The translations under genes and the position numbers were made by a program. DNA of 39,998 nucleotides from a virus, in the IMG/VR virus record IMGVR_UViG_3300035698_007449, positions 1 through 39,998 of that record. One strand, given 5' to 3'. Numbering within the stretch: the stretch's first letter is position 1; each line of letters opens with the position of its first letter. This document shows, in pieces, positions 1 to 39,998 of this stretch. The notes beneath the pieces were generated by a model, which saw only the letters and a list, made by a program, of their open reading frames with translations, made no database searches and had not been told where the DNA came from.

Positions 1-1
1 C

Positions 2-1666
2 CTTGTGGATATAGCGGCCGTATTTGGGCTCACGCTTAACCGTACCTATACCGAGATACTGAAGCTCACTGGGACTAAGCTTTTAGCCTTGGAGAAGTCA
101 TTCACTGAGGCAGTGTCTTTAGTAGAGGCTGCCATTGTCAAAACTGCGGGAATGGCAAAGACCCTTACTGAGACCTTAAATCTAGTAGAAGCTACAGTCA
201 GCATTGGCCAGACCCTAAATCGCACTTATACCGAGACACTGCACCTGGTAGACATTGCCGCTACCTTTGTCAAGACATTAAGCCAAACCTTCACGGAGAC
301 ACTAACCCTTACTGGTACTGTAGCTAGGGGTATTGAGAAAAGCGTAACTGATACTGTGTCCTTAGTGGAAGGCACTATTGTTAAGGGTTTTGGGAAGGTG
401 ATGAGTGAGGTTGTGAATATAATAGAAAGCGCAGGAGAAGCAAAAACCAAAACTATAAAGCCTGATGGAGCAGGCGACCAGACAGATGGGACTGGTGGTG
501 GTGTTGCAGCAATGGGTAATTGTGACACAGATGGTCTATCGTGGCCAAGCGCAGTTCCCGAAACTTATTATCACTGTTGGCAGTTTGAGGACTTTGGGAC
601 TGGCGGCGTAAATGTTTCCTCCATCGAAAAGATTGTGATTACTAGCGCAGAAAATGCTGCGGTACTTGTTACAGGATATTTCTCGCATTATGTCCGCTTG
701 AATGGCACTAACTATTACACTGCGACTTGGTCAACTCCTGATAATATTAAGACATTTACATCTCACACGTGGACGACTAATCCTGCAACAGGACAGGCTT
801 GGCAACAAAGCGAAATTGATGGTGCTCAGTTTGGAATAAGGTTCTACCGTACGAGTAGAACATATTGGGTTAAGTCCTATTGTCTATCTGCTGTTGTTCA
901 CTATGTAGAACCTAACGCTGTTACCAAGGCTATAGGAAAGACCATAACTGAAGCTGTGAATCTGGTTGAGGCTACCATCAGTAGGACTGTAGGTATAGTT
1001 AGGGCTTTTACAGAGATAATAAAGCTTACTGAGACTGTAGCCAAAGAATACGTCCAGCACTATTTTTATAAGACTCTAACCGAAACCATCCAACTGGCTG
1101 AGGCAGTAACTAAAGCTCTTGTAAAGGCTCCCTTTACCGAAGTCATTAAACTGACTGGTACTGTGACTAAAGCTTCTACTCTTACCCGCTTGATGACTGA
1201 GACAATAACCTTAACCGAAGCCGCTATCAGCAAGGCTACAACTAAGGTTCTTACAGAGATACTCCAATTAACCGATACGTTTTCTAAGCTCCTCCAGGCT
1301 GTTAGAACGCTCACTGAAACTATCACACTTACCGATAGTGCGAGCCGAGCGTTTGAGAAAGCACTTACCGAGGTTATAGCGCTCTCAGATTCGGTAAGCA
1401 AAAGTCTCGCCAAGACTTTTAGCGAGGTGATGTCTCTCACCGATAGCATAGTGCTTGACCTTTTGAGGGCAAGGGACCTCACTGTCAAGGTATTCACCGC
1501 GCAATATAGGAAGGTAGCTGTCTTCACCGGGCAATACCGGAAGATAGTAGCGTTCACTGCACAGTACAGAAAGCTGGTAGTGTTTACAGCTCAATACAGA
1601 AAGATAAAAACCTTGACAGGTTACTTCAGAAAGCTCAAAATTTTTACACATGGAGGTAGCAAATAA
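2..1666 (+). CDS. Repeat-built tail fibre/appendage protein, 5' end outside window
   Basis: The reading frame is open at the left edge, so the true start lies upstream. Numbering from the first possible start (GTG at 5), I count sixteen copies of a short motif of the type (L/F)TE(T/I)(L/I)xL(T/V)(E/D/G): seven before and nine after an inserted domain at about residues 147-304. The insert is rich in Trp, Tyr and Thr and looks like a beta-sandwich (WTTNPATGQAWQQSEIDG region), a type common in phage appendages. The last 60 residues are six ten-residue repeats resembling VFTAQYRK. This layout fits an elongated adhesin or tail fibre, and it is followed by other tail-like genes. Receptor binding is inferred; no catalytic motif was seen. 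Confidence 0.7.
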   Translation, partial: LVDIAAVFGLTLNRTYTEILKLTGTKLLALEKSFTEAVSLVEAAIVKTAGMAKTLTETLNLVEATVSIGQTLNRTYTETLHLVDIAATFVKTLSQTFTETLTLTGTVARGIEKSVTDTVSLVEGTIVKGFGKVMSEVVNIIESAGEAKTKTIKPDGAGDQTDGTGGGVAAMGNCDTDGLSWPSAVPETYYHCWQFEDFGTGGVNVSSIEKIVITSAENAAVLVTGYFSHYVRLNGTNYYTATWSTPDNIKTFTSHTWTTNPATGQAWQQSEIDGAQFGIRFYRTSRTYWVKSYCLSAVVHYVEPNAVTKAIGKTITEAVNLVEATISRTVGIVRAFTEIIKLTETVAKEYVQHYFYKTLTETIQLAEAVTKALVKAPFTEVIKLTGTVTKASTLTRLMTETITLTEAAISKATTKVLTEILQLTDTFSKLLQAVRTLTETITLTDSASRAFEKALTEVIALSDSVSKSLAKTFSEVMSLTDSIVLDLLRARDLTVKVFTAQYRKVAVFTGQYRKIVAFTAQYRKLVVFTAQYRKIKTLTGYFRKLKIFTHGGSK

Positions 1667-1983
1667 TGGCAGTAGCAGTACAGGGAGAATTTGTAGCCAA
1701 GGGAACCATTCGTGTTAGGGCAGAGGTCAGGGATGATGATGATGAGCTAGTCGAGATTACCGACCCAAGCACTATCAAATGCACGATTACTGACCCTGTA
1801 GGTGCGGCGGAAGATGCAGAGGATATGGCCAAAGACGAGACTCTTGATGTCTATGACCACTTCTATAATACAACTACGGCAAGCGAAAAGGGCTGGTGGA
1901 CTGCTGAGGTTGTAGTGGTTGACGGTACTGGCGATTCGGCAAAGACATCTGTGGGCAGGTGTGATTTTAAGGTAAAGGCATGA
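1666..1983 (+). CDS. Small beta-rich structural protein, unknown
   Basis: This 105-residue protein starts at an ATG that shares one base with the stop of the fibre gene (TAATG), so the two are translationally coupled. It is acidic and looks like an all-beta Ig-like domain, with alternating hydrophobic strands and a GWWTAEVVVVDG stretch near residues 75-87. Position between the fibre and the next tail gene suggests a small virion or tail accessory protein. The family is not recognised. Confidence 0.75.
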   Translation: MAVAVQGEFVAKGTIRVRAEVRDDDDELVEITDPSTIKCTITDPVGAAEDAEDMAKDETLDVYDHFYNTTTASEKGWWTAEVVVVDGTGDSAKTSVGRCDFKVKA

Positions 1984-3713
1984 GGGATCTTAGTTCTACC
2001 CAATTAACAGCCGCGCAGAAAAAGCCGACAAAGCCTGCGGTAAGGGTTGTGCTAGTTTCTGGTGAAACGACCTATACATTTTACAATACCTCGGGCGATC
2101 ACAGGATCGTGGCTATGGAGCATAAGGAAATGGCCTTTGCTGCCAATGCTACCATTGTCCTTGATAATAGGGATAAGTATTTCAGCACGCTATCGCTCTA
2201 TGGCTATACGGCTACGATAAGCTGGGGTCTCAAGACCTCGGCGGGCTTGGAGTATTCGGCTGCTGCTCCGCTTCAGGTGGTAGTGCAGAATTTGGACTCG
2301 AGCCCAGGTAGGCTATATTGCTCTCTCTTTTGTCTCGGTGAGATGAGCCTACTGGCAGAGGATAAAGCAGATACAACCTTGTTGCCCACTACACAGACGC
2401 TAAATGATTTAATTGAGGACACGTTAGATGCCACACTTGCGTCGTACATAGAGGCCAATGGTTATAAGGCATACACTGTCAATTGGGATACTGGCTATGA
2501 TGATGGGTTGATTGATTCATTTGTACCAGAGGAAAGTGTGCGGGTTGCGATTGGTACTTCTCGACTAGCCTTTATCCGAAGGTGTATTGACTTCACAAAT
2601 GATGTTATCAGGTATGAGGCCGATGGCAAGTTTCACATATTGCTACCAACTACAAGCGGGGATACCTATGACTATGAGTATGAGTATCCTCTTCTTGATG
2701 AGCATGTCTTTGTTTCAAAGACACAGATGGCTAGGCTTACTAGCCCCAATTGGGTGTACGTCTTTAACGATGACTATGCTTCAGACCCGACTGGAGAGGG
2801 AAACCCCGGGAAGGATACCACTGCTTATGCGCTTCGACCTATAAAGCTACCTATCAAATTACAGAAGTTAGCTGATAATGATGAGGCGGATAATCTAGCT
2901 ATTGCTATCTTGGCCAAGCTGAGGATGAACGCAAAGACGGCAGAGATAGTCGTGCCGATGAACTGTGGCCAGGAGATATGGGACTACGTGAAGATTACGG
3001 ATACCAGGGAAGGTAGCACACAAACTGGTAATGTGGGGGCAATCACTAGGCACTACGCTGGCGGGCGGTACAATATGACTATTAAGATGGGCGGCTGGAC
3101 AACGATGAAAGAGTTTGCTAGTCGGTGGGAAGTCTATGGTGGTGGCGGGGATGATATTGCATCTCCACCCCCAGCATGGCCTCTGGAAGTTGACTGGTTC
3201 TATGCCCATACGCTCTATGCTGATACATTGCAAGCCCTTACATCACTACAGCTCGGTGCCGGAGAAACGGTGGACATCATCCGAGATGAAAATAATATGG
3301 CCAGTGATGATGAGGATGCCTTAGCTACACAGAAATCTATTAAGGCGTATGTGGATGCCCTCAAGACTTACGTGGATGGTCTTGGACATCCTGATGCTAT
3401 GCAGGTCATTGTGACCAGTGTTCGGGCATTAAACACGACATATAGCAATGTTAGTAACAGGGCAGTGATTATGACAGTTATAGTCTACGCTGTTGGGGTA
3501 ACTAATCCGTCTCTAAAAGCATTTGTTGATGATACTGAGTCTAATGTCACAAATGAGGTAGCTGCCTATTTAGTGGCATATCAAACCGACATTGGTGCAG
3601 AAGGCGGGATTCTCTCATGTACCTTTGTTGTTCCACATGGCTATTATTATCGAGTTGACGGTATTTCGACATTATTGCAGTGGACGGAGTGGCCTTTAGC
3701 GAAAGGAGCATGA
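1980..3713 (+). CDS. Baseplate/tail-tip type protein with C-terminal fibre motif
   Basis: This is a 577-residue protein whose ATG overlaps the previous stop by four bases. The N-terminal 350 residues are beta-rich and resemble in style the hub or tip proteins that open with a property-value barrel; the identity is inferred from look and position only. Residues about 440-465 contain ALATQKSIKAYVDAL, a motif that commonly precedes trimeric tail-fibre stalks. The last 100 residues form a small beta domain that could be a receptor-binding tip. It probably sits at the distal tail. No enzyme motif was seen. Confidence 0.65.
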   Translation: MRDLSSTQLTAAQKKPTKPAVRVVLVSGETTYTFYNTSGDHRIVAMEHKEMAFAANATIVLDNRDKYFSTLSLYGYTATISWGLKTSAGLEYSAAAPLQVVVQNLDSSPGRLYCSLFCLGEMSLLAEDKADTTLLPTTQTLNDLIEDTLDATLASYIEANGYKAYTVNWDTGYDDGLIDSFVPEESVRVAIGTSRLAFIRRCIDFTNDVIRYEADGKFHILLPTTSGDTYDYEYEYPLLDEHVFVSKTQMARLTSPNWVYVFNDDYASDPTGEGNPGKDTTAYALRPIKLPIKLQKLADNDEADNLAIAILAKLRMNAKTAEIVVPMNCGQEIWDYVKITDTREGSTQTGNVGAITRHYAGGRYNMTIKMGGWTTMKEFASRWEVYGGGGDDIASPPPAWPLEVDWFYAHTLYADTLQALTSLQLGAGETVDIIRDENNMASDDEDALATQKSIKAYVDALKTYVDGLGHPDAMQVIVTSVRALNTTYSNVSNRAVIMTVIVYAVGVTNPSLKAFVDDTESNVTNEVAAYLVAYQTDIGAEGGILSCTFVVPHGYYYRVDGISTLLQWTEWPLAKGA

Positions 3714-3714
3714 G

Positions 3715-3885
3715 ATGAGCGTTTTAGTAATCAAAACACTTGGCGAATGCGATGTCTGCGGGGCCAGAGGCACAGTGACCAAGCTTCTGTCTGGTCGAGA
3801 GCAGATTAAGTTTTGTCCCAAGTGCAAGTCAGCAGTGGCACAAGCTATCAAAATAAAGGCAAAGGAAATTAGAGGAGGTAAATGA
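3715..3885 (+). CDS. Small zinc-ribbon protein
   Basis: This 56-residue gene begins two bases after the previous stop and ends inside the start of the next gene. It contains CDVC at residues 12-15 and CPKC at 34-37, a typical four-cysteine zinc ribbon. The C-terminus is lysine-rich. It is tightly packed among tail and lysis genes. Function is unknown; a structural zinc site or a nucleic-acid contact is possible. Confidence 0.65.
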   Translation: MSVLVIKTLGECDVCGARGTVTKLLSGREQIKFCPKCKSAVAQAIKIKAKEIRGGK

Positions 3886-4706
3886 TGGATAAGAAATTCT
3901 GGGAGAGCAAGAAAATCAAGATGGCACTAATAGGCGCCGGCGTTGAAGGATTGTTGGCGTTCCTGATTGCCCTTGCTGCCAACTTCGAGATTGAAATTCC
4001 CGTAGTGGTATTGGCCTATATCGCCGGTATCTTTGGGGTTTCCATTGGTGGTCAAGCAGGTGTTGACTTTGTAAGGGACAAGCGGGTAGCAAACCAGGCA
4101 CCGCAAAGCTCAATCCGTGAAGCATATACTCAAAGCATTGGGCAACCACCTGCGGCCCAAGGGGTTACGAATGTACCGATAATGGAAACAGGTACATGGT
4201 CTGCTGATTCGGTGTCAGAGGATGTTGGTGAGGCCAATGGTACTGCCGCGGTAAAAGTTGACCTTGATGGACTTGAGCAAGCGTTCAGGCAAGAACTAGC
4301 AGAGAAGGAAAGGCTAAATGACTTCACCTTGTATTCTCGATTCCAAGCGCGGGCAAACAGTTACGACCTACGGAGTGTGCCGGAGGGCGAGAGAGTGCAA
4401 GAGGCTCTTCGCTGGAATTGCAAGCTCATCCAATTGCTGCGCGCGTCCTTTAAGACCTTCATAGGGTTTGAAGCTCCGCTTAAAGTGGCCGATCCCCGGC
4501 AACTGCTGGCTGAGATTAAGAAATCAAAGCCTTGTGGGGAATATGTCGGTGAATCAGAACGTGTCCATGTCTATGAGCTCTGGCGGCTTTACCAGCATGA
4601 AGATGCACTAATGAGTGTGCAGAACTTCAACTGGGATAGGAAGTTCGGTGCTGCGCGCGTGACACCCTGGCAACTGGGAGAACGGGCGAAGTCTGGGTTG
4701 TTATGA
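3885..4706 (+). CDS. Membrane protein with two N-terminal helices, possible holin-like
   Basis: Two ATGs lie in tandem at 3882 and 3885. GGAGG at 3874-3878 gives better spacing to the second, so I start there (273 residues). Two hydrophobic stretches near residues 13-32 and 39-58 look like transmembrane helices, followed by a long charged soluble part. It sits directly before a gene for a Cys/His enzyme-like protein, as holins sit before endolysins. The long C-terminal part is unusual for a holin, so a tail or membrane-channel role is an alternative. Confidence 0.6.
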   Translation: MDKKFWESKKIKMALIGAGVEGLLAFLIALAANFEIEIPVVVLAYIAGIFGVSIGGQAGVDFVRDKRVANQAPQSSIREAYTQSIGQPPAAQGVTNVPIMETGTWSADSVSEDVGEANGTAAVKVDLDGLEQAFRQELAEKERLNDFTLYSRFQARANSYDLRSVPEGERVQEALRWNCKLIQLLRASFKTFIGFEAPLKVADPRQLLAEIKKSKPCGEYVGESERVHVYELWRLYQHEDALMSVQNFNWDRKFGAARVTPWQLGERAKSGLL

Positions 4707-5197
4707 AAGAGCTAATTAACTGGTTACTCAGGTTGATGGCTGGTAGGCTTCCGCCGCCACCACCGGTGCCACCGCCAGTACCTCCTCCGGTCAAAGGTTG
4801 GTTTGCAATTAAGTCCACTGAGTTGCTCGCTACGATACCCGGGAAGTCGCTGGCGAGGGACGGCTGGTACTGGGCGGCTGATGCCGATGCCTGTATTGAC
4901 CTACTCCAGCAGTGCCATGCAGAAGCTCCAGCTTATGTGTCAATCACGGAGCACCAAAGGGGCTTTGACTGCGACAAGTTTGCCCATCGCCTAGTGAGTT
5001 GGTTCTACGAAGAAGGCTGGACAAGGGTATGGGAAGTATGGGGCGACACACCACAGGGCTTTCACGCCTGGAACGTCATAGATAACTCATTAGGGCGCTT
5101 TGAAACCGAACCCCAACGATGCGACATTTGGGCTTTTGGCACCAATCCGGAATATACAATCCGGCTCTGGCTTATCCCACAGAAGCTAAGCCAGTAA
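4703..5197 (+). CDS. Polyproline-hinged Cys/His protein, possible cell-wall peptidase
   Basis: This protein has 164 residues, and its ATG overlaps the upstream stop by four bases. An amphipathic start is followed by a proline hinge (PPPPPVPPPVPPPV, residues about 17-30). The C-terminal part carries FDCDKFA and, some 35 residues later, HAWNVI. That spacing and context resemble transglutaminase-like and papain-like cysteine peptidases, where the Cys sits on a helix and the His on a strand. With the membrane protein before it, a lysis role is plausible. The family assignment is inference. Confidence 0.55.
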   Translation: MKELINWLLRLMAGRLPPPPPVPPPVPPPVKGWFAIKSTELLATIPGKSLARDGWYWAADADACIDLLQQCHAEAPAYVSITEHQRGFDCDKFAHRLVSWFYEEGWTRVWEVWGDTPQGFHAWNVIDNSLGRFETEPQRCDIWAFGTNPEYTIRLWLIPQKLSQ

Positions 5198-5286
5198 TGT
5201 TCTACCTAAAGCTGGCCTTTAGATTCCTTCTCGGCTGGTTAGAACAGAGGTACACGCGCTGGCGGTGGAGAAATCGACACGTTTAA
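5197..5286 (+). CDS. Tiny basic, aromatic peptide
   Basis: A 29-codon frame begins at an ATG sharing one base with the preceding TAA (TAATG). The product has a hydrophobic start followed by Arg/Trp-rich residues (RYTRWRWRNRHV). The stop-start overlap matches the coupling style of this genome, which is the main support. It could be a small membrane-active lysis accessory, or a chance frame. Confidence 0.35.
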   Translation: MFYLKLAFRFLLGWLEQRYTRWRWRNRHV

Positions 5287-5316
5287 CAACTATTCCTATA
5301 GTAGCACAATAGAAAC

Positions 5317-5345
5317 TTGACAAACAGGTGGAAATGTGGTAAGGT
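5317..5345 (+). promoter_or_regulatory. Sigma-70-like promoter, extended -10
   Basis: A perfect TTGACA at 5317-5322 is followed after 17 bases by TAAGGT at 5340-5345. TG lies one base before the hexamer, making an extended -10. It would start a transcript just ahead of the ribbon-helix-helix-like gene at 5354. Confidence 0.6.
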
Positions 5346-5353
5346 AGGGTAAG

Positions 5354-5512
5354 ATGTTAAACAAGTCAGAGTTCATTGGCGTTCGCATTACTACTGAAAC
5401 CTTGCAGAAGATAAAGGCCAAGTGGAAGGGTACTTATTCCGATTACATTCGGATGCTGATTGACCGGGACCTGAAACCTAAGCGATTCCTCAAAGTCTTT
5501 GGCAGGAGGTAA
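5354..5512 (+). CDS. Ribbon-helix-helix-like DNA-binding protein
   Basis: This 52-residue protein is the first gene after the promoter at 5317. A short strand (FIGVRITTETL) followed by two helices (LQKIKAKW and YSDYIRMLIDRDL) fits the ribbon-helix-helix fold of Arc/MetJ-type repressors, which bind operators as dimers through the strand. The start is close to the predicted transcript start, so the leader is very short and has no clear ribosome binding site. It is the only obvious small regulator near the integrase and may control the 5317 or 6756 promoter. That role is inferred. Confidence 0.6.
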   Translation: MLNKSEFIGVRITTETLQKIKAKWKGTYSDYIRMLIDRDLKPKRFLKVFGRR

Positions 5513-5514
5513 GT

Positions 5515-5742
5515 GTGCCTTTCAAAAAGACTGTCAGAATGAATAAAGGTGGCGAGTTTGAAACGCCTCTTAACGTAGGCCGCTTTGATAACCTAAAGGT
5601 TACTCACCACTTAGTGAATGGAGTCATAGTGGATGGAAGTGCAACTGTTACATTCTCATTGTGGTTATGGCTTCGATGGGTATTTAGAGATTATTGGTGG
5701 GGTAGAGCCTGGGAGAAGCGGTCGGAAGCAAACAGGAGGTAG
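5515..5742 (+). CDS. Trp-rich small protein, unknown
   Basis: This is 75 residues from a GTG start; AGGAGG at 5504-5509 sits five bases before it. The middle carries a hydrophobic, tryptophan-rich run (FSLWLWLRWVFRDYWWGRAW) that may touch a membrane, and the end is basic. It is packed two bases after the previous gene. The family is not recognised. Confidence 0.6.
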   Translation: MPFKKTVRMNKGGEFETPLNVGRFDNLKVTHHLVNGVIVDGSATVTFSLWLWLRWVFRDYWWGRAWEKRSEANRR

Positions 5743-5744
5743 TC

Positions 5745-6029
5745 ATGGGCTGGCGACCTGATGAAGGTTGGATTAGCGGGCAGGACATACACTTTGAACC
5801 GAATGTAGACAAAGGCTTTGTCTATGAAGCTGGTGCTAATGCTTATGGAGAGGCACTAAAGAAGCAAGGCACAAGCGTGGTACTCGGTTCTAACTGCGAT
5901 GACCCTACATTATCATTCGTAGAGAATGTCCTTGTAAAGCTACCTTCTACTAACAAGGTGTTTCAAAAAGGTAAGTTAGTATTCATTCCAGACGATAAAG
6001 CCTTGGTCGCGGATGGTCAGAAGGAATAG
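5745..6029 (+). CDS. Hypothetical protein
   Basis: This 94-residue soluble protein starts two bases after the upstream stop with AGGAGG spaced seven bases before the ATG. It is mixed alpha/beta with a lysine-rich C-terminal half. No signal, membrane helix or metal motif was seen. It belongs to a cluster of four small unknowns between the regulator-like gene and the integrase promoter. Confidence 0.6.
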   Translation: MGWRPDEGWISGQDIHFEPNVDKGFVYEAGANAYGEALKKQGTSVVLGSNCDDPTLSFVENVLVKLPSTNKVFQKGKLVFIPDDKALVADGQKE

Positions 6030-6032
6030 TTG

Positions 6033-6248
6033 ATGCAGACTGTCTATCCTGAAACTGTAACCGGCACAGTGCGAATAAAGGTTGAGGCCATTAACGCAGA
6101 ACAAAAACTCGTTCACTTGACACTCGACCTGCTTAACCCCGAGGGAGAGGTTTTGTTTGCAAATCTTGTCCCAATCGCGAATAAGGGGCTGGGAATTGGT
6201 GAAAGCGTTTCCTTTGGAAAGGTGACGCTTAGGTTGGTATATAGTTGA
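6033..6248 (+). CDS. Small beta-rich hypothetical protein
   Basis: I start at the ATG at 6033 rather than an in-frame TTG three bases earlier (71 residues). Alternating hydrophobic and polar residues (GTVRIKVEAI, KLVHLTLDLL, VSFGKVTLRLV) suggest a small beta barrel or sandwich. The stop overlaps the next start. Function is unknown. Confidence 0.55.
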   Translation: MQTVYPETVTGTVRIKVEAINAEQKLVHLTLDLLNPEGEVLFANLVPIANKGLGIGESVSFGKVTLRLVYS

Positions 6249-6685
6249 TGGACACTTCAGAGACTTATATCAAGATGTCGAATTGCCCTGAGATACAGGC
6301 TATGGCGTTTAGGGTACATGTTAAGTTCAATTATTACGCAGGGCCGAGGTCGAACAAAATATATTATGGCGGCATTGACACAATCGAAACAAACTATATC
6401 TGGCTTCCCCGTCAAGACCAGTTGCAGGAGATGGTATCTACTACAGATGGTTGGTTGGCGGATTTCAGAGCCTTTTTCTATGAGTTCGATGACTACGGCA
6501 CTTTCGATATTCCACAATGGGCGCTTCGCAAGAGCGTGGGCCGCGAGTTGCGTGGATATGATAACATCAGATTCACGTCAAAAGACCAACTTTTACTTGC
6601 CTACCTGTTGAAGGAAAAGTATAACAAAGCCTGGGACGGAGAATCCTGGGTTGCGGAGGTCAAGGACTCGGTAGGGGCCAAGTAG
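6248..6685 (+). CDS. Hypothetical phage protein
   Basis: The ATG at 6248 overlaps the previous TGA; an in-frame TTG at 6245 is less likely. The 145-residue product has aromatic-rich strands followed by helices, with WLPRQDQLQEMV near residues 52-63. Small phage proteins with a similar 'W-P-x-x-D-Q-L' pattern exist, but I cannot name the family. It is the last gene before the integrase promoter. Confidence 0.6.
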   Translation: MDTSETYIKMSNCPEIQAMAFRVHVKFNYYAGPRSNKIYYGGIDTIETNYIWLPRQDQLQEMVSTTDGWLADFRAFFYEFDDYGTFDIPQWALRKSVGRELRGYDNIRFTSKDQLLLAYLLKEKYNKAWDGESWVAEVKDSVGAK

Positions 6686-6755
6686 ACCTATAAGCCGAGA
6701 TATGGGCACTGGTCTGACACTTAGGAAAATTTAAGGCGTGGGTGATAGAAACCCA

Positions 6756-6783
6756 TTGACATACTAGATAGTCGTGATAAGAT
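6756..6783 (+). promoter_or_regulatory. Sigma-70-like promoter for integrase/early operon
   Basis: TTGACA at 6756-6761, a 16-base spacer, then TAAGAT at 6778-6783 preceded by TG one base upstream. It repeats the arrangement at 5317. The transcript would begin near 6790, so the AGGAGG at 6785-6790 lies at the start point and probably does not serve as the integrase ribosome binding site. Confidence 0.65.
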
Positions 6784-6853
6784 TAGGAGGTTTGCCATAG
6801 TTCGTAACCGAAGTGAGACACTGGTTAAGCAGTCGGTTAGAAGAGGTAGGCAG

Positions 6854-7705
6854 ATGCGTGGGACTATAGATGCTATCAGTGAAGCCGAGGCAGCGGCGGT
6901 ACTTCAAGAGTATTTCCAATACCGCCTTGAACGCTGTCAACTGAGTCGGAGCACTCTGGACAAATATCATCACTGCCTCAAGACCTATCAGAATTGGCTT
7001 GCTGGTGAGGTAATTACGGAGAAGTCAGCCTTGGGCTTCTTACTTTATCTAGAGCAGGAAGGATTCACTCCAACCACTTGTCGCTGTTACTACCATGCGT
7101 TAAAGCCATTCCTGGCCTACCTTGGGATGCCATTGCAGAAGCAGTTTAAGAGAGAGCATAAGCAGCCAACATACCACAAACCGAGCGAAGTAAAGGCGAT
7201 TCTACACGCAATTGAACAGCGACACGATAATTGGGATAAACTCAAAGCCCGGGATACTTTGATTGTCTTGACATTTGCCTACACGGGGATACGCAGGGGT
7301 GAATTATTAGGTTTACGGGTTCGTGACCTTAACTACCATAACCATATGCTGAAGGTCAAAGGCAAGGGTGACAAAGAGAGAGCCATACCGATTGCCGATG
7401 CCTTGTATGAGCCACTGCGGAGGTACACAAAACGGCTACAGCCGGGGGATAGATTGTTCCCGATAGAGCCGAGGCGGGTATGGAGCATTATCAGTAGGTA
7501 TGCTAATGAGGCAGGGATAGACGACTTCCACCCTCATAGTTTTAGACATTACTTTGCCACTCAGTTAGTAGAGAGCGGAGAGTCATTGAGGGTAGTGCAG
7601 GAGCTTCTAGGCCATGCTGATATTTCGACCACGGCGATATATTTAGACGTTGCACCGATGCACCTAACGAGTGCGGTGAGTAAGCTGCCCTCAATTGTTG
7701 ATTGA
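6854..7705 (+). CDS. int: Tyrosine recombinase (phage integrase)
   Basis: This 283-residue protein would recombine phage and host attachment sites. An N-terminal SAM-like core-binding domain covers about residues 10-100. The catalytic domain shows the expected residues: R147 in TGIRRGE, K171 in the KGKGDKER beta-hairpin, H228 and R231 in HSFRH, H254 in LGHADIS, and the nucleophile Y263 in TAIYLD. I chose ATG 6854, with GAGGT six bases before it. The frame stays open back to an ATA at 6797, but an ATA start is improbable. The protein looks intact. No attachment site or excisionase could be identified nearby. Confidence 0.95.
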   Translation: MRGTIDAISEAEAAAVLQEYFQYRLERCQLSRSTLDKYHHCLKTYQNWLAGEVITEKSALGFLLYLEQEGFTPTTCRCYYHALKPFLAYLGMPLQKQFKREHKQPTYHKPSEVKAILHAIEQRHDNWDKLKARDTLIVLTFAYTGIRRGELLGLRVRDLNYHNHMLKVKGKGDKERAIPIADALYEPLRRYTKRLQPGDRLFPIEPRRVWSIISRYANEAGIDDFHPHSFRHYFATQLVESGESLRVVQELLGHADISTTAIYLDVAPMHLTSAVSKLPSIVD

Positions 7706-7741
7706 ATATGAACCCTTATCAAGATAGGGAAGGAGTGAGCA

Positions 7742-7939
7742 ATGAAGAACATTATTTTACGATGCGCAATATATGATTGTTATTGGAATCTAGGTAGTCA
7801 CTATCGCAAAGGTGGGAATTGCTCCGCTAAGAAAGTAACGCTGAATCTTGATTATTCCCAATGTTCACGATATATAGAAACGGGAGAGGCACAAGTAAAA
7901 TTCGCTCAGGCAGCATTTAGAAACAAGACTAGTCTATAG
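7742..7939 (+). CDS. Four-cysteine small protein, DUF1540-like pattern
   Basis: This 65-residue protein has AAGGAG seven bases before its ATG. Cysteines at 8, 13, 27 and 40 lie in an arrangement (C-x4-C, then a single Cys after a Gly/Asn turn, then a final Cys) that resembles the DUF1540 metal-binding family. It follows the integrase directly and probably shares its transcript. Function is unknown; metal binding is inferred from spacing only. Confidence 0.55.
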   Translation: MKNIILRCAIYDCYWNLGSHYRKGGNCSAKKVTLNLDYSQCSRYIETGEAQVKFAQAAFRNKTSL

Positions 7940-7957
7940 GCAAACAGTAACGGAATT

Positions 7958-8281
7958 ATGAGCGAAGCTTTCCAATGTGACCGCTGCAAGGGCTACTTCG
8001 ACCAGAGAATGAGGACTGAGCTCAAAGTCGAAGATGGCAAGTTCATCATGGTCTTTAGTTTCCTACGGTCATTGAGCGAGGAGGAAGTTGCCGTTTATCA
8101 ACAGCGACAACAGAGCGATGCTGTATCGCAGTTCTTTGGGAGTGATACACCGAAATATCAGCACCAGGACTTATGTGAGCCTTGCCAGAAAGAGTTGATT
8201 TACCAGGGGTTAATGCAGATTATCAAAGAGGCTAAGGGGATTAACCACTGGGATAAGGTGTTGAAGGACATTCAAAAGTAG
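7958..8281 (+). CDS. Zinc-ribbon hypothetical protein
   Basis: This protein of 107 residues has CDRC at 7-10 and CEPC near 73-76, so the two cysteine pairs are far apart. A helical Gln-rich stretch separates them. The leader contains a 25-base segment nearly identical to one before 17355. No clear ribosome binding site precedes the ATG. Function is unknown. Confidence 0.6.
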   Translation: MSEAFQCDRCKGYFDQRMRTELKVEDGKFIMVFSFLRSLSEEEVAVYQQRQQSDAVSQFFGSDTPKYQHQDLCEPCQKELIYQGLMQIIKEAKGINHWDKVLKDIQK

Positions 8282-8293
8282 GGAGGATATACA

Positions 8294-8527
8294 ATGAAGA
8301 TACTAACTAAAGAGCCAGAGAATCCTTACCCAAAGTCCTCGCCAATGTATATGGCTTGGGAGCTGGCAATGACAGAGATGGTAGATGTGGACTTCGATGA
8401 GATGATGGGGCGTTACATTTTCGATACGATAAGTCCTGGGCGCAAGTATCGTTCACTAGCAGAAATGCCAACTCCTACCCAATACCTAAAAGAACAACTG
8501 GAGAAGGTAAAGATAATTCCCAAATAA
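8294..8527 (+). CDS. Paralogue A of a MVDVD-family small protein
   Basis: This 77-residue gene has GGGAGG ahead of its ATG. It shares with the gene at 15152 the opening MKIL..EPE.., the central EMVDVDxDEM and the closing YLKEQL. DNA identity is very high in those blocks (29 of 30 bases around the MVDVD segment). The middle differs. Both are acidic and helical. The family is unknown; the pair points to duplication within the genome. Confidence 0.65.
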   Translation: MKILTKEPENPYPKSSPMYMAWELAMTEMVDVDFDEMMGRYIFDTISPGRKYRSLAEMPTPTQYLKEQLEKVKIIPK

Positions 8528-8536
8528 GGAGGAGAG

Positions 8537-8839
8537 ATGATTGAAGTCTTGATGATAGTAGGCGTAGGTGTAGTGGTTGCATTGCTTATTGGAGTTGTAA
8601 TTGGATATGCCCTTGCGCACCCTTCAGCTCCCAACAAAGCGGTGGAGGGATGGAAGATGCCTGATTGGGACGAAGAACCTTACTTTCCTGAGACAATGCC
8701 TTGCGCTGAGACAAATATATTACTGCCACCAGAAGGTGACTGCGGGATTTGTGCTGCTACGGTGACTACACCCGCCGACTACCCAGATGAGTTTTGGGAC
8801 AAGCTAGAGGCAGAAGGATTAGATAAGGAGGAGAAGTGA
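8537..8839 (+). CDS. Single-pass membrane protein, unknown
   Basis: This is 100 residues with AGGAGGAG ahead of the ATG. One strongly hydrophobic helix spans about residues 4-28, followed by an acidic soluble tail with cysteines (CGICAA near 73-78). It looks like a small inner-membrane anchored protein. The next gene starts inside its stop region. Confidence 0.6.
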   Translation: MIEVLMIVGVGVVVALLIGVVIGYALAHPSAPNKAVEGWKMPDWDEEPYFPETMPCAETNILLPPEGDCGICAATVTTPADYPDEFWDKLEAEGLDKEEK

Positions 8840-9192
8840 GACTCGCTAAAAAGAAAGCAGTAGAGATTACCAAGGAGCTATGGGAGTGGTGTGCTGAGAC
8901 AGGGAAAGACAAGGAGTATTGGCCTGGGTGGAAGAAGTACCATGCTTTCCAGTCGGATTGTCCGTTATGCGAGTATAGAGCCAGACATTCCGTTGTTATG
9001 AGCTGTCACTCTTGTCCCTTACTAGGAATGTGGACTGGCAAGCAGGGAAGCAGATGCTTCGAGGGCGACTCACCATACGACCTTTGGGTCATTACCCTTG
9101 AAGACAACGGGCTAGAAGACATCGAGGCAAGAAAGCAATACGCCCAGCAAATAGTTGACCTCTGTGACCGATGGTTAAAGGAGAAAAAATGA
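8836..9192 (+). CDS. Cysteine-rich phage protein
   Basis: This 118-residue protein starts at GTG 8836, with AAGGAGGAG immediately upstream, and overlaps the previous stop by four bases. CPLC near residue 42 and CHSCPLL near 57, plus another Cys in SRCFEGDSPYDLW, suggest a zinc site. The C-terminus is a helix. Such proteins occur in many phage early regions without known function. Confidence 0.65.
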   Translation: MRLAKKKAVEITKELWEWCAETGKDKEYWPGWKKYHAFQSDCPLCEYRARHSVVMSCHSCPLLGMWTGKQGSRCFEGDSPYDLWVITLEDNGLEDIEARKQYAQQIVDLCDRWLKEKK

Positions 9193-9842
9193 CAACAGCA
9201 GTAAGTAAACCGCAGGAACTTATCAGGCTAGAGGCAGAGTGCGAGGCTCTGCTTAAAGAGATTGCTAAGACCACCGTTGAGAACGAAGATGAGAAAGCCC
9301 AGGCTGCCGACTGGTTAGCCAGGGTCAGAGGCTTCCTCAAGGGAGCCGAGGAGCTACGCAAGGAATTGGTCGGCCCCCTCAACGAGCAGGTGAAGGCTAT
9401 CAATTCCGCTTTCACTACCGCACTCATATCTGCCAAGGAAGCTGAGACGAACCTAAATAAAGGGCTTTCCAATTTCTTCCAGGAACAGCAAAGGCTCCAG
9501 CGTCTCGAACAAGCTAGGCTTGACAAACTTGCTGAGAAGAGGGCTGAGAAGGCGGAGGCCCAGGGTGTAGTATCACCGATCCCCGAGATTATATCTGCGG
9601 TAGCCGCGCAGCCTGAGAAAACGACAGTCACAGAGGCGGGCACAGTAGGTATGAGGGAAATCCCCAAGTGGAGATGGCTTAATGAGAGCCAGAAAACTAA
9701 GGCAACTTCTAAGCTACCTGACGATTATTGGATTCCAGACGAAGTTGCCATTGGCAAACAAGTACGGGCAGGGGTTCCCCAATTAGCATTCGGTGGTGCC
9801 ATCATTGTCTATAAAGAGTTTGGGACCTCAGTGAGACGATAG
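9189..9842 (+). CDS. Coiled-coil protein of the recombination cluster
   Basis: I start at ATG 9189, which has AAAGGAG upstream and overlaps the preceding stop; an ATG at 9171 is in frame but lies in the previous gene. The 217-residue product is strongly helical through about residue 125, with heptad-like Leu/Ala and many Glu/Lys, then a linker and a small C-terminal domain. It directly precedes the exonuclease and annealing-protein genes. A partner for them or a host-nuclease inhibitor of the Gam kind is possible but not shown by any motif. Confidence 0.6.
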   Translation: MTTAVSKPQELIRLEAECEALLKEIAKTTVENEDEKAQAADWLARVRGFLKGAEELRKELVGPLNEQVKAINSAFTTALISAKEAETNLNKGLSNFFQEQQRLQRLEQARLDKLAEKRAEKAEAQGVVSPIPEIISAVAAQPEKTTVTEAGTVGMREIPKWRWLNESQKTKATSKLPDDYWIPDEVAIGKQVRAGVPQLAFGGAIIVYKEFGTSVRR

Positions 9843-10487
9843 ATGGGAGGCGGCAGATACTATCCTATCACACTGCCAGATGGGACCCACGTTGAGTTCC
9901 CATCTGTGACTACTGTACTGTCAGTCCTTGACCGTAGGGCGTTGAATAACTGGCGAGTCAAGCATGGGAAAGAAGAGTCTGATGCTATTATGGAGGATAC
10001 GGGCAATGTGGGTAGCCAGACTCACGCGATAATCGAGCGAATTATCAAGGGCGGCTTTCTTTCCGATGGTGAATGGGGTGCCCTTGATCCACGAGTTAAA
10101 AGTGCGGTTCGTGCCTGGATACGCTGGAAACAGGAAGTCAACTTCAAGCCAAGACATGCTGAAATGACTGTCTACTCTCTCAAGTACGGCTATGCCGGCA
10201 CACTAGATGCTGCTGGCACAGTGAAGCCTCGCTGCCCGGTGATCTGTGATTGGAAAACCTCGTCTGCTATCTACGAGGACAGCAACTTCCCGCAACTGTG
10301 TGCTTACAAGATGGCATATTTGGAGATGTTTCCGAGACGGAAGGTTGGTGACCTGTATGTGGTACGGTTAGACAAGGCTACAGGCATACCCGAGCCGAGG
10401 CTTATAGATGAGCATGATTACTGGTGGAGATTCTTTCTAGCAGCACTTAATTTGTTCAAAATAAAACAGGAGATAAGGAGGGACTAA
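9843..10487 (+). CDS. PD-(D/E)XK exonuclease (RecB/Cas4-like)
   Basis: This protein of 214 residues starts right after the previous stop. The nuclease core is visible: GSQTH with H61, E107 in RHAEMTVYS, D122 in YAGTLDA, D136-x-K138 in ICDWKTS, and QLCAYKMAY (Q151, Y155). This is the RecB-family arrangement found in phage recombination exonucleases, which resect DNA ends to leave single strands. The next gene encodes a candidate annealing protein, so the two probably form a Red-like pair. The family is clear; the substrate is inferred. Confidence 0.8.
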   Translation: MGGGRYYPITLPDGTHVEFPSVTTVLSVLDRRALNNWRVKHGKEESDAIMEDTGNVGSQTHAIIERIIKGGFLSDGEWGALDPRVKSAVRAWIRWKQEVNFKPRHAEMTVYSLKYGYAGTLDAAGTVKPRCPVICDWKTSSAIYEDSNFPQLCAYKMAYLEMFPRRKVGDLYVVRLDKATGIPEPRLIDEHDYWWRFFLAALNLFKIKQEIRRD

Positions 10488-11492
10488 GTGACACAGCAGA
10501 CAAAGGCAGTAGCAACCACAAGCAAGGCCGTAGGGAAAGCGCCGCGGCCACTACCGGAGAAATACTCATACCTACAGGAAATCAGAGACAAGAAAGAAGA
10601 GGTCGAGTGGATTTGGCGTAGCATTATGACCGAGGGTGTGGACTTTGGCACCATCCCAGGAACGCCCAAGCCAACGCTATACAAGAGTGGTGCTGAAATG
10701 CTGCGGAGTTTCTATAACCACAGCATCAACTTCGAGATTGATGATACCGGCACAGACCGAGAAAGGGGACTCTTCTTCTTCACGGTGAGGGCCAGCGGTT
10801 CCCGAATCGAGCCAAAGACAGGCGTAGAGACATACTTCGGTAATCTAGGTGTTGGTCATTGCAACTCACTGGAGTCCAAGTATCGTTTCCGCTGGGTGAC
10901 GAAGGACCAACTACCGCCGGATGTAGCTAAGGCTGACAAACCCTGGGAAGTATGGGCTAACAGGCATGGGCCAGCTACCGTCAAGAGTAAGTTCGGTAAA
11001 GGTGGTAAGTCATTTAATCTCTTCCGCATTGACAATGACATACCGCATGATCTAGCCAACACTATCCTCAAGATGGCTAAGAAGCGCTGCTTTATAGACT
11101 TCGAGCTAACTGTGACTGGCGCATCGCGTATCTTCCTAGTTGAAGATGACCTTGAAGGTGGCAAGACACCGGAGGTAGGCGAAGTAGTTGAGGAGATGAC
11201 CGGCGAGGTATTGCCAAGGGAGGTTGCTAAGGAAATTGCTGAACCAGCCAAGACACTAAGCGATGAAGATGACAAGTTCAAGGCAGCGGTGGTCGCGCAG
11301 TTGAGTGATGAAGATAAGAAGTTCAGGGAAATAGTAGCTAGTCACATGAAGACACTGGGCTGGACTAGCCCGAAGGAACGAGAGGAATATCTGACTCGCA
11401 ATTTCCCGAATTGCCACAAACTCGGTGATTTGTCCATGGCCCAGAGGAGCGCGCTGCTTGACCAATTGATAACCTTGGTGGAGATGAAGTAA
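10488..11492 (+). CDS. Candidate single-strand annealing/recombination protein
   Basis: This is 334 residues from a GTG at 10488 with AAGGAGGGA upstream. Residues 52-72 contain DFGTIPGTPKPTLYKSGAE and residues about 191-216 contain LKMAKKRCFIDFELTVTGAS. I have seen this pair of blocks in phage proteins encoded next to exonucleases and described as recombinases. A basic fold with an acidic C-terminal tail, as here, suits an annealing protein. Adjacency to the PD-(D/E)XK exonuclease is the main functional argument. The exact superfamily (RecT, Rad52 or ERF type) cannot be settled by eye. Confidence 0.6.
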   Translation: MTQQTKAVATTSKAVGKAPRPLPEKYSYLQEIRDKKEEVEWIWRSIMTEGVDFGTIPGTPKPTLYKSGAEMLRSFYNHSINFEIDDTGTDRERGLFFFTVRASGSRIEPKTGVETYFGNLGVGHCNSLESKYRFRWVTKDQLPPDVAKADKPWEVWANRHGPATVKSKFGKGGKSFNLFRIDNDIPHDLANTILKMAKKRCFIDFELTVTGASRIFLVEDDLEGGKTPEVGEVVEEMTGEVLPREVAKEIAEPAKTLSDEDDKFKAAVVAQLSDEDKKFREIVASHMKTLGWTSPKEREEYLTRNFPNCHKLGDLSMAQRSALLDQLITLVEMK

Positions 11493-11683
11493 TGGCGGAA
11501 ACAGTAGTAGTTAAGCCTAAAGCACAGTATGCCGTGGGTGATGTGTCCTGGTTTAGAATCTGTCGGGAGTGCGGATTTAAGCAGTCCGAGGACTGGGATC
11601 TCAATGATGTGTGCCAGAATTGCGGCGAGGCAGTGATATTGTCAATGCCGCAAAATAGTGGCTACGAAGACATTGAACTTTAA
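11492..11683 (+). CDS. Zinc-ribbon protein
   Basis: This 63-residue protein starts inside the stop of the previous gene (TAATG). CREC at 24-27 and CQNC at 41-44 form a classic rubredoxin-like zinc ribbon. It closes the recombination cluster and may help bind single-stranded DNA, but no function is shown. Confidence 0.65.
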   Translation: MAETVVVKPKAQYAVGDVSWFRICRECGFKQSEDWDLNDVCQNCGEAVILSMPQNSGYEDIEL

Positions 11684-12023
11684 CACGCTTGCTCGGTGGA
11701 ATTGCCATCCGCAGTACCTTGGTGAAGACGTCCACCATGTGAGAAAGAATGTAGCAAGCACGCCCGTAAGAGTAATACCAGCGAGTCTTTGTGACTATGA
11801 CCTGGGGATAGGGTAACGGACACGGTGACGAAACTGCAAAGCCGAGCAAGGCCAGCCAACAGAAGGCTAAGCGTCTTTGAGGCTGGTGATAGCGTCAGGT
11901 GGGTGGGTCGCCTGAAACATGGTGGCCGACCTGCCTGGCAAACCGCAGCCCTGCTTGGTGACCCCTCAGTGTTACGATGCTGGGGACTAGCCAAGCAGGG
12001 CATGACATGAAAGGAGGGAAACA
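11684..12023 (+). other. Gene-poor, hairpin-rich interval; possible structured RNA
   Basis: No convincing gene lies here. The best plus-strand frame (GTG 11825 to 12010, 61 codons) has no ribosome binding site. Several inverted repeats could fold in plus-strand RNA: GCTTGCT/AGCAAGC (11687-11693 with 11753-11759) enclosing GGTGGA/TCCACC (11695-11700 with 11731-11736); CCAGCC/GGCTGG (11852-11857 with 11881-11886); GTCAGG/CCTGGC (11894-11899 with 11934-11939, one G-U pair) enclosing GGTCG/CGACC; and a ten-base-pair hairpin at 11949-12000. This may be a structured leader or noncoding RNA, or a decayed gene. Confidence 0.35.
11949..12000 (+). other. Strong hairpin before a TTG-started gene
   Basis: CCCTGCTTGG at 11949-11958 is perfectly complementary to CCAAGCAGGG at 11991-12000, with an inner CCCC/GGGG pairing. 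The right arm is followed by AAAGGAGG and a TTG start at 12024. There is no U run, so it is not a standard terminator; a translational or processing role is possible. The right arm recurs alone at 12472-12481. Confidence 0.6.
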
Positions 12024-12200
12024 TTGGAAACACTGAAGATTCGGCTTAGCCTTGGCGGAGACAAGTGGCAAGCGCAGATAGGAGAGAGTTTACTGGACGG
12101 CGCTACTGGACATGGAGATACTCCCTTAAATGCCATTAGAGACCTATGTAACGCTATTGCCGCTAGCCCGTATGAAATGCAGACATTTACCCTAAAGTAG
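12024..12200 (+). CDS. HicB-like small protein, TTG start
   Basis: This 58-residue frame opens at TTG 12024 with AAAGGAGGG eight to ten bases upstream. The sequence runs as strand-strand-strand-helix (LKIRLSLGGDKWQAQIGESLL, then HGDTPLNAIRDLCNAIA). That is the general pattern of the HicB-type ferredoxin-like fold, including the G-D-T-P before the helix. No HicA-type toxin gene is adjacent, so this is likely a stand-alone phage relative. The resemblance is by eye only. Confidence 0.6.
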   Translation: METLKIRLSLGGDKWQAQIGESLLDGATGHGDTPLNAIRDLCNAIAASPYEMQTFTLK

Positions 12201-12228
12201 ATAGGTAAGACAACTCAAGGAGGACAAG

Positions 12229-12471
12229 ATGAAAACAACAGCAACATGCCCAAAATGCGGGACGCATATCCATAGCCTTGTCAAGAGTTACATCTCAACT
12301 CAAGAAGTGACGGTGAGGCACCCCAAAGGGAATAAGTTTGTATTGGCGGAGAAGCTTATCTGCGAAACACCCGAAATTGACTACGTTTCCGCATATTACC
12401 GATGCCCTCTGTGCGAAGAGGCAATATGCAGTTCTGATGAGATTGCATTGGAATTTCTCAAAGGGGATTAG
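12229..12471 (+). CDS. Zinc-ribbon paralogue 1
   Basis: This 80-residue protein has AAGGAGGACAAG before the ATG. CPKC at 7-10 and CPLC near 59-62, with another Cys at 67, form a zinc-binding core around a beta-rich middle. It is a close copy of the gene at 12839; the ends are conserved and the central residues 35-52 have diverged. Probably a small nucleic-acid or protein adaptor; function unknown. Confidence 0.75.
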   Translation: MKTTATCPKCGTHIHSLVKSYISTQEVTVRHPKGNKFVLAEKLICETPEIDYVSAYYRCPLCEEAICSSDEIALEFLKGD

Positions 12472-12498
12472 CCAAGCAGGGTACATGAAAGGAGAGAT

Positions 12499-12810
12499 AT
12501 GACAAAGGAGAGAGAAGAATTATTGCTGACAGAACCAGGGGCAAGAGAGGCACTGGCAAACTCGCCTCAAAGACAGAATCCCTTTATTGACAACTGGGAG
12601 ATAATAGCCGAAGCCCTGCTAGACAAAATCCTCAAACCAGAATGGAAGGATAAGCCTGATAGTGAAGGATGGTGGTGGTGGCAAGATGGGAAATATACAG
12701 AGATTCGCAGATTTACAGTAGAAGACTTAAAGCCAGCCAAGTGGAGGGTGACATTTGGTCAGTGGAGAGGCAAATGGTCTAAAGCCATAGTCCCTGAGAT
12801 AGAAGGGTAG
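12499..12810 (+). CDS. Trp-rich hypothetical protein
   Basis: This is 103 residues, with AAAGGAGAG six bases ahead of the ATG. Acidic N-terminal helices are followed by a tryptophan-rich segment (SEGWWWWQDGKYTEIRRF near residues 55-72) that looks like a small beta domain. It sits between the two zinc-ribbon paralogues. The family is not recognised. Confidence 0.65.
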   Translation: MTKEREELLLTEPGAREALANSPQRQNPFIDNWEIIAEALLDKILKPEWKDKPDSEGWWWWQDGKYTEIRRFTVEDLKPAKWRVTFGQWRGKWSKAIVPEIEG

Positions 12811-12838
12811 CCAACCAGAGTAAAGGAAGGAGGACAAG

Positions 12839-13081
12839 ATGAAAACAACAGCAACATGCCCAAAATGCGGGGAGCAGATTGCCAGCCTTGAAAAGTCTTA
12901 CATCTCAATTCAAGAAGTGACGGTGAGGCACATTAAAGGGGATGAGTGGGTATTTGGAGAGTATCTCGTCTTTGGTGAGGATGAATCTGATGTGGATTTC
13001 GCATATTACCGATGCCCTCTGTGCAAACAGGGTGTATGCCATTCTGATAAGCAAGCACTGGAATTCCTCAAAGGGGAGTAG
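12839..13081 (+). CDS. Zinc-ribbon paralogue 2
   Basis: This is 80 residues and the second copy of the tandem pair. CPKC at 7-10 and CPLC near 60-63 are kept, as are the flanking SYIS.QEVTVRH and ALEFLKG segments. The middle is different from copy 1, which argues that both are under selection rather than one decaying. It lies just upstream of the replication initiator. Confidence 0.75.
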   Translation: MKTTATCPKCGEQIASLEKSYISIQEVTVRHIKGDEWVFGEYLVFGEDESDVDFAYYRCPLCKQGVCHSDKQALEFLKGE

Positions 13082-13121
13082 CCGAGCAGCGCTAAAGGAA
13101 TTTGGTAAGCAAGGATAATGG

Positions 13122-13865
13122 ATGGCGAATCCGCAGACTGAAAATGGGCACATTGATATTGCCAACGAAATCGCCGAAAGGCTATGTCGGCTTAACCTCA
13201 GCCCGTATCAGTGGCGTGTCCTGTGGGCTATCTGGCGAAAGACCTATGGCTGGCATAAGAAGGGTGACAAGGTGGCACAGACACAATTAGTGGAATTGAC
13301 CGGCTTGGCAAAGCCACATCTGAACCGAGCTTTGCATCAGCTAGTTGCTGCCAATCTAGTCATTAAGTTGGGTAAATATCTTGCCTTCCAAAAAGACTAC
13401 GACCATTGGAAAGTTACCAGTAGAGATAACTTACCTCAAAAGTTACCAGCAGAGGTAACCGAAGTTACCAGTAGAGGTAACAAAAAGTTACCAGTAGAGG
13501 TAACCAGTACCACAAAAGAAAAGAAAGAAACTATACAAAAGAAACTATATAAGTCCGTTTTCGATTTTTGGAATCAGCAAAATATCATAGTCCACCGAAG
13601 GTTAACCGATGACGTACGCAACGTGATTGTCCGTACTCTACGGAGCTACAGCGTTGAGGAAGTCTGCAAAGCCATCGCCAATTACGCTGAGATTGTAAAC
13701 GGTGAGGAGTATTACTGGACTCATAAATGGACATTGTTTGAGTTTTTGAAGCGTGGAGTCGAGCGCTTCATGGATGGTGATGTAGCGAGGGCAAACTTCA
13801 AAGAGAAGAAAGATGCCAAAGCTGGAGCAAGGCCAGTACAGCGTATCTACACGGAACCGGACTGA
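13122..13865 (+). CDS. Phage O-like replication initiator
   Basis: This protein has 247 residues. The N-terminal 95 residues match the phage replication protein O family: NPQTENGHIDIANEIAERL, LSPYQWRVLWAIWRKTYGW, then a winged-helix continuation (QTQLVELTGLAKPHLNRAL). Such proteins bind iterons and recruit the helicase loader. Residues about 98-128 are encoded by four iteron-like repeats, so the origin lies inside the gene as in lambda. The C-terminal half is helical and may contact the loader encoded next. The ribosome binding site is weak (AAGGAT). Confidence 0.85.
   Translation: MANPQTENGHIDIANEIAERLCRLNLSPYQWRVLWAIWRKTYGWHKKGDKVAQTQLVELTGLAKPHLNRALHQLVAANLVIKLGKYLAFQKDYDHWKVTSRDNLPQKLPAEVTEVTSRGNKKLPVEVTSTTKEKKETIQKKLYKSVFDFWNQQNIIVHRRLTDDVRNVIVRTLRSYSVEEVCKAIANYAEIVNGEEYYWTHKWTLFEFLKRGVERFMDGDVARANFKEKKDAKAGARPVQRIYTEPD
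13413..13504 (+). repeat. Four iterons: probable replication origin
   Basis: The 18-base sequence GTTACCAGTAGAGGTAAC, an imperfect palindrome with GTTACC/GGTAAC arms, occurs at 13413-13430 (one change), 13442-13459 (one change), 13464-13481 and 13487-13504. The start-to-start spacings are 29, 22 and 23 bases, about two to three helix turns. They lie within the O-like gene and are followed by a purine-rich, AT-rich tract, as in lambda-type origins. Confidence 0.8.
13513..13552 (+). other. AT-rich tract, probable DNA unwinding element
   Basis: An A-rich, almost all-purine stretch with few C or G bases begins about nine bases after the last iteron, ending in CTATATAAG. In lambda the same position holds the region that melts first. 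The role is inferred by analogy. Confidence 0.5.
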
Positions 13866-14655
13866 CATATCCGAGGGTGAGGCACATCATAGCCAGTGGT
13901 GTGGAGAGGAAGGTTGCCCCCAATGTGCAGCAGCTCATCCCCAGGCTAATCCCCATTGTCCACAGTGCAAGGGAGCTGGGCTTGTCCATGCACTCTTAGA
14001 GGTGGTGCCAACACCAGAAGGGGATATGCGAGTTCCCAACTACCGCAGCACCATCGTCTGTAACTATCCTGGTTGCCTTCGGGACAGCTTGCAAGCTTGG
14101 GATTATGATGAAAAGCGGGGCTTGTCAAAGCTTCAGACATTGGAGAACTTCCTGCCGATGGTGGGCTCAGAGCAAGCCTTCGAGGCCGCTAAGGGATTGG
14201 CAGCCGGTGATAGTGTGCCTCTACTCTTCATTCAGGGTGGAGTTGGTTGCGGTAAGACCCATTTGTGCAACGGGGTGGCCTTGAAGATGGCCCAGGGCGG
14301 TAAGAGAGCAAGGTTGTGGCGAGCTGATGCACTACTGGATTATCTCCGTGAAGGTATAGATGAGAATGCGTTGAGGTCAAGGTTGATTGAAGTGCAAACG
14401 CTGGACGTTTTAGTAGTCGATGATTTCGAGAGCGAGAAATGCCTCAGCGAGAAGGGTGGTTGGGCTTTGGAAAAGTTCGAGCAGATTATTGACCATCGGT
14501 ATCACGCCGGGTTGGTCACGATGATGACTACGAATAACAATTGGGCTGAATTACCTGAGCGGATCCGTAGTCGGTTCCGCGATAAGGCACTTTCTCGGGA
14601 GGTATGGAACAAGGCTGGCGATTATAGGCGAAAGAAGTCGAGGAGGGAGAAATGA
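13813..14655 (+). CDS. DnaC/IstB-like AAA+ helicase loader
   Basis: This is 280 residues. Walker A is GGVGCGKT (142-149) and Walker B is LDVLVVDDF (about 197-205); an Arg-rich sensor region lies near RIRSRFRDKALS. The N-terminal part carries cysteine pairs (C30, C35, C38; C49, C52; C83, C88) that suggest a zinc-binding domain, as in several phage loaders. It would load the host replicative helicase at the origin in the gene before it. The start at ATG 13813 overlaps the initiator gene by 53 bases, but it is needed to keep the cysteine-rich part. Confidence 0.85.
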   Translation: MPKLEQGQYSVSTRNRTDISEGEAHHSQWCGEEGCPQCAAAHPQANPHCPQCKGAGLVHALLEVVPTPEGDMRVPNYRSTIVCNYPGCLRDSLQAWDYDEKRGLSKLQTLENFLPMVGSEQAFEAAKGLAAGDSVPLLFIQGGVGCGKTHLCNGVALKMAQGGKRARLWRADALLDYLREGIDENALRSRLIEVQTLDVLVVDDFESEKCLSEKGGWALEKFEQIIDHRYHAGLVTMMTTNNNWAELPERIRSRFRDKALSREVWNKAGDYRRKKSRREK

Positions 14656-14888
14656 TACTACTGAGTCCTGAGCAGATGAAAGAGGCTAGGCGAGTCTACC
14701 ATCACGACGGACGCTGGACTGAGCGTTGGGGTTCATCCAGAGATATAGCCATAGCCAAAGCACAGGCTAAGGAAATAGTGAAGTGGGGGATAGAACCATG
14801 CCTAGAGCATGTTAGTGGTGGAGGTGTATTCACAAGGCGAGAATGTCCTCTGTGCTGGCAAGAACTAGAGAGGGAGCTAGAAGAATGA
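14652..14888 (+). CDS. Hypothetical protein with C-terminal CPLC
   Basis: This 78-residue gene overlaps the loader stop by four bases, with GAGGGAG before its ATG. The first 55 residues are helical and basic. The C-terminal part holds EPCLEH and ECPLCW, which could form a small metal site. It is probably co-translated with the loader. Function is unknown. Confidence 0.6.
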   Translation: MILLSPEQMKEARRVYHHDGRWTERWGSSRDIAIAKAQAKEIVKWGIEPCLEHVSGGGVFTRRECPLCWQELERELEE

Positions 14889-15142
14889 AAGAAGTCTATC
14901 AAGGATACTTGAAACTAGAGGAGTTTGATGCCCAGGGCTGGCTAATGTTTCGCATGGATGATGGCGCAGTTCACGTAGAGACGTTGTTCGAGGAGTTCGT
15001 TAACCATCCCCGAATACAGATAACCATAGAGGATATTCGAGAGCCGAAGGAACGGGTAAGGGATTACGTTGCTCGCGTGAGTGCAGTATCACTTAAAGAT
15101 ATTGAGGTCGTGCCACAGCACACAATGGCGGCGCCGATATAG
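14885..15142 (+). CDS. Hypothetical protein
   Basis: I use the ATG at 14885, which overlaps the previous TGA (ATGA) and follows GAGGGAG; a longer frame from 14843 would run inside the preceding gene. The 85-residue product begins with beta strands and has an acidic helix in the middle. No known motif was seen. Confidence 0.6.
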   Translation: MKEVYQGYLKLEEFDAQGWLMFRMDDGAVHVETLFEEFVNHPRIQITIEDIREPKERVRDYVARVSAVSLKDIEVVPQHTMAAPI

Positions 15143-15151
15143 GAGGAAACT

Positions 15152-15406
15152 ATGAAGATACTAAAGTGTGAGCCAGAAGAGATTGAGAATCCCCATGCAA
15201 ACCCTTACAACCTAGCTGATACACAGTTGCGTGATATGCGAATATTTGATGAGGGTACGCAAGCAGTCCTAGATGAGATGGTAGATGTGGACTTGGATGA
15301 GATGGCAAAGAAATGGGTAATTAGTAGTGGCTCAATCTTTTTCAACAGTACACCCTTCGAAGAATACCTAAAAGAACAACTAAAGGAGGCTTTTCCCAAA
15401 TGCTAA
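15152..15406 (+). CDS. Paralogue B of the MVDVD-family small protein
   Basis: This is 84 residues, with AGGAGG before the ATG. It shares MKIL..EPE, DEMVDVDLDEM and YLKEQL with the gene at 8294, and near-identical DNA in those blocks. It is longer between the first two blocks. The copies are almost 7 kb apart in the same operon, so this is not a simple tandem duplication. Function is unknown. Confidence 0.65.
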   Translation: MKILKCEPEEIENPHANPYNLADTQLRDMRIFDEGTQAVLDEMVDVDLDEMAKKWVISSGSIFFNSTPFEEYLKEQLKEAFPKC

Positions 15407-15468
15407 CCTGGCTGTTCATACGTGCTACTAAGAGGGTAATGAGAATGATGAGGGATAGATTGAGATGA
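15400..15468 (+). CDS. Possible 22-residue basic peptide
   Basis: An ATG overlapping the end of the previous gene opens a 22-codon frame, whose TGA overlaps the next ATG (ATGA). AAGGAGG lies about a dozen bases upstream. The product is short, basic and partly hydrophobic. It may be a real coupling peptide or merely a bridge for reinitiation. Confidence 0.3.
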   Translation: MLTWLFIRATKRVMRMMRDRLR

Positions 15469-15650
15469 AGAAACCAGTCGAACTTGAATGTAGAAAGTGT
15501 GGGCATAGATTCACTGAATATATTGAGTTGCCTATGGATATGCGTGCAGCTCTATCGCGGATGAAGGGATGGGAGATTTGCCCTAAGTGCGGAGCTGGGA
15601 AGAAGTATATCTGCATGGTCGGTGGGGTCTTTCAAGTAGACGATGAATAA
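15465..15650 (+). CDS. Zinc-ribbon protein
   Basis: This 61-residue protein has CRKC at 9-12 and CPKC at 39-42, a standard zinc ribbon, followed by a short beta end. Packed between small early genes. Function unknown. Confidence 0.65.
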   Translation: MKKPVELECRKCGHRFTEYIELPMDMRAALSRMKGWEICPKCGAGKKYICMVGGVFQVDDE

Positions 15651-15675
15651 TGAGAATAATGAAGGAGAGACTACA

Positions 15676-16326
15676 ATGAAAGAGACACCCATCATAATGT
15701 CAACAGAGATGGTCAAGGCCATTCTTGACGGGGACAAGACCATGACGCGCAGGACATGGGGGCTTGAGAAGATAAACAAGAATCCTAATGCTTGGGAATT
15801 ATGCCCACCGAATGTTAGGGAGTATTGGTTTTTCCGTAACAAAGTAACTGGGGATTTTCTACAGATCAAATGCCCCTACGGTGGAGTAGGCGATTGGATT
15901 TGGTGTAAAGAGACTTGGGATTACATTTTTGGAGACGAAGGGGATTATCTTATATACAAAGCTGATAATGAGAGCCTTGAATGGTTCAATGAACGCAAAA
16001 AACAAGGTTCTAAAATAACTTGGAAGCCCTCAATCCACATGCGCAAGAAAGATGCTCGAATCTGGCGGCAGATTACCGAGGTCAGGGCTGAGAGGTCGCA
16101 AAGTATAACAGAGGAAGATGCCAAGAGTGAGGGCGTTGAAATTGAAAGTTATATGGTTTATATGCCCTATTACAAGCACTGGCAACTTCCTGAACATTGG
16201 ACTGTCAAAGAAGGTAGTTATCTAGTTGGTTATCGGGCTGCTTTTGCAGCTTTATGGGACTCCCTCAATGCCAAGAGAGGCCACGGCTGGGATAGGAATG
16301 TTTGGGTATGGGTGATTAGCTGGTAG
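15676..16326 (+). CDS. ASCH-like phage protein
   Basis: I start at ATG 15676, which has AAGGAGAG at good spacing; an earlier in-frame ATG at 15643 lies in the previous gene. The 216-residue product has the hallmarks of a common phage family: PIIMSTEMVKAILDGDKTMTRR, CPYGGVGDWIWCKETW, WKPSIHMRKKDARIW, ITEVRAERSQSITEEDAKSEG and FAALWDSLNAKRGHGW. These proteins resemble ASCH/PUA-like RNA- or modified-base-binding domains. The biochemical role in phages is not established. Confidence 0.75.
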   Translation: MKETPIIMSTEMVKAILDGDKTMTRRTWGLEKINKNPNAWELCPPNVREYWFFRNKVTGDFLQIKCPYGGVGDWIWCKETWDYIFGDEGDYLIYKADNESLEWFNERKKQGSKITWKPSIHMRKKDARIWRQITEVRAERSQSITEEDAKSEGVEIESYMVYMPYYKHWQLPEHWTVKEGSYLVGYRAAFAALWDSLNAKRGHGWDRNVWVWVISW

Positions 16327-16347
16327 AATGATGAGGAGACGGCTTGA

Positions 16348-16728
16348 ATGATGACAAACATAACACCAATTGAGGACTGCCCTTCTTTTCCGGGATGTAG
16401 CGCACCCCTTTGCCCGCTGGCTGATAACTTGGAGTATTGCGTCTTTTACCCGGATGAACCAATATGCACCTCTACAAAGTTCAGGGAGCCTTGGGTGAAG
16501 ATTCAAAGACGTATAGCAAGGCGGACCAAGTGTAATGCCGACGTCGGCTATTTTACAGTAAAGATGCTCGAGTCAATCACGGCGGTAACAGCCGCCATTA
16601 AGGGGATCAATCCAGAGTTTGATGCGTCAGAGCGGGCATGGGTGGGACGGCGTGCAAAGAGGGGTCCAGCAGCCCGAAGACAGGTCAACACTGCCACAAA
16701 CAGGGGTATGGTGCTCTCTCATAGCTAG
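16348..16728 (+). CDS. Cysteine-rich phage protein
   Basis: This is 126 residues; the start could be either of two tandem ATGs (16348 or 16351), with GAGGAG upstream. The N-terminal 40 residues hold six cysteines (C11, C17, C22, then C31 and C40 among them) in a pattern CSAPLCPL...YPDEPIC that I recognise from other phage genomes without a function. The C-terminal half is basic and helical, suited to nucleic-acid contact. Confidence 0.6.
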   Translation: MMTNITPIEDCPSFPGCSAPLCPLADNLEYCVFYPDEPICTSTKFREPWVKIQRRIARRTKCNADVGYFTVKMLESITAVTAAIKGINPEFDASERAWVGRRAKRGPAARRQVNTATNRGMVLSHS

Positions 16729-16731
16729 GAT

Positions 16732-16791
16732 ATGGCCTTTGAAATGCGACAGGGGTATTGTGGTTATTGTCGAGGGTTAAGAAATGGCTGA
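16732..16791 (+). CDS. Possible 19-residue CxxC peptide
   Basis: A short frame with a CGYC motif starts after AGGAT and overlaps the start of the next gene. The overlap and cysteine pair are suggestive given the many small zinc proteins here, but the length makes it uncertain. Confidence 0.25.
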   Translation: MAFEMRQGYCGYCRGLRNG

Positions 16792-17080
16792 CAAATTATG
16801 GAAGAGCGTGGAAAGAAAGCTGGCCAAGATACTAGGTGGTAAGCGAGTGCCGGTCAACAGCACTGATGGTATCAAGTGCGATATTACTTGTCCCGTCTGG
16901 AGTGTTGAGGTTAAGGAACGGAAGCGATTGCCCGTACTCTTGAAGGATACGGTAGCACAGGCAAGGCGTAACTGCGAAGATGGCAAGCTGGCGATCGCCG
17001 TCCTCCATGAAAAGGGAAAGCCCCACGATTCGGATATAGTAGCGGTTCAGTTATCAGATTGGATTAGTTGGTATGGATAA
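16784..17080 (+). CDS. PD-(D/E)XK nuclease, resolvase-like
   Basis: This 98-residue protein has E10 in the first helix, D33 in IKCDIT, and E42-x-K44 in WSVEVKERKRLP, the order of a PD-(D/E)XK active site. A helix with QARRN and a strand AIAVLHEK follow. Size and order resemble Holliday-junction resolvase-like phage nucleases of the Hjc style. A role in resolving replication or recombination intermediates before packaging is likely but inferred. Confidence 0.65.
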   Translation: MADKLWKSVERKLAKILGGKRVPVNSTDGIKCDITCPVWSVEVKERKRLPVLLKDTVAQARRNCEDGKLAIAVLHEKGKPHDSDIVAVQLSDWISWYG

Positions 17081-17110
17081 GCCTTATCGAGATAGCCGAA
17101 GGAGGGATAT

Positions 17111-17314
17111 ATGAAAGATAAAATCAGTATAAGATGGCAGATAGTATTGATTGCATCCCTTGTGTTCTACGGATGTCTAGGTATTGCAGGTCTTTTCTAT
17201 GGATATGAGAGCTTTGGGCAAAGACTTATCCATCTACTGCAAACTATATGTGTCACCATTTGGGCGGCATATATTATATTTAAGGTATTACTCAAGAGTG
17301 ACCAATCGGTATAG
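17111..17314 (+). CDS. Two-helix small membrane protein
   Basis: This is 67 residues; AAGGAGGG precedes the ATG. Two hydrophobic segments at about 10-29 and 41-60 are separated by a short polar loop with GYESFGQR. No cleavable signal was seen. A holin or superinfection-exclusion role is possible, but its early position does not decide. Confidence 0.55.
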   Translation: MKDKISIRWQIVLIASLVFYGCLGIAGLFYGYESFGQRLIHLLQTICVTIWAAYIIFKVLLKSDQSV

Positions 17315-17334
17315 GCAAACAGTAATGGAGTTAT
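17310..17334 (+). repeat. Second copy of a 25-base intergenic segment (first at 7935-7959)
   Basis: The 25 bases from TATAGG to TTAT at 17310-17334 match 7935-7959 at 23 positions; the core GGCAAACAGTAA is identical. In both places the segment begins in the end of one gene and leads toward a small gene. It may be a protein or RNA site, or a trace of recombination. Confidence 0.6.
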
Positions 17335-17354
17335 CATGTTAAAGGCTAGGTGAA

Positions 17355-17537
17355 ATGCTGATAATTAAGTTTCACAATGACGGAACCGGCGGTGAGCAGA
17401 TGGGGAATTATGATGTAGTTGCCCGTGTGAACTACGAGACAATCTATACGGGGAGAGTAGAAGGGCATCACAGGGAACTTGGCTGGCTTTCGCTGGTTAG
17501 GAGGTGGATTGAACAGGAAAAGGATAAGACCATCTAA
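17355..17537 (+). CDS. Small hypothetical protein
   Basis: This 60-residue protein starts at ATG 17355 with AGGTGA just ahead. It contains HNDGTGGEQMGNYDVVARVN and RVEGHHRELGWLSLVRRW, a beta-then-helix pattern I recognise from other phage early regions without a function. It is followed by about 100 bases with no gene. Confidence 0.6.
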   Translation: MLIIKFHNDGTGGEQMGNYDVVARVNYETIYTGRVEGHHRELGWLSLVRRWIEQEKDKTI

Positions 17538-17638
17538 AGGCTAATCTGATAGCGTTAAACAGCAAGCTATATCTGCTTACCATACAGAAGCCGAGGCCGC
17601 TTAGTGTTTAACAGTTTTGAATAAGAAGGAGGTGTGAC

Positions 17639-18016
17639 ATGAACAAGGTCTACATAGTAACACAGGGTGACTACAGTGATTATAGGATAGAGGCAGTCTA
17701 TACGGACAAGAAAATGGCTGATGAGTATGCAAGAAGGGGTGGTGATGATTATACGGTTGAGGAGCGTAAATTAAATGCACCTATACCTAGGGTACAAATC
17801 GGTGTGATTATGAACAAGAATGGGGAGGCCCGGGCATACCAAACATTTGGGCAAAGGCGTGGTCTACGGTGGTTTTTTGGCGATGACCTTTGGTGGGCCG
17901 TCAATACAGATGATAAAGAGAGGGCCATAAAGGTAGTGAACGAGAAGCGAACGCAGATATTGGCACTTGGTATATGGGGGGATGAGGCAAAGGTTCGAGA
18001 GATGGTGAAGCAGTAA
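17639..18016 (+). CDS. Phage protein with YIVTQGDYSDY motif
   Basis: This is 125 residues, with AAGGAGGTG before the ATG. The opening KVYIVTQGDYSDYRIEAVYT, followed by KKMADEYARR, is a widespread small phage/bacterial domain of unknown role (DUF7336-like in look). The C-terminal part is Trp-rich then helical. It is the last plus-strand early gene and converges with the minus-strand operon. Confidence 0.65.
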   Translation: MNKVYIVTQGDYSDYRIEAVYTDKKMADEYARRGGDDYTVEERKLNAPIPRVQIGVIMNKNGEARAYQTFGQRRGLRWFFGDDLWWAVNTDDKERAIKVVNEKRTQILALGIWGDEAKVREMVKQ

Positions 18017-18079
18017 GCCTTATGCCACAGGCATTGTTCACAAGCCCGGTTAGTTTGACGGCTGGCCGCGCTTACTTAT

Positions 18080-18214
18080 TTACTTATCCGCTTTTGTCTC
18101 CTCTTTCGCCCATTGGCATCCGCACTTTCGGCACCAGTAGTCGTTAGTAGTGATGCGATAGCGTATTTCCGTACTACCGCAGTCAGGACACTTTGGTTTG
18201 TGTTTCTGTTCCAT
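18080..18214 (-). CDS. Zinc-ribbon protein, last gene of minus operon
   Basis: This is a 44-residue protein. CPDCG at 9-13 and CRKCG at 28-32 form a compact zinc ribbon of the transposase/TFIIS style. GAGGAGGT precedes the ATG, and the start shares a base with the stop of the upstream gene (TAATG). Function unknown. Confidence 0.7.
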   Translation of the reverse strand: MEQKHKPKCPDCGSTEIRYRITTNDYWCRKCGCQWAKEETKADK

Positions 18215-18399
18215 TAGTGTACCTCCTCTTGTATTTTACCATCTGCTTTGGCAAGAGCCTTTCTCCCCTTTTCCCTTGCAAGTGCACTATTACGGTCTTT
18301 CAAAATATCTTGTAATGCCTTATACATATCCCTGAAGGTTTCCTCGCTATATTTTAATGGTCTTGTCGGTATTGGCTTGCTGCTCTCAGTATATTTCAT
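18214..18399 (-). CDS. Small helical basic protein
   Basis: Three ATGs stand in a row after GAGGAG; I take the third, giving 61 residues (the first would be 18405). The product is almost all helix and Lys/Arg/Glu-rich, with DMYKALQDILKDRNSALAREK. The start lies in the end of the upstream gene, near a hairpin at 18413-18440. Function unknown. Confidence 0.6.
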   Translation of the reverse strand: MKYTESSKPIPTRPLKYSEETFRDMYKALQDILKDRNSALAREKGRKALAKADGKIQEEVH

Positions 18400-18601
18400 C
18401 ATCATCTCCTCTGCCTGGCCGAGTAGTCCCGGAGTCAGGCTTATTCTTTGGGATATACCCATCAGGATACCATCTTTTGCAACATGTGCATGGGTCTGGA
18501 GCACTAAGAGCATAATCTGTATATTCAGTCAATTTTAGGGATTCGTTATACTCTCTAAGCTCTTCGTAAAATTTGCAGTTCTTTGACTTGCAAGCTGGCA
18601 T
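18386..18601 (-). CDS. Cysteine-containing small protein
   Basis: This is 71 residues. C4 and C9 in the N-terminal part and C38, C40, C41 in DPCTCCKRW suggest a metal site. GAGGAGAA lies about ten bases before the start. Its last twenty codons read straight through the hairpin element at 18413-18440, unlike the other copies of the element, where the upstream gene stops inside it. That may mean the element arrived in, or altered, the 3' end of this gene. Confidence 0.55.
   Translation of the reverse strand: MPACKSKNCKFYEELREYNESLKLTEYTDYALSAPDPCTCCKRWYPDGYIPKNKPDSGTTRPGRGDDDEIY
18413..18440 (-). other. Intercistronic hairpin, copy A
   Basis: On the minus-strand RNA, outer arms GCCUG/CAGGC enclose inner arms CCGGG/CUCGG, which pair with one G-U. 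On the plus strand the same position would be an A-C mismatch, so minus-strand RNA is the better-folded form. AGAGGAG and a triple ATG follow directly. Confidence 0.6.
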
Positions 18602-18618
18602 CTCTATTATTCTCCTCT

Positions 18619-18642
18619 GCCTGTCCTATCTAGGCGTCAGGC
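18619..18642 (-). other. Intercistronic hairpin, copy B
   Basis: The outer arms GCCUG/CAGGC are as in copies A and C; the inner arms are CCU/AGG with a tetraloop. The UGA in the left arm is the stop of the upstream gene. AGAGGAG follows the right arm. Confidence 0.6.
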
Positions 18643-18885
18643 TTGGCTATTCAGTATTTGGTATGCTCTGTCTAGTATATGACATGCTGCCCTCCGTTCG
18701 CCTTCTGAAATCTCATTGTTTTTTGCCATTGAATCAAATACCAATGCTATAAAACCTAACTCAAATCCCTGCCTTCTAGGTATAACGGTGCGCAACCGCT
18801 TCAGCCCATCCTTAATCTCGTCTACCAGAATTTGATTAGGTACAGAACCAAGATACTGCTTCTTGAAGTAAATATCATTTGTCAT
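18637..18885 (-). CDS. Helical hypothetical protein
   Basis: The start is chosen at the third of three tandem ATGs (82 residues); the first is at 18891. The product is largely helical, with LVDEIKDGLKRL and a C-terminal amphipathic helix (ERRAACHILDRAYQIL). Hairpin copy C lies just upstream and its stop lies in hairpin copy B. No known motif was seen. Confidence 0.6.
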   Translation of the reverse strand: MTNDIYFKKQYLGSVPNQILVDEIKDGLKRLRTVIPRRQGFELGFIALVFDSMAKNNEISEGERRAACHILDRAYQILNSQA

Positions 18886-18898
18886 CATCATCTCTTCT

Positions 18899-18926
18899 GC
18901 CTGTCTCGGTGATCCGAGAGTCAGGC
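18899..18926 (-). other. Intercistronic hairpin, copy C
   Basis: Outer arms GCCUG/CAGGC; inner arms CUCGG/CCGAG, perfectly paired around a four-base loop. The UGA stop of the upstream gene is in the left arm, and AGAAGAG plus a triple ATG follow the right arm. Confidence 0.65.
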
Positions 18927-19166
18927 TATAATCTCCTGTAATGATTGTATTCTAGCTACTGCGCCTTCTGTGTCTAGTTTCAATATATCCATTCCGACAG
19001 GGCAGAACCTGGCAAAGCTAAACTGGTGGCTTGCACACTCTTTTGGTCGCCGTGGATAGATTTCGCAGGTTGCTAGGTTGCCTTTCATAGTTAGGTGTGG
19101 GCAAGGATTGGGTACTGATAGCGGTGGCATTGTCCTGCAACATTCGCCACATCTTAGGCAGTACAT
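18921..19166 (-). CDS. CxxCxxCC-type metal-cluster protein (YkgJ-like)
   Basis: I start at ATG 19166 (81 residues), which overlaps the end of the upstream gene; a longer frame from 19265 would run through that gene. The sequence CLRCGECCRTMP at 3-14 followed by NPCPHLTMKGNLATCEIYPRRPKECASHQF is the signature of the YkgJ/CxxCxxCC family of Fe- or Zn-cluster proteins. The family's chemistry is not firmly known. It is an unusual passenger in a phage and may be a host-benefit gene. Confidence 0.75.
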   Translation of the reverse strand: MYCLRCGECCRTMPPLSVPNPCPHLTMKGNLATCEIYPRRPKECASHQFSFARFCPVGMDILKLDTEGAVARIQSLQEIIA

Positions 19167-19344
19167 CTCATTCCCCTTTTGCCTCGTAGCAGATGTACTT
19201 GAATCTCCGCCCGTCATAGCGTGTCTTAGGCGTACCATATTTGGGGTAGTAATGTAGATTGCCACATTCGGAGCATAAATGCTGGAACATACAGTATAGT
19301 TTTGTCGGGTTGCGCCTAAATGGTATCGGTCTTACTTTCATCAT
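19159..19344 (-). CDS. Cysteine-bearing small protein
   Basis: This is 61 residues from the first of two tandem ATGs, with GAGAGGAG upstream. CSECG at 24-28, then C52 and C59, suggest a loose zinc site around aromatic residues (HYYPKYGTPKTRYDGRRFKY). The final codons overlap the next start by eight bases, implying coupling to the YkgJ-like gene. Function unknown. Confidence 0.6.
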
Positions 19345-19354
19345 CTCCTCTCTT

Positions 19355-19367
19355 GGCTAATCTAGCC
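19355..19367 (-). other. Small hairpin before the second minus-operon gene
   Basis: GGCTA/TAGCC arms with a three-base loop lie immediately before AAGAGAGGAG and the start at 19344. The sequence differs from copies A-C but the position is the same. Confidence 0.45.
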
Positions 19368-19390
19368 GCTTATGGCCACTACCGGATAGA

Positions 19391-19561
19391 CTAGGCAGTG
19401 TATCGTACAACCATGTCCTTTGTCTGATAATGCGTCCCCATGACTGCGTTGTAGGTTTCCACTTGGTCATTATTACCTTCAAGATAAGGGTTAAAGAAAG
19501 CATGTTCGTGTAATGTGTTTTTGCCCTTTGGCTTTACCCACGCCCATTGTCTAATCTTCAT
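19391..19561 (-). CDS. First gene of the minus operon, unknown
   Basis: This is 56 residues; AGGAGGT lies seven bases before the ATG, and a strong minus-strand promoter lies 33 bases upstream. The product has an aromatic, basic start (MKIRQWAWVKPKGKNTLHEHAFF) and no cysteine. The family is not recognised. Confidence 0.6.
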   Translation of the reverse strand: MKIRQWAWVKPKGKNTLHEHAFFNPYLEGNNDQVETYNAVMGTHYQTKDMVVRYTA

Positions 19562-19593
19562 TCTCTTTACCTCCTGTTTTCTAGCCTATGCAT

Positions 19594-19622
19594 ACAATAG
19601 CACACACCCACACCCTTGTCAA
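19594..19622 (-). promoter_or_regulatory. Promoter of the minus operon
   Basis: Read on the minus strand, TTGACA (19622-19617), a 17-base spacer and TATTGT (19599-19594) with TG one base before it. It matches the other promoters of this genome closely. Confidence 0.75.
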
Positions 19623-19636
19623 GCTCTTATCCGAGC

Positions 19637-19674
19637 ACTATATGTAGTATGTGGCTGGTTTACGTTGTAGCTAC
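19637..19674. promoter_or_regulatory. Candidate operators between divergent promoters
   Basis: Two short symmetric sites, ACTATATGTAGT (19637-19648, two mismatches) and GTAGCTAC (19667-19674, perfect), lie between the divergent -35 boxes. They could bind a regulator of both operons. Symmetry is the only evidence. Confidence 0.3.
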
Positions 19675-19678
19675 GGCC

Positions 19679-19708
19679 TTGACAAAAACATGCATCTTGT
19701 GGTATTCT
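19679..19708 (+). promoter_or_regulatory. Promoter of the packaging/head operon
   Basis: TTGACA at 19679-19684, an 18-base spacer, and TATTCT at 19703-19708 with TG one base before it. It would drive the TerS-like gene at 19785 and the genes that follow. Confidence 0.65.
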
Positions 19709-19784
19709 TAGAGATTAGTGTTGCATTTTCTTTTTTCATCCGCATTTGAAAACCTTATTTTTCCCCATTCAAAATGAGCTTATT

Positions 19785-20231
19785 ATGGCTGGTGTTAAGG
19801 GTAAGTCAGGACGTAAGAAGTTACCTACTAATGCCCTAAAGGATAGATTAGAACAGCTTGGCGGTGATATACCAGGTATTATAGATGTATTCTTAGATGA
19901 AGCTCTAGGAAAGCCCATTATATGTCAGTTCTGCGGGAAAGAGACGGGCAAAAAGCAAATTGACCGGGAAGCTGGCAAAACCTTGATAGAGTTGAAACTA
20001 GGTAAGCCAAAGCAAGTCTCAGAGATAGACTTGATGGCCAGGACTGAGCTCACCAGCGGCCAGGCTTTGAAGATGTACGCACAGATACAAGGCTACGCAG
20101 ATCAGTATGCAGCCCAAGACCCCGGGCCACTACTCGACCAGGTGAAGCTGTTAACTGTAGCTTCGAAGAGTGCCCAGAACCAAGCTTCTGGGTCCTATCA
20201 GGTACAGGATGATGAACCAATACAGGAATAG
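19785..20231 (+). CDS. Terminase small subunit-like protein
   Basis: I start at ATG 19785 (148 residues), opening MAGVKGKSGRKKLPTNALKDRLEQLGG, which resembles the Gly-Lys-rich start of many TerS proteins; an in-frame TTG at 19746 is less likely. A CQFC pair near residues 46-49 and helical segments follow. TerS recognises phage DNA and feeds it to TerL. There is no clear ribosome binding site. The large subunit is 3.3 kb downstream, farther than usual, so identity is probable rather than certain. Confidence 0.6.
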   Translation: MAGVKGKSGRKKLPTNALKDRLEQLGGDIPGIIDVFLDEALGKPIICQFCGKETGKKQIDREAGKTLIELKLGKPKQVSEIDLMARTELTSGQALKMYAQIQGYADQYAAQDPGPLLDQVKLLTVASKSAQNQASGSYQVQDDEPIQE

Positions 20232-20447
20232 AACCCCCTATGTACCCCTATGGTGGCCCAAGCTGGCGCCAATCTACCAGGTACAACGCTGCTATGTAGC
20301 CCTATCTGGGGCACGGGTAAGTCTCTCGCACTCGATGGGGGGTGTCCTCCGACAGATATCCGTAGATATAGCTAAGGTAGTCTCCAGCCCGATTAGTCCA
20401 AAATCCAGTTTAAGGTTATGTCAAGTAAGAGAAAGGAGGATTAAGGT

Positions 20448-20672
20448 ATGAGGGTACCGGAACTGACGGCGAAGATACAGTTGGGATGCGATCCGAATGA
20501 TGAGGTATTGATGTATCGGATAGCAGTGAAGGGGAGGAAAGGAGAGGCATTGTTAACAGGGGGTGCGCTACGGGTGCCACCAGACATGGCTCTCCCATGC
20601 GACTGCTGTGAAGGTACTGGGGTGCGAATGGGTTTGGAGTGTCCGTGTTGCGGTGGTACGGGCCGAGGTTGA
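20448..20672 (+). CDS. DnaJ-type zinc-finger small protein
   Basis: This is 74 residues, with AAAGGAGG before the ATG. The C-terminal CDCCEGTGVRMGLECPCCGGTG has two CxxCxGxG-type repeats, the pattern of one DnaJ zinc-finger half. The N-terminal half is beta-rich. It lacks any J domain. Function in the phage is unknown. Confidence 0.65.
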   Translation: MRVPELTAKIQLGCDPNDEVLMYRIAVKGRKGEALLTGGALRVPPDMALPCDCCEGTGVRMGLECPCCGGTGRG

Positions 20673-20673
20673 G

Positions 20674-20811
20674 ATGAACAGTAGAATATCTCGCAAGATT
20701 CGCCAGGGGAGTAGACGCAATTGGCGGTCGTATTATAGGCAGATCAAGAAAGAGCCGTTTAAGGTGCGGTTTCGCATAGCTTGGTTCATTCTTTTCGGTA
20801 GATACTCATAG
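20674..20811 (+). CDS. Small basic protein
   Basis: This is 45 residues starting two bases after the previous stop; a longer frame from 20563 would overlap the gene before it and is rejected. Arg/Lys-rich throughout, ending VRFRIAWFILFGRYS, a tail I have seen in other small phage proteins. Probably binds nucleic acid or membrane. Confidence 0.55.
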   Translation: MNSRISRKIRQGSRRNWRSYYRQIKKEPFKVRFRIAWFILFGRYS

Positions 20812-20820
20812 GAGGTAGAC

Positions 20821-21024
20821 ATGCTAGTAATAGTCAAGGTTCAAGGTGGGGAAGAGAATGAGAGGAAGGTGGCGCATATGCTTGAGGGGTTGCCGAATCT
20901 TGCGGGTGGTGAGCCCACCAGGATTGTGATTCTGCCGTGGTTTACGGAGTTCACTGAATTGCCTCGTGACCTCATTGAGAAAACAGTGAAGAGCTTGACT
21001 AAGTATTTGGCAGAGACTAAGTAG
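20821..21024 (+). CDS. Hypothetical protein
   Basis: This is 67 residues with AGGAGG six bases before the ATG. Beta-alpha-beta-alpha layout (MLVIVKVQ, helix, TRIVILPWF, helix LIEKTVKSLTKYL). No catalytic motif. Function unknown. Confidence 0.6.
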   Translation: MLVIVKVQGGEENERKVAHMLEGLPNLAGGEPTRIVILPWFTEFTELPRDLIEKTVKSLTKYLAETK

Positions 21025-21032
21025 GGGGAGAT

Positions 21033-21209
21033 ATGAAGTTGAAACTTCCGTATCTCGACTTTTACCTAAAGTTACCATTGCTGAGTATTGAGACTTCTGT
21101 ATGGATGGAACAGTATGACTGTGCAGTGTTTGAGTGGATTCATCTCTCAATCAGATTTTGGAAGTGGAAGTGGATGTTTAGATTATACAGACCTTGGAGG
21201 AGACATTAA
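21033..21209 (+). CDS. Aromatic-rich small protein
   Basis: This is 58 residues after GGGGGAG. It is rich in Leu, Trp and Phe, ending in FWKWKWMFRLYRPWRRH, a basic amphipathic tail that could lie on a membrane. The two flanking genes are close and in the same direction. The family is unknown. Confidence 0.5.
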   Translation: MKLKLPYLDFYLKLPLLSIETSVWMEQYDCAVFEWIHLSIRFWKWKWMFRLYRPWRRH

Positions 21210-21211
21210 CT

Positions 21212-21337
21212 ATGTGCAAATGTGAGAAATGCGGCAGGCCGTGTATGTGCGGGGACCGGTACTGCGAGGTCTGTATTCTGGACGCACCCGATGAAAGTCA
21301 GGTAACTACTGACAAGGGTAGCAAAGAACATGAATAA
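21212..21337 (+). CDS. Cysteine-rich mini-protein
   Basis: This is 41 residues with seven cysteines in the first 21 (C2, C4, C7, C11, C13, C18, C21) and an acidic tail. GGAGGAG lies about ten bases upstream. The density fits a metal-binding knob. Its end overlaps the next gene by eight bases. Confidence 0.55.
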   Translation: MCKCEKCGRPCMCGDRYCEVCILDAPDESQVTTDKGSKEHE

Positions 21338-21671
21338 GGACTTTGCTGAGTTCCAGAAACACTTTAAGCACTACCAGCAACGCTTTGGGCTTACTGGGTA
21401 CAAGGTGTATTTTAAGTATGAGCCTTCGAAAGATGTTTTTGCTTCGATAACTGTGACCCACCGTGAGATGGTCGCTACAGTTACTCTGAATAGTGAATTA
21501 CCAGACAAGGACAAACCCTTTAAGAATGTTAAGCGGGACGCAAAGCATGAAGCCCTGCATCTTCTCTTGATGAGATTGGAACAAGCTGGCTGCCGCAGGT
21601 ATGTGGCTGAAGACGAGATATATGAGGCCACAGAGGAATTGGTGTTTAAGCTAGAGGAACTTATCGAGTGA
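21330..21671 (+). CDS. Minimal zinc metallopeptidase-like protein (HExxH)
   Basis: This is 113 residues. HEALH at 73-77 is an HExxH zinc motif on a predicted helix, preceded by beta strands (KVYFKYEP, FASITVTHR, VATVTLNSEL) as in SprT-like minimal proteases. A glutamate near 102-103 in ATEELV could be the third ligand. Small phage proteins of this type are widespread; the substrate is unknown. It might act in head maturation or anti-host functions. Confidence 0.6.
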   Translation: MNKDFAEFQKHFKHYQQRFGLTGYKVYFKYEPSKDVFASITVTHREMVATVTLNSELPDKDKPFKNVKRDAKHEALHLLLMRLEQAGCRRYVAEDEIYEATEELVFKLEELIE

Positions 21672-21874
21672 AGAAGAGGCTACCACCGCGGAAAGAGGTT
21701 TGCTATGGCAGGATTGGCTTGTTCCAGCGCTGTCCTTGTGGGGGAACTACTGACCTGGACACCTACACTATGCGGTTGTTCTGCCATTCCTGCGATCATC
21801 ATTGGAAGCTTAATGGGCAGCCCATAGGCATCAGGAGAAAGACAGTTTATGCCCGGGCTAGGATATACGGATAA
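21668..21874 (+). CDS. Zinc-ribbon protein, GTG start
   Basis: This is 68 residues from a GTG overlapping the previous stop by four bases. CPCG near 22-25 and CHSCDHHW at 39-46 form a zinc ribbon; both ends are basic. Probably nucleic-acid associated. Function unknown. Confidence 0.6.
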   Translation: MKKRLPPRKEVCYGRIGLFQRCPCGGTTDLDTYTMRLFCHSCDHHWKLNGQPIGIRRKTVYARARIYG

Positions 21875-21907
21875 GGAGGGTAAGAGGTAGCTTCGTGCTA
21901 CTGGCTA

Positions 21908-22993
21908 ATGGCATTACCAAAAGACGGGACACCCGAATGGACTGAGTTAGCCGAGAAATGGCTGAATGTCGAGGGTGGAGTGGAGAGGGCAAAGCTCGCT
22001 CAGAAATATGGTTATGCTAACTCTGAGAGCTTGGGCGCGCGTATGCGTGAGAGAGGGGTACGGCGAACAAGGCTGACGGCAGCAAGCGATATGCCCCAGG
22101 AAGCACCGGAGCCGATATTTCTACCATATCCGAAGTTCAAGATAAAGCCATTCAGTATAGGCAAAGTTCAGCGGGACGAAGAGGATATTGGAATAGTATT
22201 CGCTGACGGCCACGCTTGCAAGATAACGGAGAGTTACAATACCGACATTTACAAAGCTAGGATGGACAGCTTGCTTGAGAGTGTTATGAGCATTATCAAT
22301 TTACACAGGCCTATCCGCAATGCGTACATCCTGAACGTGGGTGATAATATTCAGGGGGAGAATCCCTATCAGGGCTCGAAGATAGGTGATACCGACCGAG
22401 GGGCCAGGGCGCAAATCAATGAGATAGCAGTACCAACGCATAGCAAATTTGTAGCTTCGCTGAAACAGGGCGTCAAAGAAATCTTTTACCATGGCGTCCG
22501 GGGCAACCATGGCAATTATGACAGAACGAAGCCGGAGAAAACGAACTGGGACTTATTCTTTTACGATGCATTGAAAGGTAGTTTACAGAACCAGCCGGGT
22601 ATCACTATCAATACATCAGAGGAATTTTATCAGCTTGTTTATATTCGTGGATTTGGGTTTTTTATCATTCACGGCGACCAAGTACGGTCAAATCAGGGGA
22701 TCCCCCTATTTGCTCTGAGGCGAAAGTTCCAGGAGTATTGGGCTATGTGGAGATTCCAGTATGCGTATTGTGGTCACTGGCATTGCAGCGGGGGCGATGA
22801 CGTAAACGCCTGGGCGCATTATGACATTTGTCCCCCATTAGTCACCGGCGATGCTTGGGCGCTTGAGGTGGTAGGCCGGGCATCAAAACCAGTCCAGCTT
22901 GTATTCGGGGTTCACCCGAAGTATGGACGCACCTGGCAATACAGCCTATATGCAGACAAGGCATTTTTACCACAACCGAAGGTGGAGGAATGA
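21908..22993 (+). CDS. Calcineurin-like metallophosphoesterase with N-terminal helical domain
   Basis: This is 361 residues. The metal-binding motifs appear in order: D100-G-H102, GDN at 145-147, GNH at 199-201, HGD at 255-257 and GHWH at 289-292. A helix-turn-helix-like segment covers about residues 10-55. Phages often carry such phosphoesterases near terminase genes; nuclease or phosphatase activity on nucleic acids is likely but untested. The sequence looks intact. The stop overlaps the next start by four bases. Confidence 0.85.
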   Translation: MALPKDGTPEWTELAEKWLNVEGGVERAKLAQKYGYANSESLGARMRERGVRRTRLTAASDMPQEAPEPIFLPYPKFKIKPFSIGKVQRDEEDIGIVFADGHACKITESYNTDIYKARMDSLLESVMSIINLHRPIRNAYILNVGDNIQGENPYQGSKIGDTDRGARAQINEIAVPTHSKFVASLKQGVKEIFYHGVRGNHGNYDRTKPEKTNWDLFFYDALKGSLQNQPGITINTSEEFYQLVYIRGFGFFIIHGDQVRSNQGIPLFALRRKFQEYWAMWRFQYAYCGHWHCSGGDDVNAWAHYDICPPLVTGDAWALEVVGRASKPVQLVFGVHPKYGRTWQYSLYADKAFLPQPKVEE

Positions 22994-23310
22994 ATACCGG
23001 TAGACTTTTAGAATACTGGCGAGACAGGGCTTGCGGGGACGAAACGCCTAGTAAGATCGCTCAGGTTATCCCCCATGAGGTTGAAGATTTGATTGAAAAC
23101 CTCAAACTCATAGAGGATGGGGTAGGGGATGCCAGCACTGAGGCTGAGGCCCAAACAGCAATCGGAGATATTCTCGCGATGCTTCAAGAGATATGCACAT
23201 TACGCAAGTGGGATTTACCCACCCTACACATGGCTGGCTGCCAAAGAGCAGCGCAAAGATATAAAGAGAAACTAGAGGGTCTTAGCCAGTTGTATCACGA
23301 CAAAGCCTAA
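22990..23310 (+). CDS. Helical protein, weakly MazG-like
   Basis: This is 106 residues with ATGA overlap to the previous gene. All helical; EAQTAIGDILAMLQEICTLRKWDLPTLHMAGCQRAAQRYKEKL has the Glu-Asp and late Lys/Arg spacing of MazG-like nucleotide pyrophosphohydrolases, but the ExxE motif is not clear. MazG function is a guess. Confidence 0.45.
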   Translation: MNTGRLLEYWRDRACGDETPSKIAQVIPHEVEDLIENLKLIEDGVGDASTEAEAQTAIGDILAMLQEICTLRKWDLPTLHMAGCQRAAQRYKEKLEGLSQLYHDKA

Positions 23311-23349
23311 CCTATATCTTGTGTTCTAGGCTCTACTGACCACTACCCC

Positions 23350-23379
23350 TTGCGTAATTGGGAAAAAGTGTGCTAAATT
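23350..23379 (+). promoter_or_regulatory. Candidate promoter before TerL
   Basis: TAAATT at 23374-23379 is preceded by TG one base upstream. An imperfect -35 (TTGCGT, 23350-23355) lies 18 bases away. It sits in the only gap of about 95 bases before the terminase gene. Confidence 0.4.
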
Positions 23380-23404
23380 ATTCAAAGGGCATGGTGAAAG
23401 GCGA

Positions 23405-23539
23405 ATGAAGGTACAAAAGATGATTGCTGAGTTCAAAGAGATGAGCGAGCGACAGATTAAAGAGAGTTTGCCAATAGTGCTTAGGGATAAGGACGGCAAG
23501 GTGGTCGCTCTGGTCTCGAAGCCGTATGCAGAATGGTGA
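23405..23539 (+). CDS. Small protein ahead of TerL
   Basis: This is 44 residues overlapping the terminase start by seven bases. A helix (IAEFKEMSERQIKESL) is followed by a strand pair (PIVLRDKDGKVVALVSKP) recalling the end of a Phd-type fold. Antitoxin identity is not supported by a neighbouring toxin. It may simply be coupled to TerL. Confidence 0.5.
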   Translation: MKVQKMIAEFKEMSERQIKESLPIVLRDKDGKVVALVSKPYAEW

Positions 23540-25032
23540 CAGCAACAGACATAGAGCCGAAACTAAGTTTAGGCCAGCAGCAGGACGAGTTCGGTCACTG
23601 CATGGTTGATCCTTGGTATTGGTTCACTCATTATGTGAAAACCATAGATTATACCACTCAGGAGATAAGGCCATACCCCGACTGGGATTATTTACACTTA
23701 CTCCTACTCTTGCTCAGAGACCACCCGCAACTCGCAATCCTGAAAGGGAAGCAGCTTGTTATTAGCTGGACACTTGCTGGCTATGCGTTGCATAAGTGCT
23801 ATAGAAATGCAAACGTCTTAATGCTGTCTGCCGGTGAGGTTGAGGCTGGTGTGTTACTCGGCAAGAGTAGCTTTATAAATGCACACCTACCAACATTCTT
23901 GCGACTGAAGACTTCGCATGATGGGGCTGAGCTGATTGCGTTCCCAGATACCATGAGCCAAATCCGTGCCTTGCCGTCTACTGAAAAGGCAGGTGTGGGT
24001 GAAACTGCCACTCTAGTTATTAGGGATGAGCTTGAGTTCCACGAATACGCCGAATCCAACTTCGGGCAAATCAGACCGACAATTGGTGGTGGCACACAGA
24101 TTGTTGACTTGTCCACTTCCAGGCGTAGTAAGCCAACTAGCCATTTTAAGGGGCTTTACAGAGGGGCTAAGGCAGGGACGAATAACTATCATCCATTATT
24201 CTTGCATTGTCTTGTTCGCCCTGATAGGGATATGGCTTGGTATCACAACGAAGCTAAAGATTATGCTGTGCGTTATATCTTTGAGCAGAATAATCCATTG
24301 ACTGAAGCGGATGCTCTTGACAGTGTTGAGGGGATCGGGCTATTTGAGAAAGAGGCCCTAGAACGCTTACTTGCTAGTGTTGAGGACCCGATGAAACAAC
24401 CGGCTGCCGGCACCTATATCTATCATCCTCACAAGCCAGAGCTAAGGTATTACGTTGGTGGTGACGGTGCCGAGGGTAGAGGTGGTGACTATAGTGTTAT
24501 CTGGATTGAAGGAACGGACGGTACGCACAGACACATGGCCGCGCTGATGCACTCTAACCAGATGACACCGGACATATTTGCTACACAGGCCCATGACCAG
24601 TTGAAAGGCTATGGTAGCCCGATGGTAGTCATGGGGGCGAGTGCCTGGGACATTATGATTCTGAAGGCGTTGAAGGCTATGAATTATGGTGGTGAGATTT
24701 ATTGCACCGATCCAAAAGGTGAAAAGCTTGGCTATATCGAGACGAAGACTAACAAGCAGGAAAACCTTATGAAGTTTGCTTGGGCTATTAGAGATGGCTT
24801 GGTAGTCGAGTACAAGCCAGCCATAGAGGAAATGTTTGGCTACAACTTGAATGATGGGATATATGAGTCGGTCAATCCCCACAACGACCTGGTTGTTGCC
24901 GGTGCTATGGCAACGGTAGCACATGACCTAGCGCCTATACAGAACGAGGTCACAGTTGATTATTTCTACGGCCATGCTCCGAAGAGGAAATTGAGTGATA
25001 GGCTGAGGGAGAAGAATTATGGACTTGCTTGA
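23533..25032 (+). CDS. terL: Terminase large subunit
   Basis: This is 499 residues. The ATPase domain shows a degenerate Walker A region (KGKQLVISWTLAGYAL, 71-86) as seen in some TerL clades that have K-x-R-Q in place of GKS/T. Walker B is TLVIRDELEFHEYA with D165-E166, followed by a coupling motif (VDLSTSR, 191-197). The C-terminal RNase H-like nuclease domain begins near 305, with D311 in YVGGDGAEGRGGDYSVIWIE, and a later acidic position in NPHNDLVVAGA. It pumps DNA into the prohead and cuts it. It is adjacent to the portal gene, as expected. Confidence 0.85.
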   Translation: MVTATDIEPKLSLGQQQDEFGHCMVDPWYWFTHYVKTIDYTTQEIRPYPDWDYLHLLLLLLRDHPQLAILKGKQLVISWTLAGYALHKCYRNANVLMLSAGEVEAGVLLGKSSFINAHLPTFLRLKTSHDGAELIAFPDTMSQIRALPSTEKAGVGETATLVIRDELEFHEYAESNFGQIRPTIGGGTQIVDLSTSRRSKPTSHFKGLYRGAKAGTNNYHPLFLHCLVRPDRDMAWYHNEAKDYAVRYIFEQNNPLTEADALDSVEGIGLFEKEALERLLASVEDPMKQPAAGTYIYHPHKPELRYYVGGDGAEGRGGDYSVIWIEGTDGTHRHMAALMHSNQMTPDIFATQAHDQLKGYGSPMVVMGASAWDIMILKALKAMNYGGEIYCTDPKGEKLGYIETKTNKQENLMKFAWAIRDGLVVEYKPAIEEMFGYNLNDGIYESVNPHNDLVVAGAMATVAHDLAPIQNEVTVDYFYGHAPKRKLSDRLREKNYGLA

Positions 25033-26725
25033 ACAAACTAAGATAGCTAGACAAAGACTAGACCCTCGACATAAGCGCATGGATGGCGATCTGGATAAGT
25101 ATTTGCTAGAGAAGTTTGTCTGGCAGAATACAGATGGCCAGGACGTACCTAATGTGGAAAATGTTACGGCTAACGCCGCGCGCACATTTGCGGATAAGGT
25201 AATAGCAAATCTAGGAACAGCCGAAAGGCGTTTTGATATAGCATCAGAGATAACCGAAGATGCTACTTTAGCAGAGGATTTCGTTAAGTTCGGTTTGGCT
25301 CAATCGGAGAAGAACTTATTAAAGCAATTGATTTTTCCTCTTGAAGAATCCTTTGATGTCGGTACTTCCCTCCGAGGGACAATAGCTTGTAGGGTAATTC
25401 TCAAACGAGACGGCAATCGGTATTACTTTGACATCGTGCCTATTGATGCCCGTGCTCTTGTTTATGAGCCTGGGCGAAATGGTTGTGCCTTGGGTTCTAT
25501 TGAGGGTAAGCAGAGCGCGGCTGAAATTGAAAGGGATTACCATGAAAGTCTCGGAGGGTGGTTCAGTAAAAAGAAAGAAGGTGAGGTACAGGATATTTGG
25601 ACTCCCACCCATAACGTTGTCTATATTGATGGCAGACAGGTTCGCAATATAGAGCACAAGCTTGGCATGAATCCCATCCTTGTTGTGAATTGCCCGACTG
25701 CGCCCCGCTTTGCTGGGAGGCAAGATGCTGTTAAACACGAAGCTGAAAGCATATATGCTCCTGTACGAGACCTATACGATGTGTTAAACAAGGCAGCATC
25801 GGCCTGGCATACGCAAAACATGATGGGGATATTGCCGCCAATGCAGTTTATTAGCAAGGATGGGCGTAAGGCCAGCACTCCGCCATTTGGCGTGGGGGCT
25901 ATAGTCAATATCAGGACTAATGAAGAGTTTAAGCCGATGCCGATAAGTGATGTGAGTTTGTCGCATCAGGCTTTCTTCGGTCAGCTGATGGCGTGGATTC
26001 AGCGCGGTACTATGGCGAACATCGACTATGGGGAACTTAGCTTTGAGCTTTCGGCGCTGGCTATCAAGAGGCTTGAAGCTGCCAAGGATCAGGTGTTCGT
26101 ACCTCGCCTCAAGGCTAAGAAGTCTATGGCGATGTTAATTGCTGATGCCCTTATCTTCCAGTTTATCAGAGGTGGCTATCATACTAACTTGGGTGACTTG
26201 GGCGAAGAGATACCGTTTGAGCCTGGTGACTTCAAGAATAAGCGCTTTATGATTCAGGTGGATTACTTCACGATAAGCCCTGATGAGAATATAGCTGATA
26301 TTACGGTTGCAGAGAGGGGTAAGGCACTGGGTTTGCCAGAGGAATATGTTTTCAAGAACTTGATGCACATTGAGAATTATGAGGGTGTCATAGAAATGCG
26401 TGATAGAGAGAGGATAGGGGATGAGTCTAAGACGATACGTTTCTATCGCTATGGGAAGTCGTTAATTAAAAAGGGTGGGGAGGATGACGTATTGGAAGCG
26501 GAACTTGTACTGAAGGAAATCGGTATGACTACAGAGCAGGTTGCTGGGGCTGCTCAAGAACCCCCAAAGCAACTAGCAAGCCAGCCTAAGCCACTTGCAT
26601 CTTTGGGCGTAGCACCGGTATCAACGCCACGCAAGAGTGAAGAGGAGATAGTGGCAGCGGAAGAGCAAAGGCGTGAGGGGACAACAAGGGCTGAGGAAGG
26701 CCGAAGGTCTAAGGAGATGGAATAA
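25019..26725 (+). CDS. Portal protein
   Basis: This is 568 residues starting 14 bases before the TerL stop. The order TerL-portal and the mixed fold support portal: a helical clip/stem region with AWIQRGTMANIDYGELSFELSALAIKRLEAA (about residues 330-360), preceded by beta-rich wing segments. The last 80 residues are a charged, Gln/Glu-rich disordered tail. It would form the dodecameric ring at the head vertex. Confidence 0.8.
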   Translation: MDLLEQTKIARQRLDPRHKRMDGDLDKYLLEKFVWQNTDGQDVPNVENVTANAARTFADKVIANLGTAERRFDIASEITEDATLAEDFVKFGLAQSEKNLLKQLIFPLEESFDVGTSLRGTIACRVILKRDGNRYYFDIVPIDARALVYEPGRNGCALGSIEGKQSAAEIERDYHESLGGWFSKKKEGEVQDIWTPTHNVVYIDGRQVRNIEHKLGMNPILVVNCPTAPRFAGRQDAVKHEAESIYAPVRDLYDVLNKAASAWHTQNMMGILPPMQFISKDGRKASTPPFGVGAIVNIRTNEEFKPMPISDVSLSHQAFFGQLMAWIQRGTMANIDYGELSFELSALAIKRLEAAKDQVFVPRLKAKKSMAMLIADALIFQFIRGGYHTNLGDLGEEIPFEPGDFKNKRFMIQVDYFTISPDENIADITVAERGKALGLPEEYVFKNLMHIENYEGVIEMRDRERIGDESKTIRFYRYGKSLIKKGGEDDVLEAELVLKEIGMTTEQVAGAAQEPPKQLASQPKPLASLGVAPVSTPRKSEEEIVAAEEQRREGTTRAEEGRRSKEME

Positions 26726-26940
26726 TGCCTGAAAAGATGTTAGACCATGACGAATACAACAGGAGAGTCAGGGAACTTGTCTCCGGGCGGCCTACCCCCG
26801 GAGCAACACCAGGGGGAACTCCAAAGATTCTAAACTTTCTGAAAAGGCGGAAGGCTGGTCAACCCCAGCCACAGCAAGTATCGCTCCCTGGGCCGGCGCC
26901 GAAGCCTGAAAGGGAATACCCCTTCATTGGAGCTCGCTAG
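26725..26940 (+). CDS. Pro-rich small protein
   Basis: This is 71 residues overlapping the portal stop by one base (TAATG). The first 22 residues are helical; the rest is Gly/Pro-rich with a basic patch (LKRRKAGQPQPQQ). It is probably disordered. It sits between portal and the giant gene and may be an internal head or connector peptide. Confidence 0.55.
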   Translation: MPEKMLDHDEYNRRVRELVSGRPTPGATPGGTPKILNFLKRRKAGQPQPQQVSLPGPAPKPEREYPFIGAR

Positions 26941-26942
26941 GA

Positions 26943-29900
26943 ATGTCAAATACTGCGTTTATTAAGCGGAAGATAGAGCATCCTTCTGTCAAGCAGTTGC
27001 AACTTGGCGGCTATGCCTACAAAGAGGGCAAGTGGCAGAAGGAAGGGCTGACATGGGAAGGTGAGTCTATTGAATCTTATGGTCAAGAAGTGCCTTATGT
27101 GGAGAGGGCGATGGCTCGGCCTGAGATTCAGCGTGAGGCTTATAAGGCACCGGAGGTTCCGACTCTGCCAACTCCACCTGTTCCTACCCCACGACCTACA
27201 GCCGAAAATGAGATACGACTGCTTACTGAGACTGGTGAAGAAGTCTCAGGGTATATTCAACCCAGTGGGGAAGTTTGGGATGCCGATGACCTCTTGGCTG
27301 GTTTTGTAGACCCGGCTACAGGTGATTTCAGACCTGCTACTATTGAGGAGCAACTACCTGAAGGCTGGTCAACGCATGAGGAAGCTGATGGTCGCGTAAC
27401 ATATCTCAGACCTGATGGCTGGAGGCAGACAGAGGAAGGGGGTGTTATTAACGCCGATGGTGAGGAATTTAGCCCTACACAAGTCAAGGAATCTCAGGAG
27501 CTTATGGGACAACTGGAGAGTATGTTCCCCGAGGCAGATATTCAGGAGGTAACGGCTTGGGCAGAGGAAGACCCCGAAAGGTTCGTTGCTTTCTTTCAAG
27601 GTGCGGGCGATACGGCTCAGGCTAGAGCTGTCCTGAGGCGGATGGGACTTAATGATGAAGATATTGAGAGTATTTATCCCCCAGGTCTGGTGGTAGACAG
27701 AGGTGGCGCAGTAACCACCGATGGCCAATATGTCGAACAGGGATTCTTTGATAATGTCTGGCAGCAAATACAATATAACGTGCCAAAGGTTATTCATAAG
27801 TCGGCACAATACTTTGTGTCCACCTTGCCTAATAAGTTATTTGCGGATGTCAAGGTTGGGCAAAGAAGGAAGATTCAAGTATTGCCTTTTGCCGCTCCCG
27901 AGTGGGGGGCTCCTTATTCAGAGCAGGAAGCAGCAAGAACAAATCAATTTAGCAAGGAAATGCGGGATAAGTTCCGAGTAGTCTATACTCGCAACCAAAC
28001 AAAGCATGAGGAATGGCTAGAAAAGAACAAAGACCTCGAACCGCCAGATTACTATAAAGAGGGGGCGCTGGAGCATCCTGAATTATGGCATGATGCAGGT
28101 TATTGGGGGTCGGTCATTGGTGAGGCGGCACCTTTCTCCCTTGCTATTCTTGGGGTGACTGCGGGAACTTTCTTTGCTACTAGGAACCCATATGCAGCAG
28201 TGATGGCAGGTACGGCATTTGCGACACCCTATCAGTCTCAGGATTTGCATGACGACTTAGTTGCCTCTGGTGCTCCGGAGGATGAAGCTGCCAAGATAGC
28301 TGTACCTGTGGGGGCTGTTATTGCCTCAGTCGAAGCGGTCACGGATTTGCCTCTAGTGGCTGCTATATTTGCACCGCTAAAAGTTTTTGGTAAGCAGCTT
28401 ATCAAAGAGGTTGGCAAGCGGACTGTTTGGGAGCTCTTGAAGAGAGGCGTTAAGACATTCTCTATTGTGGAAATATCAGAGGTGATGGAGGAGATAGTTC
28501 AAGGGGCTATCCAGAATGCCTTTGTGAAAGAGTATGACAAAGATAGAGCCATATTTGAGAATATAGATGAAACTATTATCAAGACCCTAATTGCTACTGC
28601 ACCGTTCGCAATATTTGGTGGTGGTATGTCTATGCGCCATGTGGCTCCTGATGTGGCCGAGGCTACACCGCCAGAGCAAAAGGATCGTGAAGGCTGGGTG
28701 CAGGATAACATTACTGGCGAATGGTATAAGCCATTATTGCTAACAGAAGGCATTAAGGAAGATATTGCGAAGGGGCAAGAAGCTGGCTTGACGGGGGATG
28801 AGGCGAAGGTAAAAGCCTACAATGAGGCAGCTAGGTCAGAAGAGGGAGCGAAGGCTATTGAAGAAGCCGCTGCGAAGATTAAACAAGGTGTGCCGCTACC
28901 CGAAGAACCGAAAGCTGTGCCGTTGCCTGAAGTACCAGAGGTGGTTGAAGTAGTGCCAACACCTAGTGAGCTTGCACCAAAGGCTGCTGAAGTAGTTAAA
29001 GTAGAGGCGGAGTTGGACGAGATAAAAGAACTTAGAAAGCTTACCGCCGAAGACAAGACGCTGACGGAAGAATCACGCAAATCACGCTATGACCTTTATG
29101 ATGCTAGTGAAAAGCGACTCAAGGAAGATTTGGCACTTGCCAAAGAATTAGAAGTAGCACCAAAGGCTGCTGAGGCTGCACCGAAGAAAGTTAAGGCTAA
29201 GAAGCCATTGCCTCCACCTGCTGAGCCAACCATGGAAGAGGCGACAAGCAATTTGGGTACGCCTGGAAGCCCGACTTCAACTCCAGCTCAAATTGACTCA
29301 ACGCTAAAGTTCTTTGCTGATTATATTGCAGCTCCGACAACTGAGAGTGCGTGGGAGCTAACAAGGCAGTTAAGGCAAGAGACACGGGCTCAGAGGGCAG
29401 AAAGCTTGAAGGCTAGAGCGCAAGAGTTGATTATCACTGAGGGTATTCCTGTTGAAGAGGCAATGAGGCAGGCGATAACAGAAACAATGTCTGGCGAATT
29501 GCCAAGTGCGCGCTCGGAATATATGGATAACCTGGCTCAGAACATGCGAGATATCTTATTTAATAAGGTCTACCAGGAACTCAAGGATGAACCTTATGAG
29601 ATGATGTCGACTGCTGATGCGCTTACCAATGCCTTGATGGGCAAGCCGATACCACGTGAGCCCGGGGTTAAGGGTGGCTCTGCTTATAGCCGGTTGATGC
29701 GTGTCTTTAGTGACCAACCCCAAGTGCTCAAGGCAATAGACGAGAGCGCTAAGCAAGGCAAGTCCTTACATCGTGTAATTGAGGAATTATATGGTGAGAT
29801 AGGTAAACCACCAATACCAGTTGATGAGGAAACTCTAGCTTATCATCGCAACCTTTCGGATGCTCCTTTTGGACTTGGAACATTTTGGGATAAACCCTCA

Positions 29901-32900
29901 GACTTGCATGTTCAGGATTTAAGAGCTCCCGCCGAACTGGAATATGCTAAGGCAAAACTGACTTTAGATAACCAACTGGCTAAAGGCGAGATAGCGAAGG
30001 ACAACTATGATATTGAGATTTCACAAGCTCGTGATAAGGCGTATCCTCAACCACCAATACCGCCTTATAAGCCACCGATTTCTGATGCTGTGAAGGAATT
30101 ACCGATGTGGCCTACTCCGGCCAGAGATGCAGTTATCAAGGTTTTGAAAGAGATAGGTTGGAGCCCTGTTGATATTGGTAACTTTCTCAGGGCAAATAAA
30201 GCATCGTTCGACTTTTCGTTCTGGAGGCAACAGGCGCCACTTATTATCAGGCATCCAATCTCGTTTGCTGTGGCGAATGTAGATGCTTGGAAAGCCCTAT
30301 GGAACCAGAAGTCGGCTGAGGCATCTTGGGCAAAGATTATTCACGACCCGTTATACCATATCTACGACCAAATTGGTGTAGATTTTCTTAGACCACTAGA
30401 GTTGCCGGCGGGAACATCACAATGGTTGGGTGTTGAGGAATTTGGTTATCTCACAGGGGAGAGAGTAATACCCAAGCTAACCTCGAAGCTACCGTGGGTT
30501 AAGCTTTCTGCCCGAGCATTTGTTACTGGCACCAATGCACACAACTGGCAGATATTCAAGAATCATTATAAGGCTATGCTTAGGCTGAATGAAATGTACG
30601 CATCCGGCCAGAAGAAACTAAACGAAGGGGAAGCCTTTAGTATCGAGAAAGAGATGACAGATTTCGCCAAGATGCTTACTGATATGACGGCTAGGGGGCA
30701 ACTGGGGAAGGCTGCACCGTTAGCTCCTGCTCTTGGCTCATTGTTGTTTGCTCCAAGAATGATACTTGGCAGGATGTTATCACCAAGGCATTTGCTTTCA
30801 GCTAACCCACGTGTAAGGGCTGAAGCTTGGCAGATTCTTTTTACCTTTGTTGGGGGGATTAGTAGCCTTATATTGCTTGGTTGGAAGCTTGACTTGTGGG
30901 ATGTGGAACGAGACCCGAAGAGTGCTGAGTATATGAGCATCCGCATAGGCAATACCCGAATTGACCCCTGGGGTGGGTACAGGCAATACCTAGTGTTTGC
31001 GACTCGCATAGTTACAGGAACGGGAATATCCAGTGTAACCGGTGCTGAATATGACATTGACCCAATGAGGGCAATCACACACTTTGTCAGAGGCAAGGCT
31101 GCACCACTAGCTAGTATCATAATGGAGTTTTGGACTGGTAAAACCTTTGTCGGCGAGGAAGTAGATGTTGCAAATAAAGCACAATGGGCTGAAAGATTGG
31201 CTCCCTTTGCTATCTGGGATATTTATGAAGCCTATATGGAAGGGGGTATGGAGTTGGCACTTAGGATAGGCATACCAGCGATCCTCGGCGCTGGTGTCCA
31301 AACATATACTGGTGATTGGGCGGAGAACTGGCCGAAGATGGGCTTGCCTAAATATCCTGAGAATCTTGAATACGGGCTGACCGAACCTATCTATGATGTC
31401 AAAGACTTCTGGGCTGATACCTCTGCTCAATTTAAGGGCGTTGACCCTGAGACATTGACAGAAGAGAAGGGCTTTCCACCTTATATCAAAACCATTGCCG
31501 AGGCTCGTATCATCTTAGAAGGTTTGGCTATTCTGCCAAACGAAAAGCTAGTTTCCATGAATGCCGATTCAGCGGTGGGATCAACTTTCGCTGACTATCA
31601 CCAGATGTGGCAAGACAGACAGAAGATTGTGGCGAGTGGGGATGAGGAAAAGTTAAAGGAATTTGATGCTGATGAGAGAACCAGGAATGCACACTTAGGC
31701 GATTTCAGCCAGAGGGAGTATTCGCTACTCATTCAGTATCATTCGATAACTGACAAGGTTAAGCAGGCGGTATTTCTTGACAAGCATCCTGAGTTGGGTG
31801 TGAATCCCCGGCAAGAATGGCTAAGAGCGCATCCGAAAGAGAATGCGAAGTTAGTTATCTGGGGGCAAGCTAAGGCTTTAACTCAGGCGGCCTATGATGA
31901 AGCACAACGGCTTATTGCGGATTTGGATATACCCGATATTGCTGTTGAGGAATACCTGCCACCAAAGCACATAGCTGAGACGCATTTTAAGTATGAAGAG
32001 CTTGTTGCGGAAGGAAGGCATGGTAGTTACGAAGCCCAACTATTATTGCTGGAAGATTTTTTGGAAGCCGAAAAAGCCGAACTCGAATCCTTTGCTGAGT
32101 GGCATGATAACCTTGGGGTATCAGACAAACAAATAGAATATCTCAAGCTAAGGGTTGATAATCAGGAACTATTCGACAAACTAGAAGAGTGCAAGGACAA
32201 AGACGACACAGCAAAGGATGAGGGTGGGCTAACGGCAAGAGATAGGGCTATTGAGGAACTTAGGGCGACAAAGGTGGGGGATGAAACCTTTGGAGATGTA
32301 GAACGTAGAATTGATGCTATGGGCAAGGGTACAAGGGCAAATCCCATTTCACCAGAAGTTGTGAACGCCTATGTGAACCACATGAAAATAGTGGACAAGA
32401 CGAGTGGTAGTAGCGCCGAGGCAAATATCAACAGGTATGATAATCCTGCGCTGAATGCCTTTTTGATGGATGGGGATTTGCATGGTAAGGGTGCCTTGAA
32501 GGGCTTAGATGAAAGCAGGGTACCGATATGGAGGCTCAATGTTCAATATCGGAAACAAGACGATTGGTATGATGAAGGCATTGTTGGGAAATATGAAGAA
32601 ACAGCTTACGCGACTGAGAAGGAACGGGCGGCTGCTATTACAGCTGAGAGGGAGCGATATCTTGAGGGCAATGAGGACTATGCCATATCGAGAAGGCGAA
32701 TAGACGCTATAGAACTTGGCTTCAATAAGGCATACCAGGATTTCTATATTGACTACTACATGAATTATGTTGAGAAGCCAGATGATTATGCCCTGAAATA
32801 CTATTATGAGGATGATTGGTGGCTGATGGAGCATTTCCCGTTTGAAAAGGCTATGGTGGATGCCGGTGCATGGACAAAGTACAAAGACTATACCAAGGTT

Positions 32901-33038
32901 CCAACCAAGCATGTTTTCAATGTGTTATATCCAATGTGGCAGCAATTACCAGAAGGGAAGGATAGGCGAAACTTTGAAGCGGAGCACCCAGACCTTGATA
33001 TGTGGTTACATCTTGTGACTGGAACGAAGCTTGAATAG
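26943..33038 (+). CDS. Giant virion-associated polyvalent protein
   Basis: This is 2031 residues between portal and scaffold. There is a Pro-rich N-terminal part with short repeated modules, then hydrophobic segments at about 395-430, 452-483 and 545-562. A Pro/Ala/Lys/Glu linker follows at about 648-760, and then long helical regions. Residues about 1265-1364 hold LLSANPRVRAEAW, a hydrophobic helix, then SIRIGNTRIDPWGGYRQYLVFATRI. This last block recurs in large polyvalent phage proteins injected with DNA. The C-terminal 500 residues are charged and helical. No polymerase or protease motif was seen. Probably an internal or ejected protein; morphology cannot be told from it. Confidence 0.7.
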   Translation: MSNTAFIKRKIEHPSVKQLQLGGYAYKEGKWQKEGLTWEGESIESYGQEVPYVERAMARPEIQREAYKAPEVPTLPTPPVPTPRPTAENEIRLLTETGEEVSGYIQPSGEVWDADDLLAGFVDPATGDFRPATIEEQLPEGWSTHEEADGRVTYLRPDGWRQTEEGGVINADGEEFSPTQVKESQELMGQLESMFPEADIQEVTAWAEEDPERFVAFFQGAGDTAQARAVLRRMGLNDEDIESIYPPGLVVDRGGAVTTDGQYVEQGFFDNVWQQIQYNVPKVIHKSAQYFVSTLPNKLFADVKVGQRRKIQVLPFAAPEWGAPYSEQEAARTNQFSKEMRDKFRVVYTRNQTKHEEWLEKNKDLEPPDYYKEGALEHPELWHDAGYWGSVIGEAAPFSLAILGVTAGTFFATRNPYAAVMAGTAFATPYQSQDLHDDLVASGAPEDEAAKIAVPVGAVIASVEAVTDLPLVAAIFAPLKVFGKQLIKEVGKRTVWELLKRGVKTFSIVEISEVMEEIVQGAIQNAFVKEYDKDRAIFENIDETIIKTLIATAPFAIFGGGMSMRHVAPDVAEATPPEQKDREGWVQDNITGEWYKPLLLTEGIKEDIAKGQEAGLTGDEAKVKAYNEAARSEEGAKAIEEAAAKIKQGVPLPEEPKAVPLPEVPEVVEVVPTPSELAPKAAEVVKVEAELDEIKELRKLTAEDKTLTEESRKSRYDLYDASEKRLKEDLALAKELEVAPKAAEAAPKKVKAKKPLPPPAEPTMEEATSNLGTPGSPTSTPAQIDSTLKFFADYIAAPTTESAWELTRQLRQETRAQRAESLKARAQELIITEGIPVEEAMRQAITETMSGELPSARSEYMDNLAQNMRDILFNKVYQELKDEPYEMMSTADALTNALMGKPIPREPGVKGGSAYSRLMRVFSDQPQVLKAIDESAKQGKSLHRVIEELYGEIGKPPIPVDEETLAYHRNLSDAPFGLGTFWDKPSDLHVQDLRAPAELEYAKAKLTLDNQLAKGEIAKDNYDIEISQARDKAYPQPPIPPYKPPISDAVKELPMWPTPARDAVIKVLKEIGWSPVDIGNFLRANKASFDFSFWRQQAPLIIRHPISFAVANVDAWKALWNQKSAEASWAKIIHDPLYHIYDQIGVDFLRPLELPAGTSQWLGVEEFGYLTGERVIPKLTSKLPWVKLSARAFVTGTNAHNWQIFKNHYKAMLRLNEMYASGQKKLNEGEAFSIEKEMTDFAKMLTDMTARGQLGKAAPLAPALGSLLFAPRMILGRMLSPRHLLSANPRVRAEAWQILFTFVGGISSLILLGWKLDLWDVERDPKSAEYMSIRIGNTRIDPWGGYRQYLVFATRIVTGTGISSVTGAEYDIDPMRAITHFVRGKAAPLASIIMEFWTGKTFVGEEVDVANKAQWAERLAPFAIWDIYEAYMEGGMELALRIGIPAILGAGVQTYTGDWAENWPKMGLPKYPENLEYGLTEPIYDVKDFWADTSAQFKGVDPETLTEEKGFPPYIKTIAEARIILEGLAILPNEKLVSMNADSAVGSTFADYHQMWQDRQKIVASGDEEKLKEFDADERTRNAHLGDFSQREYSLLIQYHSITDKVKQAVFLDKHPELGVNPRQEWLRAHPKENAKLVIWGQAKALTQAAYDEAQRLIADLDIPDIAVEEYLPPKHIAETHFKYEELVAEGRHGSYEAQLLLLEDFLEAEKAELESFAEWHDNLGVSDKQIEYLKLRVDNQELFDKLEECKDKDDTAKDEGGLTARDRAIEELRATKVGDETFGDVERRIDAMGKGTRANPISPEVVNAYVNHMKIVDKTSGSSAEANINRYDNPALNAFLMDGDLHGKGALKGLDESRVPIWRLNVQYRKQDDWYDEGIVGKYEETAYATEKERAAAITAERERYLEGNEDYAISRRRIDAIELGFNKAYQDFYIDYYMNYVEKPDDYALKYYYEDDWWLMEHFPFEKAMVDAGAWTKYKDYTKVPTKHVFNVLYPMWQQLPEGKDRRNFEAEHPDLDMWLHLVTGTKLE

Positions 33039-33040
33039 GT

Positions 33041-33229
33041 TTAGCTCTTGTCTTTCGGCTTGTGGCCCAAATCTACTTTACTCCACATGATGAGAGCATG
33101 AATTACAACATAGACCCCCAGGACGAAGAGAATTTGCTTACCATAACCCGAGATAAAAATTCCATACAGTACAGCCGCTAATCCCATCATCCCCAATATG
33201 CCGATTATAGAATACATTAAAGTTTTCAT
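33041..33229 (-). CDS. Two-helix membrane protein, reversed gene
   Basis: This is 62 residues on the minus strand inside the plus-strand head module. Two hydrophobic helices lie at about 4-26 and 32-51, with a basic tail (KVDLGHKPKDKS). The start overlaps the stop of the gene before it (ATGA). With its own promoter, it could be expressed from a prophage, for example as an exclusion factor. Confidence 0.6.
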   Translation of the reverse strand: MKTLMYSIIGILGMMGLAAVLYGIFISGYGKQILFVLGVYVVIHALIMWSKVDLGHKPKDKS

Positions 33230-33312
33230 CTCTTCTTCCCCTTAGTCTTCCACCAGGCTAAGCCATAGAAGCTCATTAGCAATGCCCAAAAAGAGAACTT
33301 CGCTTCTTTCAT
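33226..33312 (-). CDS. 28-residue membrane peptide, reversed gene
   Basis: This short frame has GGAG before the ATG and a coupled stop. It encodes one hydrophobic segment (FSFWALLMSFYGLAWW) and a basic end (KTKGKKR). Promoter, ribosome binding site and overlap together support it despite its size. Confidence 0.5.
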   Translation of the reverse strand: MKEAKFSFWALLMSFYGLAWWKTKGKKR

Positions 33313-33323
33313 AGGTAACTCCA

Positions 33324-33360
33324 ATTATACCACCACTGTCAACCTCTAGGGGCTTGACAG
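33324..33360. promoter_or_regulatory. Divergent promoter/operator-like palindrome
   Basis: On the minus strand, TATAAT (33329-33324) with TG one base before it forms an extended -10 for the reversed genes. CTGTCAA (33336-33342) and TTGACAG (33354-33360) form a seven-base inverted repeat with an 11-base centre. Each arm includes a TTGACA. The plus-strand one has no well-spaced -10, and the minus-strand one is only seven bases from TATAAT, so these arms may be operators rather than -35 boxes. Confidence 0.5.
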
Positions 33361-33451
33361 ATTAAAAACAAATCGTCACACTAGATATTGTATGAGTGGC
33401 GGAAGCCACCACAAGATGTAGCTTAACAAGTTGATAGGAGGGAAAACTAAA

Positions 33452-34162
33452 GTGAGCACTGAGAATACAGAAACTAAGGCGGTTCCCTCTCAGGACGTAG
33501 CTAGTTCTGAGGCAGAATCTTCAAAGGGGAAGGAAACTCAGCCTTCACAACCGGAAGACCAAGAAAAACGTCTTTACTCCAAAGAGGAAATCGACCAACT
33601 GACGCAAGAAGCTGCCGGTAAAATACACTCAAAGCTCAATATCCAAACCAATGAGTATAAAAACAGGGCTGAGAGTGCAGAGCAGAAGTTGGGTCAAGCC
33701 GAAGCAGACAAAGAAGCTAATGCTACTCAGCAACTCCAGGCTAAGGAAAAGGCGGAACTGGAAGCTGCTGAAGGTGATAGTGGCTTACAAACCACAATTC
33801 GCCAGAGGTATGCGGACATCCGAAAGCATGAGGATTTAGTTGCTGAGACTAAGCGACTGGACGCTGAAACTGCTGAGAAGAAGGAACTTCTTGATTCGCT
33901 TAACAAATCGGATACGGAAAAACTAGCCGGTGAGTTAGCTAAAGAGTTCCCGAATGTGAGTGCAGACGCAATACTTGGGTTTAAGGCGGATACGCCAGAG
34001 GAGATGAGGGCGAATGCGGAGAGGCTATCGAAGATAGCCCCAGTTGCTAGTCCAAAGTTACCTCCACCTGGCACCCTACCTACGACACCATCTGGTACGC
34101 TGGAAGGCAAGTCTCCGATGGCGCTTGCTGTAGAAGCGTACAGTAACCCAAAACGCAAGTAA
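33452..34162 (+). CDS. Scaffold-like protein
   Basis: I start at GTG 33452, with AGGAGGG eight bases before; an in-frame TTG at 33431 precedes the ribosome binding site. The 236-residue protein is acidic, low in aromatics and mostly coiled coil (residues about 50-150), with a Pro-rich then basic C-terminal end. That is typical of scaffolds that template the prohead. It directly precedes the major capsid gene. Confidence 0.7.
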   Translation: MSTENTETKAVPSQDVASSEAESSKGKETQPSQPEDQEKRLYSKEEIDQLTQEAAGKIHSKLNIQTNEYKNRAESAEQKLGQAEADKEANATQQLQAKEKAELEAAEGDSGLQTTIRQRYADIRKHEDLVAETKRLDAETAEKKELLDSLNKSDTEKLAGELAKEFPNVSADAILGFKADTPEEMRANAERLSKIAPVASPKLPPPGTLPTTPSGTLEGKSPMALAVEAYSNPKRK

Positions 34163-34186
34163 ACTGAATAGAGGAGGATAAGCAAA

Positions 34187-35167
34187 ATGAGTTTTACTTT
34201 GGCTGAATTGTCAAAGATAGAGACTGATACGTTACGCAAGTCAGTCATGGATACGCTTCTCATGGAAGCTTCTGTACTGGAGCTTGTCCCGTGGGAGACT
34301 ATCGGTGCGCTGGCTACTACCGTTGTGCGGTACAAGGATTTACCGAGCATTGGCTTTCGTAAAGTGAATGAGGGCTACGCCGAAGGCACCGGGCATCTGG
34401 AGCAGGGCGTGGAGAACATCTCATTGATGGGCTGTTACCTGGACACCGATAAGGCTATAGCAAGGGCAAAGAACACCATTGCCGATGCTAGGGCGATACA
34501 ACAGGTTATGTCGCTGAAGGGTATGGCCTATAAGTTCAATGAGAAGTTTATCCTGGGCGATCCGACAACTGACCCAGAGGAGTTCAAAGGGCTCAAGGAA
34601 CGCGTAGATGCTCTTTACGATGATGGCTATGAGAATCAAAAGATTGATAATGACGGCACTGCTGGCGATGGTATCTTGCTTAACACGGGAGAGAGTCACA
34701 ACTTCCTGAATAAGCTGGACCAGCTCATGTATGCCATCAAGGGACACAACCCGGACTTCCTGTTTATGAACTCGAAGTGCCTACTGGCTCTGCGGGCTGT
34801 CCTGCGAAAAGAGAAGCTGCTTGACTATGGCAAGGATATGTTTGACCGAAAGGTAGACATGTATGGTACTACCCGGCTGGTGGACATTGGAGTCAAGGCA
34901 GACCAGACCACCGAGATCATCGTCAACACCGAGCTTACCACTGGTGAGACCGGTGGGAGTGAGTGTACTTCGATTTACGCCGTTAAGTTCGGCATTGGTG
35001 AGTTCCTGTGGGGCATCCAAGAGTACCCACTAGAGGTTGATGACAAGGGGCTTTTGGAAGATAAGCCGGTATACAGGACTGAGGTTGATTGGCCTTTGGG
35101 CCTGGCAATGGCGGACCCGTACTCTATAGCGAGGCTATACAACATCATACCTAGTAGCGCTACTTAA
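34187..35167 (+). CDS. Major capsid protein, HK97-fold type
   Basis: This is 326 residues with AGGAGG before the ATG. An N-terminal helical stretch (TLAELSKIETDTLRKSVMDTLL) is followed by the E-loop-like part (TTVVRYKDLPSIGFRKVNEGY), a long spine helix region (IQQVMSLKGMAYKFNEKFILGDP) and A-domain strands (PDFLFMNSKCLLALRAVL). This order matches HK97-like coats. Its place after the scaffold agrees. Confidence 0.85.
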   Translation: MSFTLAELSKIETDTLRKSVMDTLLMEASVLELVPWETIGALATTVVRYKDLPSIGFRKVNEGYAEGTGHLEQGVENISLMGCYLDTDKAIARAKNTIADARAIQQVMSLKGMAYKFNEKFILGDPTTDPEEFKGLKERVDALYDDGYENQKIDNDGTAGDGILLNTGESHNFLNKLDQLMYAIKGHNPDFLFMNSKCLLALRAVLRKEKLLDYGKDMFDRKVDMYGTTRLVDIGVKADQTTEIIVNTELTTGETGGSECTSIYAVKFGIGEFLWGIQEYPLEVDDKGLLEDKPVYRTEVDWPLGLAMADPYSIARLYNIIPSSAT

Positions 35168-35202
35168 TGAGTAAGGGAATTGAATAAAGGAGGAAAAGAG
35201 AA

Positions 35203-35658
35203 ATGCCTTTCGATGCGAATTTAATGTTATGCGATGGCAGTGAGGAGTGGACTTACGCCAATCTTGTCGGTAGCGACCATGGCACCCCAACGACCGTTGC
35301 GAGGAATAATGGCGGCTTTGCCGTTATTGACTTGGGGGCTGCGAAGATAGGAGCGGCTGTGAGTGGCTTGGCAGTAGTCCTTGTGCTCACTGAGGCGGGA
35401 GCCGCTGATAATGATGCTCTAACAGTCATTGTTGAAGAGTCGGATACTGTGCTTTTCACAGTTCCCCATGAGCTAGGTAAGTTTGACATACTTGCGGCTA
35501 ACAAGGGAGTCATCATAGGTAGCGAAGGCCCGGCAACCGTTATTATGCGGGTATCTCCTAAACTGAGGTATCTGAGAATAGACGCGAGCTGCAATTCTGA
35601 TGATGACTTTGGCACGGTCTATTGCCTGCTCAGCCCATACCCGTACAAAGTACTGTAG
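35203..35658 (+). CDS. Capsid cement/decoration-like protein
   Basis: This is 151 residues with AAAGGAGG before the ATG. The beta-rich sequence with NNGGFAVIDLGAAKIGAAVSGLAVVLVLTEA resembles the Bbp16-type cement proteins that follow major capsid genes in many phages. It would bind the capsid surface. Assignment is by style and position. Confidence 0.6.
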   Translation: MPFDANLMLCDGSEEWTYANLVGSDHGTPTTVARNNGGFAVIDLGAAKIGAAVSGLAVVLVLTEAGAADNDALTVIVEESDTVLFTVPHELGKFDILAANKGVIIGSEGPATVIMRVSPKLRYLRIDASCNSDDDFGTVYCLLSPYPYKVL

Positions 35659-35666
35659 GAGTTGTC

Positions 35667-35948
35667 ATGGCAGTTAAAAATGTCCAACTCCGAGCAGGAA
35701 AGCTTGTAGTAACTCCCAGCGAGGGAGCGGCAAGGGAATATGACCTTGCCAATTACTTGCGAGCTGCGGATATTCCTGACCTGACAATAAGTAGCCTTAC
35801 ACTCCTGACCACCTTAGCTCAGCTTGTGATGGTTCTGACAAAGACTCTCGTAGAGCGAGAGGTGATTGGAGAGGAGCTTGTTTCTGGATTCGACCTACAG
35901 TACCTATTGGAAACTTTGATTGACGACCTAAAGGCGGAGGATGTGTAG
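35667..35948 (+). CDS. Small head-module protein
   Basis: I start at ATG 35667 (93 residues), with AGGAG upstream; a frame from 35622 would lie in the previous gene. A short beta start is followed by leucine-rich helices (LTISSLTLLTTLAQLVMVLTK and LVSGFDLQYLLETLIDDLK). Possibly a helical bundle in the head or neck. Unknown family. Confidence 0.6.
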   Translation: MAVKNVQLRAGKLVVTPSEGAAREYDLANYLRAADIPDLTISSLTLLTTLAQLVMVLTKTLVEREVIGEELVSGFDLQYLLETLIDDLKAEDV

Positions 35949-36060
35949 GTGAGGAAATAACTTAGGGAGGATGCGTATAAGAAATAGTTGCTGATTGGCG
36001 ATTAAGTTCGAGAGTCAGACTATGACTTAAAACATAGAAAACTAAAGGAGAACAAAAAAC

Positions 36061-36750
36061 ATGATAACAGACGTTAAAGCAAAAGTAGAACAAGTCTCGC
36101 CTTCAGTGGTTGGCGAAGGAGATATGGGCTATGCCACTATGACCAAGATGGGACAGCTCTATACTGTCGATTGGAGGCAGAAGCTTATCCTTTCCGGTAA
36201 GATGTGGCGTACTTCAGTAGGTACACCCGGAGCTGACGCCGCCCCTACCCAGGTAACTGGAGGTGGTGCTGTCACACACTTCGAGTTGGAGATGCCGGAA
36301 ATAATCATGGGCGTAGAAGCTGGATATTTCCTGGCTCTTTGTGGCCTATACGGTTCTTTTGCTTCCCTTGCTGACGCTGCAAGTGACAACCTTATGGTTC
36401 TTGCCTACGCAGACAGAAGCCAGGCTCCAGTTGCCACCGGCACCTTAACAGTTGAGACTCCTGATAACCTACTCGATGGTGCAGGTGCCTTTCCTGGTAG
36501 AGCCTTCAGTGCTGTGACTGCCGACATTCTTGACCCTGTTCCTTCAGACATACTGTACTTCAGTCAGCTATTGTCTGCCGGCACTGCTGTTGACCACATC
36601 GGCATTACTGTAAACTTCGAGCCCAACATCGTGAGCTGGATTGCTGGCCCTTGCCAAATATGTGTCCACTGGGGCGGCGTAATTGCTACCACCGGTATGG
36701 CCTCACTGGTCTGTGCTTGCGTTCCTAGCTCTTGGTTCCCGGTAAGCTAA
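36061..36750 (+). CDS. Structural protein, unknown
   Basis: This is 229 residues with AAAGGAG before the ATG. Beta-rich, with Gly/Ala and few charged residues, and no membrane helix of typical length. It lies in the head-to-neck module after a 110-base gap that holds no gene. Possibly a minor capsid or decoration protein. Confidence 0.65.
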   Translation: MITDVKAKVEQVSPSVVGEGDMGYATMTKMGQLYTVDWRQKLILSGKMWRTSVGTPGADAAPTQVTGGGAVTHFELEMPEIIMGVEAGYFLALCGLYGSFASLADAASDNLMVLAYADRSQAPVATGTLTVETPDNLLDGAGAFPGRAFSAVTADILDPVPSDILYFSQLLSAGTAVDHIGITVNFEPNIVSWIAGPCQICVHWGGVIATTGMASLVCACVPSSWFPVS

Positions 36751-36777
36751 GATAACGCAGTGAGTAGTGTGTAAAGA

Positions 36778-36813
36778 TAGGGCGAGGAGAAGCAAACATC
36801 TTCCCTCGCCCTA
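36778..36813 (+). terminator. Terminator-like hairpin without U run
   Basis: TAGGGCGAGG (36778-36787) pairs perfectly with CCTCGCCCTA (36804-36813), and GAAG/CTTC extends it inside. Neither strand has a clear U run after the stem. Its place between genes suits a terminator, an attenuator or an RNA processing site. Confidence 0.5.
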
Positions 36814-36846
36814 GTCTTAAACTAAAAAAGGTCAAAGAGGTGAATT

Positions 36847-36978
36847 ATGGCAAGAGACGTTGACATAGGCAAGCCAAAGATAGTTGACGGAAAACACATC
36901 TTGGTTGCCCTTGAAGCTATAGCAAATGACGGTTCGGATATTATGAGTGATGTCGTGGGTGAGACAGAGGATGAATAA
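36847..36978 (+). CDS. Small acidic protein
   Basis: This is 43 residues with AGAGGTG before the ATG. It opens MARDVDIGKPKIVDGKHILV and ends in an acidic tail. The next gene starts inside its end. Function unknown. Confidence 0.5.
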   Translation: MARDVDIGKPKIVDGKHILVALEAIANDGSDIMSDVVGETEDE

Positions 36979-37156
36979 GCTTCTGGAGCCTGAAGGGGTG
37001 CCAGCACAGGTTTCGCCCGTAGAGGTGGAGTCTAAGGCCATTACAACCCCTTCGGACGACAAAGAGGGGCATCCTACGGAGGAGGCACCCTTGTACATTT
37101 CACCTAATCCAAAGCCGAGCAAAAGAAAGAGGAGAGCCAAGGTAGCAACGGCATAG
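36971..37156 (+). CDS. Disordered Pro/Lys-rich small protein
   Basis: I start at ATG 36971 (61 residues), overlapping the previous stop by eight bases; an earlier in-frame ATG at 36947 lies inside that gene. Low complexity, with a basic end (KPSKRKRRAKVATA) that could bind nucleic acid. Family unknown. Confidence 0.5.
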   Translation: MNKLLEPEGVPAQVSPVEVESKAITTPSDDKEGHPTEEAPLYISPNPKPSKRKRRAKVATA

Positions 37157-37165
37157 GAGTAAGTC

Positions 37166-37396
37166 ATGCCAAGCTTCGAGGAGAGATACGGTAAGAAGTT
37201 TCAGGACATGGATGCAGGCGAAAAGGAGCTGGTCATTGTCTCTTCTCTGGAACGCATAGAGACACATCTAGAAGGGCTTAATGGAAAGGTAAAGAGAGTG
37301 GGTGTTATGGAGAAACTGGTTGCGACCGGCGCTGTGGTGATACCTGCTCTTGCTATATGGTTGGCCTGGCTAACCAAAGGGTTCATAGGAAAATAA
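37166..37396 (+). CDS. Coiled-coil plus membrane-anchor protein, XhlA-like in layout
   Basis: This is 76 residues. A helix with SLERIETHLEGLNGKVKRV is followed by one hydrophobic helix at about 51-70 (VATGAVVIPALAIWLAWL) and a short basic end. That layout is like XhlA/BhlA holin-associated proteins, though here it lies in the neck region, not with lysis genes. Uncertain. Confidence 0.5.
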   Translation: MPSFEERYGKKFQDMDAGEKELVIVSSLERIETHLEGLNGKVKRVGVMEKLVATGAVVIPALAIWLAWLTKGFIGK

Positions 37397-37397
37397 C

Positions 37398-38234
37398 ATG
37401 GCACTAAACAAGACACGATTACTGGAAGAAGTCTCGGTAGCGTTGAAGGACACTGACAATGACACGTGGGCCCCGAATGAACTCAATACCTATGCTCAAA
37501 GGGTAGTCCGCGAGATAGAAAGGCGCGAGCCGAAGTTGGTCAAAACAGCATTGGCGATAACCGAGTACACCAAGAACATAGACATTAGTAGCCTCACTGG
37601 TTTATTGGTGGTTAGGGGTGTGGATTATCCGCCGGGCAAATACCCTCCGAGCAAGCGTACCTCGAATATTGATGATGACGATGCTGACATCTTGAAGCTT
37701 GATATTAGTAGCATTCCAACGATTACCGAGGGCACCTTGACGGGCACTATCACCTTCACGAATGCAGACGCGACCGTTAGTGGTTCTGGCACAGCCTTTG
37801 AATCGGAGCTGGCGGAGGATGAGTTTATCAGAGTTTCAACAGTCAGTAAGTTCTACCGGATAGTGAATATAGTCTCTGATACCGAACTCGAACTGGAGAT
37901 TGAGTTTGAGGAGACTACGGTGGAGGATGTTGAGGATTCCAGCGTTATGCGCGATGCTGCCAGTATTGCGTATGTCTACACTGGGCAACGGTATGCACTA
38001 GAAGACCGGAGTACCGACTTACCCAATCGGTTTGATGAGATTCTATTAGCTGGTTGTGAGGTGTATGCGCTTCAGGCTGAGGCACGGAATACTATCAACC
38101 AGGTAAATCTAGGTGAAGGCGTTGCTTTAGCTTATCTTCGCAATCTGGATCGCCAGAGGGCTATGTATCTCGGTATGTTAGATGGTCTGGGGCGGATAGA
38201 GGATGATATGTCCGTCCAATATAGCAAAGGTTAG
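37398..38234 (+). CDS. Neck/connector-like protein with inserted beta domain
   Basis: This is 278 residues. Helical ends (N-term 1-55; C-term 210-265, with EILLAGCEVYALQAEARNTI) resemble head-tail connector proteins. The middle, about residues 110-180, holds GTLTGTITFTNADATVSGSGTAF and SDTELELEIEFEE, a small beta-barrel module common in phage structural proteins. The insertion of such a module in a connector-like scaffold is by-eye inference. Confidence 0.6.
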   Translation: MALNKTRLLEEVSVALKDTDNDTWAPNELNTYAQRVVREIERREPKLVKTALAITEYTKNIDISSLTGLLVVRGVDYPPGKYPPSKRTSNIDDDDADILKLDISSIPTITEGTLTGTITFTNADATVSGSGTAFESELAEDEFIRVSTVSKFYRIVNIVSDTELELEIEFEETTVEDVEDSSVMRDAASIAYVYTGQRYALEDRSTDLPNRFDEILLAGCEVYALQAEARNTINQVNLGEGVALAYLRNLDRQRAMYLGMLDGLGRIEDDMSVQYSKG

Positions 38235-38247
38235 AAGGAGGCACGAT

Positions 38248-38877
38248 ATGAGCAGAAGGAAAATCATTCTACAGGACAGTGACAGCGCGGGGCGCAAACT
38301 ACTGAAGTGTCTGTGGGCGCTTATGACGTTTCAGCAAGTTTGGGAAAATCGCACCGTAAAAGCAGGTGAAAGCGCAGGTTTCGTTGGGCGGTTCAAGTAT
38401 AAGATTGTCAGAGGCTCCAGCGGTCTCTTTGGCTCGCCCGGTGATGTCTATGAGAGTCCTTGGATTAGGAATGTAATCACCAAGGCTGGTGTTGCTGTTG
38501 TAACTGGGCTTATGGGTGGCGTAGATTCCCAAACAGCCTTCACCAAGCTAGAGCTTGGCCATGACAGTACCGCCGCAACCAATACGCAGACCAAGTTGAT
38601 TACCTATATTGCCAATACCAACGGTTGCGGTAGGGCTGCTGGTACTGTCACCAGGGAAACCACTGACGAGACCAATGACACCTTGCAAATAGAGCACACA
38701 TGGACCTGCGCTACTGCTTCCGAGACTGACATTGAGGAAGTTGGTGTGTTTAGTGAGGCTACGGTGGACACTGGACCGATGTTGGCCAGGCAGGTGATAG
38801 ACCCGACAGTGAACCTGGGCGTAACTGACACGTTCAAGATAACCTATCAAGTTAAAGCGGCTGGTAGCACCTGGTAA
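38248..38877 (+). CDS. Structural protein of neck/tail module
   Basis: I start at ATG 38248 (209 residues), with AAGGAGG upstream; a frame from 38203 would overlap the previous gene. Residues about 95-120 include FTKLELGHDSTAATNTQTKLIT, a pattern seen in phage tail or neck proteins. Beta-rich throughout after the first 40 residues. Exact role unknown. Confidence 0.6.
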   Translation: MSRRKIILQDSDSAGRKLLKCLWALMTFQQVWENRTVKAGESAGFVGRFKYKIVRGSSGLFGSPGDVYESPWIRNVITKAGVAVVTGLMGGVDSQTAFTKLELGHDSTAATNTQTKLITYIANTNGCGRAAGTVTRETTDETNDTLQIEHTWTCATASETDIEEVGVFSEATVDTGPMLARQVIDPTVNLGVTDTFKITYQVKAAGSTW

Positions 38878-38887
38878 GTTGTTATCT

Positions 38888-38918
38888 GGGAAGGGGTTAT
38901 CTCAGATAGCCTCTTCCC
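38888..38918 (+). terminator. Long near-perfect hairpin without U run
   Basis: GGGAAGGGGTTATCT (38888-38902) and AGATAGCCTCTTCCC (38904-38918) pair along all 15 positions, counting two G-U pairs, around one central base (in practice a five-base loop). It fills the gap before the glycosyltransferase gene. No U run follows, so attenuation or processing is as likely as termination. Confidence 0.55.
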
Positions 38919-38938
38919 TATACCCCAGGGAGGCAAAA

Positions 38939-39998
38939 GTGATTTGCCTTAATATGATAGTCAAAGATGAAGCCAAGAACATTAAGCGTTGCTTGGCTTC
39001 TGTCAAAGATATTGTAGGCTACTACGTTATTGATGACACCGGCTCTACTGATGGTACTCCGGAGCTTATCAAGAAGCTTATGGATAAGTATGGAGTGCCC
39101 GGAGAGATTTATCATACACCCTTCCAGAACTTCGGGTATAACCGAGAGCAGAATCTTCAGCACGCTATAGGCAAGGGTGACTACGTTCTGATGATAGATG
39201 CTGATGAGGAGCTGGTGTGTAAGGATGTATCTGCCTTTGATAATCTCACAGCAGATTGCTACTTAGTGGAGAAGACCGACAATGGCCGAAACTTCAAACA
39301 TTCTCTCCTGTTAAGGATAGGCTGTGACTGGCATTGGCATGGTGTGGTTCATAATGCCGTTACTTCCGACAGTGGTGAATCTCAGGAACACTTTTGGGCT
39401 GCTCACCTCATTCATCATGGTGGAGGGAGTAAGACCCGAGGATTGACACAGCGAGAGGCTGGGCTTAAAGAAGCTGCCATTCTTGAGGCCGAGATGGAGA
39501 AAGACCCTACGAACGCGCGCAACCAGTTCTATCTTGGCCAAGCTTATAGGAACGCCGGTGAGACACAGAAAGCTTACGATGCTTATAAAAGAAGAATGCT
39601 TATGGGTGGCTGGAAAGAGGAAGTGTACGAGTCTATGGCCAGGGCTTCCTGGTGCAAGTGGCATCTTAACGACAACGAGTTTCCTGTGGGGAATTTCCTC
39701 TCCACTTACGATTTCATGCCTACGAGGGCAGAGCCACTATTCTATGTGGCCAAGTATTACCGGGCACATAAGGCTTACCACGTTGCGTATATGTTTGCGA
39801 AGGTGGGGATAGAGATTCCCTATCCCAAAGAAGCAGCTATGGGGATAGTGGCGCCGATATATGAATGGATGATGCTGGATGAGTTTGCTGCTAGTGCTGC
39901 CTTATCAGGGCACTATGCGGAAGCTATAGAGGCGTGTGATAGGCTGTTAGCTGAGGGCAAGCTACCGAAGGCTGATATTAAGAGGGTGAAGGACAATA
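38939..39998 (+). CDS. Family 2 glycosyltransferase with TPR-like tail, 3' end outside window
   Basis: The gene opens at GTG 38939 with CAGGGAGG upstream and stays open to the right edge (353 codons seen). The GT-A fold signs are clear: CLNMIVKDEAKNIKRCLASV, YVIDDTGSTDGT (29-40) and the metal-binding D87-A-D89 in MIDADEEL. From about residue 180 it turns into helical repeats with QFYLGQAYRNAGETQKAYDAY, typical of TPR. It may glycosylate a virion or host protein; glycosyltransferases with TPR are known from prophages. The sugar and target are unknown. Confidence 0.8.
   Translation, partial: MICLNMIVKDEAKNIKRCLASVKDIVGYYVIDDTGSTDGTPELIKKLMDKYGVPGEIYHTPFQNFGYNREQNLQHAIGKGDYVLMIDADEELVCKDVSAFDNLTADCYLVEKTDNGRNFKHSLLLRIGCDWHWHGVVHNAVTSDSGESQEHFWAAHLIHHGGGSKTRGLTQREAGLKEAAILEAEMEKDPTNARNQFYLGQAYRNAGETQKAYDAYKRRMLMGGWKEEVYESMARASWCKWHLNDNEFPVGNFLSTYDFMPTRAEPLFYVAKYYRAHKAYHVAYMFAKVGIEIPYPKEAAMGIVAPIYEWMMLDEFAASAALSGHYAEAIEACDRLLAEGKLPKADIKRVKDN

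Follow-up and report, generated by a model that had tools for sequence, protein, structure and literature searches.

It has been known since 2011 that short repeats accompany the starts of phage genes, but a mechanism has been lacking (PMC3203893). In cluster K mycobacteriophages, the repeats termed SAS and ESAS lie directly upstream of the starts of a subset of unrelated and mostly small genes (PMC3203893), and repeats of this type also occur in cluster EF Microbacterium phages (PMC7302621). SAS is a 13-bp sequence, GGGATAGGAGCCC, that is found at the ribosome binding site (RBS) with up to two mismatches, and ESAS is a 17-bp imperfect inverted repeat with a spacer of 4-13 bp, located just upstream of the RBS repeat; its authors concluded that the changes in the arms do not support RNA pairing (PMC3203893). 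Here, we describe a hairpin element from a metagenomic phage for which SAS/ESAS is the closest known system, both in its position before starts and in its distribution over small, unrelated genes. The SAS 13-mer had 0 matches in the window, by which we mean the whole stretch of 39,998 nucleotides that was analyzed. While the ESAS arms are 17 bp long and change in a non-compensatory manner, the arms of the element comprise 11 bp, include a 2-nt bulge and show clear compensation, and we therefore do not regard it as an ESAS. ESAS, the best studied case, gave no indication of RNA structure, and the element is a comparable repeat with clear RNA covariation, with a fixed geometry and an RBS-adjacent place in three distant phages. 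Covariation together with fixed geometry and place makes an RNA-level action of such repeats directly testable, using reporters and compensatory mutants. A description of the element was not found in the open-access literature.

In the window, a virus record of 40 kb, the majority of genes point rightward. The elements are located among seven consecutive small ORFs with leftward orientation (19561 to 18080, minus strand), which adjoin the exonuclease and terminase genes on their upstream side. A sigma-70-type promoter of this operon, TTGACA-N17-TATTGT, was recognized by sequence at 19594-19622 (minus strand). All genes that follow are on the minus strand as well. The first (19391-19561) encodes 56 aa and has no assigned function. 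It is followed by a 58-aa gene with cysteines and without a Pfam match (19168-19344), an 81-aa gene with a weak match to a CxxCxxCC domain below the curated cut-off (18921-19166), an 84-aa gene without a family (18637-18891), a 71-aa cysteine-rich gene (18386-18601), a gene of approximately 62 aa (18214-18405) and finally a 44-aa zinc-ribbon gene (18080-18214), which is not preceded by a hairpin. The Pfam signal among these small proteins is sparse, consisting of one zinc ribbon marginally over the cut-off and the weak CxxCxxCC match, and those that were compared with PHROG gave no match.

The initial annotation had placed three copies of the hairpin in this operon, and all three coordinates proved to be exact. 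The copies were identified by pattern match and fold. W3 (18899-18926, minus strand; GCCTGACTCTCGGATCACCGAGACAGGC) reads GCCUG-AC-UCUCGG-AUCA-CCGAGA-CAGGC and precedes the 84-aa gene. W2 (18619-18642, minus strand; GCCTGACGCCTAGATAGGACAGGC) has a short inner stem, CCU/AGG, and precedes the 71-aa gene. W1 (18413-18440, minus strand; GCCTGACTCCGGGACTACTCGGCCAGGC) reads GCCUG-ACU-CCGGG-ACUA-CUCGG-C-CAGGC, includes a G-U pair and precedes the ~62-aa gene. As had been claimed, an RBS follows each right arm. Directly 3' of W3 lies the Shine-Dalgarno sequence (SD) AGAAGAG (18892-18898), followed by AUGAUGAUG from 18891; W2 is followed by AGAGGAG (18612-18618) with the start AUG at 18601, and W1 by AGAGGAG (18406-18412) and then AUGAUGAUG from 18405, all on the minus strand. 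The pattern GCCTGACN{10,20}CAGGC matched 3 times in the window, compared to 0.08 matches expected from shuffles, and no shuffle reached 3. Each window copy folds alone into the proposed hairpin. The G-U pair was said to exist only on the minus-strand RNA, and indeed the hairpin is the minimum-energy fold of W1 on the minus strand (z -1.29), whereas on the plus strand it is not the best fold (z 0.03). We also recovered the different small hairpin that had been noted at a fourth junction, in front of the 58-aa gene: the sequence GGCTAGATTAGCC at minus 19367-19355, forming the hairpin GGCUAGAUUAGCC and followed by AAGAGAGGAGAUGAUG. In the relative G001 described below, the identical 13-mer is found immediately before one of the elements (7177-7165, minus strand), and this small hairpin, GGCTAGATTAGCC(AAG), constitutes a second shared junction module.

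Further copies were sought, and five more were found in two other phages. A scan of IMG/VR with GCCTGACN{8,26}CAGGCAGARGAG returned 14 contigs, among them G001 (IMGVR_UViG_3300005613_000283), which carries three copies at 6535-6562, 6887-6914 and 7135-7162 (minus strand). A second IMG/VR scan yielded G002 (IMGVR_UViG_3300014613_001371) with a copy at 1212-1239 (minus strand). At the next junction of G002 lies a second copy, G2b (1016-1043), reading CUCAG-UC-UCCAGC-CUAA-GCUGGA-CUGAG directly before AGAGGGAGG; it keeps the geometry but differs in the outer arms (CUCAG/CUGAG) and the bulge (UC). In total, eight elements are thus present in three phages (three in the window, three in G001 and two in G002). 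In both relatives, a TTGACA-N17-TATNNT promoter precedes a small leftward operon at the equivalent place, immediately upstream of the genes for terminase and portal. Compared to the portal protein of the window, that of G001 shows 27% and that of G002 17% identity. In BLASTN comparisons with the window, the top match in G001 was the element plus SD (53 bp, 83%), and element plus SD was the sole match of note in G002. An exact 28-mer occurs twice in G001 and once in G002. Searches of IMG/VR and GTDB genomes with the terminase, the portal and the small genes revealed no close relatives. The G001/G002 core pattern was absent from 84,980 prokaryote species, deposited phages and plasmids contained no copies and only weak chance matches, and what was matched in broad pattern scans was chance or coding sequence only.

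The eight elements share a common fold, in which a 5-bp lower stem is followed by a 2-nt bulge on the 5' side, by an inner stem that reaches 6 bp at most and by a loop of 4 nt (ACUA, AUCA, UAGA, AGAU or CUAA). The lower stem is GCCUG/CAGGC and the bulge is AC; usually an added U-A pair extends the inner stem to 6 bp and leaves the 2-nt bulge, and where this next pair is lost a 3x1 loop results. The outer arm and the AC bulge are identical in sequence in seven of the eight copies, G2b being the exception. The SD follows 0-6 nt past the hairpin and the AUG 7-19 nt past the stem. For 61-nt pieces, fold energies between -10.7 and -19.4 kcal/mol were predicted. When all eight elements are aligned, 96.9% of the cells pair. 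The initial annotation held that the inner arms change in sequence and yet stay paired, which is the case in the window copies, and across the alignment two-sided compensatory changes are found in 7 of the 11 pairs. This exceeds chance: we counted 10 double-changed cells compared to 3.0 in shuffled alignments, and the covariation score was 0.539 versus 0.188 when shuffled and at most 0.080 in slid registers. Without G2b and duplicates, three pairs and five double-changed cells remained (1.4 shuffled), and without G2b the score was 0.309 (0.146 shuffled). The sample is small, comprising eight copies from three phages with shared ancestry. RNAalifold, applied to the flanked alignment with no structure given, returned the same 11 pairs. 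Pair-preserving two-sided changes above chance are what is expected of a structured cis-RNA, and the element displays them. Hence, the element is a structured cis-RNA of the sense strand, which points to a genuine control element on the mRNA, and the suggestion of a modular RNA element at gene junctions is borne out by the compensatory changes and by the copies in other phages. Two outcomes that the initial annotation had named as refuting it, a lack of further copies and a lack of covariation beyond chance, thus did not occur.

A covariance model recovered all eight copies with E values from 4e-9 to 1e-4. In the three genomes searched, matches at E<0.01 were confined to these operons, and the only additional match arose because one palindromic copy was also hit on its reverse strand. 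The elements scored 28-44.6 bits, compared to a best score of 20.8 bits in 825 kb of unrelated viral sequence. G2b had first been spotted by eye, and the geometry was therefore scanned separately. In 2.86 Mb of fetched sequence (both strands), we counted 10 occurrences of the exact all-Watson-Crick geometry; this background was partly fetched by hairpin-like patterns, so that its rate is overestimated if anything. Six of these occurrences are elements, each placed immediately in front of an SD and start, while none of the other four is followed by an SD and start. A looser geometry scan gave chance matches elsewhere in the genomes, and only the strict geometry discriminates. Since G2b was missed by a model from whose training it had been left out, the membership of this copy rests on its geometry and position.

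We further compared the element with other RNA hairpins. The coat operator of MS2/R17 is a hairpin with an ANYA loop and one bulged A, which is placed two pairs below that loop, and the start codon is inside the hairpin. The element is likewise a bulged hairpin at an RBS with the bulge on the 5' side, and the loops ACUA and AUCA fit ANYA. Unlike in MS2, the bulge comprises 2 nt and is separated from the loop by six pairs, and the whole hairpin is positioned 5' of the SD; with its start codon 7-19 nt 3' of the stem, it is not a coat operator of the MS2 type. In Rfam 15, no family matched the window at the gathering threshold, and an E-value search gave sub-threshold matches only. The nearest family was L31-Coriobacteria (RF03128), with 18.3 and 20.1 bits against a gathering score of 33. 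It resembles the element in a CCUGG/CCAGG stem-loop with AGGAG at similar spacing, but has no lower stem or bulge and a different loop size. We rejected this leader, as the match is sub-threshold and no downstream protein resembled L31 on inspection. A looser analogue is provided by the recurrent, stable intercistronic CUUCGG hairpins of T4-like and phiEco32-like phages, which are thought to stabilize mRNA or aid translation (PMC8948821). These are defined by their loop, whereas the conserved part of the element is the lower stem and bulge, and CTTCGG is absent from all elements, which places them outside this class. The window as such contains CTTCGG 33 times on both strands compared to 13.6 expected, mostly on the minus strand, perhaps due to plus-strand codon use (CCGAAG).

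The proteins encoded downstream of the elements show no homology between phages, except for a zinc-ribbon pair (W_18214 and G002_1000; 37% identity, E 7e-5), in which only the G002 gene is preceded by the hairpin. The ~62-aa gene (18214-18405) has no homologue among the leftward genes of G001 and G002. The position of the upstream stop codon also differs between copies. As had been observed for two copies, UGA lies in the left arm of W2 (18639-18637) and W3 (18923-18921), where the upstream ORFs end at 18637 and 18921. In G2b the stop (UAA) is in the loop, in G1b and G2a it lies 4 or 7 nt upstream of the element, in G1c approximately 60 nt upstream, and in W1 and G1a it is reached only past the start of the next gene; W1 is located inside the 3' end of the 71-aa gene, which reads through it. 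Because stop positions vary and the downstream genes are unrelated, the element travels independently of genes. This is INDEPENDENCE from gene and frame, and the element moves apart from the genes downstream of it. What stays constant in the three highly diverged phages is the geometry and the place just before the SD, whichever gene family and reading frame are involved. Neither SD nor AUG is part of the stem, both being located entirely on the 3' side of the hairpin. In an ensemble calculation, opening the region from SD to AUG costs 0.8-5.5 kcal/mol, and deletion of the hairpin is predicted to shift this cost by at most 1.2 kcal/mol. Scrambling the left arm is predicted to make the site less accessible in 7/8 copies; it is thus possible that the hairpin keeps the site clear or that it acts as a handle beside it.

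Literal conservation of sequence beside a covarying stem is the usual signature of recognition by a factor other than the partner strand. We favor an RNA-binding protein because GCCUGAC...CAGGC is literal in seven copies and the inner stem covaries freely; judged from the sequences, a site for such a protein appears likelier than any single alternative. Our leading proposal, which we make tentatively and with somewhat less than half of our confidence, is a portable mRNA hairpin 5' of SDs that is read by a trans-acting RNA-binding protein co-regulating small genes. The hairpin would be made on the leftward polycistronic mRNA, directly 5' of the SDs of several small genes that are unrelated to one another. 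A protein of phage or host would recognize the AC bulge and the lower stem GCCUG/CAGGC, the inner stem may serve as a scaffold free of sequence demands, and the bound protein would control access of the 30S subunit to the adjacent SD, so that the small genes may be co-regulated as a post-transcriptional regulon. That outer arm and bulge are conserved letter by letter despite portal identities as low as those given above argues for recognition by a protein. The deviating arms and bulge of G2b count against it, as recognition of the sequence would not be strict, and a gene for the binding protein was not recognizable beside the element in all three phages. Sequence conservation could also stem from recent exchange of the element. 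A wider form of the proposal is possible but doubtful: a regulon of dsDNA phages, in which one protein reads the bulged GCCUGAC/CAGGC cassette at the 5' edges of RBSs and controls an operon of unrelated small, perhaps host-directed genes, and in which the hairpin is retained or exchanged by phages that otherwise have almost no DNA in common.

A structure acting in cis without any partner, which insulates the RBS from upstream RNA, limits read-through coupling or stabilizes cleaved mRNA, ranks next and seems rather unlikely to us, even though the stable fold and the open SD, including the loss of accessibility upon left-arm scrambling, are in agreement with it. Structured standby regions can alter initiation more than 100-fold (PMC3936740), and structure right after a stop codon reduces coupling (PMC12548453). 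The main evidence for this reading is G2b, which keeps the geometry without the sequence. It leaves unexplained, however, why GCCUGAC/CAGGC is identical in seven copies from otherwise dissimilar phages while the inner stem is variable.

The initial annotation had suggested that the stem could be melted by a ribosome that terminates on the upstream gene, making the next start available. The UGA in the left arms of W2 and W3, the UAA in the loop of G2b and the upstream ribosomes that read through W1 and G1a would fit such a switch, as would the hairpin of phage f1 VII/IX, a looser analogue that ends close to the second start, on its upstream side, and shows coupling (PMC12548453). That hairpin is a single site tied to the end of the upstream gene, whereas the element occupies many sites with varying stops. 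Melting of the stem cannot unmask SD or AUG, because both are outside of it; the predicted effect of hairpin deletion is accordingly small, and the stop is in an arm in only 2/8 copies. This part of the annotation was not upheld and we consider the switch improbable, coupling via a structured standby site being conceivable.

The element may alternatively be a mobile or recombinogenic palindromic DNA linker at gene boundaries that was spread by duplication and exchange and has no role as RNA. Near-identical DNA in diverged phages with similarity that stops at element and SD, the exact 28-mer repeat, insertion independent of frame and the second short repeat GGCTAGATTAGCC common to the window and G001 would all be accounted for. 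A linker of this kind would not be expected to undergo pair-preserving double changes, to contain a G-U pair that forms on the sense strand only or to hold a fixed orientation and place directly before the SD, and neither the 84,980 genome species (G001/G002 core) nor plasmids or deposited phages contain copies; we give it a slim chance. Conservation of an encoded peptide tail, PDSxTTRxGR, has a negligible probability and was rejected, since the frame P-D-S-W/G-T-T-R-T/P-G is open in W1, G1a and G1c but contains a stop in W2 and G1b, the gene upstream of W3 ends at the UGA in another frame, and the changes preserve pairing and not amino acids.

Two further candidates were set aside. An anti-SD switch, pairing CUCC(U) of the left arm with GGAG, is possible in most copies with only 3-5 bp, and we did not adopt it because the competing hairpin is much stronger and is transcribed first. 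Processing by RNase III was judged unlikely from the stem length of 11 bp with a bulge.

Other features were observed in these genomes. G001 encodes a terminase of 840 aa (10052-12574) with an apparent intein-like insertion near Walker A (GGERGGK / ALYIDTPIPTPSGW ... THN / SKT), which is absent from the window and G002. A YGGARTTAT repeat is present at gene junctions of the window (7935-7959, 17310-17345) and of G001 (1390-1419) and is a candidate start-associated sequence without an obvious hairpin. At gene ends, TGGTATGGATAAGCCTTAT occurs in the window (17069-17095) and in G001 (768-794), combining a WYG-stop tail with a small inverted repeat. Within a coding region of the window (13409-13505), a unit with an inverted repeat (GTTACC...GGTAAC), AAAAGTTACCAGYAGAGGTAACC, is present as four near-identical copies in tandem. 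Finally, a plus-strand junction repeat, GGGGANTAGCC(A/G)AGCAG with an in-line TAG, is located at 11982-12019, 12463-12497 and 13073-13091 of the window. The first two copies are followed by the SD-like sequence AAAGGAG, and two of the copies are part of a gene that is duplicated in tandem (12217-12479 and 12827-13089) with 78% identity.
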